Part shown: piece after piece, positions 1 to 64,000 of the stretch
Layout of the letters: each line of letters begins with the position of its first letter
Position numbering within the stretch: the stretch's first letter is position 1
Assembly (NCBI GenBank): GCA_029237775.1
Contig: JAQZBR010000004.1
Location: forward strand, 434,001 to 498,000
Source of the DNA: Bacteroidota bacterium
GTDB taxonomy: Bacteria; Bacteroidota; Bacteroidia; 2-12-FULL-35-15
Direction of reading: 5' to 3'
Length of the DNA stretch: 64,000 nucleotides
Translations under genes and position numbers: made by a program
The notes under the pieces: model-generated
What the model saw: only the letters and a program-made list of their open reading frames with translations
Told to the model about the DNA's origin: nothing
Database searches by the model: none

Positions 1-103
1 GACGCCAATCCTGTTCAACTGAATTATTATCCTTCAAATATTGTTGAAATAATTCTTCCATTGCAACAACATCTCCGTTACCTAAAAACGAAAACTTATC
101 CAT
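1..103 (-). CDS. sucA: 2-oxoglutarate dehydrogenase E1 component, N-terminal fragment
   Basis: Partial gene cut by the window edge. Reading the minus strand from the ATG at 101-103 gives 34 codons with no stop, beginning MDKFSFLGN and continuing with an EELFQQYLKDNNSVEQDWR segment. That is the characteristic N-terminus of the thiamine-dependent E1 subunit of 2-oxoglutarate dehydrogenase, where a short helix binds the E2 core, followed by the L-Y-x-x-Y/F-L-x-(D/N)-P/N-x-S-V-x-x-x-W pattern. The enzyme decarboxylates 2-oxoglutarate in the TCA cycle. Only the first few per cent of the protein is visible, so the catalytic domain cannot be checked. The call rests on the N-terminal signature alone. 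Confidence 0.8.
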   Translation of the reverse strand, partial: MDKFSFLGNGDVVAMEELFQQYLKDNNSVEQDWR

Positions 104-193
104 ATCCTTAGTGTAAGGAAACAAATTTAAGATTTTTAGCTGAAAAAGGGAAGAATTTGGAGGTATTTCTCGGCACGCCTCAAACCCTTATCA

Positions 194-547
194 TTACTTG
201 CTTTTATAATGATTTCGGATCACCACCTTTTGCAGTTCACGTTTTATGATAAGATCGGTAATTATTGCCGAAAAAGGCTCAGAGGAATTATTATCGACTG
301 CCTTCTTCACCTGCTCATCATTCAGATCGATCCGATATAGAATTCCCATAAACTTTGAACGGTTGGAATCTATTAACGTTTTAATGTGCGGCTCTATTTG
401 ATCGAAGAGCTCCTCGTATGCATTGTAAGCATTCCCTGAAAAATTAATTTCCATTCCGAACATTTCAAAATCCTTGATGATCTGATCGGCTGTAGCCTTG
501 ATCAAATCGAGCTGGTTGAAATATCGGGAGAGGTCGGAGAAGTTCAT
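194..547 (-). CDS. Conserved-looking small cytoplasmic protein, unknown function
   Basis: A 117-residue soluble protein with no signal peptide or membrane segment, which I do not recognise. It is mostly charged and predicted helical, with a run of acidic and aromatic residues in the first 70 positions and a basic C-terminus ending NHYKSK. It lies 12 bases downstream of the 267-residue membrane protein on the same strand, so the two are probably co-transcribed. It stops about 90 bases short of sucA. Normal codon use and the tight spacing support it being a real gene. Confidence 0.6.
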   Translation of the reverse strand: MNFSDLSRYFNQLDLIKATADQIIKDFEMFGMEINFSGNAYNAYEELFDQIEPHIKTLIDSNRSKFMGILYRIDLNDEQVKKAVDNNSSEPFSAIITDLIIKRELQKVVIRNHYKSK

Positions 548-559
548 TTTCTATCCTTT

Positions 560-1363
560 TCAGCTCCCGATTTTTCCATACCGTTGATACTCGGAAAAAT
601 ATAAAACGATTTTTTTACCGTTTTTAATAACCGGATAAAACAGTTCATAATGTCCGTCAATTGAACTAAACCTGACTTCCTCCACCCTATCATAAAAAAC
701 TCCAATTAAATATTTTCTTTCTTCTTCGGTAGTTTCTTGAATAAAATCAATTTTCACGGGCCCTATGGAGTCATTGTTATTTCTGTGGTAAGTCCTGAAT
801 CCAAGAAAAACTTTTGACTTATCAATGCTATCAGCAACAATTACAGTGACAAAAGGGAAGTGTTTATCTGTCTTAGCAAACAAATCCAGTGTATTATCAG
901 TTTCCATGATCCATTTCTCATTGAAAGAATAGTTGACAAGCTTTTCAGACTTTTCCAAATTACTTTCAACAATAGATTTTGCCGATGCAATTAACATTTT
1001 TTCTTTTTTCCGCGAAGTAAGATAATCACCGCCAAACAAAAGCCCGAATATCAAGGGAAAGCTTAACCCAAAAACAATTCCCAATCTTTTGGATCCCTGT
1101 TTCGACATCTGAATGTCATCGACATTGTGCCTGTCCGCAATTCGCGTCAAATTAAACATCAGATTAATTATTAAGGCTCCAACCATCAACGCGAGGATTC
1201 CAACCACACTTAAATAAAATGTTTCGGTAAGATTCTCCCTAAATACCTTAAGACCAAAAACTGTTATTGAAATAAATATAAACACCCAATACACCAACAG
1301 TACTATTGAGGTAATACCTATTACATTACTTAATTTAACCAATGCTTTATTATTCATCTCCAC
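560..1363 (-). CDS. Membrane protein of unknown function with three N-terminal TM segments
   Basis: The 267-residue product has three hydrophobic segments, at about residues 13-38, 50-70 and 92-112, followed by a soluble domain of about 150 residues rich in charged and aromatic positions. No family is recognised. The start is either the ATG at 1363 or the ATG two codons later (MNNK); nothing in the sequence settles it. It probably forms a two-gene unit with the 117-residue gene 12 bases downstream. Confidence 0.6.
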   Translation of the reverse strand: MEMNNKALVKLSNVIGITSIVLLVYWVFIFISITVFGLKVFRENLTETFYLSVVGILALMVGALIINLMFNLTRIADRHNVDDIQMSKQGSKRLGIVFGLSFPLIFGLLFGGDYLTSRKKEKMLIASAKSIVESNLEKSEKLVNYSFNEKWIMETDNTLDLFAKTDKHFPFVTVIVADSIDKSKVFLGFRTYHRNNNDSIGPVKIDFIQETTEEERKYLIGVFYDRVEEVRFSSIDGHYELFYPVIKNGKKIVLYFSEYQRYGKIGS

Positions 1364-1410
1364 ATATCTAAATTAGCGTTCATTATCATTTTAAGTGATG
1401 AATTTTCATT

Positions 1411-1731
1411 TCATTTTTTTATTCTATCCAGCCTCAATCGCGCAACCACTCTATCATTTACGATATGCTCATTGATGATCTCATCCACATCACTTAACTC
1501 AACACCCACATAGAAAACTCCTTCGGGGTACACTACAATCGTTTGTCCGTAATCACAAATATCCAGACAACCTGCCTTTTGTGCACGAAGCTTAACGGGC
1601 AAATTCTTTTCTTTCAGCTTCTTTTTAAAAGCATCAACTATTTCCATTCCGTGCGATTCCCCGCAGCTTTTTCTGTGAGCTCCCTCAGCACGCTGATTGG
1701 TGCAGATAAAAATATGCTTTTCGTATACCAT
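1411..1731 (-). CDS. Thioredoxin-like [2Fe-2S] ferredoxin
   Basis: This 106-residue protein belongs by pattern to the thioredoxin-fold [2Fe-2S] ferredoxins (the NuoE C-terminal-like, shethna-type group). It opens with a strand ending in a cysteine (HIFICTNQ). A second cysteine follows in KSCGESHG, and a pair lies in AGCLDICDYG, followed by the usual hydrophobic strand VVYPEGVFYVGV. These four cysteines (about residues 10, 23, 55 and 59) match the cluster ligands of the family. The likely role is electron transfer with an unknown partner. The neighbours do not reveal one. Confidence 0.85.
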   Translation of the reverse strand: MVYEKHIFICTNQRAEGAHRKSCGESHGMEIVDAFKKKLKEKNLPVKLRAQKAGCLDICDYGQTIVVYPEGVFYVGVELSDVDEIINEHIVNDRVVARLRLDRIKK

Positions 1732-1750
1732 TGTTCTGATTCTAATTTAT

Positions 1751-1888
1751 TACGAATTTACGAATCTAATCCATTAACGATTTATTAAAATATATCTCCT
1801 TTCTAGTAACGCAGATTCGTACATTCGTATTGATTCGTATTCGCTGAAGTACAGATTCGTATATTCATGAAGATTAGTTAATCCGTCA
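1751..1888. repeat. ATTCGTA-type intergenic repeats
   Basis: The gap between the ferredoxin and the TIGR01777 gene consists largely of variants of a short AT-rich unit. TACGAATTTACGAATC (1751-1766) is in one orientation. GATTCGTACATTCGTA and two further copies (1813-1870) are in the other, so the region is an imperfect inverted repeat. It ends with GATTAGTTAATCCGT immediately before the ATG at 1889. A very similar block precedes the ATG at 56422, and diverged copies occur near 38720 and 59380. Confidence 0.75.
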
Positions 1889-2797
1889 ATGAAGACAATT
1901 CTCATCACCGGTGCATCCGGACTAATAGGTAAGCATTTAACATCATTGCTCATAAGCAAAGGCTACCGGGTGATCCATCTTAGCCGCAAAGCTTCTACCA
2001 AAGATGGCATTGAAACTTTCGTCTGGGATGTTAGCCGAAAAACTATTGACCACACAGCAGTGTATCAGGCTGATTATATAATTCATTTGGCCGGTGCAGC
2101 TATTGCCGACAGAAAGTGGACTGAAGAAAGAAAAAAAGAGATTATTGACAGTCGCACTGAAAGCACCCGACTTTTATTTGAAAGCATAAAGCGGAACAAT
2201 AAGAAACTTCTGGCATTCATCTCCGCTTCCGCGATAGGTTATTATGGCGCAGTGACAAGTGATCATACTTTCATTGAAGAAGATCCTGCAGAAAATGATT
2301 TCATGGGAACATGTTGCAAACTGTGGGAAGATTCAACAGAAGCAATAAAACTCATGGATATAAGAACCGTTAAGATCCGCGTTGGAGTAGTTTTGGCCGG
2401 TGATGGCGGAGCCTTAACCAAGATGCTGCCCGCTGTCAAGGCTGGTCTCGGATCAGCATTAGGCTCAGGAAAACAATTCATTCCCTGGATCCACATAGAT
2501 GATATTTGTAATATCTTTTTAAAAGCAGTTGAGGATAAAACTATGAGCGGGCCTTATAACGGTGTTGCTCCCGCTCCTGTTACGAGCAATGAACTTAATA
2601 AATCAATCGCTAAGGTTTTACACAAACCCTATTTCTTTCCCAATGTCCCAAAGTTTGTACTAAAGTTCCTATTTGGCGACCGATCAATAATTTTCCTCGA
2701 AGGTAGCAGGGTGTCGTCAGAGAAGATTGAAAAGGCAGGCTTTACTTTCAGATATAAAAAAGTGGAAGACGCTTTGAAGGATTTGTTGGTGGGGTAG
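1889..2797 (+). CDS. TIGR01777 family NAD(P)-binding epimerase (SDR39U1-like)
   Basis: An atypical short-chain dehydrogenase of 302 residues. The dinucleotide-binding glycine motif GASGLIG lies at about residues 8-14. The family-specific segments HLAGAAIADRKWT, ISASAIGYYG and IRVGVVLAGDGGAL follow, and the C-terminus carries the DUF1731-like region (VPKFVLKFLFGDRS). The full length is normal for the family. The substrate is unknown; plant and bacterial relatives have been linked to cell division or redox roles, but nothing here tests that. The gene stands alone, diverging from the ferredoxin, and its start codon directly abuts a dispersed repeat. Confidence 0.88.
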   Translation: MKTILITGASGLIGKHLTSLLISKGYRVIHLSRKASTKDGIETFVWDVSRKTIDHTAVYQADYIIHLAGAAIADRKWTEERKKEIIDSRTESTRLLFESIKRNNKKLLAFISASAIGYYGAVTSDHTFIEEDPAENDFMGTCCKLWEDSTEAIKLMDIRTVKIRVGVVLAGDGGALTKMLPAVKAGLGSALGSGKQFIPWIHIDDICNIFLKAVEDKTMSGPYNGVAPAPVTSNELNKSIAKVLHKPYFFPNVPKFVLKFLFGDRSIIFLEGSRVSSEKIEKAGFTFRYKKVEDALKDLLVG

Positions 2798-2876
2798 TTT
2801 GTCTCTTATAGTTGGAAACTCTACACCGGGATTCACTTGTTTCTGTTCCTCCTAACTCTTAGCTACTCCTTACACA

Positions 2877-2995
2877 CGTTCTCGATAGAATTTCCTGAAA
2901 AAGGAAATCACTCGAACTGACAAGACACAGACAGTGCCTTTGTCTAACACCTTAAGTGGCCTTTGTGGTTTAGTCCGTAAGACTCCTATGGAGTG
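2877..2995. repeat. Palindromic and GGCCTTTGTGG-type intergenic repeats
   Basis: The roughly 250-base gap after the TIGR01777 gene contains no gene. It holds a hairpin, ATTTCCT-GAAAA-AGGAAAT at 2890-2908, within an imperfect larger palindrome (GTTCTCGA on the left, CTCGAAC on the right). Next comes AAGTGGCCTTTGTGGTTTA (2953-2972), the reverse of the AAGGCACTAAGG-type repeat seen at 38685. A short palindrome, ACTCC-TAT-GGAGT, lies at 2982-2994. All read as dispersed non-coding repeats. Confidence 0.55.
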
Positions 2996-3045
2996 GTAAA
3001 AACAGCCACACAGATACATAATTCATAAAATTCACAATTCGCAGC

Positions 3046-4026
3046 TTATACTTCGCGTACCATTAAGCTATCCGCAAATCCAATCAATGCATTTTTCTTT
3101 TCCTCTGAAACTGGGATATCCTTTAAACAACTCATTGCAGCATCATACTGCTTCTTCATTTCAGCACGCGCCAGCTCTTTTACATTGAGGAAATTATAAA
3201 TATTTGTAACAGCCTCCACTTTTTCTCTTGGTTCAAAATGCGGAGCTGCGATCCATTGCTGCAGCTCTTCCTTCAGATACCTGTTGCTTTCCGACATTTC
3301 CATTGCCTTAAGCAACAAATATGTTTTTTTATTTGCAATGATATCACCCCCTTTTTGCTTCCCGAATTTGTCAGCATCTGCATAAACGTCCAAAATGTCA
3401 TCCTGCAGCTGAAAAGCGATACCAATATGTTTTCCAAAGTTGTAAAGTTTTTGAGCGTCCTCTTCCCTGGCTCCACCGATCAACGCGCCCATCTTTAAAG
3501 CTCCGCCAAGCAAGACAGCAGTTTTCAGCTCGATCATTTTAATGTAGTTCGGGATTGAAACCTTAGAAACACTTTCGTAATTCATATCGAGCTGCTGGCC
3601 TTCGCACACCTTAGCCGCTGTATCACTGAATATCTCCAATAATACAGGAAGGAGTTTCACATCCGCTTTACACAGTTCCTGATAAGCGCGCACCATCATC
3701 GCATCACCGCTAAGGATAGCGATGTTATCATTCCACTTTTCATGCACAGTTTGTTTTCCTCTTCTCAAAGGAGCTTTATCCATAATATCGTCATGCACGA
3801 GTGTGAAATTGTGAAACAGCTCGATTGCAATAGATGGATGTAATGCTGCATTCACATCACCGTCAAAAAAGTCACAAGCCATTAACACCAGAACAGGGCG
3901 CATTCTCTTACCACCAAGTGACATAATATACTCAATGGGTTCGTATAATTCTTTAGGATTGGCGCCATATTTCCGGCCTTTTAATTCATCCACTATTAAC
4001 TGCTGATATGTGCTGATCTTGCTCAA
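3046..4026 (-). CDS. Trans-isoprenyl diphosphate synthase
   Basis: This 326-residue enzyme condenses isopentenyl diphosphate with an allylic diphosphate to make a linear prenyl chain for quinones, carotenoids or undecaprenyl precursors. It has the substrate-binding GGKRMRP motif (38-44), the first aspartate-rich motif DDIMD (79-83) with following LRRG, and the second one QLQDDILDVYAD. The first motif lacks the two-residue insertion usual in bacterial FPP synthases, so a longer-chain or geranylgeranyl product is possible; chain length cannot be read with certainty. It is the last gene of a tight minus-strand series after rfbA (19-base gap). Confidence 0.9.
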   Translation of the reverse strand: MSKISTYQQLIVDELKGRKYGANPKELYEPIEYIMSLGGKRMRPVLVLMACDFFDGDVNAALHPSIAIELFHNFTLVHDDIMDKAPLRRGKQTVHEKWNDNIAILSGDAMMVRAYQELCKADVKLLPVLLEIFSDTAAKVCEGQQLDMNYESVSKVSIPNYIKMIELKTAVLLGGALKMGALIGGAREEDAQKLYNFGKHIGIAFQLQDDILDVYADADKFGKQKGGDIIANKKTYLLLKAMEMSESNRYLKEELQQWIAAPHFEPREKVEAVTNIYNFLNVKELARAEMKKQYDAAMSCLKDIPVSEEKKNALIGFADSLMVREV

Positions 4027-4045
4027 TTCAATCTGTTTTATAAAA

Positions 4046-4909
4046 CTAATTATCGATCTGTTTCAAAAGATAAGTGCCGTATCCGCTTTTCACCAATGGC
4101 TTAGCAAGATCCTGCAGCTGTTCTTTATTTATATATCCCATTCTGTATGCCACTTCTTCAATACAACCAATCCTTAACCCTTGTCGTTCTTCAATTACCT
4201 GCACGAACTGGCCCGCCTGCATAAGAGATGCAAAAGTACCAGTATCAAGCCATGCTGTTCCGCGATCAAGGATCCCAACTTTCAATTTTCCTTGCTTCAG
4301 ATATTCTTTATTTACGTCAGTGATCTCATATTCACCTCTCGCGCTTGGCTTTAATTCCTTAGCGATCTTAATAACAGAATTGTCGTAAAAATATAATCCC
4401 GGCACGGCATAGTTGGATTTTGGTGTAGCAGGCTTTTCCTCTATCGACAAAACCTTTCCATCGTTATTGAATTCCACAACACCGTATCTTTCAGGGTCAG
4501 ATACATGGTAAGCGAATACCACTCCTCCATCGGGATTTTGGTGCTGTTTTAATAATCTGCCTAAACCGGCACCGTAAAATATATTATCACCAAGGACAAG
4601 CGCAACGGAATCATTTCCGATGAATTTCTCACCAATTACAAATGCCTGAGCAAGTCCGTTCGGCACCTCCTGAACAGCATAACTGAACTTGCATCCCAGG
4701 CTTTCTCCATTGCCTAATAGTCTTTCAAAATGGGGAAGGTCATGAGGAGTTGAAATGATCAATATTTCGGCTATCCCAGCCATCATCAGCACAGAGAGCG
4801 GATAATAGATCATTGGTTTGTCGTAAACGGGCATCAGCTGTTTGCTTACTGCGAGCGTGAGCGGGTGCAAGCGCGTTCCGGAGCCTCCGGCTAAAATGAT
4901 TCCTTTCAT
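4046..4909 (-). CDS. rfbA: Glucose-1-phosphate thymidylyltransferase
   Basis: A 287-residue nucleotidyltransferase forming dTDP-glucose from dTTP and glucose 1-phosphate, the first step to dTDP-rhamnose and related deoxysugars for surface polysaccharide. The N-terminus is the classic signature [16 protein letters not shown] followed by [37 protein letters not shown] and the [10 protein letters not shown] motif come later. The length matches RmlA. The usual rfbB, rfbC and rfbD partners are not adjacent. It sits between the MMPL exporter (46 bases upstream) and the prenyl synthase (19 bases downstream), an arrangement suggesting one transcript. Confidence 0.95.
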
Positions 4910-4955
4910 AAGTTCTTATTAAAATTTAAATGTAATTATAAATTGAATAAAAAAA

Positions 4956-7400
4956 TCAGCCTTTATCCTGATCGTTCTTGTTTTCAATTTTCAATTCATC
5001 AAGATCGATATCTTCCTCTTCATCGTAAACATCGATCAATGGTTCCTGTAAAAAAGCTTTATTTGTAATTCTCTTTTCAAGAGATAATAGGAAACATGGT
5101 AAAAGGATAAGGTTCGAACAGTAAGCAATAAGTAATGTTACCGAGATCAAAATTCCAAGAGCGGCTGTCCCGCCAAAGCTCGAAGCCGCAAAGATCCCAA
5201 ACCCGCAGAATAAAATAATGGCTGTATAAACCATACTGACTCCCGTTTCTTTGATCGTAAGTGAAACCGCTTTTGAAATACTTCCATGAGTTACTTTCAA
5301 TTCCTGACGGTATTTTGTAAGGAAGTATAATGTACCATCGGATGCAATCCCGAATGCAATACTGAAAACAAGAATTGTGCTGGGCTTAATGTAAATATGG
5401 AAATATCCCATGATCCCCGCAGTGATCATCAGTGGAACCAAGCTTGGGATCACAGAAATAAAGATCATGCGTGGCGACATGAACAATGTGTAGAGGACGA
5501 TAGCAATAAGAATCACGGCCAGCAGAACGCTTTCCAAAAGGTTTTGCACAAGAAATTGATTTCCCTGCAGGAACATTAAACTGTTTCCTGTGATCACTAC
5601 CTTATAGCTCTTGTCTTCACTTACTCTTTTGTTCGTTTCATAATCCCAGTTAAACACACTGTCAATACGGGGCTTAAGCTCTTCAACAAGCTTCTCCATC
5701 TCAATGGAGCCAATGTCCTTCATCTGAATGCTGATCCGGGTATATCGCTTAGTGCTGTCGATAAATGCGGCAAACATGTTTTGCTTACTTTTTGCGTCTT
5801 CTTTTGTGTACTCTGAAAGCGCTTGCAGTTCCATCGCTCCCGGGAGCCTGAAGCTTTTCTCTTCTCCGTTATTGTAAGCCTGATTTGCAAACTTGATCCC
5901 TTCTACCACTGATATAGCACGTGAGAATTGGGGATATTGAGCAAACAGCTTTTGAAGCTTGTTTATCTTGTATAATGTCCGTCCACCATCAGCGAACACT
6001 CCATTCGGCTTTTTAGTATCGATACTGATCTCAAAAGGCAATACACCGTTATAGTTCTTTTCAAAATATTTTAGATCAAGAAGAATAGGATCCTTTTTAG
6101 GAAGGTCATCCACCACATATCCCAGTGGCAAAATTTTAGTCATCCCGTAAGCAGAGATCACTACAATTACAACAACTGTTAAATAAATTGTTTTCCGGTA
6201 GTGGTGCACCCAAAAATCTACCTTAACGAGAAGCGATGTGATGATCTTACTTTGTAAATGTTTTGTATGCTTTACTGATGGTGCAGGTAAAAAGCTGAAA
6301 ACGATGGGCACAAGCATCAGCGAAACCGCATATGTAAGCATCACACTAATCGAGGATATCAATCCAAATTCGAAAAGCACCTGACTATCGGTTGAACAGA
6401 AAACGGCAAACCCAATCGATGTTGTGATGTTGGCCATAAAAAGTGAGATCGCCACTTTTTCTATTGCTCTTGCCAAAGCCTTTATCTTATTCCCATGGAT
6501 CCTGAATTCGGTATGATACTTATTCAGAAGCATAATACAGTTCGGCACACCGATAACAATCAATAAAGGAGGGATCAGACCGGTGAGAACAGAGATATGA
6601 TAACCAAAGAGAACGAGAATTCCGACCGACCAGATCACACCAACAAACACTACTGCCAATGAAAATATTACCGGCAGGAATGATCTGAAAAAAACCATTA
6701 AGATGATCGCTGTTACAATAAGTGCGAGGATCATAAACAGCGTCATTTCATTCTGGATCTTTCTTGCAACAGCGGTTCGGATATATGGCATCCCTGAATA
6801 ATGCACCTGAATGTGAGTAGCTTTTTCAAATTTATCTACCTGCGCTTTAATTGAATCCACGATCTGCAACCTGTTCTTTGTATTCAAAAGCTTGTTATCA
6901 AATGTGATCATCATCACAGTAGAATGAAGGGTATCGTTATAAACAATGCCTTTATAGAAAGGCAAATCTCGGACAACCTTTTCAAGGCTATCCAGTTCCT
7001 CTTGGCTTTCCGGCTTTCGTGAAAAAATTGGAACATTTTCGAATTTAATCAGACTGTCATTACGTTTCAGTGTCTGTAACCTAGCGACAGACACTACCGC
7101 TTTAACACCCCATACATCCTTTAATGAATTACCGAGGTCGTACCAATAATTGAAAGTCTTTAATTCATACAGATTGCTGTCAGGTATTCCAAGCACCATA
7201 ACGCTTCCGTCCTGACCAAACATTTTTTTGAAGGCCTTGTATTCTGTTGCAGTTGTATCATGGTCGGGTAAGAGCTTAGGTGCCTCGTAAGAAATTTCAG
7301 CTTTGAGGCCATAATAGGCCATTGCAGCAGTTATTGCCCCAAGCACAATGATGATCGCGAACCTGTTACGTAAAATAAATCTTGCAATAGCTGCCCACAT
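4956..7400 (-). CDS. MMPL/RND-superfamily transporter
   Basis: An 814-residue inner-membrane protein with the two-fold RND layout. One N-terminal TM is followed by a periplasmic loop of about 170 residues. A block of TM helices lies at roughly 215-365 and a further TM near 400. A second periplasmic loop and a final TM block (about 640-790) follow, then an acidic cytoplasmic tail. This is the MMPL/sterol-sensing-like group, whose members export lipids or hydrophobic molecules using the proton gradient. The substrate is not evident. Its place upstream of rfbA and the prenyl synthase hints at envelope lipid or polymer traffic, but that is inference. Confidence 0.85.
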   Translation of the reverse strand: MWAAIARFILRNRFAIIIVLGAITAAMAYYGLKAEISYEAPKLLPDHDTTATEYKAFKKMFGQDGSVMVLGIPDSNLYELKTFNYWYDLGNSLKDVWGVKAVVSVARLQTLKRNDSLIKFENVPIFSRKPESQEELDSLEKVVRDLPFYKGIVYNDTLHSTVMMITFDNKLLNTKNRLQIVDSIKAQVDKFEKATHIQVHYSGMPYIRTAVARKIQNEMTLFMILALIVTAIILMVFFRSFLPVIFSLAVVFVGVIWSVGILVLFGYHISVLTGLIPPLLIVIGVPNCIMLLNKYHTEFRIHGNKIKALARAIEKVAISLFMANITTSIGFAVFCSTDSQVLFEFGLISSISVMLTYAVSLMLVPIVFSFLPAPSVKHTKHLQSKIITSLLVKVDFWVHHYRKTIYLTVVVIVVISAYGMTKILPLGYVVDDLPKKDPILLDLKYFEKNYNGVLPFEISIDTKKPNGVFADGGRTLYKINKLQKLFAQYPQFSRAISVVEGIKFANQAYNNGEEKSFRLPGAMELQALSEYTKEDAKSKQNMFAAFIDSTKRYTRISIQMKDIGSIEMEKLVEELKPRIDSVFNWDYETNKRVSEDKSYKVVITGNSLMFLQGNQFLVQNLLESVLLAVILIAIVLYTLFMSPRMIFISVIPSLVPLMITAGIMGYFHIYIKPSTILVFSIAFGIASDGTLYFLTKYRQELKVTHGSISKAVSLTIKETGVSMVYTAIILFCGFGIFAASSFGGTAALGILISVTLLIAYCSNLILLPCFLLSLEKRITNKAFLQEPLIDVYDEEEDIDLDELKIENKNDQDKG

Positions 7401-7509
7401 AACGCTTCGGAGATTTAATTAATCAGATTTCTGATTAAAATTAACACTTCCCGAAATTAAGCATAATAATAATAACGGACAAAAACGCTTATCGCTGAAT
7501 CCGGCACTG

Positions 7510-9936
7510 TTAAAAGGTAATTACAAGTGAGAATTTATAGGCGAGATTAGATTCGACATCGGGTTCCGAATACGGCCCGTAACGCATGAAAACACCACCA
7601 CCGATTCCGAGGTATGCGATGTTATAATAATTTACACGCAACAAATTATTGACAAGTACTCCACTTTCGTAAAATCCTTTTTCCATTGTTTTAAAACCAA
7701 GGTTCAAATGTTGCTTTGGATACGAGAGAGTCCCAAATCCAATGTTTGTGAATAATACAAACTGTGGCTGAAATTTCGGACGCTTAAATAACAGGGAACC
7801 AAAATCGTGAGATAAAAAGAGATTTGCGTACCGGTCATTCAGAAATTCATACAAACCCATGGTCTGAAATGTATTGTCAACATACAGGTAATTTCCTTTT
7901 GAGTTGCTTCCGTTTCCATTGAATAGATACGAATAAGGAACATTTCCGTTCAGATATCCCGCTTCTGCAAGGACTTTTGTTTTACCAAAATTTTTAATAA
8001 GAAAAGTCTTCTCGATCCCAGCTGAGATTTTCCGGTAATCATAATTCCCAAATCGATTCAAGTCTTTTATTCCTTCTGTATAAGCAAAATAAATGATCGG
8101 ATATTTTGTTCCATCGGAAAGCATTTGTCCGAATGATTGTATAAATCTTTCCTTGTATGCATACCGCCCTTTTATCCTGATCTCCGAAGATCTAAAACCG
8201 ATAGATGTTGCTGTTGAGTCATTTCTGTCGGGGAGAAATACATAATCAAACCTGGGAATCCGGAAGCTTTCATTATACGCAACATTTAATGTCAGATAAT
8301 TGAATGCTCTGAAATTAACAGACAGCTCTTTTTGCTCGATGAAGTCCATTCTGTAAGTCATAGAATTCCGGTTGAAATTGTATTTTGTATAAAAATATTG
8401 CGTCTTTCCGGGCTCAGCCAGGTCCCGTGAATATAAAGCCTTCACATAAAAATCTTTTGAATTTTTCTTCAAATTGAATTTAACATCAAATCCATATTTC
8501 GTGATCGAATCCTTATACCCGTAACCAATGTAACCTCCGGCCGAAAACCATTTACTGAGTCTGTCATTTGTATGCAAACCTATACCGCCTCTTATTACTT
8601 CATGATCGTTAAAAGCAACAATTTTATTCAGATCAATACTTATAATTGAAATAGGGATCTGAAGGGTAAATAACGCTTCGAAGATCTTCAAGGTGCGGTC
8701 GAAATGTTGCTTCTTACCCAGACTATCAATGACAACATATGTTTTCTTTTCTCTGGCATCCAATGTATCGATTCTGTGCTTCGCCCAATATGACTCATCT
8801 TTCTCAGTCGCATCGACAGCCATCACCACAGTTTTTTCATCGAACTCCTTCTTCTTAAGAGGGATGCCAAAGCTCACATTTGTGATATAGCTTTTTCCCG
8901 TCAGCTTCATTCCAACATATTTTGTCGGGTATTTTTTATAATGAAGCTCGTAGTTCAATTGTTCAGGAAACCATTGCGTTCCGTTTACTAAAGAGTACTG
9001 CTGCTGGATTTTTATGTCGACCAAACCTTTATCATATGGAGCAGCGATGACATTCTGAATTGCATAACCGTTAGAATTGATATACAATACACCTTCAAGT
9101 CCATCGAAATTTTTTCCTTTGTAAGGCCTGTAAGAAATCACAAACACGGAATCCTTTCCCTGAAACAATGTATCCTGCAATAAAAAGAAATATTTAGACG
9201 TGCTCCCAGACGTGATCGGATTCAGATAATTTTTTCCTAAGACCATAAAATGATCATCATAAAAACTGAAAGGTTGGAGATCAGTGGCAGAGGTTGAGAA
9301 CGAAGGGTTTTTAAATCCCGATACTTTTGTTCCGGTAACAGTTTCCTTGAGGTTCTCAGGGTAGAGATACTTCCTTTCAGTTACTGACTCCATCATCAGC
9401 AAATGCGAATTTTCTGAAAAAGTTCTGAGCTGCGACTTTAATGAATCTACTTTAGCGGAATCACTCTTACTTCGCACCTCATCTCGGTTATAAACCAGAT
9501 CCCAGTACGTTTTGCTGTATGTATTACAAACGTACGAATCGATTTTATCAGGATTGTTTTTATCGCGGTTAGCACTTGCAAGTTTAATGATACGATGTGC
9601 TGGGTTTTCTCCGGGAAGAATTTCAATCTCACCAAGGTCATAAGATCTTTTTTGCAATTCGATAATTACGTTTTTTGAGTTTTTCCAGACAGGATAATTT
9701 AAAACCTCATAACCAACATAACTAAAAGTAAGCTCTGAGAATTCCTTAGATGAACTTAGCTTAAATTTACCGTCAATGTCAGTGGATGTACCGGACTGTT
9801 CACCGGGAATAGCAATATTCACAAACGCAAGAGGAATTTTTTTATCAGCATCAATAACTCTTCCCTCAACCGAATATTGAGCGATTGAGAATTCTGATAA
9901 AAAACATAGCAATAAGAGAAAGGATGATCTGAGCAC
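7510..9936 (-). CDS. DUF5686 outer-membrane protein with CarboxypepD_reg-like domain
   Basis: A secreted protein of about 808 residues from the GTG at 9934-9936. It has a signal peptide (hydrophobic FLLLLCFLSEFSIA then Q), then a carboxypeptidase-regulatory-like beta domain (YSVEGRVIDADKKIPLAFVNIAI to SYVGYEVLNYPVW). The long remainder is of the DUF5686 type, with alternating aromatic strands typical of an outer-membrane barrel, ending in SLVITF. The same frame stays open to an ATG at 10008, but that ATG lies at the edge of the trhO terminator hairpin and adds a polar stretch before the signal peptide, so the GTG is preferred. The function is unknown; many relatives sit in the outer membrane. 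Confidence 0.82.
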   Translation of the reverse strand: MLRSSFLLLLCFLSEFSIAQYSVEGRVIDADKKIPLAFVNIAIPGEQSGTSTDIDGKFKLSSSKEFSELTFSYVGYEVLNYPVWKNSKNVIIELQKRSYDLGEIEILPGENPAHRIIKLASANRDKNNPDKIDSYVCNTYSKTYWDLVYNRDEVRSKSDSAKVDSLKSQLRTFSENSHLLMMESVTERKYLYPENLKETVTGTKVSGFKNPSFSTSATDLQPFSFYDDHFMVLGKNYLNPITSGSTSKYFFLLQDTLFQGKDSVFVISYRPYKGKNFDGLEGVLYINSNGYAIQNVIAAPYDKGLVDIKIQQQYSLVNGTQWFPEQLNYELHYKKYPTKYVGMKLTGKSYITNVSFGIPLKKKEFDEKTVVMAVDATEKDESYWAKHRIDTLDAREKKTYVVIDSLGKKQHFDRTLKIFEALFTLQIPISIISIDLNKIVAFNDHEVIRGGIGLHTNDRLSKWFSAGGYIGYGYKDSITKYGFDVKFNLKKNSKDFYVKALYSRDLAEPGKTQYFYTKYNFNRNSMTYRMDFIEQKELSVNFRAFNYLTLNVAYNESFRIPRFDYVFLPDRNDSTATSIGFRSSEIRIKGRYAYKERFIQSFGQMLSDGTKYPIIYFAYTEGIKDLNRFGNYDYRKISAGIEKTFLIKNFGKTKVLAEAGYLNGNVPYSYLFNGNGSNSKGNYLYVDNTFQTMGLYEFLNDRYANLFLSHDFGSLLFKRPKFQPQFVLFTNIGFGTLSYPKQHLNLGFKTMEKGFYESGVLVNNLLRVNYYNIAYLGIGGGVFMRYGPYSEPDVESNLAYKFSLVITF

Positions 9937-9970
9937 AAAAATATTTTTACGAATGTAATGCTTTGTGTCA

Positions 9971-10006
9971 AAAATAAAAAGCGGCAAAAGCTTGTGCTCT
10001 TGCCGC
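9971..10006 (-). terminator. Intrinsic terminator of trhO
   Basis: In minus-strand sense, GCGGCAAGAG and CTTTTGCCGC form a 10-bp stem with one G-U pair (arms 9997-10006 and 9981-9990, 6-base loop). It is followed by TTTTTATTTT (9980-9971). It begins 8 bases after the trhO stop. Confidence 0.85.
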
Positions 10007-10013
10007 ATAAAAA

Positions 10014-11063
10014 TTAGCTATTCTTCTGCGAAATAATATCTTTCAGATTGGGCCGCAACCGGCTTTTATAAACTGATAAAGAATCTTCTTTCTTTCTGCC
10101 TCTGCGAAGTGCTTTTTGTTCTTCAACACTTAAGGAAGCAATATGCATGCATTCCGGTGTGCAGCAACCGTTCATTTTAGCTGCGCATTCTTTACATTGT
10201 ATGAATAATAAATGACAATCATCATTCGCGCAATTCACATGCTCATCGCAAGAGGTACCGCATTGATGGCACTCAGCGATGACATCATCAGTAATCCTCT
10301 CACCTACACGTTCATCAAATACAAAGTTCTTCCCAATGAATTTTGAAGGCAATCCGGCTGCTTTGATCTGACGCACATAATCAATGATCCCACCATGAAG
10401 CTGGTTTACATCTTTAAAACCATGATGTTTTAAATATGCACTCGCTTTTTCGCAGCGTACTCCACCGGTGCAATACATCAGGATCTTCTTATCTTTTTTA
10501 TCTTTCAGCTCATCGATCACCATGGGCAGTTCTTCCCGGAATGTATCAGCATCCGGACAAAGCGCTCCGACAAATCTTCCCACTTCAGTCTCATAGTGAT
10601 TGCGCATATCCACGACAATAGTGTCTGGATCCTCCATGGCAGCATTGAATTCCTGTGCATTTAAATGATTCCCCACGTTGGTCACATCAAACTCGTTATC
10701 ATCGAGGCCGTCAGCAACGATCTTATGACGCACTTTCACTGCAAGCTTATAGAAAGATTTGCCATCGTCCTCAACGGCTATCTTTAAGGGAACATTTTCA
10801 AAACGCTTATCTGAATTCAGGTTAAATTTGAATATTTCCCAGTTCTCCTCCGGAACGCTCATCTGAGCATTGATACCCTCGTTCGCAACATAGATCCGCC
10901 CCAGGATATTGAGGGAATTCCATTGCTTAAATAAATTATCGCGAAGCTCTGTGGGATTGTCAATTATGACATATCGGTAAAACGAAACAGTGATCCTTTT
11001 AATGGTTTCCTCCTGAATACGTTTTTTAAGCTCCTTTTTGTTAACTCTGTTATGCAAGAACAT
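10014..11063 (-). CDS. trhO: tRNA uridine(34) hydroxylase, rhodanese type
   Basis: TrhO (YceA) hydroxylates the wobble uridine of tRNAs to ho5U in an oxygen-dependent reaction. The protein has the N-terminal ferredoxin-like domain (GRIYVANEGINAQ) and the rhodanese domain with catalytic cysteine in YCTGGVRCEKAS. A cysteine-rich C-terminal region follows (CHQCGTSC, CTPECMH), characteristic of the bacterial family. The frame is open to an ATG at 11162, but relatives begin with a short M-x-L-H/Y-N segment like MFLHN here, so the ATG at 11061-11063 (349 residues) is chosen. An intrinsic terminator follows the stop. Confidence 0.93.
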   Translation of the reverse strand: MFLHNRVNKKELKKRIQEETIKRITVSFYRYVIIDNPTELRDNLFKQWNSLNILGRIYVANEGINAQMSVPEENWEIFKFNLNSDKRFENVPLKIAVEDDGKSFYKLAVKVRHKIVADGLDDNEFDVTNVGNHLNAQEFNAAMEDPDTIVVDMRNHYETEVGRFVGALCPDADTFREELPMVIDELKDKKDKKILMYCTGGVRCEKASAYLKHHGFKDVNQLHGGIIDYVRQIKAAGLPSKFIGKNFVFDERVGERITDDVIAECHQCGTSCDEHVNCANDDCHLLFIQCKECAAKMNGCCTPECMHIASLSVEEQKALRRGRKKEDSLSVYKSRLRPNLKDIISQKNS

Positions 11064-11222
11064 AGTGTCGGGGATTTTAAAATATTCAACAAAGTTAAGC
11101 ATTCCGGAAGACATTTTAAACAGTTTTAAAATAAAACATATCACTCCTTTTACAGAATTCATAGAAGAGATAACATCATTAGCCCGTTTTTCTTTTGTTT
11201 TAAAAATTATTTAATTATTTTA

Positions 11223-14200
11223 ATGGTCTATTTACAGAACATGAACAATAATACCCTTGTACAATCCGGGGCTCTCCTCCTTCGGATTGATGAATTGAAC
11301 AACCGTGCACTTGAGATCTGCAGGAATGATCCTCATCAGGGGATCCTCCTCGCGGAAGAAGTACTTTCGCTGGCTTCAGATAATGAATACGAAATTCAGG
11401 TCCTGCGCGCTTATGCTTGCAGGGGAGCATGCCGCATATGGATAGGTGATTATGATCTTGCATTGAAGGATCTTTTTGAAGCACTTACCGGAATCCAAAA
11501 AGATAAAGACCGCAAATTTACCGCGGCTGTTTTTTATCACATTTTTTGCGCTTTCTATTTTCTTGCTGATTATGATAATGCTCTCAAATACGCTTTTGAC
11601 ATGCTGGCCAATGCAGAAAAAGCAAAAGATGTGAATGCAGAGGCGAATGCATTGAACGGTATAGGCACTGTTTACTACACAACAGGACAAAATGAAAAAG
11701 CTGTGGAAGTTCTTACTAAAGGTTTAGCTGTAGTAGAAAAGCTTGACGACAAGCATCTTCTTGCACGCATTCAGGATGGATTAGGCACCGCGTACTTTAA
11801 CTTAAAGAATATTGAACAATCAATCATCTTTAAAAACAAATGCCTCGAAACAGCAAGATCGATAGGCCTTAAACAAGTTGAGTCCTACGCGATAGACGGA
11901 TTGGGAAAGATCTATTTTTCAATAAACGATAAAAAGAATACAGAAAAATATTTCATGGAAAGCCTCGAGCTCCGTGAAAAGCTAGATTTCAAAGTTGGTA
12001 TTTCTGAAACAAATCTTCAGCTTGGCGAATTCTATTTAAAAACAAACCAGTCAGAAAAGGCTTTGCCGCACCTAGAAATTGCATTAAGGATCTCTTCTGA
12101 GATCAATGCCAAAGAGGTTATCTATAAAACTCATCAAACTCTCGCACAGTATTATGAGAAGATGAATAGCACCACTCAATTTATAGAGCACTTTAAAAAA
12201 CATTATCAGTACAAAGAAGAATTTTTCAGTGAGAAGAACAAGCAGCAGCTGAGAAGTGCTGAAATGCAATTCCGTATAACGCGTATAGAAGAAGAAAAAG
12301 AACTTCTCAGTTCAAAGAATAAAGAACTGGAAACGCTTTCTAACGACCTTTTACTTCTGAGCAATTTAGGGAAGACCATAACCTCACAATTAACTGTTGA
12401 AAGCATTAATAAAACCGTTTATGAGATCATCAATAATATGATGGATGCTCCTGGATTCGGTATTGGAGTTGTTAATGCAGAGAAAACATTTTTAGTATTT
12501 CCCGGATATATCGAAAAAGGCGAAATCCTGGAATCTTCCGGTTATGACTTAGGTGACGATAACCGCATGGCTTCTCTTTGTTTCAATAAAGAAATGGAAA
12601 TTGTGGTGAATGATTTCGAACTTGAAGCGGGAAAGTATATTAAGAAAAAGCTTAATCCGGTCGTTGGTGAATCTGTAAACTCTCTCATTTATCTGCCTCT
12701 AAAGGTTAATGATAGAAAGATCGGAGTGATCACAGTTCAAAGTTTCAACAAAAATGCATACGGTGAATATCAGCTTAACATTGTAAAAAATCTTGCTGTT
12801 TATTGTGGCATCGCGATTGAAAATGCTACAATGTATGAGCGTATGGAAGACCAGGTAGTTGAAAGGACAAAAGAAGTCGTAAGACAAAAGGAAGAGGTCC
12901 TGCGCTCTCATGAGCGGACCCATCTATTAAGCATCATCGGTCAGGAAATTATTTCAAGCACCGACTTTGATTCTATTTTCAAGAGCCTTCATAGTAGTGT
13001 TGGTAAGCTCATGAATGCTGATTGTTTTGGTGTTCGCATCTTCGACCCGAAACGTCAGGAGATAGAATACCGCTATGAAATGGAAAGGGGTGAACAGCTG
13101 CTTCCACTTACCGTTTCAATGAGTAACGAAGATAACTTTTCAGTGTGGTGTGTTAGGCATAAGAAAGAAATCTTCATCAACGATAATCAGAACGAGTATC
13201 ACAAATACACGAAAAAGATCGTGGTTCCTTCGGGAGACATGCCGCACTCACTTATCTTCTGTCCGATGATGATAGGTGAGCGCATAATCGGTGTTATTAC
13301 GGTTCAGAGTTTTATAAAAAATGCGTACGAACCATTACATATTGATATTCTGAAAACGCTCGGAACTTACACTGCTATTGCACTAGAAAATGCAAATCTG
13401 GTTGAAAATCTGGAAGAAAAAGTAAAAGAAAGAACTTCTGAAGTGGTAAAACAGAAAGAAGTGATTGAAGAGAAGAACAAACATATCACAGACAGCATCA
13501 AGTATGCTAAAAGGATTCAGGAAGCTATCATACCTGGTGAAAACATGGTACAGGCTATGCTTAAAAATTCCTTTGTTTTATATAAGCCGAAAGATATTGT
13601 CAGCGGAGATTTTTACTGGATCGAGCGAAAAGGAAATAAGATACTTTTCGCGGTGGTAGATTGTACAGGTCATGGCGTGCCGGGTGCTTTTATGAGCATC
13701 ATCGGATTTAACGGCCTTAATCAGATCGTTAATGAATATAATTATACAAAGCCTTCAGAGATCCTTACTCATCTGAATAAGATAATAAGTCATACGCTTC
13801 GCCAGCGCGTTGAAGATTCGGTGATACGTGACGGAATGGACATGGCGATATGCTCCATCGATCTGGAGACAAACAAGCTGGAATTTGCGGGGGCATTCAA
13901 CCCCTTGTTTATTATCCGCAACAATGAAGTTATGGAAGTGCGGGGGGACAAACAGCCAATTGGAAATTTTTTGGGCCACGAGAATTATGAGTTTACCAAT
14001 AAGGAGATCACTCTTTTTCCAAACGACAAACTTTATTTGTTTTCAGATGGTTTCGCGGATCAGTTTGGAGGACCTAACGGCAAAAAATTAAAGTACAATC
14101 ATTTCCGCAAGATGCTTCTTGATAATCATTCAAAACCAATGAAAGAACAGAAACAGTCTATTAACACTTTCTTCGAGGACTGGCGTCAGGGATTTGAGCA

Positions 14201-14237
14201 GATTGATGACGTTTGTATAATCGGGGTGGGTATTTAA
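11223..14237 (+). CDS. TPR-GAF-GAF-SpoIIE protein phosphatase
   Basis: A 1004-residue cytoplasmic signalling protein. Tetratricopeptide repeats occupy about residues 60-330 (ALNGIGTVYYTTGQNEKAVEVL and similar units), followed by a coiled coil near 340-385. GAF domains lie at about 395-545 and 590-745, each ending in a GVITVQSF strand and an AIALENA helix and each followed by an ERT-rich coiled coil. A PP2C-type SpoIIE phosphatase (about 790-1003) closes the protein, with VSGDFYW, VDCTGHGVPGAFMS and FSDGFADQFGG carrying the metal-binding aspartates. Such proteins dephosphorylate anti-sigma-antagonist-like partners. No partner is adjacent, so the pathway is unknown. The start codon is either 11223 or the ATG at 11241 (MNNN). 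Confidence 0.9.
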   Translation: MVYLQNMNNNTLVQSGALLLRIDELNNRALEICRNDPHQGILLAEEVLSLASDNEYEIQVLRAYACRGACRIWIGDYDLALKDLFEALTGIQKDKDRKFTAAVFYHIFCAFYFLADYDNALKYAFDMLANAEKAKDVNAEANALNGIGTVYYTTGQNEKAVEVLTKGLAVVEKLDDKHLLARIQDGLGTAYFNLKNIEQSIIFKNKCLETARSIGLKQVESYAIDGLGKIYFSINDKKNTEKYFMESLELREKLDFKVGISETNLQLGEFYLKTNQSEKALPHLEIALRISSEINAKEVIYKTHQTLAQYYEKMNSTTQFIEHFKKHYQYKEEFFSEKNKQQLRSAEMQFRITRIEEEKELLSSKNKELETLSNDLLLLSNLGKTITSQLTVESINKTVYEIINNMMDAPGFGIGVVNAEKTFLVFPGYIEKGEILESSGYDLGDDNRMASLCFNKEMEIVVNDFELEAGKYIKKKLNPVVGESVNSLIYLPLKVNDRKIGVITVQSFNKNAYGEYQLNIVKNLAVYCGIAIENATMYERMEDQVVERTKEVVRQKEEVLRSHERTHLLSIIGQEIISSTDFDSIFKSLHSSVGKLMNADCFGVRIFDPKRQEIEYRYEMERGEQLLPLTVSMSNEDNFSVWCVRHKKEIFINDNQNEYHKYTKKIVVPSGDMPHSLIFCPMMIGERIIGVITVQSFIKNAYEPLHIDILKTLGTYTAIALENANLVENLEEKVKERTSEVVKQKEVIEEKNKHITDSIKYAKRIQEAIIPGENMVQAMLKNSFVLYKPKDIVSGDFYWIERKGNKILFAVVDCTGHGVPGAFMSIIGFNGLNQIVNEYNYTKPSEILTHLNKIISHTLRQRVEDSVIRDGMDMAICSIDLETNKLEFAGAFNPLFIIRNNEVMEVRGDKQPIGNFLGHENYEFTNKEITLFPNDKLYLFSDGFADQFGGPNGKKLKYNHFRKMLLDNHSKPMKEQKQSINTFFEDWRQGFEQIDDVCIIGVGI

Positions 14238-14294
14238 AACCTTTTTTTTGATTTTAAATAAATATGGTGATATTTAGACCTTCAATACAGAGGT

Positions 14295-15236
14295 ATGCTA
14301 AGGAGTGAAAAAATATTAGTGATAGGCTCTTCGGGGCAGATCGGAACAGAGCTTGTTCAGAATTTGAGAGAAATTTACGGGATTGACTCAGTGATCGCTT
14401 CGGACGTTAAGGTGACAGAACAGGCGAAAGAAGGTCCTTTTGAAGTTATAGATGTGATGGACGCGGCAGGGCTGCTGGCGATTGTAAAACGTCACAAGAT
14501 CACTCAGGTCTATTTGCTGGCTGCTCTCTTATCTGCAACAGCTGAAAAGATGCCAAAATTCGGTTGGGATCTGAACATGCAGGGACTTTTTAATGTCCTT
14601 GACCTGGCAAAAGAAAAAATCATCAAACAAGTATACTGGCCAAGCTCAATCGCTGTTTTCGGGCCAAACACTCCGAAAGTCAATACGCCCCAGTTTACCA
14701 TTATGGAACCGAGCACTGTCTATGGGATCAGTAAGCAGGCGGGTGAAAGATGGTGTGAATATTATTTTAAAAAATATGCGGTCGATGTACGAAGCCTGAG
14801 GTATCCCGGTCTTATCGGATGGAAATCTGCACCGGGTGGCGGCACAACGGATTACGCTGTCCATATTTTTCACGAAGCCTTAAAATCAGCAAGTTACGAA
14901 TGTTTTTTATCAGAAAACACCATTCTGCCAATGATGTATATGCCGGACGCGATAAAAGCGACCATCGGTATAATGCAGGCGGATCCTTCAACAGTTAAGA
15001 TCCGTTCGAGCTATAACTTATCCGGATTCAGTTTTTCGCCAAAAGACATTGCATCTGAAATAAGGAAATATATCCCCGAATTCAAGATCAGTTATACGCC
15101 TGATTCCCGCCAGCAGATTGCCGACAGCTGGCCGCAAAGCATTGATTCACAGGAAGCTGAAAAAGACTGGGGATGGCGCCCGGAATACGACCTGGCAGGC
15201 ATGACGGAGGATATGATAAAAAATCTAAAAAAATAA
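14295..15236 (+). CDS. NAD-dependent epimerase/dehydratase, L-threonine 3-dehydrogenase-like
   Basis: A 313-residue extended short-chain dehydrogenase. The Rossmann motif GSSGQIG lies at about residues 12-18, SSIAVFG provides the catalytic serine region, and YGISK holds the catalytic tyrosine and lysine. The segments SLRYPGLIGWKSAPGGGTTDYAV and LPMMYMPDAIKATI are those of the SDR-type L-threonine 3-dehydrogenases that oxidise threonine to 2-amino-3-ketobutyrate. Substrate specificity is inferred by similarity only. The gene follows the SpoIIE protein by 57 bases but need not be related to it. Confidence 0.85.
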   Translation: MLRSEKILVIGSSGQIGTELVQNLREIYGIDSVIASDVKVTEQAKEGPFEVIDVMDAAGLLAIVKRHKITQVYLLAALLSATAEKMPKFGWDLNMQGLFNVLDLAKEKIIKQVYWPSSIAVFGPNTPKVNTPQFTIMEPSTVYGISKQAGERWCEYYFKKYAVDVRSLRYPGLIGWKSAPGGGTTDYAVHIFHEALKSASYECFLSENTILPMMYMPDAIKATIGIMQADPSTVKIRSSYNLSGFSFSPKDIASEIRKYIPEFKISYTPDSRQQIADSWPQSIDSQEAEKDWGWRPEYDLAGMTEDMIKNLKK

Positions 15237-15246
15237 TGCCATAAAC

Positions 15247-15296
15247 GTAACTTTGGATAAACGCTGACGTAAAACACGAGTACTTTGGATTAATCG
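15247..15296 (+). repeat. Direct repeat in the epimerase to YwqK gap
   Basis: GTAACTTTGGATAAACG (15247-15263) recurs as GTACTTTGGATTAATCG (15280-15296), 33 bases apart. The first copy contains a TAACTTTG that fits the Bacteroidota -7 consensus. The remainder of the 151-base gap shows nothing else recognisable. Confidence 0.4.
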
Positions 15297-15387
15297 TACC
15301 AATACCTGAGTTAGTCTAAAATACTATACTACTTTGTTTAAACTGTTATAACTTAGCTAAGATTCATACAAAAATTACCCTACTCCA

Positions 15388-16266
15388 ATGAGAAAAGTTG
15401 TTTTGATACTGTTGTTTATAACGTGCAAGATCTCCCTTGCGCAGTCATTCGAGCTTTCCGGAAAAGATACCATCAACTTTACTGATGCTAACGGAAAAAA
15501 ACAAGGTAAATGGGTTATCAAAAACATTACCTTACATAAACCTTGTTATGCTGACGATCAGATCGTGGAAGAAGGTAAATACATAGACAGCAAAAAAACA
15601 GGTCAATGGAAAGAATACTATTGCAATAAGAATATAAAAAGTGTTATTACTTACGAAAATAACCGCCCGAACGGTTATGCGAAGATGTATCATGACAATG
15701 GCAAAATAAAGGAAGAAGGCCTTTGGAAAAATAATCGCTGGGTTGGGGACTACAAATTATATTATGATAACGGACAAGTTCAGCAGGCATTTAAATTCAG
15801 TTCGACCGGTAAACGTACAGGTGAGCAGGTTTACTACTACGAGAACGGCCAGGTGATGATCACCGGTACTTTCAATGAAGGAAAAGAAGCCGGTGTTATC
15901 AAAGAATTCTATGAGAACGGTGATATCAAATCGGAGAAATCATTTAATGACGGAAATATTGACGTAGCAGCTACAAAAACTTACGAGCCTAAAAAACCTA
16001 TTGCACCGACCAAACCTGAAGAGAAACTTGAGGCTCCATTGGTAAAGGTTGATCCGAAAGAAAAACCAAACCTTTCGACTCCGTTCAATGGTGAAGGTTA
16101 TTGGAAGCTTTACAACTCAAACAAGCAGGTTTCTAAAGACGGTACATTTTCAAAGAACCGCTTGATTGAAGGAAAGGTTTATTTCTATGACAATGACGGG
16201 ATCCTAACTCGTATCGCGGTTTATAAGGGTGGTAAATACGTTGGAGATGCAGTTATGGAAGAATAA
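15388..16266 (+). CDS. Secreted YwqK/MORN-like repeat protein
   Basis: A 292-residue exported protein with a signal peptide (VVLILLFITCKISLAQ). It is built from short repeats of the form YYxNGxxxxxGxxxxxxxxGxWxxYY (for example WKEYYCNKN, MYHDNGKIKEEGLWKNNR, YYENGQVMITG), matching the YwqK antitoxin-like / MORN-related family. A proline- and lysine-rich linker at about 205-235 precedes a last repeat. The name of the family derives from a Bacillus antitoxin, but most Bacteroidota copies, like this one, are exported and have no adjacent toxin. The function is unknown. A strong terminator follows. Confidence 0.8.
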   Translation: MRKVVLILLFITCKISLAQSFELSGKDTINFTDANGKKQGKWVIKNITLHKPCYADDQIVEEGKYIDSKKTGQWKEYYCNKNIKSVITYENNRPNGYAKMYHDNGKIKEEGLWKNNRWVGDYKLYYDNGQVQQAFKFSSTGKRTGEQVYYYENGQVMITGTFNEGKEAGVIKEFYENGDIKSEKSFNDGNIDVAATKTYEPKKPIAPTKPEEKLEAPLVKVDPKEKPNLSTPFNGEGYWKLYNSNKQVSKDGTFSKNRLIEGKVYFYDNDGILTRIAVYKGGKYVGDAVMEE

Positions 16267-16304
16267 GTTTTCTTCTGACATTCCTGAAAAAACTTAATAT
16301 CTTT

Positions 16305-16337
16305 GGACTTATGAAAATCTCATAAGTCCTTTTTTTT
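16305..16337 (+). terminator. Intrinsic terminator after the YwqK-like gene
   Basis: GGACTTATGA (16305-16314), 5-base loop, perfect complement TCATAAGTCC (16320-16329), then eight T residues. Confidence 0.9.
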
Positions 16338-16390
16338 ATTTATACAAGGCGAGGTGCTCCTTCAACAATCAGATAATTAACATCAGCTAT

Positions 16391-17863
16391 ATGCAGGAAG
16401 AACTTTTTATATACAATACACTTTCCCGCTCAAAAGAGAAATTCACGCCTATTCATAAAGGTATGGTAGGTCTTTATGTTTGCGGCCCTACAGTTTACAG
16501 TGATGTGCATTTAGGAAACTGCCGCACCTTTATTTCATTTGATCTTATCTACAGATACCTTTTACATTTAGGCTTTAAAGTGCGCTATGTCCGTAACATC
16601 ACTGACGCAGGACACCTGGAAGGTGACAGAGATGAGGGCGATGATAAATTTGCGAAAAAAGCCAAGCTTGAACAATTGGAACCGATGGAGATCGTGCAGA
16701 AGTATACTGTCGGCTTTCATGATGTGATGCGGGAGTTTAATGCGCTTCCTCCAAGTATCGAACCTACAGCGACCGGACATATATGTGAGCAGATCGAAAT
16801 GATCAAAAGTATTATTGAAAAAGGATACGCTTATGAGATCAACGGTACAGTTTATTTTGATGTAGAAAAATACAATAAGGAATTTCCATACGGACAACTC
16901 ACTAACCGGAAACTGGAAGAATTGCTGGAAGGAACGCGCGAGTTAAGCGGTCAGGATGAAAAACGCGGCAGGCTGGATTTTGCGCTTTGGATAAAAGCGA
17001 AACCTGAAACATTAATGAAATGGTTGTCGCCATGGGGCTGGGGATTCCCGGGATGGCACATTGAATGTTCAGCGATGAGCAGTAAATATCTTGGAGACAC
17101 TTTCGATATTCACGGTGGCGGAATGGATCTTCAGGCGACTCATCATACAAATGAAATCGCGCAATCGCAGGCATGCAACCATAAAGCTCCGGTTAATTAC
17201 TGGATGCACACGAATATGCTGACTGTTAATGGCGTGAGAATGTCAAAGTCAGCAGGGAACGGTTTTCTTCCGGGTGAGCTCTTTACCGGTAGTCATCCTC
17301 TTTTAGAAAAAGGATACCAGCCAATGGCCGTACGTTTTTTCATGATGCAAACTCATTATCGCAGCACACTTGATTTTTCAAACGAGGCGTTGCAGGCATC
17401 GGAAAAAGGGTATGCACGGTTAATGAATTCAATTAAAACTCTTGAAAATCTTAAAACGTCTTCTTCGTCAACATCTAATATCAAAGAGCTTCAAAAGAAA
17501 TGTTATGAAGCTATGAATGATGATTTCAATGCTCCGATCCTTGTTGCGAATTTATTTGAAGGAGCAAGAATTATAAATTCGGTAAACGATGGCAAGGAAA
17601 CCATCAGCGCTGATGATCTGGGTTTATTGAAAAAGCTGATGCATGGTTTTATTTTTGATGTCCTCGGGCTAAAAGACGAGAATTCACTTGCATCTAATGA
17701 TAAAGTTCTGGAAGGCGTTATGGATATTATTCTTGATCTTCGTAAGGAAGCAAAGGCAAAAAAAGATTTTGCAATGTCTGATAAGCTGCGCGATGAACTT
17801 GCGAAGAACAGGATCATGATAAAAGATACAAAGGAAGGTGTTAACTGGTCGATAGAGCAATAG
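16391..17863 (+). CDS. cysS: Cysteinyl-tRNA synthetase
   Basis: A 490-residue class I synthetase charging tRNA-Cys. The zinc-site cysteine lies in LYVCGPTVY, the HIGH-equivalent motif is VHLGN, and further zinc ligands are in HIECSAMS and HHTNEIAQSQ. The KMSKS-equivalent is RMSKSAGN, and the C-terminal DALR-type helical domain follows. Length is normal for bacterial CysRS. It is preceded by the terminator of the YwqK-like gene, so it has its own promoter in the 53-base gap, although I cannot point to clear promoter boxes. Confidence 0.97.
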   Translation: MQEELFIYNTLSRSKEKFTPIHKGMVGLYVCGPTVYSDVHLGNCRTFISFDLIYRYLLHLGFKVRYVRNITDAGHLEGDRDEGDDKFAKKAKLEQLEPMEIVQKYTVGFHDVMREFNALPPSIEPTATGHICEQIEMIKSIIEKGYAYEINGTVYFDVEKYNKEFPYGQLTNRKLEELLEGTRELSGQDEKRGRLDFALWIKAKPETLMKWLSPWGWGFPGWHIECSAMSSKYLGDTFDIHGGGMDLQATHHTNEIAQSQACNHKAPVNYWMHTNMLTVNGVRMSKSAGNGFLPGELFTGSHPLLEKGYQPMAVRFFMMQTHYRSTLDFSNEALQASEKGYARLMNSIKTLENLKTSSSSTSNIKELQKKCYEAMNDDFNAPILVANLFEGARIINSVNDGKETISADDLGLLKKLMHGFIFDVLGLKDENSLASNDKVLEGVMDIILDLRKEAKAKKDFAMSDKLRDELAKNRIMIKDTKEGVNWSIEQ

Positions 17864-17915
17864 TTTATTTGCTCTTTGATCATTAGCTTTGGCAACATCC
17901 GATTGAAAAAATAGC

Positions 17916-18881
17916 TTGAAAAAGATCCTCATTATACGTTTCAGTTCCATTGGAGATATTGTTTTAACAACTCCTGTGGTCCGCTGCCTGAAACAACAAT
18001 CACCTGCTACCGAAGTTCATTATCTCACGAAAAAAGGCTTCAGGAACCTTCTTGAAAGCAACCCTTACCTTTCGAAGATCCATGTGATGGATAAGCATGT
18101 TAATGAAGTGATGGAAGAGCTTAAAAAAGAAAAGTTCGATCATATTATTGACCTTCATAACAATCTGCGAACAGCAACAGTTAAATTAAAATTACGAAGG
18201 TCATCAGTATCGTTTCGTAAAATGAATTTCAAAAAATGGCTGATAGTGAGATTCAAACTTCGGAAGATGGTCCTTCCGCATATTGTGGATCGTTATATGG
18301 AAACGGTGAAACAGTTTGGGATCGAAAATGATCATAAAGGACTGGATTATTTTATCCCACCTTCAGATGAGATCTCCACCTCTACTCTTCCATTAAATCA
18401 TCAGAACGGATTTATTGCTTTTGTTATCGGAGCAAAACATTACACCAAACAATTACCAACTGAAAAGATCATTTCAATTTGTAAAAAACTTTCACAACCA
18501 ATTGTTCTATTGGGTGGAAAAGAAGATATGGATCGTGCTAAAGAAATTGAAGCTGCAGTTGGGTCAACGATCTTTAATGCTTGCGGGAAATACAATTTGA
18601 ACCAGTCTGCTTCATTTATCCGCCAGGCTAAAAAGGTGATCAGCCATGATACAGGATTAATGCATGTAGCAGCGGCATTTAAGAAAGAGATCATTTCTGT
18701 CTGGGGCAACACTGTACCGGCATTCGGATTCACACCATACTTACCCGGAACAGCATCTAAAATTGTAGAAGTTAAAGATCTTCCATGTCGTCCATGTTCT
18801 AAGATTGGCTATCCGAAATGTCCGCAGGGACATTTTAAGTGTATGAGGAATATTGATGAGGGAGAATTTCTCCGCGAATAA
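17916..18881 (+). CDS. Glycosyltransferase family 9 (heptosyltransferase-like)
   Basis: A 321-residue ADP-heptose:LPS heptosyltransferase-family protein. The N-terminus is the signature KKILIIRFSSIGDIVLTTPV and the C-terminal domain has SHDTGLMHVAAAF, the nucleotide-sugar-binding motif. It would act on the cytoplasmic face of the inner membrane in LPS core assembly. The start is a TTG (17916), supported by the family N-terminus beginning right there. The C-terminal cysteines (CRPCSKIGYPKCPQGHFKC) are common in this subfamily. Acceptor sugar unknown. Confidence 0.9.
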   Translation: MKKILIIRFSSIGDIVLTTPVVRCLKQQSPATEVHYLTKKGFRNLLESNPYLSKIHVMDKHVNEVMEELKKEKFDHIIDLHNNLRTATVKLKLRRSSVSFRKMNFKKWLIVRFKLRKMVLPHIVDRYMETVKQFGIENDHKGLDYFIPPSDEISTSTLPLNHQNGFIAFVIGAKHYTKQLPTEKIISICKKLSQPIVLLGGKEDMDRAKEIEAAVGSTIFNACGKYNLNQSASFIRQAKKVISHDTGLMHVAAAFKKEIISVWGNTVPAFGFTPYLPGTASKIVEVKDLPCRPCSKIGYPKCPQGHFKCMRNIDEGEFLRE

Positions 18882-18911
18882 GATTCCTCAGCGATCAGGA
18901 TGAAAGAATAA

Positions 18912-19427
18912 TTAAGCAAACAAAGCCTTCAGCTCCGTAGCATCGGCCGGTTTCATTTTACCGGCAAGGATCAGGCTCAATTGCTTTCTGCGCAAAGCAC
19001 CTGCATAGCGCTGCTTTTCTTCATCTGTTTCAGGAACCAGTTCAGGTACAGGCAATGGGGAACCGTTCTGATCCACCGCGACAAACGTATAGATAGCTTC
19101 ATTGCATTTTTTCTTTTCGCCTGACACAGGATCTTCTACCCAGACATCAATGAATACTTCCATGGATGTACTAAAAGCCCGTGAAACCTTTGCTTCAAGC
19201 GTCAGCAGACTAGCATGATTGATAGGCATGTTAAAAGAAACATTATTTACCGAAGCGGTTACCACCACTCTTCTGCAATGACGATGAGCTGCGATTGAAG
19301 AAACTATATCCATCCACTGAAGGAGCTGTCCGCCAAATAGATTTCCAAGTGTGTTTGTATCGTTAGGCAATACCATCTGAGTTTGGATGGTGAGAGATTC
19401 TTTTGCAGTTTTGGCTTTCATTGTCAT
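18912..19427 (-). CDS. Hotdog-fold acyl-CoA thioesterase
   Basis: A 171-residue cytosolic acyl-CoA hydrolase of the YciA/BFIT-like hotdog family. The catalytic helix region NTLGNLFGGQLLQWMD (about 22-37) is intact, with the asparagine and aspartate usual for the family. It is followed by the central strand FNMPINHASLLTLEAKV and EAIYTFVAVD. Chain-length preference is unknown. The TACCTTTG at 19443-19436 on the minus strand fits the -7 promoter consensus and lies only 8 bases before the start codon, so the transcript leader should be very short. Confidence 0.9.
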   Translation of the reverse strand: MTMKAKTAKESLTIQTQMVLPNDTNTLGNLFGGQLLQWMDIVSSIAAHRHCRRVVVTASVNNVSFNMPINHASLLTLEAKVSRAFSTSMEVFIDVWVEDPVSGEKKKCNEAIYTFVAVDQNGSPLPVPELVPETDEEKQRYAGALRRKQLSLILAGKMKPADATELKALFA

Positions 19428-19459
19428 AATTTGCGCAAAGGTAGTTTTTTAAATATAAA

Positions 19460-19505
19460 GTATGAAGGTTTCCCGCAAAGACGAAAGAACGCAAAGCGAT
19501 TATCC
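19460..19505. repeat. CGCAAAG-type intergenic repeat
   Basis: CCCGCAAAGACGAAAGAACGCAAAG-type sequence between the divergent thioesterase and hemJ genes. It is a tandem CGCAAAGA unit and reads as one of the dispersed non-coding repeats of this genome. An open frame running through it is not a gene. Confidence 0.5.
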
Positions 19506-19571
19506 CTTTGAATTTTTACTAGCTGCTCTTTTGAATTTACTTTTACTACTTTTGTTTCCAAATAAATTATT

Positions 19572-20162
19572 ATGGACGAATATTACGGTTACTTCAAGGC
19601 TTTGCACATCATATTTGTTGTTACCTGGTTTGCGGGATTGTTTTATATAGTTCGTTTATTTATTTATCACACCGAAGCTGAGGCGAAAGCCGAACCCGAA
19701 AAAAGCATTCTTCAGAATCAGTTCAAGATCATGGAGAAACGCTTATGGTATGGTATAACCTGGCCATCGATGTTTCTGACGCTTGTTGCAGGAGGATGTT
19801 TGTTATGGGTTAACCCGGTATTTTTGTCTCAGGCTTATTTTATTTTAAAATTAGCTTTTGTCGGAGCGCTCATCATCTATCATTTTCAATGTCATGTATT
19901 TTTCAAACAGCTTCAGAATGATGAAGTAAAGTCCACTTCTACAAAACTTCGTATCTGGAATGAAGTCGCCACGATCATATTGGTTGCTATTGTTTTCCTT
20001 ATTGTCTTAAAAAGCAATACAGGCTTTATCTGGGGAATGCTGGGATTAGTTGTGTTTGCAGTAACACTTATGCTAGCCATCAAACTTTATAAAAAGAGCA
20101 GGGAGAGGAAAGAGAAAGGAGAAGAGAGTGGGGAGAATGGAGAACGGAGGATGGAGGAGTAA
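19572..20162 (+). CDS. hemJ: HemJ-type protoporphyrinogen IX oxidase
   Basis: A membrane protein with four or five helices, oxidising protoporphyrinogen IX to protoporphyrin IX, the penultimate haem step. The signature YFKALHIIFVVTWFAGLFYIVRLFIYH includes the conserved histidine near residue 12. The lysine/histidine helix FILKLAFVGALIIYH matches the second conserved site. The protein is 196 residues, about 20 longer than the core needs. The extra tail (about residues 173-196) is a purine-coded KERKEKGEESGENG stretch that runs into an intergenic repeat. The gene is distant from the hemA-hemCD-hemB cluster. TACTTTTG at 19547-19554 is a possible -7 box. Confidence 0.85.
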   Translation: MDEYYGYFKALHIIFVVTWFAGLFYIVRLFIYHTEAEAKAEPEKSILQNQFKIMEKRLWYGITWPSMFLTLVAGGCLLWVNPVFLSQAYFILKLAFVGALIIYHFQCHVFFKQLQNDEVKSTSTKLRIWNEVATIILVAIVFLIVLKSNTGFIWGMLGLVVFAVTLMLAIKLYKKSRERKEKGEESGENGERRMEE

Positions 20163-20262
20163 GGGATTGGGGATTTAAGGATTTGGGATTAAGGATTAAG
20201 AGATCGATTGACGTTATAATTTTAGTGAGATTCAAGTCAGAGCACGGAATGACAATCGTGTA
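20098..20262. repeat. Purine-rich GGAGA/GGGATTAAGG repeats overlapping the hemJ 3' end
   Basis: From 20098 the sequence is a string of GGAGA-, GAATGGAGAACGG- and GGATGGAGGAG-like units. These are followed by GGGATTGGGGATTTAAGGATTTGGGATTAAGG (about 20162-20195) and then a diverged AGATTCAAGTCAGAGCACGGAATGACA segment (20229-20255). All resemble dispersed intergenic repeats, and the first part encodes the tail of HemJ. Confidence 0.55.
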
Positions 20263-20309
20263 AGCGAAGAAATTTCCCTCCCATTTAATCGTTAACCAAT
20301 AACTTATAA

Positions 20310-21344
20310 CTAATTGCGATACAGCCAGGCATTAGGCTGCAATTTTCTCAGGTTGGAAAGCTCGTCATTCGCTTCTCTGCGGGTTGCATAATCACCACAG
20401 CTTACTACAAATAATCCTTTGTTATTTTGTCCGATGATTGATGCGTTGATATTTTGCTGCTGTAATGTGGCAACAAATTTCTCTGCATTTTCTTCGATCT
20501 GAAAACATCCGGCTACAAGATGGAATTTATATTGTGGATTTAAAGGGGCTGCAACGATTACCCTGGTGGTATCCGCTTTAACCGGCTCGATCAACACTTC
20601 AGTAACAGGACGCGCATCAGCCATTGCGGTTGTGTCATCAGACGCAGCTTCCTTCGGCAGTTCAATATTCATTCGTGCTGAAGTATCTGGAGTCACAGGA
20701 GTGACTTTAGGAAGAACTATTTCTTTTTTATTAAATGGATTCAGATCAGAATAATTGATACTCTTTAAAAGGTCCGTTTTTAGCGGAATCCAGATCAGTC
20801 CGAAAATAAGCGGCATCGCGATCGCTAATGCCACATAACGTTTTACATTGATCTTTTTGCGCTCAGCCGGAATTGCGTCTCTGTCTTTAAATCCTTTCTC
20901 AATCCGCGTACTGATGTTATCGCGTTTGATAGACGGAGATTCAAATCTGCTCAATCCGAAAGCATCAAGTAAGTGATTTTTATTTGTATCAGGTTCAAAT
21001 TGAATATTCCGTTCAACATCCAGAAACAAAGTTCCCACTTCATCTATCTTAACTTTCTCACCTTTTTTTAATCTTGCATTTGTGTTGTCTACAAAATGAC
21101 TGATATACTTTAAGGCTTCCGGATAGGAAGTCGCTTCTTCAATAACAATTTGATTGGCGAGCAAGCCATCGTTATTCTTTAAGTTCTTATTAAAAACGAT
21201 GTTTTTCGAAGGAGGCGTAAATGTATGCTGAACAGGATGGATCTTTGCAGGAGCATAATTTGCTACAAATCCACCCAATTCCGGAACGATGACACAATCG
21301 TGCTCGTTCAGTAATTCACTGATATGTTTATCGACCTTCTGCAT
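20310..21344 (-). CDS. HU-CCDC81 and SPOR domain protein
   Basis: A 344-residue protein with two N-terminal HU-CCDC81-type bacterial domains (about 1-60 and 65-130), including VPELGGFVANYAPAKIHP and KGEKVKIDEVGTLFLD. A single TM helix lies around 170-188, followed by a proline/threonine-rich linker. A SPOR domain (about 265-344, YHLVAGCFQIEENAEKFVATL) binds denuded peptidoglycan at division sites. The layout suggests an inner-membrane protein linking a cytoplasmic HU-like module to periplasmic peptidoglycan. Its partner is unknown. It lies 31 bases downstream of kdsB on the same strand. Confidence 0.88.
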   Translation of the reverse strand: MQKVDKHISELLNEHDCVIVPELGGFVANYAPAKIHPVQHTFTPPSKNIVFNKNLKNNDGLLANQIVIEEATSYPEALKYISHFVDNTNARLKKGEKVKIDEVGTLFLDVERNIQFEPDTNKNHLLDAFGLSRFESPSIKRDNISTRIEKGFKDRDAIPAERKKINVKRYVALAIAMPLIFGLIWIPLKTDLLKSINYSDLNPFNKKEIVLPKVTPVTPDTSARMNIELPKEAASDDTTAMADARPVTEVLIEPVKADTTRVIVAAPLNPQYKFHLVAGCFQIEENAEKFVATLQQQNINASIIGQNNKGLFVVSCGDYATRREANDELSNLRKLQPNAWLYRN

Positions 21345-21375
21345 GTAAAAGCGGGAGTGTGAAATTACGAAATTT

Positions 21376-22113
21376 TCACAAAAAATGGCTTAGTTTTTTG
21401 AGATCATCGGGCACGTCTACCGCAATGCTCTCAAAATCAGTCAGCTTAACTTTTAATTTATAACCGTTCTCAATCCAGCGCAATTGTTCGAGGGATTCAG
21501 CCAGCTCAAGTGGCGACTGGTTAAGGGAAGTAATGTCCTTTAAAACCGAAGTCTTGTAGGCATAGATACCAATATGCTTATAAAAAGTGAAGGCTTCCAA
21601 CCACTCCGATTCCGCTCTTCCTCTGATAAAGGGCAAAGGCTGCCGACTGAAGTAAATTGCCTCACTTTCGGTATTTAATAAAACCTTGGGCGTATTCTGA
21701 TTAAAAAGCTCTTCTTCTTTCGTGATTTTCTTTACAAGGGTGGCAATCTGTGTGTTCTCCCCCTTAAAACAGGAAGCTACCAGATCGATCTGTTCCGGAT
21801 ATATAAAAGGCTCGTCACCCTGAATATTGATCACAACATCTGCATCTTTCCGGAATTTCAGGATTGCCTCAAAACACCTGTCGGTACCGCTTTGATGGGA
21901 AGCAGCTGTTCTGACAACGTTACCCCCGAAGCTCTTGACATGATCTTCAATGCGGTCATCATCTGTGGCAACGACTAGATCAGTCAGCGATGACGCCTTT
22001 CTAGCCTGCTCATAAACCCTTCTTATCATAGACGTTCCTCCTATGTCGACAAGTGGCTTGCCCGGGAAACGTGTGCTTGCATAACGCGCAGGTATTATTC
22101 CGATAATTTCCAT
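21376..22113 (-). CDS. kdsB: 3-deoxy-manno-octulosonate cytidylyltransferase
   Basis: A 245-residue enzyme activating Kdo to CMP-Kdo for LPS inner-core synthesis. The signature IIGIIPARYASTRFPGKPL lies at the N-terminus, with ATDDDRIEDHVKSFGG and INIQGDEPFIYPEQI for nucleotide and metal binding. The frame stays open 43 codons further upstream, but that stretch is not family-like and overlaps the divergent DUF1571 gene, so the ATG at 22111-22113 is the start. A TAAATTCG at 22135-22128 (minus) could be its -7 box. Confidence 0.95.
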   Translation of the reverse strand: MEIIGIIPARYASTRFPGKPLVDIGGTSMIRRVYEQARKASSLTDLVVATDDDRIEDHVKSFGGNVVRTAASHQSGTDRCFEAILKFRKDADVVINIQGDEPFIYPEQIDLVASCFKGENTQIATLVKKITKEEELFNQNTPKVLLNTESEAIYFSRQPLPFIRGRAESEWLEAFTFYKHIGIYAYKTSVLKDITSLNQSPLELAESLEQLRWIENGYKLKVKLTDFESIAVDVPDDLKKLSHFL

Positions 22114-22173
22114 CTGATTTCTTTGGACGAATTTACACATTTTCCAAGCCCTTTTTTTGGTATGTTTGTAATT

Positions 22174-23025
22174 ATGCGGTTTATAAAAGTGCTCTGTTTC
22201 ATATCTCTCCTTTTCGCTTTTACTGGCGCGGACAACAGGCATTCAGTCCCTTCATGTAAAGAGATCATAGAAACAATGCTGGATTCAATAAAAAATATCA
22301 GGACCCAACGATATGATGTTAAATCAACTGAGAGAGTGGATAATCATTTATTGTTTGCAAGGTCACATATCAAGATCAACCTTAGTCCTAAAAAAATATA
22401 TCTTTTCAATCCGGAAAAGAACATTGAGGTATTATGGGTTCATGGAAGCAATGGTGGTAACGCCCTTGTCCGCTCCGGTTCTGTCCCGCTTATGAATTTT
22501 AATCTGGACCCTTACGGAAGTATTATGAGAAAAGATCAGCATCACACCATCTTTGACCTGGGCTTTCAATATATCGGAGTGATTTTCGCAAACACTATTA
22601 TCAAAGCCCCTAAAGATTTTGATAAACATTTTCTCTATGCAGGAAGCGTGAATTTCGAGAATCATGATTGCCATCAGATCGTGATCAATTACCCGGAGTA
22701 TAAATATGTAGAATACACTACTGTTAAAGGCGAAACCGTGACCAGCATTTCTCAGAAGCTGAATACAAGTGATTTTAAGATCAGGTATATAAATGATCTT
22801 TCGAGCTATTTCGGAGCGATCAAAGAAGGCAAGAAGCTGAAAATTCCTATACCATATGCAAACAAGGCTATTGTTTATATTGATAAAAAAAGCGCGTTAC
22901 CAATAAGCCTGAAAGTGTATGATGAAGAAGGACTTTTTGAGGGGTATGATTTTTCCAATGTCCAGATCAACAAACCATTTGCAGATAATGAGTTCTCTAA
23001 ATCTTATAAAGATTATGGATTCTAA
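22174..23025 (+). CDS. Exported DUF1571 protein with embedded LysM, copy 1
   Basis: A 283-residue exported protein. The signal peptide follows the ATG at 22174 (MRFIKVLCFISLLFAFTGA). The body resembles DUF1571: paired strands, an EVLWVHGSNGG-like hairpin, then NLDPYGSIMRKDQHHTIFDLGFQYIG. A LysM-like unit (YTTVKGETVTSISQKLNT to LKIPIPYA) interrupts the beta sheet before the final strands IVYIDKKSALPISLKVYDEEGLFEGYDF. The following gene has the same architecture, so this is a tandem duplication. LysM suggests peptidoglycan contact; the function is otherwise unknown. The -7-like TATGTTTG (22161-22168) lies five bases before the ATG. Confidence 0.8.
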   Translation: MRFIKVLCFISLLFAFTGADNRHSVPSCKEIIETMLDSIKNIRTQRYDVKSTERVDNHLLFARSHIKINLSPKKIYLFNPEKNIEVLWVHGSNGGNALVRSGSVPLMNFNLDPYGSIMRKDQHHTIFDLGFQYIGVIFANTIIKAPKDFDKHFLYAGSVNFENHDCHQIVINYPEYKYVEYTTVKGETVTSISQKLNTSDFKIRYINDLSSYFGAIKEGKKLKIPIPYANKAIVYIDKKSALPISLKVYDEEGLFEGYDFSNVQINKPFADNEFSKSYKDYGF

Positions 23026-23096
23026 AGAGTTTTACTTAAATTTAAATCCGTTATATTTAAAAATGCAATTACCTTTGCAGCCCATTTTCCAATAAA

Positions 23097-23969
23097 ATGA
23101 AGTTACGAGCACAACATATATTCATCCTTTGTTTTTTACTAATTGCTGCAGGCTTTTTTTTCTCATTCAAGGCTAGGGAGAAAGCAATTCAGAGTAATAA
23201 CATACAATTCATCAACAAGATCTTTGATGCCATCAGCACCGTAAAGACCTTAAAATACAGTCTGCAATGCAATGAGCGTATCAAAGGCAGAATGCAGCAT
23301 TCCGAATCAAAAGTGAAGCTCCAGATTAACCCCCGTAAATTATATCTGAACATACGCGGTGTCGAGGTTTTATGGGCTCAGGGTGAAAACAACGGAGATG
23401 CACTTGTAAATCCGAATGCTTTTCCATACATCAATCTTAACCTGGATACTTATGGTTCTTTAATGCGTAAAGACCAGCATCACACAATTCATGAGATGGG
23501 TTATCATTACCTGGCAGATATCCTTAAAGACGGAATGAAGCGAGCAGGCGAAAATAACATTGATAAATATTTCAAAATACTGGGTGAGGAAAAATATAAT
23601 GGAAGAGATTGTTATAAGCTTTCCATTTCATTTCCTGATTTCGAATGGATAAATTATACTGTAAAAAAGGGAGAGAATCTAACTACCCTTTCAAGGAAAT
23701 TGAGAGTAAGCGAATACATGGTGTTGGAGAATAATCCTAAAGTAACATCTTTCAATGATGTTAAAGAAGGCCAAGTGATCAAAGTTCCGAATGCGTATGC
23801 GAAACTCACTTTACTTCTAATCGACAAAGAATATCTTTTACCAGTAAACAACAAGGTATTTGATGATAAAGGATTGTACGAAACGTATGAATATTACGAA
23901 TTACAGGTGAATCCTACCATTGCACCTGAAGAGTTCAAGAAGAACTATAAAGATTATCATTTCTTTTAA
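23097..23969 (+). CDS. Exported DUF1571 protein with embedded LysM, copy 2
   Basis: A 290-residue paralogue of the preceding gene, 71 bases downstream. It has an N-terminal signal or anchor segment (IFILCFLLIAAGFFFSF), the DUF1571-like core with VEVLWAQGENNGDALVNP and NLDTYGSLMRKDQHHTIHEMGYHYL, and a clear LysM unit (YTVKKGENLTTLSRKLRVSEYMVLENN). Strands KLTLLLIDKEYLLPVNNKVFDDKGLYETYEY then close the domain. LysM here is more canonical than in copy 1. A separate TACCTTTG (23070-23077) may be its own promoter. Role unknown. Confidence 0.82.
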   Translation: MKLRAQHIFILCFLLIAAGFFFSFKAREKAIQSNNIQFINKIFDAISTVKTLKYSLQCNERIKGRMQHSESKVKLQINPRKLYLNIRGVEVLWAQGENNGDALVNPNAFPYINLNLDTYGSLMRKDQHHTIHEMGYHYLADILKDGMKRAGENNIDKYFKILGEEKYNGRDCYKLSISFPDFEWINYTVKKGENLTTLSRKLRVSEYMVLENNPKVTSFNDVKEGQVIKVPNAYAKLTLLLIDKEYLLPVNNKVFDDKGLYETYEYYELQVNPTIAPEEFKKNYKDYHFF

Positions 23970-24140
23970 TTTAGTTAATTGGTTGACTGGTTAATTAGTT
24001 AATTGGGCCAGGCAACAAAACGCTGTCGTATCAACAACATCCTTGCTCCGCTAAATTATAAACTTACATCTCAGAGTATTGGAATAGTTATCTTTTAAGC
24101 TCCCCAATCAACAAATTCCTAATCTACCAATTAACTAATC
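23970..24140. repeat. Inverted TTAATTGG repeat between convergent genes
   Basis: TTAGTTAATTGGTTGACTGG and onward (23971-24007) is matched, as its reverse complement with about a quarter mismatched, by the CCCCAATCAACAAATTCC to CTAATC block (24102-24140). The right arm reaches the polA stop codon. It separates two convergent genes and could fold in either transcript. It lacks a clean T tract, so it is annotated as a repeat and not as a terminator. Confidence 0.6.
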
Positions 24141-26976
24141 AATGCGCTTCGAGCCAGTTGTTACCTGTCCCCATTCCAATATCCATCGGTACTTTTAAAG
24201 ATGGCATTGCATTTCGCATACGGTCTGAAACTATTTCCTGAACTATCTCCACTTCTTCCTTCAATACATCGAACACCAATTCATCATGCACTTGTAAAAG
24301 CATTTTTGACTGAATGTTCTTTTGTTTGAAGTCGTTGTGAATATTGATCATCGCGATCTTGATCATGTCCGCAGCACTTCCCTGGATAGGTGCGTTAATT
24401 GCATTTCGCTCAGCGTAACCTCTCACTGTATGATTGCTTGAATTAATATCACGGAGATATCTCCTTCTTCCCATGATCGTTTCCACGTATCCAACTTCCC
24501 TTGCGTTATTAATACTTTCATCCATGTATTGTTTGATACGCGGATATTTTTCGAAATAACTGTCGATGATAGCTGCAGCTTCTTTTCTCGGGATGTTTAA
24601 TCGTTCCGATAAGCCGAAAGCAGAAATTCCGTAAATGATCCCGAAGTTCACCATCTTGGCATTTCGTCTCATGTCGGATGTTACTTCTTCCAATGGCACA
24701 TTATACACTTTAGCAGCAGTAGCAGCATGAATATCCTGTCCCGACTGAAATGCTTCGATCATACCTGCATCACCGCTTAGCTCAGCAATGATCCGCAACT
24801 CGATCTGGGAATAATCGGCAGACAAAAGCACGTGATCACTGTTACGCGGGATAAATGCTTTACGAATTTCCCGTCCGCGTTCGGTACGAATTGGAATGTT
24901 CTGAAGATTAGGATTATCGGAGCTTAATCTTCCTGTGACTGCAACCACCTGGTTGTAAGTGGTATGAATTCTACCTGTACGCGGATTGATCAGCAGAGGC
25001 AATGAATCTACGTAAGTGTTTTTCAACTTTACCAGCTCGCGGTAACCGAGGATCTTTCCTACGATGGGATGTTTTCCGGTTAGCTTGGAAAGGACATCCT
25101 CCCCGGTAGCGTACTGACCGGTTTTTGTTTTTTTCGGCTTCTCTGTGATCTGTAATGTTTCAAATAACACTTCACCAACTTGCTTTGGAGATGATACGTT
25201 AAACGGAACGCCAGCCAGTTGCTGGATCTCCGATTCCATTACATAAATATCTTTTTCCAGCCCCTCGGAAATTTCTTTTAAGGCTGTTATGTCCAATCTT
25301 ATCCCTTCGGCTTCCATTGCCGCTAACACTTTAATAAGCGGGATCTCGATCTCTTCAAATAATTTTATTGTATGAGCTTCCTGAAGCAGAGGCTCAAATT
25401 TGCTACGAAGCTGCAAAGTAACATCAGCATCTTCTGCCGCATACTCTTTAATATCTTCAACCGGCACCGCGCGCATACTGATCTGTCCCTTGCCTCTTTT
25501 ACCAATAAGTGTCTCAATTGAAACAGGCGAATATCCAAGGTATGTTTCTGACAGCACGTTCATATTGTGACGCATTTCAGGCTGGATCAAAAAATGCGCG
25601 ATCATGGTGTCGAACAATTTTCCTTTGATCTCAACGCCATACCATTTCAAAACAGAAAGATCATATTTGATATTTTGCCCCGTCTTTGAAATTGATTCAT
25701 TTTCAAATATGGGTTTGAATTCATTTACGATATCCTGTGCCTCATGAAAGTTTTCCGCAACCGGTACATAATAAGCTTCTCCGGCTTTCCAGGAAAATGA
25801 CATCCCGACAAGCTCCACATTATTGGCATCAAGTCCGGTGGTTTCGGTATCGAAACAAATTGCAGTGTGCGAGCTAAGATCTTTTATAAGCTGATCGCGC
25901 TTTTCCTTCGTATCAACGAAATAATATTGATGAGGAGTATCCTTGATCGTTTTATAAACCTTTTGAGCTTCCGGTTCCAGTCCGGGTGCTATTACAACGT
26001 CATCTCCGCCACCAAACATATCAAATTGCGAAGCATCAACTTTCTTTGCTTTTGCAGCAGGAGCTTTGCTCGTTTCAGGAGCAGGATTTGTTAGCGTTTC
26101 GCCAAGGACCTGCTCCGCTAATCTGCGGAATTCAAGTTCCATAAACAGATCACGCAGCACTTCTTTATTCGGTTCATCCATTTGCAACGCACGTTCATCC
26201 CATTCAATAGGCACATCACAAATGATTGTTGCAAGACGTTTCGACTGGATCGCCATTTCTTTGTTCAGCTCCACTTTCTCTTTCAGCTTGCCTTTCAGCT
26301 TATCTGTATTTGCGATTAGATTTTCAATACTGCCAAAATCCTTTACGAGCTGAATCGCTGTCTTTTCGCCAACTCCCGGGATTCCCGGAATATTATCAAC
26401 CTTGTCACCCATTAATCCAAGGATGTCGATCAGCTCGGCAACATTACGGATCTCCCACTTTTTACAAACCTCCGGAACACCCATGATCTCCACTCCATTG
26501 CCTAAACGGGCAGGCTTATAAATAAATATATTCTCTGAAACCAGCTGACCATAATCCTTATCAGGCGTCATCATGTAAACAGTATAACCATGCTGCTCGG
26601 CTTTTTTAGCGAGTGTCCCGATCACATCATCAGCCTCGTAACCCGGTTTACCAATTACCGGAATATGAAATCCTTCAATTAACCTGACGATATATGGAAT
26701 CGAAAGTGCAAGATCTTCCGGCATTTCTTCGCGGTTCGCTTTGTATTCAGTAAAATCTGTATGTCGTACCGTTGGTTCAGCTGTATCAAAAACAACTGCG
26801 ATATGAGTTGGCTTCTCCTTTTTTAATACTTCAACAAGTGTATTTGTAAAGCCTAAAATTGCTGAGGTATTTAGTCCTTTTGAATTGATACGATGGTTAT
26901 TGCTGAATGCAAAATAGGCGCGATATATCAATGCATAAGCATCAAGAAGAAAAAGTTTTTTTGGGTTTTCTGACAT
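24139..26976 (-). CDS. polA: DNA polymerase I
   Basis: A 945-residue repair and Okazaki-processing polymerase with all three domains. The 5'-3' exonuclease covers about 1-290 (FLLDAYALIYRAYFAF, MTPDKDYGQLV, GDKVDNIPGIPGVGEKTA). The 3'-5' proofreading exonuclease covers about 345-540 and retains the acidic catalytic residues (CFDTETTGL, EYAAEDADVT), so proofreading is probably active, unlike in some Pol I. The polymerase domain has motif A SADYSQIELRIIAELSGD, motif B RRNAKMVNFGIIYG and motif C LQVHDELVFDV. Full length, monocistronic. Confidence 0.97.
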   Translation of the reverse strand: MSENPKKLFLLDAYALIYRAYFAFSNNHRINSKGLNTSAILGFTNTLVEVLKKEKPTHIAVVFDTAEPTVRHTDFTEYKANREEMPEDLALSIPYIVRLIEGFHIPVIGKPGYEADDVIGTLAKKAEQHGYTVYMMTPDKDYGQLVSENIFIYKPARLGNGVEIMGVPEVCKKWEIRNVAELIDILGLMGDKVDNIPGIPGVGEKTAIQLVKDFGSIENLIANTDKLKGKLKEKVELNKEMAIQSKRLATIICDVPIEWDERALQMDEPNKEVLRDLFMELEFRRLAEQVLGETLTNPAPETSKAPAAKAKKVDASQFDMFGGGDDVVIAPGLEPEAQKVYKTIKDTPHQYYFVDTKEKRDQLIKDLSSHTAICFDTETTGLDANNVELVGMSFSWKAGEAYYVPVAENFHEAQDIVNEFKPIFENESISKTGQNIKYDLSVLKWYGVEIKGKLFDTMIAHFLIQPEMRHNMNVLSETYLGYSPVSIETLIGKRGKGQISMRAVPVEDIKEYAAEDADVTLQLRSKFEPLLQEAHTIKLFEEIEIPLIKVLAAMEAEGIRLDITALKEISEGLEKDIYVMESEIQQLAGVPFNVSSPKQVGEVLFETLQITEKPKKTKTGQYATGEDVLSKLTGKHPIVGKILGYRELVKLKNTYVDSLPLLINPRTGRIHTTYNQVVAVTGRLSSDNPNLQNIPIRTERGREIRKAFIPRNSDHVLLSADYSQIELRIIAELSGDAGMIEAFQSGQDIHAATAAKVYNVPLEEVTSDMRRNAKMVNFGIIYGISAFGLSERLNIPRKEAAAIIDSYFEKYPRIKQYMDESINNAREVGYVETIMGRRRYLRDINSSNHTVRGYAERNAINAPIQGSAADMIKIAMINIHNDFKQKNIQSKMLLQVHDELVFDVLKEEVEIVQEIVSDRMRNAMPSLKVPMDIGMGTGNNWLEAH

Positions 26977-27046
26977 GAAATTTTTATTTAAAAACAGAAT
27001 CTAAAATTAACCCAAAAAGCCTTATTTAGCTGATTTTCTTATTAAC

Positions 27047-27079
27047 AAAAAAGCCGCGTTTCAAATGAAACACGGCTTT
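27047..27079 (-). terminator. Intrinsic terminator of the 187-residue secreted protein gene
   Basis: Arms GCCGCGTTTC (27053-27062) and GAAACACGGC (27067-27076) with a 4-base loop. On the minus-strand transcript the one mismatch becomes a U-G pair. The stem is followed by TTTTTTGT (27052-27045). Confidence 0.85.
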
Positions 27080-27099
27080 CTAAAAAAGTAGAGTAAAGA

Positions 27100-27663
27100 T
27101 TAATTTCCTGCCTGCTTGTTATATGCATTTACAACCTCAACAATATTCTCATAGTCATATTTTTTTTCTTCCAGAGCTTTTACGATCTCTTCATTATCAG
27201 CCATTGCATCACTCATCTGCTTTTTGAATTTGCTCGATTTCACCTTTACAAATTCCCCGCCTGCTTTTTCAAGATAGTAGTCAGACTTCACTTTAATGTC
27301 ATTCATTTGCATCACTTCCACCTGTGACTCATATAAACTAAGGTTCCCTTTGGAGATACGCTTCACAAACACCTGCTCACCTTCCACATTACGTGATACG
27401 AAAACTGTTCCGTCAACACAATATTCTTTAATTTTTGATGGCCCGAAGCTTTTGATCTCAGCACCGTCTTTTTTGCGGAAAGAAGCTTTTGCGAAATTAT
27501 CGAACTCACGCTTAAGGTTCTTTTTTATTTCACCTTTCAGCGAATCACCATTCAGCATAATAACATATCCCTGAAAATATTTAACCTGCGCTGTAGATCT
27601 GCCATTAAATGCAAATATTATCAGCAACAATAAACTTAGGGGAAGAAGACGTTTCAAGTTCAT
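27100..27663 (-). CDS. Secreted protein of unknown function
   Basis: A 187-residue exported protein. The signal peptide (LLPLSLLLLIIFAFNGRSTAQ) is followed by a segment GYVIMLNGDSLKGEI that recurs in many uncharacterised secreted Bacteroidota proteins. A lysine-rich mixed alpha/beta body follows. No catalytic motif is visible. It has its own intrinsic terminator. It does not appear linked to polA, 123 bases away on the same strand beyond that terminator. Confidence 0.65.
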   Translation of the reverse strand: MNLKRLLPLSLLLLIIFAFNGRSTAQVKYFQGYVIMLNGDSLKGEIKKNLKREFDNFAKASFRKKDGAEIKSFGPSKIKEYCVDGTVFVSRNVEGEQVFVKRISKGNLSLYESQVEVMQMNDIKVKSDYYLEKAGGEFVKVKSSKFKKQMSDAMADNEEIVKALEEKKYDYENIVEVVNAYNKQAGN

Positions 27664-27796
27664 TTAAGTATTTTTTATTTTAAGAAGTTCAAATTAAGCG
27701 GAAAATTTCCTGATAAAAAATAGCTCGTTTAAAACTATCCCGAAATGTTAATAACTTGTTAATTATCCCGCTGAATTCCTTATCTTTACTCATATC

Positions 27797-27830
27797 TTGA
27801 AATTAATTCCGTTTCATTTTAGTAAATTTG
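27797..27830 (+). promoter_or_regulatory. Bacteroidota-type promoter of the L,D-transpeptidase gene
   Basis: TTG at 27797-27799 and TAAATTTG at 27823-27830, separated by 23 bases, match TTG-N17..23-TAnnTTTG. The -7 box contains an in-frame TTG at 27828, which argues against that TTG being the start codon. Confidence 0.65.
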
Positions 27831-27848
27831 CATAACAATTCTCATCGC

Positions 27849-29507
27849 TTGAAACTCTTTCGTTTTTACTTCTTTATTTTCTGCATTGCGTCATTTCCCG
27901 CCTGTAACAGTTCTGATATGCCTAAAAAAGCGGTATTAGTCTCAAAACCGGAAAAAGTGGATGATGAAGTGAATAAGCTTTTGAATGAAAAACTGAGCGA
28001 TACAGACACGTCCATCGCAATGGTAGTGGCTGGTGACACCTTGATCGCCACAAAACAGCTGGCCGAATATTACATCTCAAATCAGTTCACAGTAACCTGG
28101 ACACAAAAAGGAAAACTCAACAAAGCAGGGGATACGCTTTTTCATATTATCAGGAACGCAGGAGAATATGGATTGATACCGGAAGATTATCATTCAGACA
28201 AACTGAAAAGCCTCTTCGAACGAAGCTACAATGAAAAAAACAAAAAGTATGACGCGGTAACCCTTTCGGAGGCGGATCTTTTGCTTACCGATGGCTTCAT
28301 AAAATTCCTTGTGCATGTAAGTAAGGGAAGGTTGAATGCCGACAGCTTAACAGCTGAATGGCATCCTGAAAAGCTTGACACGAATCTTGTGAATGTATTG
28401 GCTTCAGCTCTGAAACGAAACGATATAAGGAAATGCTTCGATTCATTCGAGCCTGAGAATGATCAATATCAAAAACTAAAAACCGCTTTGAAGGAATACA
28501 AGCGCGAATTCTTCGGGATCACGTGGGACAGCCTTAAAAGCCGTGAATCGGATTCTTTAACTTTTAATCAAAGACTTAAAGACCGCCTGATTGCAAGTCA
28601 TGACTTTTCATATTTCTATTCGGGAAATGATTCAATTAAGCTTCTAAAATCTGTAAAAAATTTTCAGTGTAAGCATAATCTTGTTGAGGACGGGAAGATC
28701 GGGAAGCTGACTTTTAAAGCTCTTCAACAAACTAAAGAGGATGTCATCCGCCAGATAGAAATGAATATGGAAAGGTGGAGATGGAAGGACGGACCTCCGG
28801 AAAAGACATATGTGTGGGTGAATATTCCAAAATTTGAGATGCATGTGATGGAACAGGACACTCTTGTGATGCGCTCAAGAGTTATCGTTGGCGCACCAAA
28901 AACAACTACTCCGCTTCTCAAAAGCACGATCAGGTATTTCATAATATATCCATACTGGACCGTTCCGTTCAGTATTATTACAAAAGAGATATTACCGCAG
29001 CTCAAACGAGATACCTCTTATCTGAGAAGAAAGAATTTTGAGGTACTTGACAGAAACGGATATGTAATTGATACGATGATCAACTGGAAGCGCTACAGCA
29101 AAAATTATTTTCCATTCAAGATAAGACAACGTATTGGCGAAGATAATTCTTTGGGAATTTTAAAATTCAACTTCAACAATAAGTATGGTGTTTATATGCA
29201 CGATACGGACAACCGAAGATTGTTCGGACGTGAGAACAGAGCTCTTAGTCATGGCTGTGTCCGATTGGAGAAATTTTATGACTTTGCGAAGTTCCTTATC
29301 CGGGACGACAGTGTTAGATACCCTGTAGATTCATTGAATGTAGACCTTTCAAAAGAAGAACAAAAACAGATCAATCTGAGAAAACCAATTCCTATTTACA
29401 TTAATTATTTCACCGTAGAAGTAGATGAATACATGGAAATTCATTACTTCAATGATATTTACGGAAGGGATGAAAAAATGCTGAGAGCCTTGTTGAAGAA
29501 GAAATAA
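27849..29507 (+). CDS. L,D-transpeptidase with peptidoglycan-binding domain (YcbB-like)
   Basis: An exported 552-residue enzyme making 3-3 cross-links in peptidoglycan or attaching proteins to it. The N-terminus KLFRFYFFIFCIASFPAC looks like a lipoprotein signal. A peptidoglycan-binding-1-like unit (KNFQCKHNLVEDGKIGKLTFKAL) lies at nt 28650-28730. The YkuD catalytic domain follows, with the histidine/cysteine signature SHGCVRLE (nt 29245-29270). The large N-terminal region resembles the scaffold of YcbB (LdtD). The TTG at 27849 is preferred as start because the upstream in-frame TTG lies inside the -7 promoter box. Its stop abuts the stop of convergent hflX with no gap. Confidence 0.88.
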   Translation: MKLFRFYFFIFCIASFPACNSSDMPKKAVLVSKPEKVDDEVNKLLNEKLSDTDTSIAMVVAGDTLIATKQLAEYYISNQFTVTWTQKGKLNKAGDTLFHIIRNAGEYGLIPEDYHSDKLKSLFERSYNEKNKKYDAVTLSEADLLLTDGFIKFLVHVSKGRLNADSLTAEWHPEKLDTNLVNVLASALKRNDIRKCFDSFEPENDQYQKLKTALKEYKREFFGITWDSLKSRESDSLTFNQRLKDRLIASHDFSYFYSGNDSIKLLKSVKNFQCKHNLVEDGKIGKLTFKALQQTKEDVIRQIEMNMERWRWKDGPPEKTYVWVNIPKFEMHVMEQDTLVMRSRVIVGAPKTTTPLLKSTIRYFIIYPYWTVPFSIITKEILPQLKRDTSYLRRKNFEVLDRNGYVIDTMINWKRYSKNYFPFKIRQRIGEDNSLGILKFNFNNKYGVYMHDTDNRRLFGRENRALSHGCVRLEKFYDFAKFLIRDDSVRYPVDSLNVDLSKEEQKQINLRKPIPIYINYFTVEVDEYMEIHYFNDIYGRDEKMLRALLKKK

Positions 29508-30725
29508 TTAATACAGAAAATTGTTATACGGATATCTTTTCTGATGCATATCCTTGATCTTGTCATAAAGCGTTTTCCTGAACTCTTCAATATTCTCCTT
29601 GTTAGCAGCAGAAATAAAGATGCACTCGGTATGCAGATTTCGCATCCATGTCTTCTTCAGATCATCGAGACTTAAATTCTTCCTTGTAACCGGAGTCAGA
29701 TCATCATCATCCTTTTTTTCGAATGTGAAAGCATCAATTTTATTAAAAACAAGAAGTGTCGGCTTGTCCGAGGCTCCAATATCAGCAAGAGTCTGATTCA
29801 CCACATTGATCTGATCCTCAAACCCGGGATGTGAGATATCTACAACATGAACAAGCACATCGGCTTCACGAACTTCATCAAGGGTTGACTTAAATGATTC
29901 AATAAGATTAGTGGGAAGCTTGCGGATAAAACCGACAGTATCGGATAACAGAAAAGGCAAATTCTCGATCACCACTTTTCTCACGGTGGTATCCAGTGTA
30001 GCGAATAATTTATTCTCAGCGAACACATCGCTTTTGCTCAGCATGTTCATGATGGTGGATTTACCAACATTGGTATAACCAACAAGTGCAACCCGTATCA
30101 TCTCTCCCCTGCTCTTCCGCTGAGTTTCCATCTGCTTGTCGATAGTAGCAAGTTTCTCCTTCAACAAGGCTATGCGGTCGCGAATGATCCTCCTATCTGT
30201 CTCGATCTCTTTTTCACCGGCACCCTTCATACCGATACCACCTTTTACCCTGTCGAGATGGCTCCACATTTTTGTCAATCGAGGAAGCATGTATTGATAT
30301 TGCGCAAGCTCAACTTGTGTTTTAGCATGAGCTGTACGCGCGCGGGAAGCAAATATGTCGAGGATCAGGGTAGTTCTATCGAGCACCTTGACCTTTTGTT
30401 TATCGTCAGATTTAAGATTTTTTTCAAGATTCCTCTGCTGGGCAGGTGATAACTCGTCATCGAAAATAACGATGTCGACCGCATTTTCTTTCACAAAATT
30501 TTTGATCTCGTTAAGCTTCCCTGAACCGATGAAAGTCCCCGGATCAGGATGTTCAAGCCGCTGAGTATAGCGTTTAAGAATTTTTGCACCTGCAGTCTCC
30601 GCAAGAAAATCAAGCTCATCAAGATACTCGCGCACCTTCTCTTCGTCCTGGCTTCTGTTGATCAGACCAACAAGCACTGCCGTTTCCTGTTTCCTCCCAG
30701 TATCAAAAGCTTCTTCTTTCGGCAT
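29508..30725 (-). CDS. hflX: GTPase HflX
   Basis: A 405-residue ribosome-associated GTPase that splits stalled ribosomes. The N-terminal HflX domain (LDELDFLAETAGAKI, FIGSGKLNEI, VIFDDELSPAQQRNLEK) is followed by the G domain: GYTNVGKS (G1), DTTVRK (G2 region), DTVGFIRKLP (G3) and VFNKID (G4). Normal length. It is convergent with the L,D-transpeptidase gene and 60 bases downstream of the cytochrome c gene. Confidence 0.96.
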   Translation of the reverse strand: MPKEEAFDTGRKQETAVLVGLINRSQDEEKVREYLDELDFLAETAGAKILKRYTQRLEHPDPGTFIGSGKLNEIKNFVKENAVDIVIFDDELSPAQQRNLEKNLKSDDKQKVKVLDRTTLILDIFASRARTAHAKTQVELAQYQYMLPRLTKMWSHLDRVKGGIGMKGAGEKEIETDRRIIRDRIALLKEKLATIDKQMETQRKSRGEMIRVALVGYTNVGKSTIMNMLSKSDVFAENKLFATLDTTVRKVVIENLPFLLSDTVGFIRKLPTNLIESFKSTLDEVREADVLVHVVDISHPGFEDQINVVNQTLADIGASDKPTLLVFNKIDAFTFEKKDDDDLTPVTRKNLSLDDLKKTWMRNLHTECIFISAANKENIEEFRKTLYDKIKDMHQKRYPYNNFLY

Positions 30726-30785
30726 TTATAGTTCCTCTAATTATTTATTTATTTCTCTTGCCTGTCAGTAATGCCAATGCAAAAT

Positions 30786-31409
30786 TTATTTTCTAAGAGT
30801 TGCAGAATATTCAGCAACAGCTTTTATTTGCTCTTCCGTTAGAATACCGGAATAACCCGGCATTGGAGCTTTTCCATTTCTGATGATCTCTTCCTGAGTA
30901 TTCTGATCGAGTGTCGATACAGACAAATCTTTCGCTCCACTTAATCCTGCTTTCCCGTCTACACCATGGCAAGATGTACAGTTAGCCATAAAAATATCAT
31001 GCCCATTAACTGCTGTAGAAGCCGGAACATTTTCTTCGGTTACGGGCTTAGAAAGACGATGTTTTTTATTAACCTCCGCGAGTCCATAAGCAGCAATGAT
31101 CATCAATACAGATAAAACGGCCAAAACCTTTTTTCTTTTTTTGAATCCGACTACAGCAACAGGTATGGAAGCAAAAACTAAAATGATCTTTATGATCTGA
31201 AGCACTGTAACATCAGGTGCCTGGATCAACATGTATATCCCTGTAATAAGAAACAGAGTGCTCACGATCATTTCAGGAACCTTTATCCCTTTAGTGAACC
31301 TAACCAGGCTTTCTTCCTTGTTCGCCAAAAGCATAACTGTTTTAACAATATAGATCAGTAGAAAGATGTTAACTGAAATGAGGTGGGTATAATAAATGCC
31401 TTTGTACAT
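30786..31409 (-). CDS. SirB2-like membrane domain fused to cytochrome c
   Basis: A 207-residue protein in two parts. Residues 1-120 hold about four TM helices resembling the SirB family (KGIYYTHLISVNIFLLIYIVKT, VSTLFLITGIYMLIQAPDV). Residues 130-207 form a class I cytochrome c domain with the haem site CTSCH, and APMPGYSG supplies the methionine ligand. The haem domain should lie in the periplasm, anchored by the membrane part. It is probably an electron shuttle; partner unknown. TACTTTTG at 31439-31432 (minus) is a possible -7 box. Confidence 0.82.
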   Translation of the reverse strand: MYKGIYYTHLISVNIFLLIYIVKTVMLLANKEESLVRFTKGIKVPEMIVSTLFLITGIYMLIQAPDVTVLQIIKIILVFASIPVAVVGFKKRKKVLAVLSVLMIIAAYGLAEVNKKHRLSKPVTEENVPASTAVNGHDIFMANCTSCHGVDGKAGLSGAKDLSVSTLDQNTQEEIIRNGKAPMPGYSGILTEEQIKAVAEYSATLRK

Positions 31410-31471
31410 TTTTTTGTTTTTTTGGTCTGCCCAAAAGTAATAAAAATCCCTCTATATCACCGTTCATCCTT

Positions 31472-31506
31472 TTGTTCAAGGAAATCCGGCAGAAATGTTA
31501 TTTTTG
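31472..31506 (+). promoter_or_regulatory. Candidate promoter of the large amidohydrolase gene
   Basis: TTG at 31472-31474, then TATTTTTG (31499-31506), which fits TAnnTTTG, 34 bases before the ATG. The 24-base spacing is slightly long. Confidence 0.5.
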
Positions 31507-31540
31507 TTTAGAACATCTCAACACTCCTATTTCTTAAAGA

Positions 31541-34500
31541 ATGAAAAAGCTTTGTATATATTTATTTTCACTGATCATCAGTTCATGCCTTAATGCTCAG
31601 GAAACTTTTCCGGTTAACGGAACCGCAAACAAGAATCATACTGTTTACGCATTCTCAAATGCAAGAATTATCGTTGACCCTGAAACGACAATAGAAAATG
31701 GAACACTGATAATAAAAGATGGTCTTATCACGGCTGTTGGTTCAAAGATCATGATTCCAAAAGGCGCAGTAATGATTGATCTTAAAGGGAAATCCATTTA
31801 CCCCGGATTGATAGATGCATACACGAATTATGGGATGCCTGAATTAAAAAAAGCTACTGCCTGGGGACCTCAAATGGAAAGCAATATTAAGGGTGCTTAC
31901 GGATGGAATGCAGCGATCAAAACTGAGACAGACGCATTCAGAATTTTTAATGATGACTCCAAAGCAGCAGAAGAGTTACGTAAAATGGGGTTCGGAACCG
32001 TCCTTTCTTTTCAAAAGGATGGGATCGCGAGAGGAACAGCAGCAGTCGTTTCTCTTTCAAATGGAAGGGAAAACCAGCTTGTACTTAAAGACAAAGCAGC
32101 CGCAATGTATTCATTTGATAAGGGAACATCTGTTCAGGATTATCCTTCTTCATTGATGGGAGCTATAGCATTGCTAAGGCAAACCTATCTCGATGCCGAC
32201 TGGTATAAAAAAGACAAGTCGAAGAAAGAGTATAACATTTCGCTCGAAGCTTTCAATAATTTACAATCACTTCCGCAGATCTTTGAAACAACTGACAAAT
32301 TAAACATCATGCGTGCTGATAAGATAGGAGACGAGTTTAAAGTCAATTACATTATTAAGGGCTCGGGAAATGAATATCAGAGACTGGATGAGATCAAGGC
32401 AACCGGTTGTAAGCTGATCATACCACTTAATTTCCCAATACCTTACGATGTAGAAGATGCATACGATGCATACAATATTTCTTTAACTGAACTTAAGCAT
32501 TGGGAAATGGCTCCGGCAAATGCCTTGGCTCTTGAAAAAAATCAAATTCCTTTTGCAATTACTACCGCTGACCTGAAAGACAAAAAAGACTTTTGGAAAA
32601 ATTTACGCAAGGCTATTGGTTTTGGGTTATCCGAGAAACAAGCTTTAAAGGCCCTGACAACTATTCCGGCAGAGTTACTTAATATTTCTGACAAAGTGGG
32701 AAGCCTGAAAGCCGGAATGCTCGCAAACTTCATTATTACATCAGGAAATCTGTTTGATGAGAAAAACATTATCTACGAAAACTGGATCCAGGGCACCGCA
32801 TACAAGATCACTGATTTTAATGCTATTGATGTAAGAGGCAGCTATGATTTTTCTTACGGTCCGGACCGGAAACTTTTGCAATTAAAAATAGAAGGTGAGC
32901 CTGAAAAGCTCAAATCAACCTTGTTTGTTGATACAGCCAAAATACCAGTAAACACTGTCGTTTCCGGCAATTCTATCACCTTAACATTTAATCCGAAAGA
33001 GGTACAGGGAACAGTCCGCCTGAGCGGTAATATTGACAAAGATCCACTGGTGATGAAAGGTAAGGGTCAGCTTCCCGATGGAACTTGGATCACCTGGAGC
33101 GCTCATTATATTTCACCATTTACAGAAAATGCGAAAAAAGACACCGCAAAAAAACAATCTTTTACCTACGGAGAAGTCTTCTATCCTTTTTGCGCTTACG
33201 GGCAGAAAGCTGATGACCGGTCAGGCTTCGATAAGGTCGTGAATGATTTCAAGAACCGTTACAATGCCTTGCTGATAAAGCATGTGACAGTCTGGACAAA
33301 TGAGAAAGAAGGAATATTAAAAAATCAGGATGTATATATCACTGATGGAAAAATTGTAAGGATCGCTGATGATATTAATGCAAGTACCCTTGCTTTCGCG
33401 AAAGTAATAGACGGAACTGGAAAACATCTGACAGCGGGAATCATTGATGAGCATTCACACATTGCGTTAATCAGCGTTAATGAAGGAACACAGGCGTCAA
33501 GCGCAGAAGTAAGAATGGGTGATGTAATCAACTCAGATGATATCAGCATCTACCGGTCGCTTGCAGGAGGTGTTACAAGTGCACAATTATTACATGGCTC
33601 TGCAAATCCTATCGGTGGACAATCAGCAATGATAAAACTTCGTTGGGGAAAATCACCTGAACAAATGAAATTTGAAGGCGCGGATGGATTCATCAAATTT
33701 GCGCTGGGAGAAAATGTTAAGCAAAGCAATTGGGGTGATATTAATACCGTTCGTTTCCCGCAATCACGAATGGGTGTCGAGCAAGTGTATTACGACTATT
33801 TCACAAGGGCAAAAGAATATGACGCAAAACAAAAATCAATTGCAGGATCTAAATCCGCATCTGTGTTCAGACGAGATCTGGAGCTTGAAGCAATTGCTGA
33901 GATCCTGAATAAAAAACGTTTTATCACATGTCATTCATACGTTCAGTCCGAAGTAAACATGTTGATGCACGTAAGCGATTCAATGAATTTCCCTGTTAAT
34001 ACATTCACACATATTCTTGAAGGATATAAAGTTGCCGACAAAATGAGAGCTCATAACATAGGCGCTTCTACTTTCAGCGACTGGTGGGCTTACAAAGTGG
34101 AAGTAAAAGATGCTATTCCGTACAATGCAGCCTTACTGACAAACATGGGAGTACTGACAGCTATCAATTCGGATGATGCAGAGATGCAGAGAAGGTTAAA
34201 TCAGGAAGCAGCTAAAACAATTAAATATGGTGGCTTATCAGAAGAAGAAGCGTTAAAGACTGTCACGCTGAACCCCGCTAAACTTTTGCATATTGATAAT
34301 AAAGTGGGAAGTATTAAAGTTGGAAAAGAGGCAGATGTTGTATTGTGGTCTGACAATCCTTTATCCGTTTACGCAAAGGCGGAGAAGACAATTATTGACG
34401 GACAGATCTATTATGACATCGAACAGGATCTAAAACTTCGGCAGGAAATCCAGACAGAAAGAGCGCGTATAATTCAGAAAATGCTGGAAGAGAAAAAGAA

Positions 34501-34585
34501 TGGCGGCCCAACACAAAAACCGGTGATGAAGAAGCAGCAGTTGTTTGATTGCGATAGTATGCAGGAGGATTATTTAAGCGAGTAG
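31541..34585 (+). CDS. Double-domain secreted amidohydrolase, N-terminal half degenerate
   Basis: A 1014-residue exported protein (signal peptide LYLFSLIISSCLNAQ) made of two amidohydrolase modules in tandem. In the N-terminal half (about 25-430) the metal-binding HxH after the first strand is replaced (PGLIDAYTNYG), although the fold signatures and a KVGSLKAGMLANFIIT composite-domain strand remain. The C-terminal half (about 570-985) keeps metal-binding candidates: DEHSH, CHSY, THILEGYK and NSDDA. It resembles imidazolonepropionase-like amidohydrolases. Substrate unknown. The single-domain relative at 35130 follows, with a broken GxxExxY element in the gap. Confidence 0.85.
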   Translation: MKKLCIYLFSLIISSCLNAQETFPVNGTANKNHTVYAFSNARIIVDPETTIENGTLIIKDGLITAVGSKIMIPKGAVMIDLKGKSIYPGLIDAYTNYGMPELKKATAWGPQMESNIKGAYGWNAAIKTETDAFRIFNDDSKAAEELRKMGFGTVLSFQKDGIARGTAAVVSLSNGRENQLVLKDKAAAMYSFDKGTSVQDYPSSLMGAIALLRQTYLDADWYKKDKSKKEYNISLEAFNNLQSLPQIFETTDKLNIMRADKIGDEFKVNYIIKGSGNEYQRLDEIKATGCKLIIPLNFPIPYDVEDAYDAYNISLTELKHWEMAPANALALEKNQIPFAITTADLKDKKDFWKNLRKAIGFGLSEKQALKALTTIPAELLNISDKVGSLKAGMLANFIITSGNLFDEKNIIYENWIQGTAYKITDFNAIDVRGSYDFSYGPDRKLLQLKIEGEPEKLKSTLFVDTAKIPVNTVVSGNSITLTFNPKEVQGTVRLSGNIDKDPLVMKGKGQLPDGTWITWSAHYISPFTENAKKDTAKKQSFTYGEVFYPFCAYGQKADDRSGFDKVVNDFKNRYNALLIKHVTVWTNEKEGILKNQDVYITDGKIVRIADDINASTLAFAKVIDGTGKHLTAGIIDEHSHIALISVNEGTQASSAEVRMGDVINSDDISIYRSLAGGVTSAQLLHGSANPIGGQSAMIKLRWGKSPEQMKFEGADGFIKFALGENVKQSNWGDINTVRFPQSRMGVEQVYYDYFTRAKEYDAKQKSIAGSKSASVFRRDLELEAIAEILNKKRFITCHSYVQSEVNMLMHVSDSMNFPVNTFTHILEGYKVADKMRAHNIGASTFSDWWAYKVEVKDAIPYNAALLTNMGVLTAINSDDAEMQRRLNQEAAKTIKYGGLSEEEALKTVTLNPAKLLHIDNKVGSIKVGKEADVVLWSDNPLSVYAKAEKTIIDGQIYYDIEQDLKLRQEIQTERARIIQKMLEEKKNGGPTQKPVMKKQQLFDCDSMQEDYLSE

Positions 34586-34594
34586 TTAACTTTT

Positions 34595-34635
34595 TTGTAC
34601 GCGGATCTAATTAGTTTAATTATGATAAAAAATGA
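34595..34635 (+). repeat. Left inverted repeat of GxxExxY element A
   Basis: Begins TTGTACGCGGAT and ends near TATGATAAAAAATGA. It pairs as an imperfect inverted repeat with 35081-35121, about 30 of 40 positions matching with one gap. It begins 9 bases after the upstream amidohydrolase stop. Confidence 0.7.
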
Positions 34636-34658
34636 AAGTTGATTGATATTATGATCTT

Positions 34659-35075
34659 ATGAGAGATAACTTTAAACACACCGAAATTAACGGCAACATT
34701 TTAAAAGCTTTTTTCAATGTTTATAATGGTATCGGTTTTGGATTTCCAGAAAAGGTTTATGAAAATGCTTTAATTATCGAGCTTAATAAATTAGGATTGA
34801 GATGCGAAAAACAAAAGTCAATTAATGTCTACTACGAAAAACAGGTTGTAGGCTCATATTTTGCTGACTGAGTGGTTGAGCAGTGTGTGATTGTGGAATT
34901 AAAAGCAGTAGATTTATTAATTCCACAACATGAAGTTCAATTAGTAAACAATTTGAGAGCCACTGACATAGAAGTTGGGTTGCTATTAAATTTCGGGATG
35001 GACCCGCAATACAAACGAAGAGTATTATCTAATGAAAATAAAAAACACGCACAGCAAATCATAAAAACATCATAA
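34659..35075 (+). pseudogene. GxxExxY protein gene interrupted by one in-frame TGA
   Basis: The frame encodes a complete GxxExxY protein except for a TGA at 34869-34871. Upstream of it are GIGFGFPEKVYENALIIEL and YYEKQVVGSYFAD. Downstream, in the same frame, are VIVELKAVDLLIPQHE, RATDIEVGLLLNFG and the usual C-terminus. Aligned with the intact copy at 40873-41286 (YFADLIVNDLVIIELKA), the stop replaces a single leucine codon, with no insertion or deletion. The PD-(D/E)XK-like residues (aspartate in FAD, then ELK) fall on either side of the stop, so neither fragment would be a complete nuclease-like core. A GTG directly after the stop could restart translation, but a working product seems unlikely. 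Confidence 0.85.
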
Positions 35076-35080
35076 TACAG

Positions 35081-35121
35081 ATCTTTTTTTATCATCATTG
35101 AATCAAAAAATCAGCGTACAA
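35081..35121 (-). repeat. Right inverted repeat of GxxExxY element A
   Basis: Reads inward on the minus strand as TTGTACGCTGAT and onward to ATGATAAAAAAAGA, the partner of 34595-34635. It ends 8 bases before the start codon of the next amidohydrolase-like gene. Confidence 0.7.
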
Positions 35122-35129
35122 CTTTTTAC

Positions 35130-36416
35130 ATGAAAAAACTAACATACCTCCTCCTCTTACTTTCCAGCATCATCCATGCTCAATCCAAAGGCATCCTCAT
35201 CACCAACGCAACTGCCCACATAGGTAACGGACAAGTGATAGAAAATTCACTCATCGGAATAAAAGATGGTAAGATCACACTCGTTGCAGATGCTACAACA
35301 GCTAAGCTTGATAAATCCGCTTACGAAGAGATAATTGACGCGAGTGGTAAACATGTGTATCCGGGAATGATCGCTCCGAACTCAACTTTAGGTTTAACTG
35401 AAATTGATGCTGTCCGCGCAACAAATGATTTCCGGGAAGTTGGGGCCACACTCCCCAACATTCGATCGCTGATTGCTTTCAATACAGATTCGAAGATAAT
35501 TCCGACAGTCAGGACGAATGGAGTTCTCCTTGCCCAGGTTACACCTCGTGGCGGATTGGTATCAGGAACTTCCAGCATCATGATGCTTGATGGCTGGAAT
35601 TGGGAAGACGCAGCATATAAAATTGATGATGGAATTCACATCAACTGGCCAAGAATTCAAAGTCGCAAGTATCTTGATGACGACAACATCTATCCCGGAC
35701 CATATGAAAAGAATAAGAACTATAACAACCAGGCAAATGAATTGAAAAAATTATTTAGTGATGCAAAAGCCTATAATGAAACGGAAAGTAAAGAGGAAAA
35801 AAATCTGAGATTTGAGGCCATGAAAGGACTTTTCAATGGCTCGCAAACACTGTTTATTCATGTAAATAACGTAAAGGAAATCATTGAAGCTGTCAACTTC
35901 GCAAAAACAAATTCGATCAGCAAAATATCTCTTGTAGGCGGAAAAGACAGCTGGATGGTAACTGATCTTCTTAAGGCCAATAACGTTTCTGTTGTTGTCT
36001 CACGGGTTCATGATTTACCTGATCGCCCGGAAGATGATGTAGATATGCCTTTTAAACTGCCTTCTCTGCTACAAAAAGAAGGAATTCTATTTTGTCTGAA
36101 CAATGAGGGAGACATGGAAGCTATGGGCACACGGAATTTACCCTTCATGGCAGGAACCGCTGCGGCTTACGGATTATCAAAAGAAGAAGCCCTAACGGCA
36201 GTTACCTTAAATGCTGCCAAGATCCTTGGCATTGATAAAATCACCGGCAGCATTGAAACAGGGAAAGATGCTAACCTTTTCATTTCAACAGGTGATGCTT
36301 TGGATATGAGAGGAAATAATATCGAGAAAGCATTTTTAAAAGGTTCTTCGATTGATCTGAATAATGATCAAAAAGTACTATATGAGAAGTACAAGAAGAA
36401 GTATGGAATGAAGTAA
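35130..36416 (+). CDS. Secreted amidohydrolase-like protein lacking the metal-binding HxH
   Basis: A 428-residue exported protein (signal peptide LTYLLLLLSSIIHAQ) with an amidohydrolase composite fold. It has an N-terminal strand pair ILITNATAHIGNGQVIENSLIGIKDGKI and a C-terminal ALTAVTLNAAKILGIDKITGSIETGKDANLFI. The canonical HxH position reads PGMIAPNSTLGL, so the first metal ligands are absent, and no later histidine cluster replaces them. It is more like the degenerate N-terminal half of the preceding 1014-residue protein than its intact half. It may be a non-catalytic partner of that enzyme; this is inference. Confidence 0.8.
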   Translation: MKKLTYLLLLLSSIIHAQSKGILITNATAHIGNGQVIENSLIGIKDGKITLVADATTAKLDKSAYEEIIDASGKHVYPGMIAPNSTLGLTEIDAVRATNDFREVGATLPNIRSLIAFNTDSKIIPTVRTNGVLLAQVTPRGGLVSGTSSIMMLDGWNWEDAAYKIDDGIHINWPRIQSRKYLDDDNIYPGPYEKNKNYNNQANELKKLFSDAKAYNETESKEEKNLRFEAMKGLFNGSQTLFIHVNNVKEIIEAVNFAKTNSISKISLVGGKDSWMVTDLLKANNVSVVVSRVHDLPDRPEDDVDMPFKLPSLLQKEGILFCLNNEGDMEAMGTRNLPFMAGTAAAYGLSKEEALTAVTLNAAKILGIDKITGSIETGKDANLFISTGDALDMRGNNIEKAFLKGSSIDLNNDQKVLYEKYKKKYGMK

Positions 36417-36417
36417 G

Positions 36418-36455
36418 GTAACAAAAGTTAAAGGTTAAAAGTTAAAAGGCTGTAC
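36418..36455. repeat. AAAGTTAAAGGTTAAAAG-type repeat
   Basis: Short tandem of AAAGTTAAAGGTTAAAAGTTAAAAGG-like units between the amidohydrolase and lipoprotein genes. A related AAATTTAAAGGTTAAAAG run follows the trpS start at 37816-37840. Confidence 0.4.
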
Positions 36456-36471
36456 TTAATAAACAATTTTC

Positions 36472-36834
36472 ATGATGAAAAAAATTATTTACTTATTCGC
36501 CACTCTGTTATTTTTCTGTGTTTCCTGCAAAAAGGAAGAAAAAAAACATACAGTAGTTTATAAGATTTCTGTACTTAGCGGGAACCCATCCTACTCAGTA
36601 CAATACTCAGGTTCCAACAACACTACAAGATCGGAAGGCCCAATGAATTCCAAGAGCTGGACATCTTCAACCGTAGAGGGCCGCAAAGCCGGAACATCCG
36701 TTGCTTTAACATTACAAGGAGGCAGTGGCGGTTCTTATCAGATGTATATCATCATTGATGGCTCTGTCCAAAAAGAAGACCGTATGGATGATCCATACGG
36801 CCCTAAAACTATTACAGCTAATATTCCTAATTAG
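36472..36834 (+). CDS. Small lipoprotein of unknown function
   Basis: A 120-residue exported lipoprotein. The signal IIYLFATLLFFCVSC ends in a cysteine lipidation site. The cysteine is followed by KKEEKK, a charged run like the surface-export signal described in some Bacteroidota lipoproteins, so exposure at the cell surface is possible. The rest is a short beta-rich, serine/glycine-rich domain with no recognised family. The start is the first or second of two adjacent ATGs. Its stop codon overlaps the stop of convergent trpS by two bases. Confidence 0.7.
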   Translation: MMKKIIYLFATLLFFCVSCKKEEKKHTVVYKISVLSGNPSYSVQYSGSNNTTRSEGPMNSKSWTSSTVEGRKAGTSVALTLQGGSGGSYQMYIIIDGSVQKEDRMDDPYGPKTITANIPN

Positions 36835-37805
36835 ATTTTAAATCCTAATTTCTCACGAACACGCTTCAATGTTGTTCTCGCGATCGTACGTGCCTTATCT
36901 GCACCGATCATTAAGCGCGCGTCCAGTTCATTCCGGTTATTCATGTAGTAATTATACGTTTCCCGTGGACCCTTGAAATTCTCAAGCATTAATTCATACA
37001 AGGCAGTTTTAGCGTGACCGTAACCATAATTTCCATTCACATAATTAGCATGCATTTGAGTTGTCTGTTCAGCTGATGCGATAAGTTTGTACAGTGCAAA
37101 AACATTACATGTGTCCGGATTCTTGGGAGCCTCCAAAGGAGTTGCATCAGTTACAATTCCCATGATCACTTTCTTGAGTTCCTTTTCCGGAAGAAAAATA
37201 TTAATGAAGTTATTGTACGACTTACTCATTTTTTGCCCGTCAGTCCCCGGAACGATCATCACCGTTTCATCGACCTTTACATCGGGGACGACAAACGTTT
37301 CGCCATAGCGGTTGTTAAATTTTTCTGCTATGTCGCGTGTCATCTCCAGATGCTGAACCTGGTCTTTCCCAACAGGAACAAAATTCGCATCGTATAAAAT
37401 AATGTCGGCAGCCATTAAAACAGGATATGTAAATAAGCCAGCGTTAACATCTGCAAGGCGTTCAGATTTATCCTTAAAAGAATGCGCATTTGCAAGCATT
37501 GGATATGGTGTGAAACAATTCAGGTACCATGCGAGCTCACACACTTCCGTGACATCACTTTGGCGGTAAAAAATATTCTTATCTGTATCGAAACCAAATG
37601 CCAGCCACGTTGCAGCCACCGCATCAGTACTGTTCTTGATGAAATCAGCGTCCTTAATGGATGTTAGAGAGTGTAAATCTGCAATAAAAAAAAGTGAATC
37701 ATTCCCCGGCTGTTTTGATAATTCAATTGCCGGCATTATGGCACCAAGTATATTTCCAAGGTGGGGAATGTTTGTGCTTTGTATTCCTGTAAGTATTCGT
37801 GACAT
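36831..37805 (-). CDS. trpS: Tryptophanyl-tRNA synthetase
   Basis: A 324-residue class Ic synthetase charging tRNA-Trp. ILTGIQSTNIPHLGNILGAI carries the HIGH-equivalent PHLGN, and GTDGQKMSKSYNN carries the KMSKS loop. FIADLHSLTSI and PVGKDQVQHLEMTRDIA are the typical tryptophan- and ATP-site segments. Full length. It is transcribed convergently with the lipoprotein gene; the two overlap by four bases at their ends. Confidence 0.96.
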   Translation of the reverse strand: MSRILTGIQSTNIPHLGNILGAIMPAIELSKQPGNDSLFFIADLHSLTSIKDADFIKNSTDAVAATWLAFGFDTDKNIFYRQSDVTEVCELAWYLNCFTPYPMLANAHSFKDKSERLADVNAGLFTYPVLMAADIILYDANFVPVGKDQVQHLEMTRDIAEKFNNRYGETFVVPDVKVDETVMIVPGTDGQKMSKSYNNFINIFLPEKELKKVIMGIVTDATPLEAPKNPDTCNVFALYKLIASAEQTTQMHANYVNGNYGYGHAKTALYELMLENFKGPRETYNYYMNNRNELDARLMIGADKARTIARTTLKRVREKLGFKI

Positions 37806-37917
37806 TGAAGGAGGTTAAAATTTAAAGGTTAAAAGTACAGCTAAAACTTGAAATCTGAAACTCTTCTCAGCCAGCGTTCAGCATAATTTATATATCCCTA
37901 TGCATCATGCTTTTTGC

Positions 37918-37925
37918 TATTTTTG
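37918..37925 (+). promoter_or_regulatory. -7 promoter element next to the plsC start codon
   Basis: TATTTTTG fits TAnnTTTG and ends 6 bases before the plsC ATG, so transcription would begin at or very near the start codon (leaderless or nearly so). No good TTG lies at the usual -33 distance. Confidence 0.45.
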
Positions 37926-37931
37926 TAACCC

Positions 37932-38678
37932 ATGAACTATTTGCTTATCATACCACGTACACTTTGGAAAGTATTGTTCTTACTTAATTTTGTACTTGGA
38001 CTAATAGTTCTTTTCCCTTTTTTCTATATACTTCTATCACGAAGGAAATGGTTTCCGTTAGCATTTAAATTGAAAAAATTCTGGGCCGCCTGGATCATGA
38101 TCATACCCGGACTATTTTATAGAGTCACACGGAAAGTTCCAAACGATAAATTACCACAACCGGCCATCTATTGCGGTAATCATGTATCTTATCTCGATAT
38201 TATTGCGAGCTACCTTGTGGTTCCTAATTACTTTGTTTTTATGGGTAAGCAGGAGCTTGATAAAGCACCATTATTCAGGATCTTCTTTAAAGAAATGAAT
38301 ATACTTGTCGACCGTAGCAGCAACATTGGCTCACACCGGGCATTCATGCGAGCAGGTTCTGACATCGACAAAGGCGACAGCGTATTTCTTTTTCCTGAAG
38401 GAACCATTTCAAGCTTTGGGAAATTACGAGGATTTAAGAACGGAGCATTCAAGCTCGCGATTGAAAAACAAGTGCCGATAGTGCCGGTAACTTTTTTAAA
38501 TAACTGGAAACTACTTCAGAATGGTGGATTTTTCAAAGCGCATGGAAGACCGGGCATAAGCCGTATTGTGGTTCATGAGCCGATTTCTACTATTGGCATG
38601 ACTGAGAAGGATTTAGTATCTTTGCGCACGAAAGTTTATGATGTGATCCAGGCTGAATTGGAAAAATATAATTCTTAA
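37932..38678 (+). CDS. plsC: 1-acyl-sn-glycerol-3-phosphate acyltransferase
   Basis: A 248-residue membrane acyltransferase making phosphatidic acid from lysophosphatidic acid. One or two N-terminal hydrophobic segments are present (VLFLLNFVLGLIVLFPFFYILL). The catalytic HX4D motif lies in NHVSYLDI, the FPEGTIS motif binds the glycerol phosphate, and VPIVPVTF is the later conserved segment. The length is normal. The promoter element lies almost at the start codon. It could act on related glycerol or ornithine lipid acceptors, but phospholipid synthesis is the usual role. Confidence 0.9.
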   Translation: MNYLLIIPRTLWKVLFLLNFVLGLIVLFPFFYILLSRRKWFPLAFKLKKFWAAWIMIIPGLFYRVTRKVPNDKLPQPAIYCGNHVSYLDIIASYLVVPNYFVFMGKQELDKAPLFRIFFKEMNILVDRSSNIGSHRAFMRAGSDIDKGDSVFLFPEGTISSFGKLRGFKNGAFKLAIEKQVPIVPVTFLNNWKLLQNGGFFKAHGRPGISRIVVHEPISTIGMTEKDLVSLRTKVYDVIQAELEKYNS

Positions 38679-38682
38679 ATTT

Positions 38683-38760
38683 TTACCACTAAGGCACTAA
38701 GGGCACTAAGGTTTTATTAACAGATTCGTTAATTCGTTTTTTTATTCGTTATCTGAACAA
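38683..38760. repeat. AAGGCACTAAGG and ATTCGTTA-type repeats
   Basis: ACCACTAAGGCACTAAGGG and a further CACTAAGG unit (38684-38711) form a tandem, in the opposite sense to the copy at 2953-2972. It is followed by AGATTCGTTAATTCGTTTT (38722-38740), a diverged ATTCGTA-type unit. It fills the plsC to gatC gap. Confidence 0.6.
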
Positions 38761-38793
38761 TAAGCGTGTTGCTTAAAAAAATAAAATGTATTA

Positions 38794-39090
38794 ATGAAAA
38801 TTGACAAAGATACAGTTGACAAAATAGCTCATCTCGCAAGACTTGAATTCGCAAACGATGCAGCGAAAGATTCAATGATCAAAGACATGAATAACATGCT
38901 TGGATTCATTGATAAACTTAATGAGCTCGACACATCTAATGTTGAGCCTTTGATCTACATGAGTGAAGAAGTGAATGTACTTCGTGAAGATGATGTGAAG
39001 CATGAGATCACGCAGCAGGAAGCATTAAAGAATGCACCGAAGCATGATTCTGATTATTTCAAAGTTCCGAAAGTAATAGGAAAAGTTTAA
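38794..39090 (+). CDS. gatC: Asp-tRNA(Asn)/Glu-tRNA(Gln) amidotransferase subunit C
   Basis: A 98-residue subunit stabilising the GatCAB complex that makes Gln-tRNA(Gln) or Asn-tRNA(Asn) by transamidation. The signature IDKDTVDKIAHLARLEF lies at the N-terminus, and NVEPLIYMSEEVNVLREDDV and APKHDSDYFKVPKVIGK follow. gatA and gatB are not in the window, which is common in this phylum. The next gene starts two bases after the stop. Confidence 0.93.
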   Translation: MKIDKDTVDKIAHLARLEFANDAAKDSMIKDMNNMLGFIDKLNELDTSNVEPLIYMSEEVNVLREDDVKHEITQQEALKNAPKHDSDYFKVPKVIGKV

Positions 39091-39092
39091 GT

Positions 39093-39461
39093 ATGTCGCA
39101 ACTGTCTATAGGCTTAAGCTATAAAGCTGTTTTCACTTATCTGAATTATATTCTTTTAAGAAATGATTCAGATGAACTCCGCGGCCTTGTGACCGCAATG
39201 GATCCGCATACGTGGCAAAACCCGACAGCAGAACAAACTGTAGTAACAGATTACATTAATGTTGTTAAAGGGATCGATATTTCAAAAGACCACCTGTCAG
39301 CAATCGAAGGTTTCCAGGTAATGCTTGCCTATCTGCGCAAACAACAGGGATGGTATCAATTGCATGATACGATCGCACATCTTGAAGAAGTTTTTCGTGT
39401 TAAAGACTCACCCGACTGGATGGTGTGGAATGATAACTGGAAAACTACGAAAGTGGACTAG
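39093..39461 (+). CDS. Small protein of unknown function, probably co-transcribed with gatC
   Basis: A 122-residue soluble protein I do not recognise. It is predicted mostly helical, with aromatic-rich segments (SYKAVFTYLNYILL, QQGWYQLHDTIAHLEEVF). It has no signal peptide or metal-site motif. Its ATG lies two bases after the gatC stop, strongly implying translational coupling. Confidence 0.65.
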   Translation: MSQLSIGLSYKAVFTYLNYILLRNDSDELRGLVTAMDPHTWQNPTAEQTVVTDYINVVKGIDISKDHLSAIEGFQVMLAYLRKQQGWYQLHDTIAHLEEVFRVKDSPDWMVWNDNWKTTKVD

Positions 39462-39485
39462 TATTAATCGATGCGGATTCCGAAT

Positions 39486-39839
39486 TTACTGGACTTCCTT
39501 AGAAATATTTACAGGTTCAGTTATTCTTAATCTGTATTTTACCAAGGTGGAAGCTTTAATCGAATCTCGAGTAAAAAACTCCTCCTTTTGGCCAGGTACT
39601 ATCATAGAAACATTTTGCTTAAATGTACTATTTACAAGCCATTCCCCATTGTTAAAAAACTCAAGCTGATATTGAAGGTTTCTGGATGTATAATAAATCT
39701 CCCATGAGATTTTGCCATCTGTATTCCTTGTAAGATCTTTAATTTCAGCAATACCCTTTTGTGATTGCGCTTGAATATTGCAAACTGTCACTGCGAGAAA
39801 AAACAGCGACACTACCACTTTTGTAATTTTACTTTTCAT
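39486..39839 (-). CDS. Small secreted protein of unknown function
   Basis: A 117-residue exported protein (signal peptide VVVSLFFLAVTVCNIQAQS) with a predicted beta-rich body (ISWEIYYTSRNLQYQLEFFNNGEWLV, LVKYRLRI). No family recognised. It lies 16 bases downstream of hemB on the same strand, so it could be at the end of the haem transcript. It is convergent with the gatC-linked gene. Confidence 0.6.
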   Translation of the reverse strand: MKSKITKVVVSLFFLAVTVCNIQAQSQKGIAEIKDLTRNTDGKISWEIYYTSRNLQYQLEFFNNGEWLVNSTFKQNVSMIVPGQKEEFFTRDSIKASTLVKYRLRITEPVNISKEVQ

Positions 39840-39855
39840 TTTTACGCGTTTTATA

Positions 39856-40824
39856 TCAAATCCAACCCTTTTCCAAAATATCTTTCGTATGATATGTAAT
39901 GATTAGATTCGCGCCTGCCCTTGCAAATGCATACATATTCTCCATTACAATTTTCTGCTCATCGATCCAACCTTTTGCTGCAGCAGCTTTCACCATTGAA
40001 TATTCTCCGGAAACATTATAGCAAGCGATTGGCAGTAAAGTATTCTGACGAAGATTAAAGATCACATCCATATATGCAAGTGCAGGTTTTACCATCAGCA
40101 CATCTGCTCCTTCCACCTCATCCAATAATCCTTCTGTCATTGATTCATTTCCATTTCTGAAATCCATCTGATAGGACTTCCGATCCCCCTTCTGAGGCGC
40201 AGAATCAGCAGCTTCACGGAACGGGCCATAATATGCTGATGCATATTTAATGGAATATGACATGATCGCTGTATTTTCATATCCGTTCTTATCCATTAGA
40301 TTACGCATTGCAGAGATACGCCCGTCCATCATATCACTCGGTGCAACCATATCAGCACCGGCCTGCGCATGTGCAAGCGCCATTTTTGCAAGTACCTCAA
40401 CAGATTCATCATTGTGAACATAATCATCGTGCAGGATACCGCAATGTCCATGCGTTGTGTAAGCGCACACGCAAACATCAGTGATCACGTACAATGAATC
40501 ACCAAACTTATCTTTAAGGGCTTTTACAGCCTTTACAACTACGGAATTATTGCTAAATGATGAACTTGCATCCTGAGTCTTCTCTTCACCTACACCAAAC
40601 AATAAAACCTTATTTATACCATGTTTCAAACCCTTTTCAATATCCTTTATCAATTGATCCACCGAAAAATGGTTGATACCCGGCATGGCATCTATTGGGT
40701 GAACAACGCCTGTTCCCTCCACCACAAAATATGGATAGATAAACATGTCTTTTGCTAAACGGGTTTCCGCAACCATCTCACGGATGATGGGGTTTTTTCT
40801 GAGTCTGCGAGGTCGTTGGGTCAT
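39856..40824 (-). CDS. hemB: Delta-aminolevulinic acid dehydratase (porphobilinogen synthase)
   Basis: A 322-residue enzyme condensing two 5-aminolevulinate molecules to porphobilinogen. The N-terminus RPRRLRKNPIIREMVAET is typical. DVCVCAYTTHGHCG holds the cysteine-type zinc site. SYSIKYASAYYGPFREA and VMVKPALAYMD carry the two active-site lysines. Full length. Third enzyme gene of the haem cluster; a GxxExxY element separates it from hemCD. Confidence 0.96.
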   Translation of the reverse strand: MTQRPRRLRKNPIIREMVAETRLAKDMFIYPYFVVEGTGVVHPIDAMPGINHFSVDQLIKDIEKGLKHGINKVLLFGVGEEKTQDASSSFSNNSVVVKAVKALKDKFGDSLYVITDVCVCAYTTHGHCGILHDDYVHNDESVEVLAKMALAHAQAGADMVAPSDMMDGRISAMRNLMDKNGYENTAIMSYSIKYASAYYGPFREAADSAPQKGDRKSYQMDFRNGNESMTEGLLDEVEGADVLMVKPALAYMDVIFNLRQNTLLPIACYNVSGEYSMVKAAAAKGWIDEQKIVMENMYAFARAGANLIITYHTKDILEKGWI

Positions 40825-40836
40825 ATTTTTAAATGG

Positions 40837-40854
40837 AACGCTGATCTTTATGAT
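40837..40854 (-). repeat. Inverted repeat of GxxExxY element B, hemB side
   Basis: AACGCTGATCTTTATGAT (18 bases) is the exact reverse complement of 41317-41334. A further AAACGCTGATT unit lies at 40864-40874, reaching into the GxxExxY stop codon. The arm begins 13 bases before the hemB start codon. Confidence 0.85.
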
Positions 40855-40872
40855 TTTTAAGATAAACGCTGA

Positions 40873-41286
40873 TTAATTCTTTGCGAGGTTATGATTCTTA
40901 AACTTATTGCTAAACGCTTTGCGCTTAAATTGAGCCACTCTTCCAAAATTCAGTAATAAACCTATTTCAATATCTGTTGCCCTAAGATAATTTACTAATT
41001 GAGCTTCATGCTCCTCCGCTAAGCTATCAGCAGCTTTTAATTCAATTATAACCAAATCATTAACAATTAAATCAGCGAAATATTCTCCTACATTAACTTC
41101 ATCATAATAAACCTTGATAGCTTTTTGCTTTTCGCACTTTAAGTTAAGTTTTTCTAACTCAATTATAAGAGCATTTTCATAAACCTTTTCAAGAAAACCG
41201 TAGTCAAGCTTATTATAAACATTATAATATGCTTTGATAATAATACCTGTGAGATCCGAATAAAGATAATTCTCAATTGTATTCAT
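40873..41286 (-). CDS. GxxExxY protein, intact copy
   Basis: A 137-residue protein of the GxxExxY family, whose function is not established. The naming motif lies in YGFLEKVYENALIIEL (about residues 28-43). The family has a PD-(D/E)XK nuclease-like core, visible as the aspartate in YFADLIVND followed by VIIELKA. RATDIEIGLLLNFG is the conserved C-terminal segment. It lies between hemCD and hemB on their strand and is enclosed by an 18-base perfect inverted repeat. The gene and repeats together fill the gap. The paralogue at 34659 carries a nonsense codon. Nuclease activity is inference from the motif. Confidence 0.9.
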   Translation of the reverse strand: MNTIENYLYSDLTGIIIKAYYNVYNKLDYGFLEKVYENALIIELEKLNLKCEKQKAIKVYYDEVNVGEYFADLIVNDLVIIELKAADSLAEEHEAQLVNYLRATDIEIGLLLNFGRVAQFKRKAFSNKFKNHNLAKN

Positions 41287-41316
41287 AAAAAATTTAAATC
41301 CTTTTAAACCATAAAG

Positions 41317-41334
41317 ATCATAAAGATCAGCGTT
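41317..41334 (+). repeat. Inverted repeat of GxxExxY element B, hemCD side
   Basis: ATCATAAAGATCAGCGTT, the exact partner of 40837-40854, preceded by a second ATAAAGATC unit. It ends three bases from the hemCD stop codon. Confidence 0.85.
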
Positions 41335-41337
41335 AAA

Positions 41338-42900
41338 TTAAATCCCGAAAACAGCCTCCGCCAACCCCACCTCATCAAATGATACAGGCAGCACACAATT
41401 TTCAACTCCGAATGATTTTAATTTTTTTTCTGTCGATTCACCGATGGCAACAACTTTTTGTTCCGGTTTCACTTTTCCTTTTTCGAAGAAAGCTTCAACG
41501 TTTGACGGGCTGGTAAAAACAAGGATCTCCGCATCAGCCGTCTTTGCGTTCTCTTTTTTCACCGTTTCGTAAACTGCAAGGTCGCTGAGTTTACTGCTAT
41601 CTTCAAATTGCTGCTGAATGGTTCTTAAACCACCTTTAGCCTGCGGAAACAGCACAGTTTCACTCCCTACACTCTTAGCAAATTTTTTACCCACTACTTT
41701 TGTATCGTTCACACTCCCTACGAAAGCGGCATTACGATTATACTTTTTTAACGTGAGCTCCGTTGATTTACCGATCGCACCAAATTTAACTTTAGGTTTT
41801 AACTCAGGATCCTGAGCAAAGAAATGTTCAACAGCATTGCTGCTCGCGAAAAACACCCAGTCGGTCTGTGGCACTTTTTCAATTGTGATCTTTTTTGTCT
41901 CGATGAAAGAAACCCCGTTTACCTTATATCCGTTACCTTCCAGCGTTTTCTTAAAGAAGGAGTCTTCATTAAGATCACGTGTAATAATTACAGAAACAGG
42001 TTTAATATTATTGAGCTGGTCAACTATCTTCTGTGCAAAACCATCTGCCGTGAATGACTCACGATAAATCCGCTTCGGCATCGCATCCCACGCATCGGAT
42101 TTTGATGTCCAGACTTTAAATTTATTGTCTTCACGAATACAGTAAACACCTAATGGCAACTGACAACCGCCATCGAACAGATTTAAGATCTTGCGTTCAA
42201 TCCCGATTGTCCCTTCCACTTTTTCTGAGGTCAGCTTATGAACGTACTGAAACAATTCATGATCGTCCTCGCGGATCTGTAATCCCAATACACCTTGCGC
42301 GGGTGCCGGGATAAATTCTTTTGGATCCAGACGAAGCACTTTAAACTCCGACAAATTGATCTTCAAGCGCTCAACACCTGCATTGGCAAGCATTATCGCA
42401 TCATATTTTTTATCACGTAATTTCTGAATCCGTGTTGGAACATTTCCGCGCAAATCTTCAATCTTAATATCACTGCGGAATGCAAGCAGTTGAGATTTTC
42501 TTCTCGCGGAAGAAGTCCCGACAACTGCATTCTTTTTAAAGGAAAACTTCAATCCGTTATCCACACTCTCTTTTCTGATCAATAATAATTCAGCAGGATC
42601 TTCCCTTTCGGACACCGCTGCTATCATTAAGCCTTGCGGGGATGTAGTCGGAAGATCTTTATGTGAATGCACAGCAAGATCAATTTCTTTATTTAAAAGA
42701 GCATCTTCGATTTCCTTTGTAAAAAACCCTTTTCCTTCAAGCTTGTCAAAACTCAGATCCTGAATGGCATCACCTTTTGTCACTATTATTTTGATCTCGG
42801 CTGTCAGGCCAAGCTTCTGAACTTTACGTAAGACGTAATTCGCCTGCCATAGAGCGAGGTCGCTGCCGCGGGAGCCGATGATTATTTTTCTGTTTTCCAT
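41338..42900 (-). CDS. hemC-hemD: Fused hydroxymethylbilane synthase and uroporphyrinogen-III synthase
   Basis: A 520-residue bifunctional haem enzyme. Residues 1 to about 300 are HemC, polymerising four porphobilinogens. KIIIGSRGSDLALWQANYV is the N-terminal signature, LAVHSHKDLPT the active-site loop, GTSSARRKSQLLAFR binds substrate, and GGCQLPLGVY holds the dipyrromethane-cofactor cysteine. Residues from about 305 to 520 are HemD, closing the ring, with the low-conservation VFFASSNAVEHFF and LVFTSPSNVEAFF segments. No linker gap or frameshift interrupts the fusion. Confidence 0.93.
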   Translation of the reverse strand: MENRKIIIGSRGSDLALWQANYVLRKVQKLGLTAEIKIIVTKGDAIQDLSFDKLEGKGFFTKEIEDALLNKEIDLAVHSHKDLPTTSPQGLMIAAVSEREDPAELLLIRKESVDNGLKFSFKKNAVVGTSSARRKSQLLAFRSDIKIEDLRGNVPTRIQKLRDKKYDAIMLANAGVERLKINLSEFKVLRLDPKEFIPAPAQGVLGLQIREDDHELFQYVHKLTSEKVEGTIGIERKILNLFDGGCQLPLGVYCIREDNKFKVWTSKSDAWDAMPKRIYRESFTADGFAQKIVDQLNNIKPVSVIITRDLNEDSFFKKTLEGNGYKVNGVSFIETKKITIEKVPQTDWVFFASSNAVEHFFAQDPELKPKVKFGAIGKSTELTLKKYNRNAAFVGSVNDTKVVGKKFAKSVGSETVLFPQAKGGLRTIQQQFEDSSKLSDLAVYETVKKENAKTADAEILVFTSPSNVEAFFEKGKVKPEQKVVAIGESTEKKLKSFGVENCVLPVSFDEVGLAEAVFGI

Positions 42901-42915
42901 TATGTGCCGTGTCTA

Positions 42916-43060
42916 GTACGCGGATGTTTATGTATTGTATTATGATGAAGAATGATATGATTTAATCTATGATTTTAACCCTTGATCTGATTTTATCATA
43001 ATTTGCCAGGCAATCATAAAATCATTTTTTATCTTAATTAATCAGGAAAGATCTGCGTAC
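42916..43060. repeat. Gene-less copy of the GxxExxY-type inverted repeat pair
   Basis: GTACGCGGAT (42916-42925) and, inverted, GTACGCAGAT (from ATCTGCGTAC at 43051-43060) match at 9 of 10 positions. They bracket about 125 bases of AT-rich DNA with several TATGAT and TTAAT units. No open frame of note lies inside. The ends equal those of element A (GTACGC then GAT). It lies in the hemA to hemCD gap. Confidence 0.55.
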
Positions 43061-43076
43061 CAATTGCTGAATATTC

Positions 43077-43098
43077 AAAAAGCCCTTTCGGGCTTCTT
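43077..43098 (-). terminator. Intrinsic terminator of hemA
   Basis: AAGCCC (43080-43085), TTTC loop, GGGCTT (43090-43095); on the minus strand the stem is followed by TTTTGA. It starts directly after the hemA stop and could also act on the plus strand. The stem is short. Confidence 0.7.
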
Positions 43099-43099
43099 T

Positions 43100-44335
43100 T
43101 TATTTCGTTTTCGCATCCTCGATCAAAATGTCTTTTGCCATTTTCATCGGGACACTAATATATTTTTTCTCCATGTAAGCAACGATCTTCTCCAGCACTT
43201 CCTTCGATTGCGAATCCATACTGCTCAGCTCTTTAGCAAACACCTCATTCATTGCCATGTCGCGAATCTCTTTCACCTTCTTCGGCACCTCACTCATTGC
43301 CAGCTCAACCTTACGCGTTTTGATGATCTGCTTGAAAGCAGAAATATTTTTTGCGATGATCACTTTACAAGCTACCATTTCCTTTTCACGTGAAAGAAGA
43401 TTTTCTTTGGCAACTTCCTGCAGGTTATTCACCGCGATGAGGTTTACATCATAATTCTTTAAGATCTCTTCATCAAGGTCGTTTGGAACTGCAAGATCGA
43501 TGACAACTTTTTTTGATTTATCGTTTCCTACAAGATTCTTATAAATCTCAGGCGTGATCACACTCTCGGCAGCACCGGTACAAGTCACTATAATATCAAA
43601 GCCTTCTGTGTAATTTACCAGTTCCGATAAAGGATAAGCTTTCCCATTCAACTCTGAAGCAAGTTTCTGAGCATTTTCAAGAGTGCGGTTAAACACAGTA
43701 AAATTAGCAAACTTGTGTTTTTTCAGGTATTTAGCCATGTTGGTGTTCGTAACACCGGACCCTATAATAAGAAAACGTGCATCCTGTTTTACGTTTAAAG
43801 CTTTCAGCTTGCGGTATGCAAGAGAAACAACGGAAACAGGATTACGCGCAATATTTGTATGGGTATAGACTTCTTTTGCTACTTCAATTGTGCTTTTAAT
43901 TGCAAGGCGGATCAGGTCACCGGTCAGGCCGAACGCATTACACTTTTCATACGCGTTGCGAACCTGCGTAATGATCTCACGCTCACCAACCACAAGGGAA
44001 TCTATGGAGGAAGCAACACTGAAAAGGTGTCCGAGAGCAGCATCTGCTTCAAAGACCTGCGCATTATTTAATGCCCAGTCTATATCAACATTGCTAAATT
44101 CCGGATTGAATGCTGCAAAAAAACCCTTTAAGAAAGGAGTATCAATAATTTTATCGGTAGAAAGAATGAACTCCACACGATTACAGGTAGAAAGAAAAAG
44201 AAGCTCTTCAATGCCTGCAGCTTGCTTTAGACCCTTAAGTCTTGATTCCGCGGCATAATCCTCAATATGAAGCCTGCCGATATCAGAAATATCAGTGGTT
44301 TTATGAGTGAATGCTATGATCTTTATGCGGTTCAA
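43100..44335 (-). CDS. hemA: Glutamyl-tRNA reductase
   Basis: This 411-residue enzyme reduces glutamyl-tRNA to glutamate 1-semialdehyde, the first haem-specific step in the C5 pathway. The catalytic cysteine lies in LLFLSTCNRVEF and the NADPH-binding Rossmann motif is LIIGSGVTNTNMA. A C-terminal helical dimerisation domain follows. The frame is open to an ATG 20 codons upstream, but family members start just before a strand like IKIIAFTHKTTDI, so the TTG at 44335-44333 is chosen. A direct-repeat operator candidate lies about 50 bases upstream. Confidence 0.93.
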   Translation of the reverse strand: MNRIKIIAFTHKTTDISDIGRLHIEDYAAESRLKGLKQAAGIEELLFLSTCNRVEFILSTDKIIDTPFLKGFFAAFNPEFSNVDIDWALNNAQVFEADAALGHLFSVASSIDSLVVGEREIITQVRNAYEKCNAFGLTGDLIRLAIKSTIEVAKEVYTHTNIARNPVSVVSLAYRKLKALNVKQDARFLIIGSGVTNTNMAKYLKKHKFANFTVFNRTLENAQKLASELNGKAYPLSELVNYTEGFDIIVTCTGAAESVITPEIYKNLVGNDKSKKVVIDLAVPNDLDEEILKNYDVNLIAVNNLQEVAKENLLSREKEMVACKVIIAKNISAFKQIIKTRKVELAMSEVPKKVKEIRDMAMNEVFAKELSSMDSQSKEVLEKIVAYMEKKYISVPMKMAKDILIEDAKTK

Positions 44336-44382
44336 GTGTCTATGTGTCTTAAGACTGCAAAATTCCGAATTTTTGACCCCTG

Positions 44383-44401
44383 AATTGTCATACAATTGTC
44401 A
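44383..44401 (-). promoter_or_regulatory. Direct repeat upstream of hemA, operator candidate
   Basis: AATTGTCA occurs twice (44383-44390 and 44394-44401), with an 11-base period, i.e. on the same face of the helix, about 50 bases upstream of the hemA start. It lies within the 329-base divergent gap between hemA and rplM. That gap otherwise holds the rplM promoter, a TAAATTCG at 44463-44470 and no gene. Confidence 0.35.
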
Positions 44402-44577
44402 GGAATCTTATTTAGAACCCTTCTAATTACATGATCTTTGTCAGGTTTTGATGAAAATTTGCTAAATTCGTAACCCTTTTGAGACTGACGGGAAATCAGG
44501 ATTTGATTTTCACAGGTAAAAAAGTATCAGATTCGCCACCTTTCTTCTTCATTTTCAACAATAAAATGTTAATTATT

Positions 44578-44607
44578 TTGCAGAAAGTAAAAAAGTGCTT
44601 ATCTTCG
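44578..44607 (+). promoter_or_regulatory. rplM-rpsI promoter
   Basis: TTG at 44578-44580 (in a TTTTG) and TATCTTCG at 44600-44607 with a 19-base spacer, a close match to the Bacteroidota housekeeping promoter with the TTcG variant of the -7 box. Transcription should begin near 44613. Confidence 0.75.
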
Positions 44608-44610
44608 CGT

Positions 44611-44632
44611 CCCATTTTTAAGGAAAAGTGGG
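44611..44632 (+). promoter_or_regulatory. Hairpin at the 5' end of the rplM transcript
   Basis: CCCATTTTT (44611-44619), loop AAGG, AAAAGTGGG (44624-44632): 9 pairs including one U-G. It starts at about the expected transcription start and lies 32 bases before the GTG start codon. It could be a ribosomal-protein leader structure or a stabilising 5' hairpin. I do not recognise it as a named family. Confidence 0.5.
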
Positions 44633-44664
44633 TTTTAAAGTATAAAATTTAATACATAAATAAA

Positions 44665-45120
44665 GTGGAAGCAATTAGTTACAAAACGGTTTCAGCAAGC
44701 AAAGAAACTGTAAGCAAGGGTTGGGTTTTGATCGATGCAGAGAACGAAGTTTTAGGTCGTTTAGCGTCAAAAGTTGCGTTTGTATTACGCGGCAAGAACA
44801 AAACTAACTTCACTCCTCACGTAGATACAGGTGATAATGTTATCATCATCAACGCTGAAAAGGTGAAATTAACAGGAAACAAATTGAACGATAAAGAATA
44901 CGTTCGTCACACCGGTCACCCGGGCGGACAGCGTTTCGCTACACCAAAAGAATTACTGGCAAAAAAGCCAACTGAAGTAATTACTATGGCAGTAGGCGGC
45001 ATGTTACCTAAAAACAAATTAGGTGATGCTTTAAGACGCAATGTATATGTATATGCAGGCGCTGAGCATCCTCATGCAGCACAACAACCAAAAGAAATCA
45101 AATTAAATTCAATTAAATAA
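44665..45120 (+). CDS. rplM: Ribosomal protein uL13
   Basis: A 151-residue large-subunit protein with GWVLIDAENEVLGRLASKVA, the HVDTGDNVIIINAEKV strand and YVRHTGHPGG, typical of L13. Translation starts at a GTG (44665). It is followed after five bases by rpsI, the standard bacterial pair, and preceded by a good promoter and a leader hairpin. Confidence 0.97.
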   Translation: MEAISYKTVSASKETVSKGWVLIDAENEVLGRLASKVAFVLRGKNKTNFTPHVDTGDNVIIINAEKVKLTGNKLNDKEYVRHTGHPGGQRFATPKELLAKKPTEVITMAVGGMLPKNKLGDALRRNVYVYAGAEHPHAAQQPKEIKLNSIK

Positions 45121-45125
45121 AAAAA

Positions 45126-45512
45126 ATGGAAGTAGTAAATACTCTTGGTAGAAGAAAAACCGCTGTAGCACGTGCATACGTGCAAAAAGGAAGTGGCGAA
45201 GTTGTAGTCAACAATAAAGATTACAAAACGTACTTCACAACAACCGTTTTACAAGGAAAAGTAATGCAAGCTTTCGCAGCGACAAAAACGCTGGGTGAGT
45301 ATGACGTGAAAATCAATGTAAAAGGGGGCGGGGTAACAGGTCAGGCAGAAGCTGTTCGTTTAGCGATTGCCCGTGCTTTAGTCGAAGTGGATGCAAATCT
45401 TAAGCCTCTGTTAAAAGCAGAAGACTTAATGACACGTAATCCTAAAATGGTTGAACGTAAGAAACCGGGTCAGAAGAAAGCCCGTAAACGTTTCCAGTTC
45501 AGTAAACGTTAA
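45126..45512 (+). CDS. rpsI: Ribosomal protein uS9
   Basis: A 128-residue small-subunit protein with the N-terminal LGRRKTAVARAYV and the lysine/arginine-rich tail GQKKARKRFQFSKR, whose C-terminal arginine reaches the P-site tRNA. Second gene of the rplM operon, 5 bases after uL13. Confidence 0.98.
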   Translation: MEVVNTLGRRKTAVARAYVQKGSGEVVVNNKDYKTYFTTTVLQGKVMQAFAATKTLGEYDVKINVKGGGVTGQAEAVRLAIARALVEVDANLKPLLKAEDLMTRNPKMVERKKPGQKKARKRFQFSKR

Positions 45513-45603
45513 TATTATTTGGTTTTGCAGATCGTTCTTTCGGTTTGCAATTCCTTATTAAGATCATCTATCAAAAAAGTATTAATCAAAAATAAAGACA
45601 TCA

Positions 45604-46470
45604 ATGTCATCAAGAACAAATTTTAACGAATTATTAGAGGCCGGATCACACTTCGGTCACTTAAAAAGAAAATGGAATCCAGCAATGGCTCCATATATCT
45701 TCACTGAAAAAAATGGTATCCATATTATTGACCTGAACAAAACCGTTGCTAAAATTGACGAAGCTGCAAACGCTTTGAAACAAATTGCAAAATCAGGAAA
45801 GAAAATTTTATTCGTTGCTACTAAAAAGCAGGCTAAAGATATCGTTGCAGATAAAGTAAAAGCAGTTAATATGCCTTACGTTACTGAGCGTTGGCCAGGC
45901 GGAATGCTTACTAATTTCGCTACTATCCGTAAAGCTGTACGTAAAATGGCTTCTATCGATAAAATGGCGACTGACGGAACATTTGATAATATTTCTAAAA
46001 AAGAAAAATTACAGATCTCCCGCGTTAGAGCAAAATTAGAAACCAATTTAGGATCTATCGCTGACCTTACACGCCTACCGGCTGCATTGTTCATCGTTGA
46101 TATTTCTAAAGAACATATCGCAGTTGCTGAGGCAAAACGCCTTAACATCCCTACTTTCGCTATCGTTGATACTAACTCTGATCCAAATGCAGTTGATTAC
46201 GCAATCCCTGCAAACGATGATGCTTCCACTTCTATCGCTTTGATCACAGGTATCATCACTAAAGCAATTGAAGAAGGTTTGGCTGAGCGTAAAGTTGATA
46301 AAGAAAACACAGCAGCTGAAGAAAAAGAAGGTGGAAAATCTTCTCGTGATGAGGCTGAGTCATTAGCTTCAGGAGCGAAATTCAAATCTTCTGATGATGA
46401 AGGTTCTGTTGGAGTTGCTAAAAAAACAGCTACTGGAACTAAAAAACCAAGAACAGGTACGAAGAAGTAA
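45604..46470 (+). CDS. rpsB: Ribosomal protein uS2 with lysine- and serine-rich C-terminal extension
   Basis: A 288-residue small-subunit protein. The uS2 core has LLEAGSHFGHLKRKWNPAMAPYIF, ERWPGGMLTNFATI and PTFAIVDTNSDPNAVDYAIPANDDA. The region after about residue 235 is an extension of charged, alanine/glycine/threonine-rich low-complexity residues ending TGTKKPRTGTKK, frequent in Bacteroidota uS2. It follows rpsI by 91 bases and is followed by a terminator-like hairpin before tsf. Confidence 0.97.
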   Translation: MSSRTNFNELLEAGSHFGHLKRKWNPAMAPYIFTEKNGIHIIDLNKTVAKIDEAANALKQIAKSGKKILFVATKKQAKDIVADKVKAVNMPYVTERWPGGMLTNFATIRKAVRKMASIDKMATDGTFDNISKKEKLQISRVRAKLETNLGSIADLTRLPAALFIVDISKEHIAVAEAKRLNIPTFAIVDTNSDPNAVDYAIPANDDASTSIALITGIITKAIEEGLAERKVDKENTAAEEKEGGKSSRDEAESLASGAKFKSSDDEGSVGVAKKTATGTKKPRTGTKK

Positions 46471-46557
46471 TTCTTTGATCCGGGTTTAAGGGGCGTAATT
46501 AGGGAACGCTTTTAATCACTAACTGTATCTTTACAGAAATAAATATTACTAACATAA

Positions 46558-46588
46558 ATATCCCGAAAGCGATTTCGGGATATTTTTT
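46558..46588 (+). terminator. Terminator-like hairpin between rpsB and tsf
   Basis: ATATCCCGAAA (46558-46568), GCGA loop, TTTCGGGATAT (46573-46583), an 11-bp perfect stem followed by five T residues. It ends 13 bases before the tsf start codon, leaving no room for a tsf promoter downstream. Confidence 0.8.
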
Positions 46589-46601
46589 AATAACATAAAA
46601 C

Positions 46602-47438
46602 ATGACAACAATGACTATCACAGCAGCTGATGTAAATAAATTAAGACAAATGACCGGTGCCGGTATGATGGATTGTAAAAAAGCATTAACTGAGGCTGGC
46701 GGAGATTTTGAAAAAGCAATCGATGAGTTGCGCAAAAAAGGACAAAAAGTTGCTGCTAACCGTGGTGACCGTGAATCCAAAGAAGGGACTGTTCTTGCTA
46801 AAGTTACTCCTGATAACAAGCGTGGTGTTGTTTTAGCGATCAACTGCGAAACAGATTTCGTTGCTATCAACGCTGAATTCGTGAAAATGGTTGGAAACGT
46901 TCTTGACATTGCAATTGAAAAGAATGCAAAAACTGCTGATGATTTAAAAGCTCTTTCTTACGATGGTAAGATCACTATCGCTGATAAATTGATCGAACAA
47001 ACAGGTGTTATCGGAGAGAAGATCGAATTAACAAAATTCGAAACTATCGAAGCTCCTTTCGTTCTTGCTTATGTTCACCCGGGTAACAAGCTTGCTAACA
47101 TCGTTGGTTTCAGCTCTCCTTCTGTGAAGCCTGAAGTTGCTAAAGATGTTGCAATGCAGGTTGCTGCAATGGCTCCTGTAGCTGTTGACAAAGGTGATGT
47201 TGATGCGGAGACTATCAAACGCGAGATCGAAGTAGGAAAAGAGCAAGCTCGTGAAGAAGGTAAACCAGAAGACATGCTTGAGAAGATCGCAATGGGTAAA
47301 TTAAATAAATTCTACAAAGAATCTACTTTACTCAACCAGGAGTTTATCAAAGACAACAAAAAAACAATCGCACAATACCTCAATGATTCTGAGAAAGGCT
47401 TAACAGTTACAGCCTTCAAACGAATCGCTTTAGGTTAA
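46602..47438 (+). CDS. tsf: Elongation factor Ts
   Basis: A 278-residue nucleotide-exchange factor regenerating EF-Tu-GTP. The N-terminal helical domain has VNKLRQMTGAGMMDCKKALTEAGGDFEKAIDELRKKG. AINCETDFVA and the coiled dimerisation region follow. The start is at 46602 or the ATG three codons later (MTITAADV). The start codon lies directly behind a terminator-like hairpin. The gene ends with its own terminator. Confidence 0.97.
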   Translation: MTTMTITAADVNKLRQMTGAGMMDCKKALTEAGGDFEKAIDELRKKGQKVAANRGDRESKEGTVLAKVTPDNKRGVVLAINCETDFVAINAEFVKMVGNVLDIAIEKNAKTADDLKALSYDGKITIADKLIEQTGVIGEKIELTKFETIEAPFVLAYVHPGNKLANIVGFSSPSVKPEVAKDVAMQVAAMAPVAVDKGDVDAETIKREIEVGKEQAREEGKPEDMLEKIAMGKLNKFYKESTLLNQEFIKDNKKTIAQYLNDSEKGLTVTAFKRIALG

Positions 47439-47453
47439 TCATTTATATTTTTA

Positions 47454-47480
47454 AAGTCCCGATCATTCGGGACTTTTTTT
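47454..47480 (+). terminator. Intrinsic terminator of tsf
   Basis: AAGTCCCGA (47454-47462), TCAT loop, TCGGGACTT (47467-47475), then a T run. Confidence 0.92.
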
Positions 47481-47550
47481 TGGCCGCAAAGCGACTTTCT
47501 ATATTTACCTGACGTTACACTTGGTGCTCATATTATAACACGTATCAATT

Positions 47551-48258
47551 ATGAAATACAAACGCATACTCCTTAAACTCAGCGGTGAATCATTGATGGG
47601 CACCAAACAATTCGGAATCGATAATGTGCGCATTGCTCAATATGCAAAACAGATCAAAGAGGTTGCAGATATGGGAGTCCAGGTTGCAATAGTTATCGGA
47701 GGTGGAAACATCTTCAGGGGAATTCAGGCGGAAGAAGGCGGAATGGACCGCGTCCATGGCGACTACATGGGTATGCTTGCAACTGTGATTAATTCAATGG
47801 CGCTTCAATCAGCTCTTGAAAAAGCGGGTGTTGAAACACGTTTACAATCTGCTATTAAAATGGAACAGATCTGCGAACCATTCATCCGCAGAAAAGCAGT
47901 AAGACACCTAGAGAAAAACCGTGTTGTTATTTTCGGTGCAGGTACGGGGAACCCTTATTTTACTACGGATACAGCAGGTACACTTCGCGCGATCGAAATT
48001 GAAGCAGATGTGGTTTTGAAGGGGACACGTGTTGACGGTATTTATACAGCAGATCCTGAAAAAGATCCAACCGCGACTAAATACGACACGATCTCTTTCG
48101 ATGAAGCATATTCAAAAGGATTAAATATTATGGATATGACGGCATTCACACTTTGTAAAGAGAATAAGCTTCCGATCATTGTGTTTGATATGAATAAAGA
48201 AGGGAACTTAAAGAGATTGATGCAGGGCGAAAAAGTAGGGACACTGGTAGACCTTTAA
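47551..48258 (+). CDS. pyrH: UMP kinase
   Basis: A 235-residue hexameric bacterial kinase phosphorylating UMP to UDP, of the amino-acid-kinase fold. [15 protein letters not shown] is at the N-terminus, [12 protein letters not shown] forms the phosphate-binding glycine loop, and [19 protein letters not shown] and the [13 protein letters not shown] segment complete the signature. The tsf terminator separates it from tsf. frr follows after 87 bases. Confidence 0.97.
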
Positions 48259-48294
48259 TCATTTTTCTAAGCTCAAAAGGAATAGAAAAACACT

Positions 48295-48302
48295 TATATT
48301 TG
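48295..48302 (+). promoter_or_regulatory. -7 promoter element upstream of frr
   Basis: TATATTTG fits TAnnTTTG, 43 bases upstream of the frr ATG. No clear TTG at the -33 position. Confidence 0.4.
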
Positions 48303-48345
48303 CCACGATTAATCACAGAAATCGTATTCAAAATATTTTCAAAAA

Positions 48346-48909
48346 ATGACTGAAGACATTCAATTTGTTTTAGATAACGCCAAAGAGCAGATGGACAAAG
48401 CAGTAACCCATCTTGAGTCGGAGTTGGTGAAAGTGCGTGCCGGTAAGGCGAGTCCGAGCATGCTTGAAGGCATCATGGTGGATTATTACGGAACAAAAAC
48501 TCCCTTAAACCAGGTTGCTAATATCAATACAGGTGACGCACGGACATTGATCGTTCAGCCTTGGGAAAAGTCAATGCTTACTCCTATTGAAAAAGGAATT
48601 ATGATCGCTAACCTTGGCCTTAATCCACAAAATGACGGAGTGATCATCCGTATCCTTGTTCCGGCATTAACTGAAGAGCGCAGAAAGGATCTTGTTAAGA
48701 AAGCTAAATCAGAAACTGAGAATGCCAAAGTGAGTCTTCGTACCATCCGTAAGGAAGCTATGGAAGAGCTTAAAAAACTTCAGAAGAGCGGAACACCGGA
48801 AGATATGATAAAGACAGCTGAAACGCAGGTTCAGACCATCGTTGACTCTTTTGTACTTAAGTGCGACAAACATCTTGAAGTAAAAGAAAAAGAGATCATG
48901 ACGGTCTAA
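48346..48909 (+). CDS. frr: Ribosome recycling factor
   Basis: A 187-residue factor that splits post-termination ribosomes with EF-G. The three-helix bundle residues are present in HLESELVKVRAGKASPSMLEGIMVDYYG, and RILVPALTEERRKDLVKKAK is in the usual place. Standard length. Follows pyrH, as in many bacteria, and ends with a terminator. Confidence 0.97.
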   Translation: MTEDIQFVLDNAKEQMDKAVTHLESELVKVRAGKASPSMLEGIMVDYYGTKTPLNQVANINTGDARTLIVQPWEKSMLTPIEKGIMIANLGLNPQNDGVIIRILVPALTEERRKDLVKKAKSETENAKVSLRTIRKEAMEELKKLQKSGTPEDMIKTAETQVQTIVDSFVLKCDKHLEVKEKEIMTV

Positions 48910-48930
48910 CCACTCGTTATACGATTTTTA

Positions 48931-48958
48931 AAAGGCATTCGAAAGGATGCCTTTTTTT
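48931..48958 (+). terminator. Intrinsic terminator of frr
   Basis: AAAGGCATTC (48931-48940), GAAA loop, GGATGCCTTT (48945-48954), one U-G pair, then T residues. Confidence 0.9.
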
Positions 48959-48989
48959 ATTGACAATGATTTAGTACAACTATAATTTG

Positions 48990-49059
48990 TTCCCTCCTGT
49001 CAGGAGGGTTAGGGTGGTAAGAGTGGCACCACCCATGACCCCTCCTGCAAGGAGGGGAA
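48990..49059. repeat. REP-like doublet, copy 1
   Basis: Two units facing each other. The first is a hairpin CCCTCCT-GTC-AGGAGGG followed by TTAGGGTGGT (48992-49018). The second is ACCACCC then a hairpin CCCCTCCT-GCA-AGGAGGGG (49028-49057). The GGGTGGT and ACCACCC edges point inward. The rest of the 340-base frr to 49250 gap holds the frr terminator, the hairpin at 49070 and otherwise nothing recognised. Confidence 0.75.
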
Positions 49060-49062
49060 GAC

Positions 49063-49098
49063 AAAAAAATTAACCCTCCCGTTTCCGGAAGGGTTAAA
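49063..49098 (-). terminator. Minus-strand terminator-like hairpin in a plus-strand gap
   Basis: TTAACCCTCCCG (49070-49081) and CCGGAAGGGTTAA (49085-49097) pair with one or two mismatches. In minus-strand sense the stem is followed by TTTTTTT (49069-49063). No minus-strand gene ends nearby. Confidence 0.45.
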
Positions 49099-49221
49099 CC
49101 ACATTAATCATTATCATCAAATTCCGGATGAGTATCATGAACCCCTGCATCCGTTTTAAATGACAGGCAAATTAATTTCTTTTTCGTATGATACCCAAGC
49201 CGTATTATACCGAAATCTTAC

Positions 49222-49229
49222 TAAATTTG
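49222..49229 (+). promoter_or_regulatory. -7 promoter element of the 468-residue protein gene
   Basis: TAAATTTG fits TAnnTTTG and lies 20 bases before the TTG start at 49250. No convincing -33 TTG was found. Confidence 0.45.
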
Positions 49230-49249
49230 GATACCATATAAATTAATCA

Positions 49250-50656
49250 TTGAGTCAGTTATTATCCCTCTTGCAAACGCTTACTGAAAAGGAGCTTGCC
49301 GAATTAGACAATTTACGTTTGATCGGGAAGGAAAAGCTGGTATTTGATTACACTAAGAGATTCCGGGATAAAGAGCTTCCTGATATTCCGGAGGTTGCTG
49401 AAGCATTAAAACTTACCGAGAGCCATTATTACAAAATCAACTCGATACTTCTTCGAAAAGCATACACTACACTTGTCCCACAGCAGGGCACCGAACTTCT
49501 TCAGTTTTTAAAAAGAAAGAATCTTTTCAACTTACTGAGACATGAGATCCTATTTCAGGACAAAAAGCTCATCGCAAAATTGAGTGCAACGGAGCAGGAA
49601 AAATTTTTTCTCATATGCTTTCATTATCTGATCGACCTGCCTTACAAGTATTATGATAAAAAGCTGATTGGAGCCTTTGGCAGAAAATATATTGACTCGA
49701 GAAAAGATGGATCAGAATCGGATGAGCTATATATTAAATTTCATACACTGTTTGCCGATCTCAATAGACTCGCGGCCAAGAAAAACCCGGGGAAATTTCT
49801 TCATGTAACACCTGAAGAGCTTTTAAAATACGAGAAAGAGCTGGAAGGTTCCAAACATTATCTCGCTACCTATTATTTGTATCGAAGTATTTGCAGCTAT
49901 TACTCATATTATGATAAACAGCCTGAGAAGGTTTTGGAATACATAAAGAAAGCAATGCTTCTCAAAGATAAAATTGCATTCTTTTTCCCTATTGATATCA
50001 GCTTGTTTCTTCACTTACTATATGCAGATGCCCTATTTACAAATAACAACATAGAAGAGGCTGAAAACATCTACAACAAGGCATTTGAACAAGGTGTTGA
50101 TGAAAATATCTATGGGTACTATTTTCATTGTGAGCAATATATTCTGGTTTCAATTATCAGAAAAAAGTTCAATCAGGCAAGGGAGCTTTTAGACAAAGTA
50201 TTTCAGCCCTGCATCAACAACAGGCTTGACATTTACGCAACGCGCGGCTCCATGTGCTTTGTTAAATTTTATCTGAGCACTGGCGACCTTAAAAAAGCAT
50301 TAGCTTACCTGAACATCGCAAAAGTAAATAATGAGAAGACGTTCTATCTTCCCTTTGATGTTCAGCTGAGGGTGCTGGAAAACATATACTTTTTCCTAAA
50401 GAAAGATTACGATTTCAGCTATCAATTAGCTAACAGAAATATTAAATTTCTTAAGTCGCAGGAACAAACCGACATCTTCGAAAACTATTTAATGCTTTGG
50501 AAGAACATCATTGGAATGCTGAATGCAATAATGAAAAAATCTCCGATGAATACGGAACTCATTAATGACTACAACTTCCTGAATAAACATTATACGAATT
50601 TGTATTGTGGGTTGTTGGAGAAGATGTATGAGCAGACAGAAAAAGAAGTAAAATAA
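49250..50656 (+). CDS. Large helical protein of unknown function
   Basis: A 468-residue soluble protein I do not recognise as a named family. It is strongly helical, with periodic aromatic residues and helical-repeat segments such as ADALFTNNNIEEAENIYNKAFEQ and FYLSTGDLKKALAYLNIAKV, which look like TPR units in the C-terminal two thirds. No signal peptide. The start is a TTG (49250), consistent with the -7 box 20 bases upstream. It ends 18 bases from the convergent radical SAM gene. Confidence 0.7.
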   Translation: MSQLLSLLQTLTEKELAELDNLRLIGKEKLVFDYTKRFRDKELPDIPEVAEALKLTESHYYKINSILLRKAYTTLVPQQGTELLQFLKRKNLFNLLRHEILFQDKKLIAKLSATEQEKFFLICFHYLIDLPYKYYDKKLIGAFGRKYIDSRKDGSESDELYIKFHTLFADLNRLAAKKNPGKFLHVTPEELLKYEKELEGSKHYLATYYLYRSICSYYSYYDKQPEKVLEYIKKAMLLKDKIAFFFPIDISLFLHLLYADALFTNNNIEEAENIYNKAFEQGVDENIYGYYFHCEQYILVSIIRKKFNQARELLDKVFQPCINNRLDIYATRGSMCFVKFYLSTGDLKKALAYLNIAKVNNEKTFYLPFDVQLRVLENIYFFLKKDYDFSYQLANRNIKFLKSQEQTDIFENYLMLWKNIIGMLNAIMKKSPMNTELINDYNFLNKHYTNLYCGLLEKMYEQTEKEVK

Positions 50657-50674
50657 ATTTGCTCCGAAGTTGCC

Positions 50675-51697
50675 TTAAGACCAAACCTGTGTACCTTCTG
50701 TACAATTTTTGCAGATATCAATTTCTGAACGTGAGCGAAGTACGGAAGCTCTAAAATTATTATACTCTTTCCCTTTCCATAGCTTCGCGAAACTTTGCGT
50801 TTGCAGATTACCAAGCTGATGATTTGCATCCTTATCAAAACAGCAGGGAACCACCTTACCATCCCAGGTAATGACCGTTGAATGCCATAACCTCCAGCAG
50901 TGATCAACCATTTCATTCTTGATCTCGTATTTACCGGAAGCATTTTTTTTATAGCGGGAATATTTATCAATGGTTGGCATCAACGGACTACCATTTTCAA
51001 ATTCATAAATTTGCGCTGTTTTAAAACGAACCTCATTAACCCCGGTCTTTTTTGCGAGGGATCTTACTTCCTTTATCTGATGCTGATTTGGCTTTACAAC
51101 AAGGAACTGAAAAATAACATGAGGTGTTTTGGATCCCAGTTCTTTCTTCCATTTAATAACATTTTCAGCACCTTCAATAACCTTCTTTAAATCGCCACCG
51201 ATCCGATACTGTTCGTAAGTATCCTGTGTGGTACCATCAATAGAAATTATAAGCCTGTCCAAACCACTTTCCACTGTTTTTTTAGCGTTAGCATCGTTCA
51301 GGTAATGTGCGTTCGTTGAAGTAGCAGTATAGATCCCTTTTCCTGAAGCATAACTTACCATTTCAAGAAATTTGGGATTAAGATATGGCTCTCCCTGAAA
51401 ATAGAAGATCAAATATGACACCTTTTTATATAGCTCATCAATTGTGTTAGTGAAGAAATCTTTTTGAAGCATTCCGGTTGGCCTGGTGAATTCACGCTTT
51501 CCACTAGGACATTCGGGACAACGAAGGTTGCATGAAGTTGTCGGTTCGATAGTGACGCTGATAGGCATGCCCCATTGAACTGCTCTTTTGGTTGCTTTTG
51601 AATAGTAAAACCCGGCCACTACTTTAATTGCGTTAGATATCCTTCCAAACGTAAGCTTAGAAAGGAAATTAAGGCCATCAGCAGTTCGGGAGCTCAT
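50675..51697 (-). CDS. Radical SAM/SPASM protein
   Basis: A 340-residue radical SAM enzyme. TTSCNLRCPECPSGK holds the CxxxCxxC ligands of the SAM-binding [4Fe-4S] cluster (about residues 52-59). A C-terminal SPASM region carries extra cysteines (HCWRLW, VPCCFD, DICKNCTEG) for one or two auxiliary clusters. Such enzymes modify peptides or small molecules. No precursor peptide is evident beside it, so the substrate is unknown. The region between 60 and 230 is a usual TIM-barrel half (LIISIDGTTQDTYEQYRIGG). Confidence 0.88.
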   Translation of the reverse strand: MSSRTADGLNFLSKLTFGRISNAIKVVAGFYYSKATKRAVQWGMPISVTIEPTTSCNLRCPECPSGKREFTRPTGMLQKDFFTNTIDELYKKVSYLIFYFQGEPYLNPKFLEMVSYASGKGIYTATSTNAHYLNDANAKKTVESGLDRLIISIDGTTQDTYEQYRIGGDLKKVIEGAENVIKWKKELGSKTPHVIFQFLVVKPNQHQIKEVRSLAKKTGVNEVRFKTAQIYEFENGSPLMPTIDKYSRYKKNASGKYEIKNEMVDHCWRLWHSTVITWDGKVVPCCFDKDANHQLGNLQTQSFAKLWKGKEYNNFRASVLRSRSEIDICKNCTEGTQVWS

Positions 51698-51761
51698 TAA
51701 GTAAAGATACGGTTTTTAAGGGTAAACACCAATCCGGGATCAAGTCGGGAATAGATAATAA

Positions 51762-51796
51762 AAAAAGCAGCATCTTTCGAAGCTGCTTTTTCTTTT
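51762..51796 (-). terminator. Intrinsic terminator of the 303-residue T9SS protein gene
   Basis: AAAAAGCAGC (51762-51771) and GCTGCTTTTT (51782-51791) form the stem, followed on the minus strand by an AT-rich run with T residues (51766-51757). The same hairpin reads with a TTTTTCTTTT run on the plus strand. Confidence 0.75.
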
Positions 51797-51809
51797 AAAA
51801 GGATCATTC

Positions 51810-52721
51810 TTAGTGAGCTACTTCAAACTTCCCTCTGTTCAACACCTTGTTATTGCTATCAGTTACCTGATAAATATAAAGTCCTTTAGAAAATTCTGAA
51901 GTATTAATAACTGTTTTATTTCCGTTCATCTGGTATGTTCCTACTTTTCTTCCCGCGATATCACTTACCTCAACAAACTTTGAATCCACGCTGCATTCAA
52001 GACTAAGTGAATTATTTGCCGGATTAGGAAATACAGAAACGTTATTTATAACACCGTCAATATCATTAGTACTCACCCAGCCATTAAAAGTAAAATCATC
52101 CACCCAAAGAGTACTTCCCAATTTTGGGCGGTGAAGACTGCTGGAAGAACAATAAATCTTCAAAGTATCAGGAGAAATGGTATTGCTTACATAGTTCATG
52201 TTCACCACGCGCTGAGTCCAAACCGTGCTGTTTGTACTGGTTTGAAACTTTCCTGACGCAATTGTATCCGCTCTGCCATTGGTTGAGTTCCATTTGGTAA
52301 GCTGAACAAGCACCCAGCCTGTGTCCAAGCCAACGGGAACGTATTGTGTTGCAAAGTTTACAGTTGCAGGACGGCCGGTATAGTTAATACCATATTTAAT
52401 AGATTGAGACGGGAAAGCTGTTATTTTACCTAAGATCAATAAACCTACAGTATCATATCCCGGAACAGCGACACCGGTTATTTCTCTTGTAACTATTTTC
52501 GCAGATGCTGTACCCTGAAAAAGAGGAGGCGTAGTTTCTTTATAAACCGATTGCTGCATTCCTCCTGCCACTAGTATATTAAAGCTTGCCCAACCAACAG
52601 GATCCTGCACAGTACCGAACTGAACGTTTTGCCATGATTCCATATTATAACTTGGTGCCTGAGCATTTCCGGCAGAAACAAGGATCATAGCACTGCAAAT
52701 AGAAAGTAAAAGTTTTTTCAT
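51810..52721 (-). CDS. Secreted protein with T9SS type A sorting domain
   Basis: A 303-residue protein with a signal peptide (LLLSICSAMILVSAGNAQA). A carbohydrate-binding-like beta region follows (about 40-210, with SLHRPKLGSTLWVDDFTFNGW), then a C-terminal sorting domain (VFPNPANNSLSLECSVDSKF, DIAGRKVGTYQ, LYIYQVTDSNNKVLNRGKFEVAH). The C-terminal domain directs export through the type IX system. The passenger is unrecognised in detail. It lies 77 bases from a second T9SS gene on the same strand, separated by a terminator. Confidence 0.88.
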   Translation of the reverse strand: MKKLLLSICSAMILVSAGNAQAPSYNMESWQNVQFGTVQDPVGWASFNILVAGGMQQSVYKETTPPLFQGTASAKIVTREITGVAVPGYDTVGLLILGKITAFPSQSIKYGINYTGRPATVNFATQYVPVGLDTGWVLVQLTKWNSTNGRADTIASGKFQTSTNSTVWTQRVVNMNYVSNTISPDTLKIYCSSSSLHRPKLGSTLWVDDFTFNGWVSTNDIDGVINNVSVFPNPANNSLSLECSVDSKFVEVSDIAGRKVGTYQMNGNKTVINTSEFSKGLYIYQVTDSNNKVLNRGKFEVAH

Positions 52722-52758
52722 TTTTTTGGATTTATGTGTACAGCAAATATATTAAAAA

Positions 52759-52787
52759 CAAAACACCCGGATATACCGGGTGTTTTG
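52759..52787 (-). terminator. Intrinsic terminator of the 359-residue T9SS protein gene
   Basis: CAAAACACCCGG (52759-52770), 5-base loop, CCGGGTGTTTTG (52776-52787): 12 perfect pairs, followed on the minus strand by TTTTTAAT. Confidence 0.92.
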
Positions 52788-52798
52788 TTAAATCTCAT

Positions 52799-53878
52799 TT
52801 AGTTTTTGGTGAATTTGCCACGCTTTAGCGGCAGGTTATCTTTACCGATCACGTTAAAAGTATAGATGCCGGGAGCAAATGCACTTGTATTGACACTAGT
52901 AATATCAGATGATACAATTTCAGATGCGATCATTCTACCTGTCAGATCGTAGATCTGAACCATTTCAACTTTGGATGGGTCCAGAGCGAAATTGATCTCG
53001 TTTACAGCAGGATTTGGATACGCGTTTATTTCAGATACTGACAGAGCTGATTCATTAATACCAACTGTCATTGGTATTGCTTTTAACCAAGAGATCTCTG
53101 TAGGTGTTAACGTGTTATAATCAACAGTTGCCTCAACCAATGGAAAACCCACTGAATTAGCCCACCATGTAAAGCTTTTTGCCGAATCCTGATCATATTG
53201 CGGTGGAATCACTCCGGCAGGATCAGTTTGCCATCCGCCTAAGAAAGCAACATAATATTCTGTTGTGTCCCAGTTGCGCTGCAATTCATAAAAGCGAAGA
53301 GATGCGTACGTACCTAATGGAGTTGTAATGTTTCCCCATGCATCGGCCGTGGAAGTTTTTTGGATGGTTGAACGTGTACGGATAGAATCAACACCGCTTG
53401 CACCATAATAAAATGAGCTTTTTGCAGTGTGAGTTTCGCTAAAGGTTGTGCCGAAAGTTGAAGGAAACACCGCCATTTTTTCTGCGGGTGTATTTACCTG
53501 ATTAAATGGCGTAAGCCCTGTACCGAAATCTACCATTGCACCGATTCCAAGTCCAGACAACATAGAACTGCTGACATTCATATAATTGAATATCTGCTGA
53601 TACCCGTATTTAATTACAAGGTTCGCGCTTGAAAAGCTTGGATTAGGAGCTGATGAATAAGGCATTGTGGTAAGGGTGTCTTCGTAATTTGCACCTAAAG
53701 CACTCATGTTCCATGTCTGACTAGCTCCGGCACTTCCTACCGAAATAGTTGACACTGTAGTATCATGCGCCTGGATCAGCACTTTATTCACTCCAACCAG
53801 ATCAGCTGAAGTAATAGTGATCTGAGCCTGGGTAAATAGTCCGGCCCCTAAGAATAAAAGTAGTAATGGTTTTTTCAT
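52799..53878 (-). CDS. Secreted protein with T9SS type A sorting domain
   Basis: A 359-residue protein with a signal peptide (LLLLFLGAGLFTQAQ), a beta-rich passenger of about 250 residues with no recognised catalytic motif, and a C-terminal sorting domain (AYPNPAVNEINFALDP, VQIYDLTGRMI, GIYTFNVIGKDNLPLKRGKFTKN). Exported to the surface by type IX secretion. It lies next to a second T9SS cargo gene, but the passengers are not obviously alike. Confidence 0.88.
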   Translation of the reverse strand: MKKPLLLLFLGAGLFTQAQITITSADLVGVNKVLIQAHDTTVSTISVGSAGASQTWNMSALGANYEDTLTTMPYSSAPNPSFSSANLVIKYGYQQIFNYMNVSSSMLSGLGIGAMVDFGTGLTPFNQVNTPAEKMAVFPSTFGTTFSETHTAKSSFYYGASGVDSIRTRSTIQKTSTADAWGNITTPLGTYASLRFYELQRNWDTTEYYVAFLGGWQTDPAGVIPPQYDQDSAKSFTWWANSVGFPLVEATVDYNTLTPTEISWLKAIPMTVGINESALSVSEINAYPNPAVNEINFALDPSKVEMVQIYDLTGRMIASEIVSSDITSVNTSAFAPGIYTFNVIGKDNLPLKRGKFTKN

Positions 53879-53980
53879 GTGTTTGATTTTTGGGTTAATA
53901 AAAAATTACACGGCTAAATTAATCCTTACAAAATGAGTAATCAATACCCATAATTCTTAAAAAATCAAAAATCTTACTCT

Positions 53981-55828
53981 TTATACAAATGCCTGCAGAT
54001 CGTGCAGTTTTTTATAAGTTCCGTTTTGTGTGATGAGCCCGGAGTGTGTTCCACGTTCAAGGATAACACCTTTTTGCATTACTATGATCTCATCTGCGTG
54101 TTGTATGGTGGATAGGCGATGAGCGATAACAATGGAGGTACGATTCTTCATCAATTTATTCAAAGCGTCCTGCACAAGACGTTCGCTTTCTGTATCGAGT
54201 GCAGATGTTGCTTCATCAAGAATCAATATAGGAGGATTTTTGAGAACTGCCCGTGCGATACTCATGCGCTGTCGCTGTCCACCGGACATTTTATTTCCCC
54301 TGTCACCAATATTTGTTTGATATCCTTGCGGCATCTGCATGATAAATTCATGTGCGTTGGCAATTTTAGCAGCTTCCATTACCTGAGCTTCTGTTACATC
54401 ATCAAGCCCGAATGCTATGTTGTTATAAACAGTGTCATTGAACAAGATCGACTCCTGAGTTACAATACCCATCAAATCGCGAAGGTCTTTTAATCGAGTG
54501 TTCCGGATAGGGATACCGTCAATTAGAATTTCTCCTTTGGTAGCATCATAAAAACGGGGCAGCATGTCGGCCATGGTAGTTTTACCTGAACCCGACTGGC
54601 CAACAAGTGCAATGGTTTTTCCTTTAGCGATCTTCAGATTGATATCATTTAGCACCCATCCCACTTCGCCTTCGCGGTAAGCAAAAGAAACATTTCTGTA
54701 TTCAATTTCTTTTTCGAACTTTTTCAATACAACAGGTGAAACAGGATCCTTGATCTTCAATTCCGCATTGAGAATCTTATCGATACGCTCTGCAGAGGCT
54801 AAACCTTTTTGAACGCTATAGTATGCTTCTGTAAAGGATTTTGCCGGTGCAAGCAGTTGTGAGAAAACAGCAATAAAAAAGATGAGGATTGATCCATTCA
54901 GAGAAGGATCCTCTCCCAAAACCAATTTACCACCAAAATACAATACAAGCACTAATACACTTACTCCCAAAAATTCACTAATAGGAGAAGCTAAAGAAAT
55001 TTTACGCTCAATTCTTAGAGATACATTATTATATTCCTGATTTACTTCCCGAAAACGCTCAGTCATTAGCCTTTCTGCATTAAATCCTTTTATGATCCTT
55101 AAACCGCCCAGCGTTTCTTCCATGATAGAATTTAGCATGCCCATCTTCTCTTTTTGGCGTCCGGATGATTTTCTTAAGCTTTTTCCGATCCTGCCTATCA
55201 ACAGTCCACTAATTGGCAATAGAATAAATGAAAAAATCGATAATTGCGGACTTATTACCACCATTGTCCCGAGGTAAATTATGATGGTCACCGGTTCCCG
55301 GAAAACCGACTCGAGTGATTTCATAATACTCCATTCGATCTCCTGCACATCGGTCGTCATACGACTCATAATATCACCTTTTCTTTCTTCTGAATAATAC
55401 GACAATGGGAGGCTAAGCACTTTTGAATACAATTTATTACGCATATCCCTGACAACTCCCGTTCTGATTGGTGCAATAAAAAACATTCCCAGGTAACGAA
55501 AGAGATTCTTGAGAAAAATGGTAATAACAACAAAAAGGCAAACCACGACTAAAGCATCCAACTTTCCTCTGTCCAAAATAATTTGTGCAAGAAAATAGTT
55601 AACATTATCAGTCAAAGAAACTGCAGTAAACTCAAAAGCAGGATAACCTTTTGTGATCGTTTTCTGCAACATACTATCATCAGCAAAAAGTAATACCTGA
55701 AGAAAAGGGAATAGCATGGCAATTGAAAAAAGGCCAAACACAACTGATAAGATATTGAAGAGAATATTTAAAGCAGCATAATTCCAGTAGCCCTTAACAT
55801 ACCGAAGCACTCCGAAGAATTTTTTCAT
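53981..55828 (-). CDS. MsbA-like ABC exporter (fused permease and ATPase)
   Basis: A 615-residue half-transporter that would act as a homodimer. The N-terminal six-helix domain (about 15-330) includes the coupling-helix segment SEERKGDIMSRMTTDVQEIE. The nucleotide-binding domain (about 355-615) has Walker A GQSGSGKT, the Q loop, signature MSGGQRQR, Walker B ILILDEATSALD and the switch histidine in VIAHRLST. It is most like the MsbA lipid A flippase group, in keeping with the LPS-related genes in the window, but substrate specificity cannot be read. Confidence 0.92.
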   Translation of the reverse strand: MKKFFGVLRYVKGYWNYAALNILFNILSVVFGLFSIAMLFPFLQVLLFADDSMLQKTITKGYPAFEFTAVSLTDNVNYFLAQIILDRGKLDALVVVCLFVVITIFLKNLFRYLGMFFIAPIRTGVVRDMRNKLYSKVLSLPLSYYSEERKGDIMSRMTTDVQEIEWSIMKSLESVFREPVTIIIYLGTMVVISPQLSIFSFILLPISGLLIGRIGKSLRKSSGRQKEKMGMLNSIMEETLGGLRIIKGFNAERLMTERFREVNQEYNNVSLRIERKISLASPISEFLGVSVLVLVLYFGGKLVLGEDPSLNGSILIFFIAVFSQLLAPAKSFTEAYYSVQKGLASAERIDKILNAELKIKDPVSPVVLKKFEKEIEYRNVSFAYREGEVGWVLNDINLKIAKGKTIALVGQSGSGKTTMADMLPRFYDATKGEILIDGIPIRNTRLKDLRDLMGIVTQESILFNDTVYNNIAFGLDDVTEAQVMEAAKIANAHEFIMQMPQGYQTNIGDRGNKMSGGQRQRMSIARAVLKNPPILILDEATSALDTESERLVQDALNKLMKNRTSIVIAHRLSTIQHADEIIVMQKGVILERGTHSGLITQNGTYKKLHDLQAFV

Positions 55829-55957
55829 CTTTAAATTTTATTGAAAACGATTATGATCCAATGTCTGTGTGTATTGCAGATCTTTCGATTTCGTGCCGCA
55901 AATATACTGTTTATAGCCTTTTATTTGCTAATTTTACATCTATAAATAAAGTTAAAA

Positions 55958-56296
55958 ATGGATTCGCAACGACAGCTAAAAGTATCACGTTTAATACAGA
56001 AAGAACTGGGAGAGATCTTCCAGAAAGAAACCCGTTTGCTTTTTGGAAATGCGCTTATCACAGTGACGCAGGTGCGTGTCAGCCCCGACCTTGGCGTTGC
56101 AAAAGTATATGTAAGCTTATTCAATGTTCCTGATACAAAAGAGCTCCTTGCCTCTATCAAAACACATACAAAAGAGATCAGGATGAAATTATCCTCCCGC
56201 ATAAAAAAACAGGTTCGTATCATTCCTAATCTTACTTTCTTTCAGGATGACTCTTTGGATTATGCGATGAGGATCGATGAACTTTTAAAAAAGTAG
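55958..56296 (+). CDS. rbfA: Ribosome-binding factor A
   Basis: A 112-residue 30S maturation and cold-adaptation factor with KH-like fold. The N-terminal RQLKVSRLIQKELGEIFQKE and the central VRVSPDLGVAKVYVSLFNVPD match the family. The C-terminal strand IPNLTFFQDDSLDYAMRIDELLKK completes it. It diverges from the ABC exporter gene, 129 bases away. Confidence 0.95.
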   Translation: MDSQRQLKVSRLIQKELGEIFQKETRLLFGNALITVTQVRVSPDLGVAKVYVSLFNVPDTKELLASIKTHTKEIRMKLSSRIKKQVRIIPNLTFFQDDSLDYAMRIDELLKK

Positions 56297-56299
56297 AGT

Positions 56300-56421
56300 T
56301 AATTATTAGAGGTTAAACGTTAAGTGGCTTAGCCATCCCGCAGATCCTGAAACAAGTTCAGGATGAGCGTCCCACAACGCAAATTCGTAATATTCGTAAT
56401 TCGTAGATTAGTAATCCGTAG
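56300..56421. repeat. Compound intergenic repeats ending at a start codon
   Basis: GAGGTTAAACGTTAAG (56310-56325), a palindromic ATCCTGAAACAAGTTCAGGAT (56346-56366, arms ATCCTGAA and TTCAGGAT), and then AATTCGTAATATTCGTAATTCG with GATTAGTAATCCGT (56382-56419), running directly into the ATG at 56422. The last part matches the repeat before the ATG at 1889. Confidence 0.7.
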
Positions 56422-57624
56422 ATGAATTTCCCTTTTTTCATAGCCAAACGTTACCTCCTTTCTAAAAAATCGCACAACGCGATCAATATCATTTCAGGTA
56501 TTGCGGTAACGGGAGTTTGCATTGGAACACTGGCGCTTGTGATCGTACTTTCGGCTTTTAATGGTCTTGCTGATCTGGTTGAATCCCTTTATAATTCTTT
56601 CGATTCAGATATACACATTACCCTTAAACAGGGAAAAATATTTTCTGCTGATGCGCCAGAACTAAGTGAGCTGAAAAAATTAAAAGGTATTGCTTATTAC
56701 ACTGAAGTCGTTGAAGGAAATGCATTGCTTAAATTCAGCGACAAACAATGCATCGCTACCATTAAAGGGGTGGACAATCAATTCAGGCCAATGAGCGGCT
56801 TTGATACGCTGGTTCGCGAAGGAAAATTTGACCTTACCCGAAATAATATTGTTATCGGAAAAGGAATTGGATTGGTTCTGCAAACCGGCCCCACCGATAT
56901 GTTTAGCCCTGTGTCCATTTTCGCTCCCAAGCGTGGACATGTAAACAGTTTGAATCCCGAAGACGGACTTAACGAACTTAAAGTTTACACTGCCGGTACA
57001 TTTTCGATCAACAATGAGTTCGATGATAAATATGTGATTATGAATATTGATAAAGCTCGTGCGCTTTTCGATTTCAAAAACGAGATCACATCAATTGAGC
57101 TGGCAATCACTAAAGGTCAAAACCAGTCCGCAATCCAACAACAGATCGAAAAGATTCTCGGTGACAAATATGTTGTCAAGAACCGTGAGCAGCAAAATGA
57201 ACTCCTTTACAAAACCTTAAGGTCAGAGAAAGCCTGGACATTCATCATTTTGTTCTTCATACTTATAATTGCAACATTCAATGTAATCGGATCTTTAACG
57301 ATGCTCATCATTGAAAAAAAGAAGGACATCACAATACTGCATAATATGGGGGCTGACATTCAGCTGATCAGAAGGATCTTTCTTGTTGAAGGAATGCTTA
57401 TCACTTTTATCGGGGCATTCTCGGGCATGTTCCTCGGTACATTGATCTGCTGGCTTCAGCAAACTTTCTCATTCGTTAAATTTGATGAAGGTTATGTTGT
57501 TGATGCCTATCCCGTTTCATTTCATGCTGCGGATTTCATTCTCATTATCTGCTCTGTGATGCTTATCGGATTTGTTGCTGCATGGTATCCCGTGAGAATT
57601 TTTACTAAGAAGCATCTGGCTTAA
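56422..57624 (+). CDS. FtsX-like ABC permease, LolC/LolE family
   Basis: A 400-residue inner-membrane permease of the MacB/LolC-E type. NFPFFIAKRYLLSKKSHNAINIISGIAVTG at the N-terminus is the family signature. The first TM is followed by a periplasmic domain (about 40-265) and three C-terminal TMs (AWTFIILFFILIIATFNVIGSLTMLI, MLITFIGAFSGMFLGTLICW, FILIICSVMLIGFVAAWYPV). These proteins extract lipoproteins for transport to the outer membrane with a LolD ATPase, not encoded nearby. Its leader consists of a dispersed repeat. Confidence 0.9.
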   Translation: MNFPFFIAKRYLLSKKSHNAINIISGIAVTGVCIGTLALVIVLSAFNGLADLVESLYNSFDSDIHITLKQGKIFSADAPELSELKKLKGIAYYTEVVEGNALLKFSDKQCIATIKGVDNQFRPMSGFDTLVREGKFDLTRNNIVIGKGIGLVLQTGPTDMFSPVSIFAPKRGHVNSLNPEDGLNELKVYTAGTFSINNEFDDKYVIMNIDKARALFDFKNEITSIELAITKGQNQSAIQQQIEKILGDKYVVKNREQQNELLYKTLRSEKAWTFIILFFILIIATFNVIGSLTMLIIEKKKDITILHNMGADIQLIRRIFLVEGMLITFIGAFSGMFLGTLICWLQQTFSFVKFDEGYVVDAYPVSFHAADFILIICSVMLIGFVAAWYPVRIFTKKHLA

Positions 57625-57641
57625 CCGGTGATTGTCTTGCA

Positions 57642-57740
57642 ACCACCCCAACCCTCCTCAAAGGAGGGAGCTGATCATTGTGCATTCTCAATAATTTTTC
57701 TACGGAGCTTCCCCTCCTCTGAGGGGGGACACAGGGTGGT
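57642..57740. repeat. REP-like doublet, copy 2
   Basis: ACCACCCCAACC then a CCTCCTC-AAAGGAGG hairpin (57642-57668), a spacer of about 40 bases, and CCCCTCCTCTGAGGGGG then ACACAGGGTGGT (57710-57740). The ACCACCC and GGGTGGT edges point outward, the opposite arrangement from copy 1 at 48990. It lies between convergent genes. Confidence 0.7.
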
Positions 57741-57748
57741 TATCGATC

Positions 57749-58342
57749 TTATTCCTCCGCTCTATTAATTAGCTTCCGGAGGAATTTGTTTTTAGGTGCT
57801 TTGTACGGGTAAAACCTGTTTTCAGGGATATTGTTGAATATCAACGCTACCACAAGTAATATCAGTACACCTGACAATACAGGAGAAAGAACATACAAAT
57901 AACCTAAAGCCTTAATTTTTTCAGAACCGATATTTGCGATCAATGCAGTCGCCCCTCCCGGAGGGTGAAGTGTTTTGGTGATCTGCATCATTACAATAGC
58001 CGTGGATACTGCAAGTGCGGAAGATAGCCAGATCTCACCCGGAATCAACAAGTGAATTGTAACTCCCACAAAGGCGCTTACCACATGTCCGCCTACCAGG
58101 TTTCGCGGCTGCGCGAGCGGGCTGTTGGTTGCTCCGTATACCAGAACTGCTGAAGCTCCGAAAGAACCGATGAGAAATAAATTATCGTTGAGGGTAAAAT
58201 AATTGGAGCTTATAAAACCAATTATACCTATTCCAAAAAAGCCGCCAAGAAAGGTCCAAAGAATATCACTCTTATCGATAATCGTTTCACGGTAGATCAC
58301 ATAACGCGCAACTCTGAAATTACGTTTGATCTTGTTTTTCAT
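57749..58342 (-). CDS. HPP family membrane protein
   Basis: A 197-residue protein with four TM helices and the naming HPP motif in KTLHPPGGATALI. The preceding NSPLAQPRNLVGGHVVSAFVG is the other conserved segment. Plant and cyanobacterial relatives have been implicated in nitrite transport; for Bacteroidota copies the substrate is not established. The ATG at 58342 is preferred over the TTG two codons upstream, which overlaps the dusB stop. The start lies two bases after the dusB stop, so the pair is probably an operon. Confidence 0.88.
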   Translation of the reverse strand: MKNKIKRNFRVARYVIYRETIIDKSDILWTFLGGFFGIGIIGFISSNYFTLNDNLFLIGSFGASAVLVYGATNSPLAQPRNLVGGHVVSAFVGVTIHLLIPGEIWLSSALAVSTAIVMMQITKTLHPPGGATALIANIGSEKIKALGYLYVLSPVLSGVLILLVVALIFNNIPENRFYPYKAPKNKFLRKLINRAEE

Positions 58343-58344
58343 AA

Positions 58345-59340
58345 TCAAGCTGAAACGGACAGATCTGAATATTTGTTTTGCACTTCATCGAGGATACTGA
58401 TGATTTCTTCGTAGGAATAAGTGGTGACAAGCTTAAGGCGGTAATCTTTAAAATGGGGCAAGCCTTTGAAGTAATTTGTATAGTGTCTTCTCATCTCGAC
58501 TATACCTGCGTGATTGCTTTTCCATCTCATCGAAAAATCGAGATGCTCTTTGCAAACCTGAACACGATCAGCAATTGTCGGGGCAGCAAGATGTGTCCCT
58601 GTTTTGACAAAATGTTTGATCTCATTAAAGATCCATGGATATCCAATACTTGCACGGCCGATCATCACCCCGTCAACACCGTACCGCTCCTTCATTAATT
58701 TCGCCTTTTCAGGAGAATCAACATCTCCGTTGCCGAAGATCGGAATTTTGATGCGTGGATTATTTTTGATCTCACCAATCAGAGTCCAATCGGCTTCGCC
58801 CTTATACATCTGCGCACGTGTCCTTCCGTGAATACTTAAAGCTCCGATGCCAATGTCCTGAAGACGCTCAGCAACTTCCATTACATTTTTTGTATTATCA
58901 TCCCAGCCAAGGCGGGTTTTTACAGTGACAGGCCTGGTCGCGATCTTAACAATTTCAGAGGTCATCTGAACCATCTTAGGAATGTCCTGTAACAGTGCGG
59001 CACCGGCTCCCTTGCAGGCAACCTGTTTTACAGGGCAGCCATAATTGATATCGATAAGATCAGGCTTTGCAGCATCAGCGATCATGCCCGCTTCTCGCAT
59101 CGAATCTATATCAGATCCGAACAACTGAATGCCTATCGGACGCTCATATTCAAAAATATCAAGCTTCTGAACGCTTTTTGCTGCGTCACGAATAAGTCCT
59201 TCCGAAGAAATGAATTCCGTGTACATCAGATCAGCACCGTTTTTCTTACAAACAGCACGGAATGGCGGATCACTCACATCCTCCATGGGAGCAAGTAATA
59301 ATGGAAAATCACCTAATTCTATATTGCCTATCTTGACCAA
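58345..59340 (-). CDS. dusB: tRNA-dihydrouridine synthase
   Basis: A 331-residue flavoenzyme reducing uridines in tRNA D-loops. LLLAPMEDVSDPPFRAVCKKNGADLMYTEF is the N-terminal signature, INYGCPVKQVACKGAGAALL holds the catalytic cysteine, and SIHGRTRAQMYKGEADW and PIFGNGDV bind FMN. The subfamily (DusB) is inferred from overall pattern. It is probably in an operon with the HPP gene. Confidence 0.93.
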   Translation of the reverse strand: MVKIGNIELGDFPLLLAPMEDVSDPPFRAVCKKNGADLMYTEFISSEGLIRDAAKSVQKLDIFEYERPIGIQLFGSDIDSMREAGMIADAAKPDLIDINYGCPVKQVACKGAGAALLQDIPKMVQMTSEIVKIATRPVTVKTRLGWDDNTKNVMEVAERLQDIGIGALSIHGRTRAQMYKGEADWTLIGEIKNNPRIKIPIFGNGDVDSPEKAKLMKERYGVDGVMIGRASIGYPWIFNEIKHFVKTGTHLAAPTIADRVQVCKEHLDFSMRWKSNHAGIVEMRRHYTNYFKGLPHFKDYRLKLVTTYSYEEIISILDEVQNKYSDLSVSA

Positions 59341-59408
59341 TTGTTGATTTGTTGAGTTTCAGAATTAGAGAATTGGAATTTCAATTCGTAAATTCGCAAA
59401 TTCCGCTT
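59341..59408. repeat. AATTCG-type repeats before the CPBP gene
   Basis: A short run of TTGTTGATTTGTTGAG and AATTCGTAAATTCGCAAATTCCG units (59341-59405), diverged relatives of the ATTCGTA repeat, fill the divergent gap. Confidence 0.4.
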
Positions 59409-59445
59409 TAAGCGGGATGCAAAAATACTAAAAAATACCGTAAAA

Positions 59446-60354
59446 ATGGAGCATACAGGTCAGGAACGTCACTCATGGATCAAATTATCCGCACTTTTAA
59501 TATTTATGCTCGCCTACGGAATGCTCAATGTTATCGGAAGTGATTCCGATATCAACCTGAATTTCGATGATGAGAACATGATGATCTTTCTGAAGATCGC
59601 TCAGGCGGTGAGTGTGATCATCATCTTTATCTTACCTGCTGTTTTGATCGCTGTGTTCTGGACCCAACCCAAATTCCATTATCTCGGGCTTACAACAAAA
59701 CCGGCAGTAGCAACGCTTTTTATTGCCGGGATTGGAATTTTATTTGCGATGCCTGTGATAAACTGGCTGGCGGAAATGAATCAGCACATGGAACTTCCAA
59801 GTGTCTTTGCAGGAATGGAAGAATGGATGAGAAACAGCGAAGACAAAGCGACACAGCTAACTGAAGGCTTTACCCGAGGGACTTCCATAAGCACTTTGAT
59901 ACTAAATTTATTTGTGATCGCTTTTATGGCCGCATTAAGTGAGGAGATCTTTTTCAGAGGCATTTTCCAAAAAGTTGCGATTGAGTGTTTTAAGAACAAA
60001 CATGCGGGAGTATGGTTCGGAGCTATTGTCTTCAGCGCTTTCCACATGCAGTTCTTCGGGTTTGTCCCGCGGATGCTGATGGGGGCTTACCTTGGTTATT
60101 TGTTTTTATGGAGCGGATCCTTATGGCCTGGAATTGTTGCACACTTTATAAACAACGGGGCCGCTGTGCTGATGGTATGGCTTTCTAACCGGGGGGTAAT
60201 TTCTGTTAACGCAGATAAAATAGGAATTGAACAAAGTGAATTGATTTATGTTGCGATAAGCGGAGCAGCAGTGATTGCGAGTTTAGTGTTAGTACATAGA
60301 ATAGAGTCGAAACGAAGTAGAGCCACGCTGGCTCAGTCGGCTCCGCTTTCGTGA
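59446..60354 (+). CDS. CPBP family intramembrane metalloprotease
   Basis: A 302-residue multi-pass membrane protein of the CAAX-prenyl-protease/bacteriocin-processing (Abi) family. The catalytic motifs are SEEIFFRG (paired glutamates), FSAFHMQFFGF (histidine) and HFINNGAAV (histidine/asparagine). About eight TM helices. The natural substrate is unknown. The last 22 bases overlap the convergent DUF2252 gene, and the C-terminal tail (SKRSRATLAQSAPLS) comes from that overlap. Confidence 0.9.
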   Translation: MEHTGQERHSWIKLSALLIFMLAYGMLNVIGSDSDINLNFDDENMMIFLKIAQAVSVIIIFILPAVLIAVFWTQPKFHYLGLTTKPAVATLFIAGIGILFAMPVINWLAEMNQHMELPSVFAGMEEWMRNSEDKATQLTEGFTRGTSISTLILNLFVIAFMAALSEEIFFRGIFQKVAIECFKNKHAGVWFGAIVFSAFHMQFFGFVPRMLMGAYLGYLFLWSGSLWPGIVAHFINNGAAVLMVWLSNRGVISVNADKIGIEQSELIYVAISGAAVIASLVLVHRIESKRSRATLAQSAPLS

Positions 60355-61553
60355 AGAGAATAAAGTCCTTCTTCATACCCTTTTGTAAATTCTTTATGAT
60401 TTACTTTGGTCTGCTCGGCCATTGCAATTCCAATATCAATAATCTTCGATTGCCACGAAGTATCCAAACCGAAGCTGATCAATTCATCTGCATTAGCTGA
60501 ACACTGCCTGCCCGAACTCCTGAGATGTGAAGAAGCTGTAAGAATTGCCATATCATTTATCACTTGATAAATATCCCGATAACGGTTTTTTATAAGCTTA
60601 AGGTTGATGCTATCATGCATGGGTTGCATTTCTTCGATGACGTAATTAGCGTCCTTGAATCTTGTTTCGCTTAAAAGAGCCGGAACAATATTCTGCATAC
60701 GGGTTTGAATCGAAATGATCCTTTCAGATTCGCTTTTCCAATCTGGTTGCTTAATCTCCAGGTAGGGCGCCAAAGAAGAAGAGATCGCTTCTTTCATATC
60801 AACAAGCATATACTCTTCATGACTGTTTACACTTCTTAAAAGAAACAGATAGCGTTTAAGACCTAAGCTTCCCAGCCCGGCTCTGCGGAATGCTACATCT
60901 GCCACTTCGAAATTATATGGCCGGCCATTGTTATTAATGATCCAGTCTTCCATGTGATTGCAGAGCTCAGTTCTCAATTCCTTATCGACAGGGAAATATT
61001 TTTTTCCTGTAACAATGCGCAACCTACCGTTCTTTCTGATTGTTCTTTTGTCAAGAAGCTCTGACTGTCTTTGTTTACTAGCTTTTTTCAGGAAAATTTT
61101 CACGATTCCTTTAGCCGTTTTAGGTTCAATATAAAAGGACTTACCTCCCGCAAGTGTTTCAGAATAAACCTTTAAAAACAGCTGCCCCATATTCATCGCC
61201 TTTTTTGATTCAATGCCCATTGACTCAAAAGCAATGAATACACTCGATATAAACCTGGTGAGCTCCCAGGTGGCCGGTGCAAGTACTGCTTCATCAAAAT
61301 CATTCAGATCAAAATAAACCAAACGGTTATCCCCTTTATAGCTTCCGAAATTTTCGAGATGAAGGTCACCGCAGATCCATGCAGCAGGAGACCCGGGTAT
61401 GTTTTTCTCTTTACTTAAGGTTTCATAATACAGATGACAGGTTCCCCGAAAAAAACGATACACATTTTCATTCATCAGCGCGTATTTGTGGGCGGTGAGT
61501 TCAGGGAGAAGAAGCTCGTGAAATTTCAGGATTTTACCAGCAATATTTTTCAT
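60333..61553 (-). CDS. DUF2252 family protein
   Basis: A 406-residue protein of the DUF2252 family, which resembles kinase-like folds and has no established function. The visible family segments are FFRGTCHLYYETL, AWICGDLHLENFGSYKGDNRLVYFDLNDFDEAVLAPATWELTRF and the C-terminal SSHLRSSGRQC. The aspartate/histidine/asparagine set in GDLHLENFG and DLNDFDE is the likely phosphotransfer-like site. It diverges from the catalase gene, sharing a 213-base gap that contains a perfect palindrome. Confidence 0.88.
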   Translation of the reverse strand: MKNIAGKILKFHELLLPELTAHKYALMNENVYRFFRGTCHLYYETLSKEKNIPGSPAAWICGDLHLENFGSYKGDNRLVYFDLNDFDEAVLAPATWELTRFISSVFIAFESMGIESKKAMNMGQLFLKVYSETLAGGKSFYIEPKTAKGIVKIFLKKASKQRQSELLDKRTIRKNGRLRIVTGKKYFPVDKELRTELCNHMEDWIINNNGRPYNFEVADVAFRRAGLGSLGLKRYLFLLRSVNSHEEYMLVDMKEAISSSLAPYLEIKQPDWKSESERIISIQTRMQNIVPALLSETRFKDANYVIEEMQPMHDSINLKLIKNRYRDIYQVINDMAILTASSHLRSSGRQCSANADELISFGLDTSWQSKIIDIGIAMAEQTKVNHKEFTKGYEEGLYSLHESGAD

Positions 61554-61625
61554 AATAGTTTATTCATGCATTCCCTTAAAAAAATGTTGGGCCAGCCTGA
61601 ATCTGAATCCTGGCATTTTAATTTA

Positions 61626-61640
61626 AGGATATCATATCCT
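61626..61640. promoter_or_regulatory. Perfect palindrome in the DUF2252/catalase divergent gap
   Basis: AGGATAT-C-ATATCCT, 15 bases with a perfect 7-base arm pair, followed by ATGAAAGTTCATGAAA (61645-61660, direct repeat ATGAAA). It lies 73 bases upstream of the DUF2252 start and 127 bases upstream of katE, so it could be an operator for either. Confidence 0.35.
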
Positions 61641-61766
61641 ATTTATGAAAGTTCATGAAAAGCCTTGCAAGAAGGTAGAATATGCAATTTTCTTTTTCTC
61701 ATTAAAAAACCGGAATGCCAACTAATCAATAACAGAGAAAATATTTACTCATAAAATCCAAAAAAC

Positions 61767-63932
61767 ATGGCCAAGAAAAAAAAAGCGTTGCGAAAAACTG
61801 ATCCGAGCAGAAAAATCATCGATCTGGAGCGAAACACTGAAAATTCTGACAACGAGTTTCTGACTACTAATCAGGGGCTGAGGATCAACGATAATCAAAA
61901 CTCTCTTAAGTCAGGAGACAGAGGGGCAACTCTTCTGGAGGATTTTATTCTCCGCGAAAAGATCACTCACTTTGATCATGAACGTATTCCTGAACGCATC
62001 GTTCATGCACGCGGTTCGGCAGCACATGGCATCTTTGAACTATACGAATCCATGAGTAAATACACGAAAGCGGGGTTTTTAAATGACACATCCCGTGTAA
62101 CGCCTGTATTTGTCAGGTTCTCTACAGTTGCCGGGTCACGCGGGTCCTCAGATCTGGCTAGGGATGTGCGCGGCTTCTCAGTTAAATTTTACACTGAGGA
62201 GGGGAATTATGACCTTGTAGGTAATAATATGCCTGTCTTCTTTATCCAGGATGCGATGAAATTCCCGGACCTCGTACACGCGGTAAAACCGGAACCCCAT
62301 AATGAGATACCGCAGGCGGCATCGGCACATGATACTTTTTGGGATTTCATTTCATTGATGCCGGAATCGATGCACATGATCATGTGGGTAATGAGCGACC
62401 GCGCAATCCCCCGCAGCTTCAGGATGATGGAAGGCTTTGGTGTTCATACATTTCGTTTCATCAATGAACAGGGGAAATCGCATTTCGTTAAATTTCACTG
62501 GAAGCCTGTATTAGGAGTTCATTCTGTTGCATGGGATGAAGCTCAGAATATTTCAGGAAAAGATCCTGATTTCCACAGAAGAGATCTTTGGGAGGCAATA
62601 GAGAGCGGACAATTTCCTCAATGGGAGCTTGGCGTTCAGCTCATTGACGAGAAAGATGAGCATAAATTTCCATTTGATCTTCTTGATCCTACCAAGCTGA
62701 TCCCCGAAGAGCTGGTTCCGGTCAGGATCATCGGCAGACTTACCTTAAATCGTAATCCTGATAATTTCTTCGCGGAAACAGAACAGGTTGCTTTTCATCC
62801 CGGGCACCTGGTTCCGGGCATCGATTTTACCAACGACCCGCTGCTGCAGGGAAGACTTTTTTCTTATACTGACACCCAGCTAAGCCGTTTAGGGAGCCCT
62901 AATTTCCACGAAATACCGATCAACCGTCCTGTGGTGGATATACATAACAACCAACGTGACGGACATATGCGGCAAACGATCAATAAAGGTCAAACCAGCT
63001 ATGAACCTAATACCCTTGGCGGAGGATGTCCTTTCCAGGCAATGGTTAAAAAATTCGGATTTACATCGTTCCTTGAAAGAATAGATGCTAAAAAAATCCG
63101 TAACCGCAGTAAAAGTTTTACAGATCATTTCGGACAAGCCACCATGTTCCTTAATAGTCAAAGCGAACCGGAGAGGAAACATCTTACAGATGCTTTACGT
63201 TTTGAATTAGCCAAGGTACAAACAGTTGCTATCCGCCAACGTATGGTAAACCTTCTTACTCAGGTAGATAAGAAGCTTGCAGATGATGTTGCTTCTGCTC
63301 TTGGGCTTATTGCCGGAAAACCGGAGATGCCAATGAATCATAGTTTTCCGGCTGATGCTAATCCTAAGGATTATCAACCCAAAAAAGTTCCTCCCACAAT
63401 TGAAAGCTCAGAGGCCCTGAGCATGGCAAACACAGCCAAGGATTCCATTGCCACGAGAAAGATTGCCATTTTAGCCGCTAATGGTGTAGATGATGAATCA
63501 CTTGCATCTATTAAAACTGCACTTGAAACTAAAGGAGCCATGGTTAAAGTGATTGCTCCCGGTATGGGCTCGATCAAAAGTAAGTCCGGTAAGATGATCT
63601 CCGTTGATGAAAGCTTTCTAATTTCTGCATCTGTACTTTATGACGCAGTGTTCGTTCCTGCAGGTGAAAAAAGTGCAGCTGCATTGATCGAAGAACCGGA
63701 TGCAATTCATTTCATAAATGAGGCATTCAAGCATTGTAAAGCAATCGGAGCAGAGGGCGAAGGGACCGACTTGATCGAAGCGTCAGAGATTGGCTTAAAT
63801 CCTAATGACGATATCGAGCAGGGAGTGATCACCAACGATGATAATAGAAGTAAGCTTGCAAAGGACTTTATAAATGCAGTTGCTAAACATAGATTCTGGG
63901 AAAGGGAGACCGCCCGAAAAGTACCAGCATAA
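61767..63932 (+). CDS. katE: Large-subunit monofunctional catalase (HPII type)
   Basis: A 721-residue haem catalase that disproportionates hydrogen peroxide. The catalytic histidine lies in [13 protein letters not shown], the asparagine in NMPVFFIQD, and the proximal haem tyrosine in [17 protein letters not shown]-terminal flavodoxin/DJ-1-like domain (about 570-715, [40 protein letters not shown]) marks the large-subunit clade. Full length; it ends with a strong terminator. Confidence 0.97.
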
Positions 63933-63968
63933 AAAAAGATCCCGCTTCAATGAAGCGGGATCTTTTTT
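63932..63968. terminator. Bidirectional intrinsic terminator after katE
   Basis: GATCCCGCTTC (63938-63948), AAT loop, GAAGCGGGATC (63952-63962), flanked by A tract on the left and T tract on the right, so it could also end a minus-strand gene entering from beyond the window. Confidence 0.92.
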
Positions 63969-64000
63969 ATTCACTAAGAAATTCGGATTTCTTTAATCGG

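Follow-up and report, generated by a model that had tools for sequence, protein, structure and literature searches.

Two described systems come closest to the locus analyzed here. The closest structural parallel is the 23S IVS, which has inverted terminal repeats, one small open reading frame and a patchy distribution (PMC4990558). The closest functional parallel, drawn by analogy, is the REPIN/RAYT system, whose enzyme and repeats are unrelated to those of this locus. Within the window, the whole 64,000-nucleotide stretch of Bacteroidota DNA that was analyzed, a GxxExxY gene lies between inverted repeats in the spacer separating hemCD from hemB. This insert is probably a single-gene DNA element of about 0.5 kb, with a nuclease placed between two inverted iteron arrays. 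The open-access literature names GxxExxY in passing only and mentions the arms nowhere; an earlier description elsewhere is possible. Apparently, the element class is both very widespread and undescribed.

Results

The insert between hemCD and hemB

The sequence AACGCTGATCTTTATGAT occupies 40837-40854 on the plus strand, and its exact inverse lies at 41317-41334. No other match occurs in the window at up to three mismatches, where 0.12 would be expected by chance, and the coordinates of the perfect 18-bp inverted repeat that an initial annotation had placed around the GxxExxY gene were verified. A chance repeat was ruled out by this expectation and by the rate of such arms relative to shifted controls, reported below. 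An imperfect extension brings the repeat to 31 nt per side (40829-40859 and 41312-41342, 87%), and the extension of the right arm runs into the end of hemCD. On the minus strand, hemB starts at 40824 and hemCD ends at 41338; the gene plus its arms therefore fill the spacer, as the annotation had also claimed. The insert is co-oriented within the hem gene run, its sole open reading frame is GxxExxY, and its arms are able to form a perfect 18-bp stem. Its left-arm type recurs in focal-clade elements of other genomes.

The window also holds a second, decayed element (34595-35121) approximately 5.7 kb from the focal one. In five other genomes (G003, G010, G016, G025 and G035), homologues are found about as far from hemB. 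A single CACTAAG arm at 38680-38711 sits between the open reading frames 37932-38678 and 38794-39090.

Table 1. Features of the focal insert, its flanks and related sequences in the window.
Feature	Position	Strand	Remarks
Second, decayed element: left arm	34595..34635	+	GTACGCGGATCT...
Second element: decayed GxxExxY gene	34665..35048	+	60% identity to focal protein, one in-frame TGA
Second element: right arm	35082..35121	-	
Single arm without gene	38680..38711	+	CCACTAAGGCACTAAGGGCACTAAGG, three CACTAAG iterons, intergenic
hemB, flank downstream of insert	39856..40824	-	orthologues in 90/119 relatives
Left arm, hemB side	40829..40859	+	18-bp perfect core 40837-40854, GGAACGCTGATCTTTATGAT
Second AACGCTGAT iteron	40865..40873	+	left arm's inner edge, abuts GxxExxY stop codon
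GxxExxY gene	40873..41286	-	137 aa, Cas4/RecB-like PD-(D/E)XK nuclease
Right arm, hemCD side	41312..41342	-	18-bp perfect core 41317-41334
hemCD, flank upstream of insert	41338..42900	-	

The GxxExxY protein

The focal protein matches PF13366 (E 5e-39, 134 bits against a curated cut-off of 22) and TIGR04256 GxxExxY (E 4e-39, 133 bits against a curated cut-off of 35). The PD-(D/E)XK-like core that had been read from an aspartate and an ELK motif is present as claimed, in D72 and E82-x-K84, and Q96xxxY100 is kept too. Among 35 GxxExxY sequences, residues D72, K84, Q96 and Y100 are invariant and E82 is conserved in at least 90%; together these residues make up an intact active site of the RecB/Cas4 type. 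The AlphaFold2 model of the protein has a pLDDT of 88.5, and the best matches among solved structures are Cas4 SSO0001, an alkaline exonuclease (LHK-exo), the Hjc Holliday-junction resolvase and lambda exo. A comparison of the focal gene with its orthologue in G028, which occupies the same spacer at 91% identity, gave a dN of 0.048 and a saturated dS of 2.07. This result indicates strong purifying selection on the protein and rules out that the focal gene is decayed.

GxxExxY genes were present in 53 of the 59 relatives searched, at 1-20 copies each. Plasmids seldom carry them (8 of 72,556 records), and one bacterial GxxExxY query found no match in phage records. The PADLOC models gave no strong match for GxxExxY; the matches were weak and Cas4-like only (best E 3.4e-5). 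At L236 (G035:C11:28029-28418), the GxxExxY match lies within an open frame of 591 aa.

Arms around other GxxExxY genes

The genome has seven GxxExxY genes, and inverted arms enclose each of them. The arm sequence differs from one gene to the next; examples are TTTCTCGCAGAGGCGCAGAGAACGC (L033), CAGATCAC..ACGAATATTACGAATCTG (L035) and CCACAAAGGCGCAAAGACGC (L037). Six of these genes had a better arm match than every one of 200 shuffles, and the 19-bp match of L036 tied with the best shuffle. For a wider survey, the two flanks of a gene were compared by a single alignment score, with a threshold IR score of 28 and position-shifted controls. Among genus and class relatives, 31 of 36 GxxExxY loci, a set that includes this genome's own seven genes, reached the threshold, compared with 4.3% of shifted controls. 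A GTDB-wide sample of 80 loci, 75 of them with enough flank, covered archaea as well as over ten phyla of bacteria (Bacteroidota, Chloroflexota, Planctomycetota, Verrucomicrobiota, Cyanobacteriota, Pseudomonadota, Thermodesulfobacteriota, Ignavibacteriota, Methanosarcinales and others); here 65 of the 75 reached the threshold, compared with 3.8% of 318 shifted controls. Matches in direct orientation were also raised (24 of 75 against 3.8% of controls), because the arms are often compound or tandem arrays. The expectation that other GxxExxY genes would lie inside such arms was therefore borne out, in 7/7 cases in this genome and in 86-87% of relatives near and far. These results suggest that the arm-bounded GxxExxY gene is a widespread, overlooked DNA element that spreads repeats. 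Two archaeal loci from Methanosarcinales (L160 and L171) carry GxxExxY genes with typical CACAGAG/CGCAGAG arms.

The focal 18-mer itself has one more exact copy in the genome and nine copies with 1-2 mismatches. These are mostly intergenic and gene-less, none flanks a GxxExxY gene found here, and no convincing inverted partner was seen near the gene-less copies in this genome. 

Filled and empty sites

The spacer between hemCD and hemB measures only 7-24 bp, or the genes overlap, in six same-genus genomes. It holds GxxExxY in two same-genus genomes besides the window's own, one of them at a contig edge, and in seven others it is occupied by arms like those of the insert but by no gene (140-177 bp). 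The near-empty spacers agree with the proposal that relatives lack the insert, and the empty alleles rule out an ordinary, vertically fixed spacer gene. In other relatives, the spacers at L045, L047 and L052 contain unrelated short repeats of the ACGAATATTACGAAT and CTTTGCGC/CTCTGCGG types.

Searches with joined flanks extended this result to three other GxxExxY elements. The orthologous site of the L033 element is empty in G010 and G016 and filled in G003 and G018, that of L034 is empty in G014, and that of L035 is empty in nine relatives. The orthologue of the L037 element in G018 is built with other iterons. The L033 site in G009 (L266) carries a single CACGGAG arm, compared with the CGCAGAG element in the window's genome; the same spacer was reused there by another iteron type. 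The initial annotation had also foreseen a clean junction in relatives. The empty sites do exist, but the flanks are only 75-89% identical, which blurs the junctions of the elements, and neither a target-site duplication nor an exact junction was readable at the empty sites.

Iterons and the protein tree

The arms are arrays of a roughly 7-bp iteron, CRCNRAK, in two to four copies at 8-10 bp spacing, with the variants CGCAGAG, CACAGAT, CGCAAAG, CGCCAAG, CGCGGAG and others. Two-sided arrays face inward in 72 of 138 loci and outward in 6, and the two arms of one locus share the same iteron variant. The variant of the focal clade reads GGAACGCWGAT..TATGAT, or TGGAACGCWGAT..TATGAT..TATGAT, with GAT about every ten bases. 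The reading of the initial annotation is supported, with two corrections: it is the inverted-array plan, with an iteron specific to each clade, and not the 18-mer that is conserved, and the 18-mer copies in this genome mostly lack a gene.

On a tree of 138 proteins, built on few columns and with many forks left open, 41 changes of the iteron label were counted, compared with 74 expected and a minimum of 67 in 100 shuffles. The last base of the iteron changes 5 times against 24 expected, and among genus and class relatives alone the label changes 15 times against 28.6. For cross-phylum pairs whose proteins are at least 60% identical, iteron agreement is 0.32, compared with 0.17 in within-phylum shuffles, and none of 2000 shuffles reached 0.32. 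Clades on the tree mix phyla, which suggests that the unit of protein with its arms moves horizontally, including between phyla.

Units without a gene

A gene-less unit of about 135 bp with focal-type arms is dispersed in the genus and is numerous in some of its genomes, with 29 matches in G003 and 28 in G010. In a 464-kb genome sample, there were five arrays of at least three iterons and none of the reversed motif. Triple CACAGAT arrays beyond the gene arms are short inward pairs or single arms. CACAGAT arrays occur in all seven genomes that have the cognate clade, compared with 13 of 52 that do not, and G038, which has no close cognate clade, contains six. The number of solo CACAGAT arrays is related to the cognate clade (Mann-Whitney p 0.0014, Fisher p 0.023), in tests that ignore the kinship between genomes. 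The number of focal-type arms showed no clear relation to the focal clade; G008 lacks a gene of the clade yet gave 19 matches. Near-identical gene-bearing copies within one genome were not seen.

Two tandem arrays were observed beside GxxExxY genes: a 145-bp mini-element repeated 5.9 times in G025 (L091, 1845-2695) and a 99-bp unit repeated 4.6 times in G015 (L241, 1014-1480). Furthermore, a dispersed intergenic repeat of approximately 95 bp lies near position 1500 of L003, L004, L005, L011 and L012; it starts with the focal arm (GGAACGCNGAT..TATGAT), includes a hairpin of the GCTTCGC type and finishes near GGCTTTGCC.

Four-helix genes with the same plan

Genes for TIGR02436 four-helix bundles lie between inverted arms at 33 of 35 loci, compared with 0 of 67 controls. 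These loci (L038-L043 and L348-L377) are intergenic, and their iterons are of the AGTTGGC, AGATTTG, AATAGAC and GGTTTCA types. The shared plan indicates that a nuclease is not required for such an architecture.

Discussion

From sequence comparison we infer both recognition and mobility, and we consider it rather likely that the nuclease recognizes its iterons and drives the spread or maintenance of arm-bounded units. In this mechanism, the GxxExxY protein would bind its own iteron array and cut at or beside the arms, either as DNA or as a hairpin that they form. Repair or copying through the break would then insert or multiply arm-bounded units, usually short gene-less ones, a spread resembling the REPIN multiplication that is attributed to RAYT transposases. 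The gene-bearing unit itself would move rarely, usually with one or two copies per clade and genome, and with transfer between phyla. Several results weigh against this mechanism: the lack of near-identical gene-bearing copies within one genome, the arrays in genomes without the close cognate clade, the focal-type arm counts, and the four-helix genes that share the plan; target-site duplications and exact junctions were not readable either. The concordance between iteron and protein makes the recognition directly testable.

Other machinery might instead spread the iterons, with GxxExxY as cargo, or as a gene that prefers to insert between repeats, and with no action on the arms. The non-nuclease TIGR02436 genes, which are enclosed by arms arranged in this way (33/35), the arrays in genomes where a close cognate gene is absent (13/52) and the focal-type arm counts, which do not track the gene, all speak for such a passenger. 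We nevertheless judge it unlikely, because cargo would take whichever repeats its host offers, whereas the iteron tracks the protein phylogeny, between phyla too. The iteron variant is identical in the two arms of a locus, the seven paralogues of one genome have their own arms each, and the GxxExxY active site is conserved, all of which argue against a passive role.

The arms might also act at the RNA level, as in 23S IVSs, by pairing in the transcript so that RNase III trims the hairpin and insertion into an operon is tolerated; they would then be retained for tolerance and not for DNA mobility. The possible perfect 18-bp stem and the co-orientation of the element in the hem gene run are consistent with this, as are the 23S IVSs of approximately 430 nt, which have inverted-repeat borders and encode an S23 protein (PMC4990558), and the TIGR02436 genes, which show the same plan outside rRNA. 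Inverted pairing alone, however, does not explain a conserved iteron core at a spacing of about 9 bp, the iteron-protein concordance is left unexplained as well, and scattered single arms are unable to form a stem; we regard this explanation as improbable. An equally improbable account is that the arms are the operator or terminator of an ordinary accessory gene, for example a defence or toxin nuclease, that is gained and lost by recombination. The small PD-(D/E)XK Rpn proteins were shown to be phage-defence toxin-antitoxin genes (PMC10327210), and the HMM similarity to Cas4, albeit weak, points the same way. Self-regulation fits poorly with dispersed gene-less arms and mini-elements and with tandem amplification, and the gene's rarity on plasmids (8/72,556), the lack of a phage-record match with one bacterial query and the absence of any matching defence model beyond weak Cas4-like ones also argue against it.

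Returning to a nuclease that acts on its iterons, a broader proposal is possible, and we advance it tentatively. These elements may form a new class of autonomous mobile DNA in bacteria and archaea, in which a minimal Cas4/RecB-like nuclease works on clade-specific iterons in more than ten phyla and is accompanied by mini-elements that are non-autonomous. These elements and the four-helix (S23/IVP) ones might jointly form a superclass of single-gene elements with iteron arms that explains many short dispersed repeats of these genomes.

Comparison with known systems

GxxExxY shares the fold and the motifs D..ExK..QxxxY with the Cas4/RecB nucleases. Unlike them, it is free-standing, has about 115-140 aa and adjoins its own arms and not cas genes. 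The Rpn proteins (YhgA-like, PF04754) are also PD-(D/E)XK enzymes and are tied to DNA mobilization (PMC5350276) and defence (PMC10327210), but they belong to another Pfam family, and the abstracts do not mention inverted iteron arms for Rpn. IS elements and MITEs resemble the focal element in their terminal inverted repeats, short gene-less derivatives and empty and filled alleles. They differ in that the focal element lacks a recombinase gene of the DDE, HUH, serine or tyrosine kind, and that its terminal repeats are iteron arrays; target-site duplications were not readable in flanks that are 75-89% identical.

The 23S IVSs with S23/IVP (TIGR02436) resemble the focal element in length (~430-570 bp), in their terminal inverted repeats, in encoding a single small open reading frame and in their patchy occurrence. 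However, the focal element lies between hemCD and hemB and not in a helix loop of 23S rRNA, it encodes an unrelated nuclease, and its iteron arms are also scattered alone. The REPIN/RAYT system likewise combines a small nuclease gene with inverted copies of its own repeat, which form doublets, singlets and tandem clusters by the gene (PMC3116915). By HMM and fold, GxxExxY is a PD-(D/E)XK enzyme, whereas RAYT is a HUH Y1 transposase, and the GxxExxY arms are arrays of iterons of about 7 bp, whereas REP is a palindrome tagged GTAG or CGTC. If the nuclease does move or multiply its iterons, this would give a ubiquitous family a function and many dispersed short repeats an origin, and would represent a second, non-homologous case of the REPIN/RAYT strategy.
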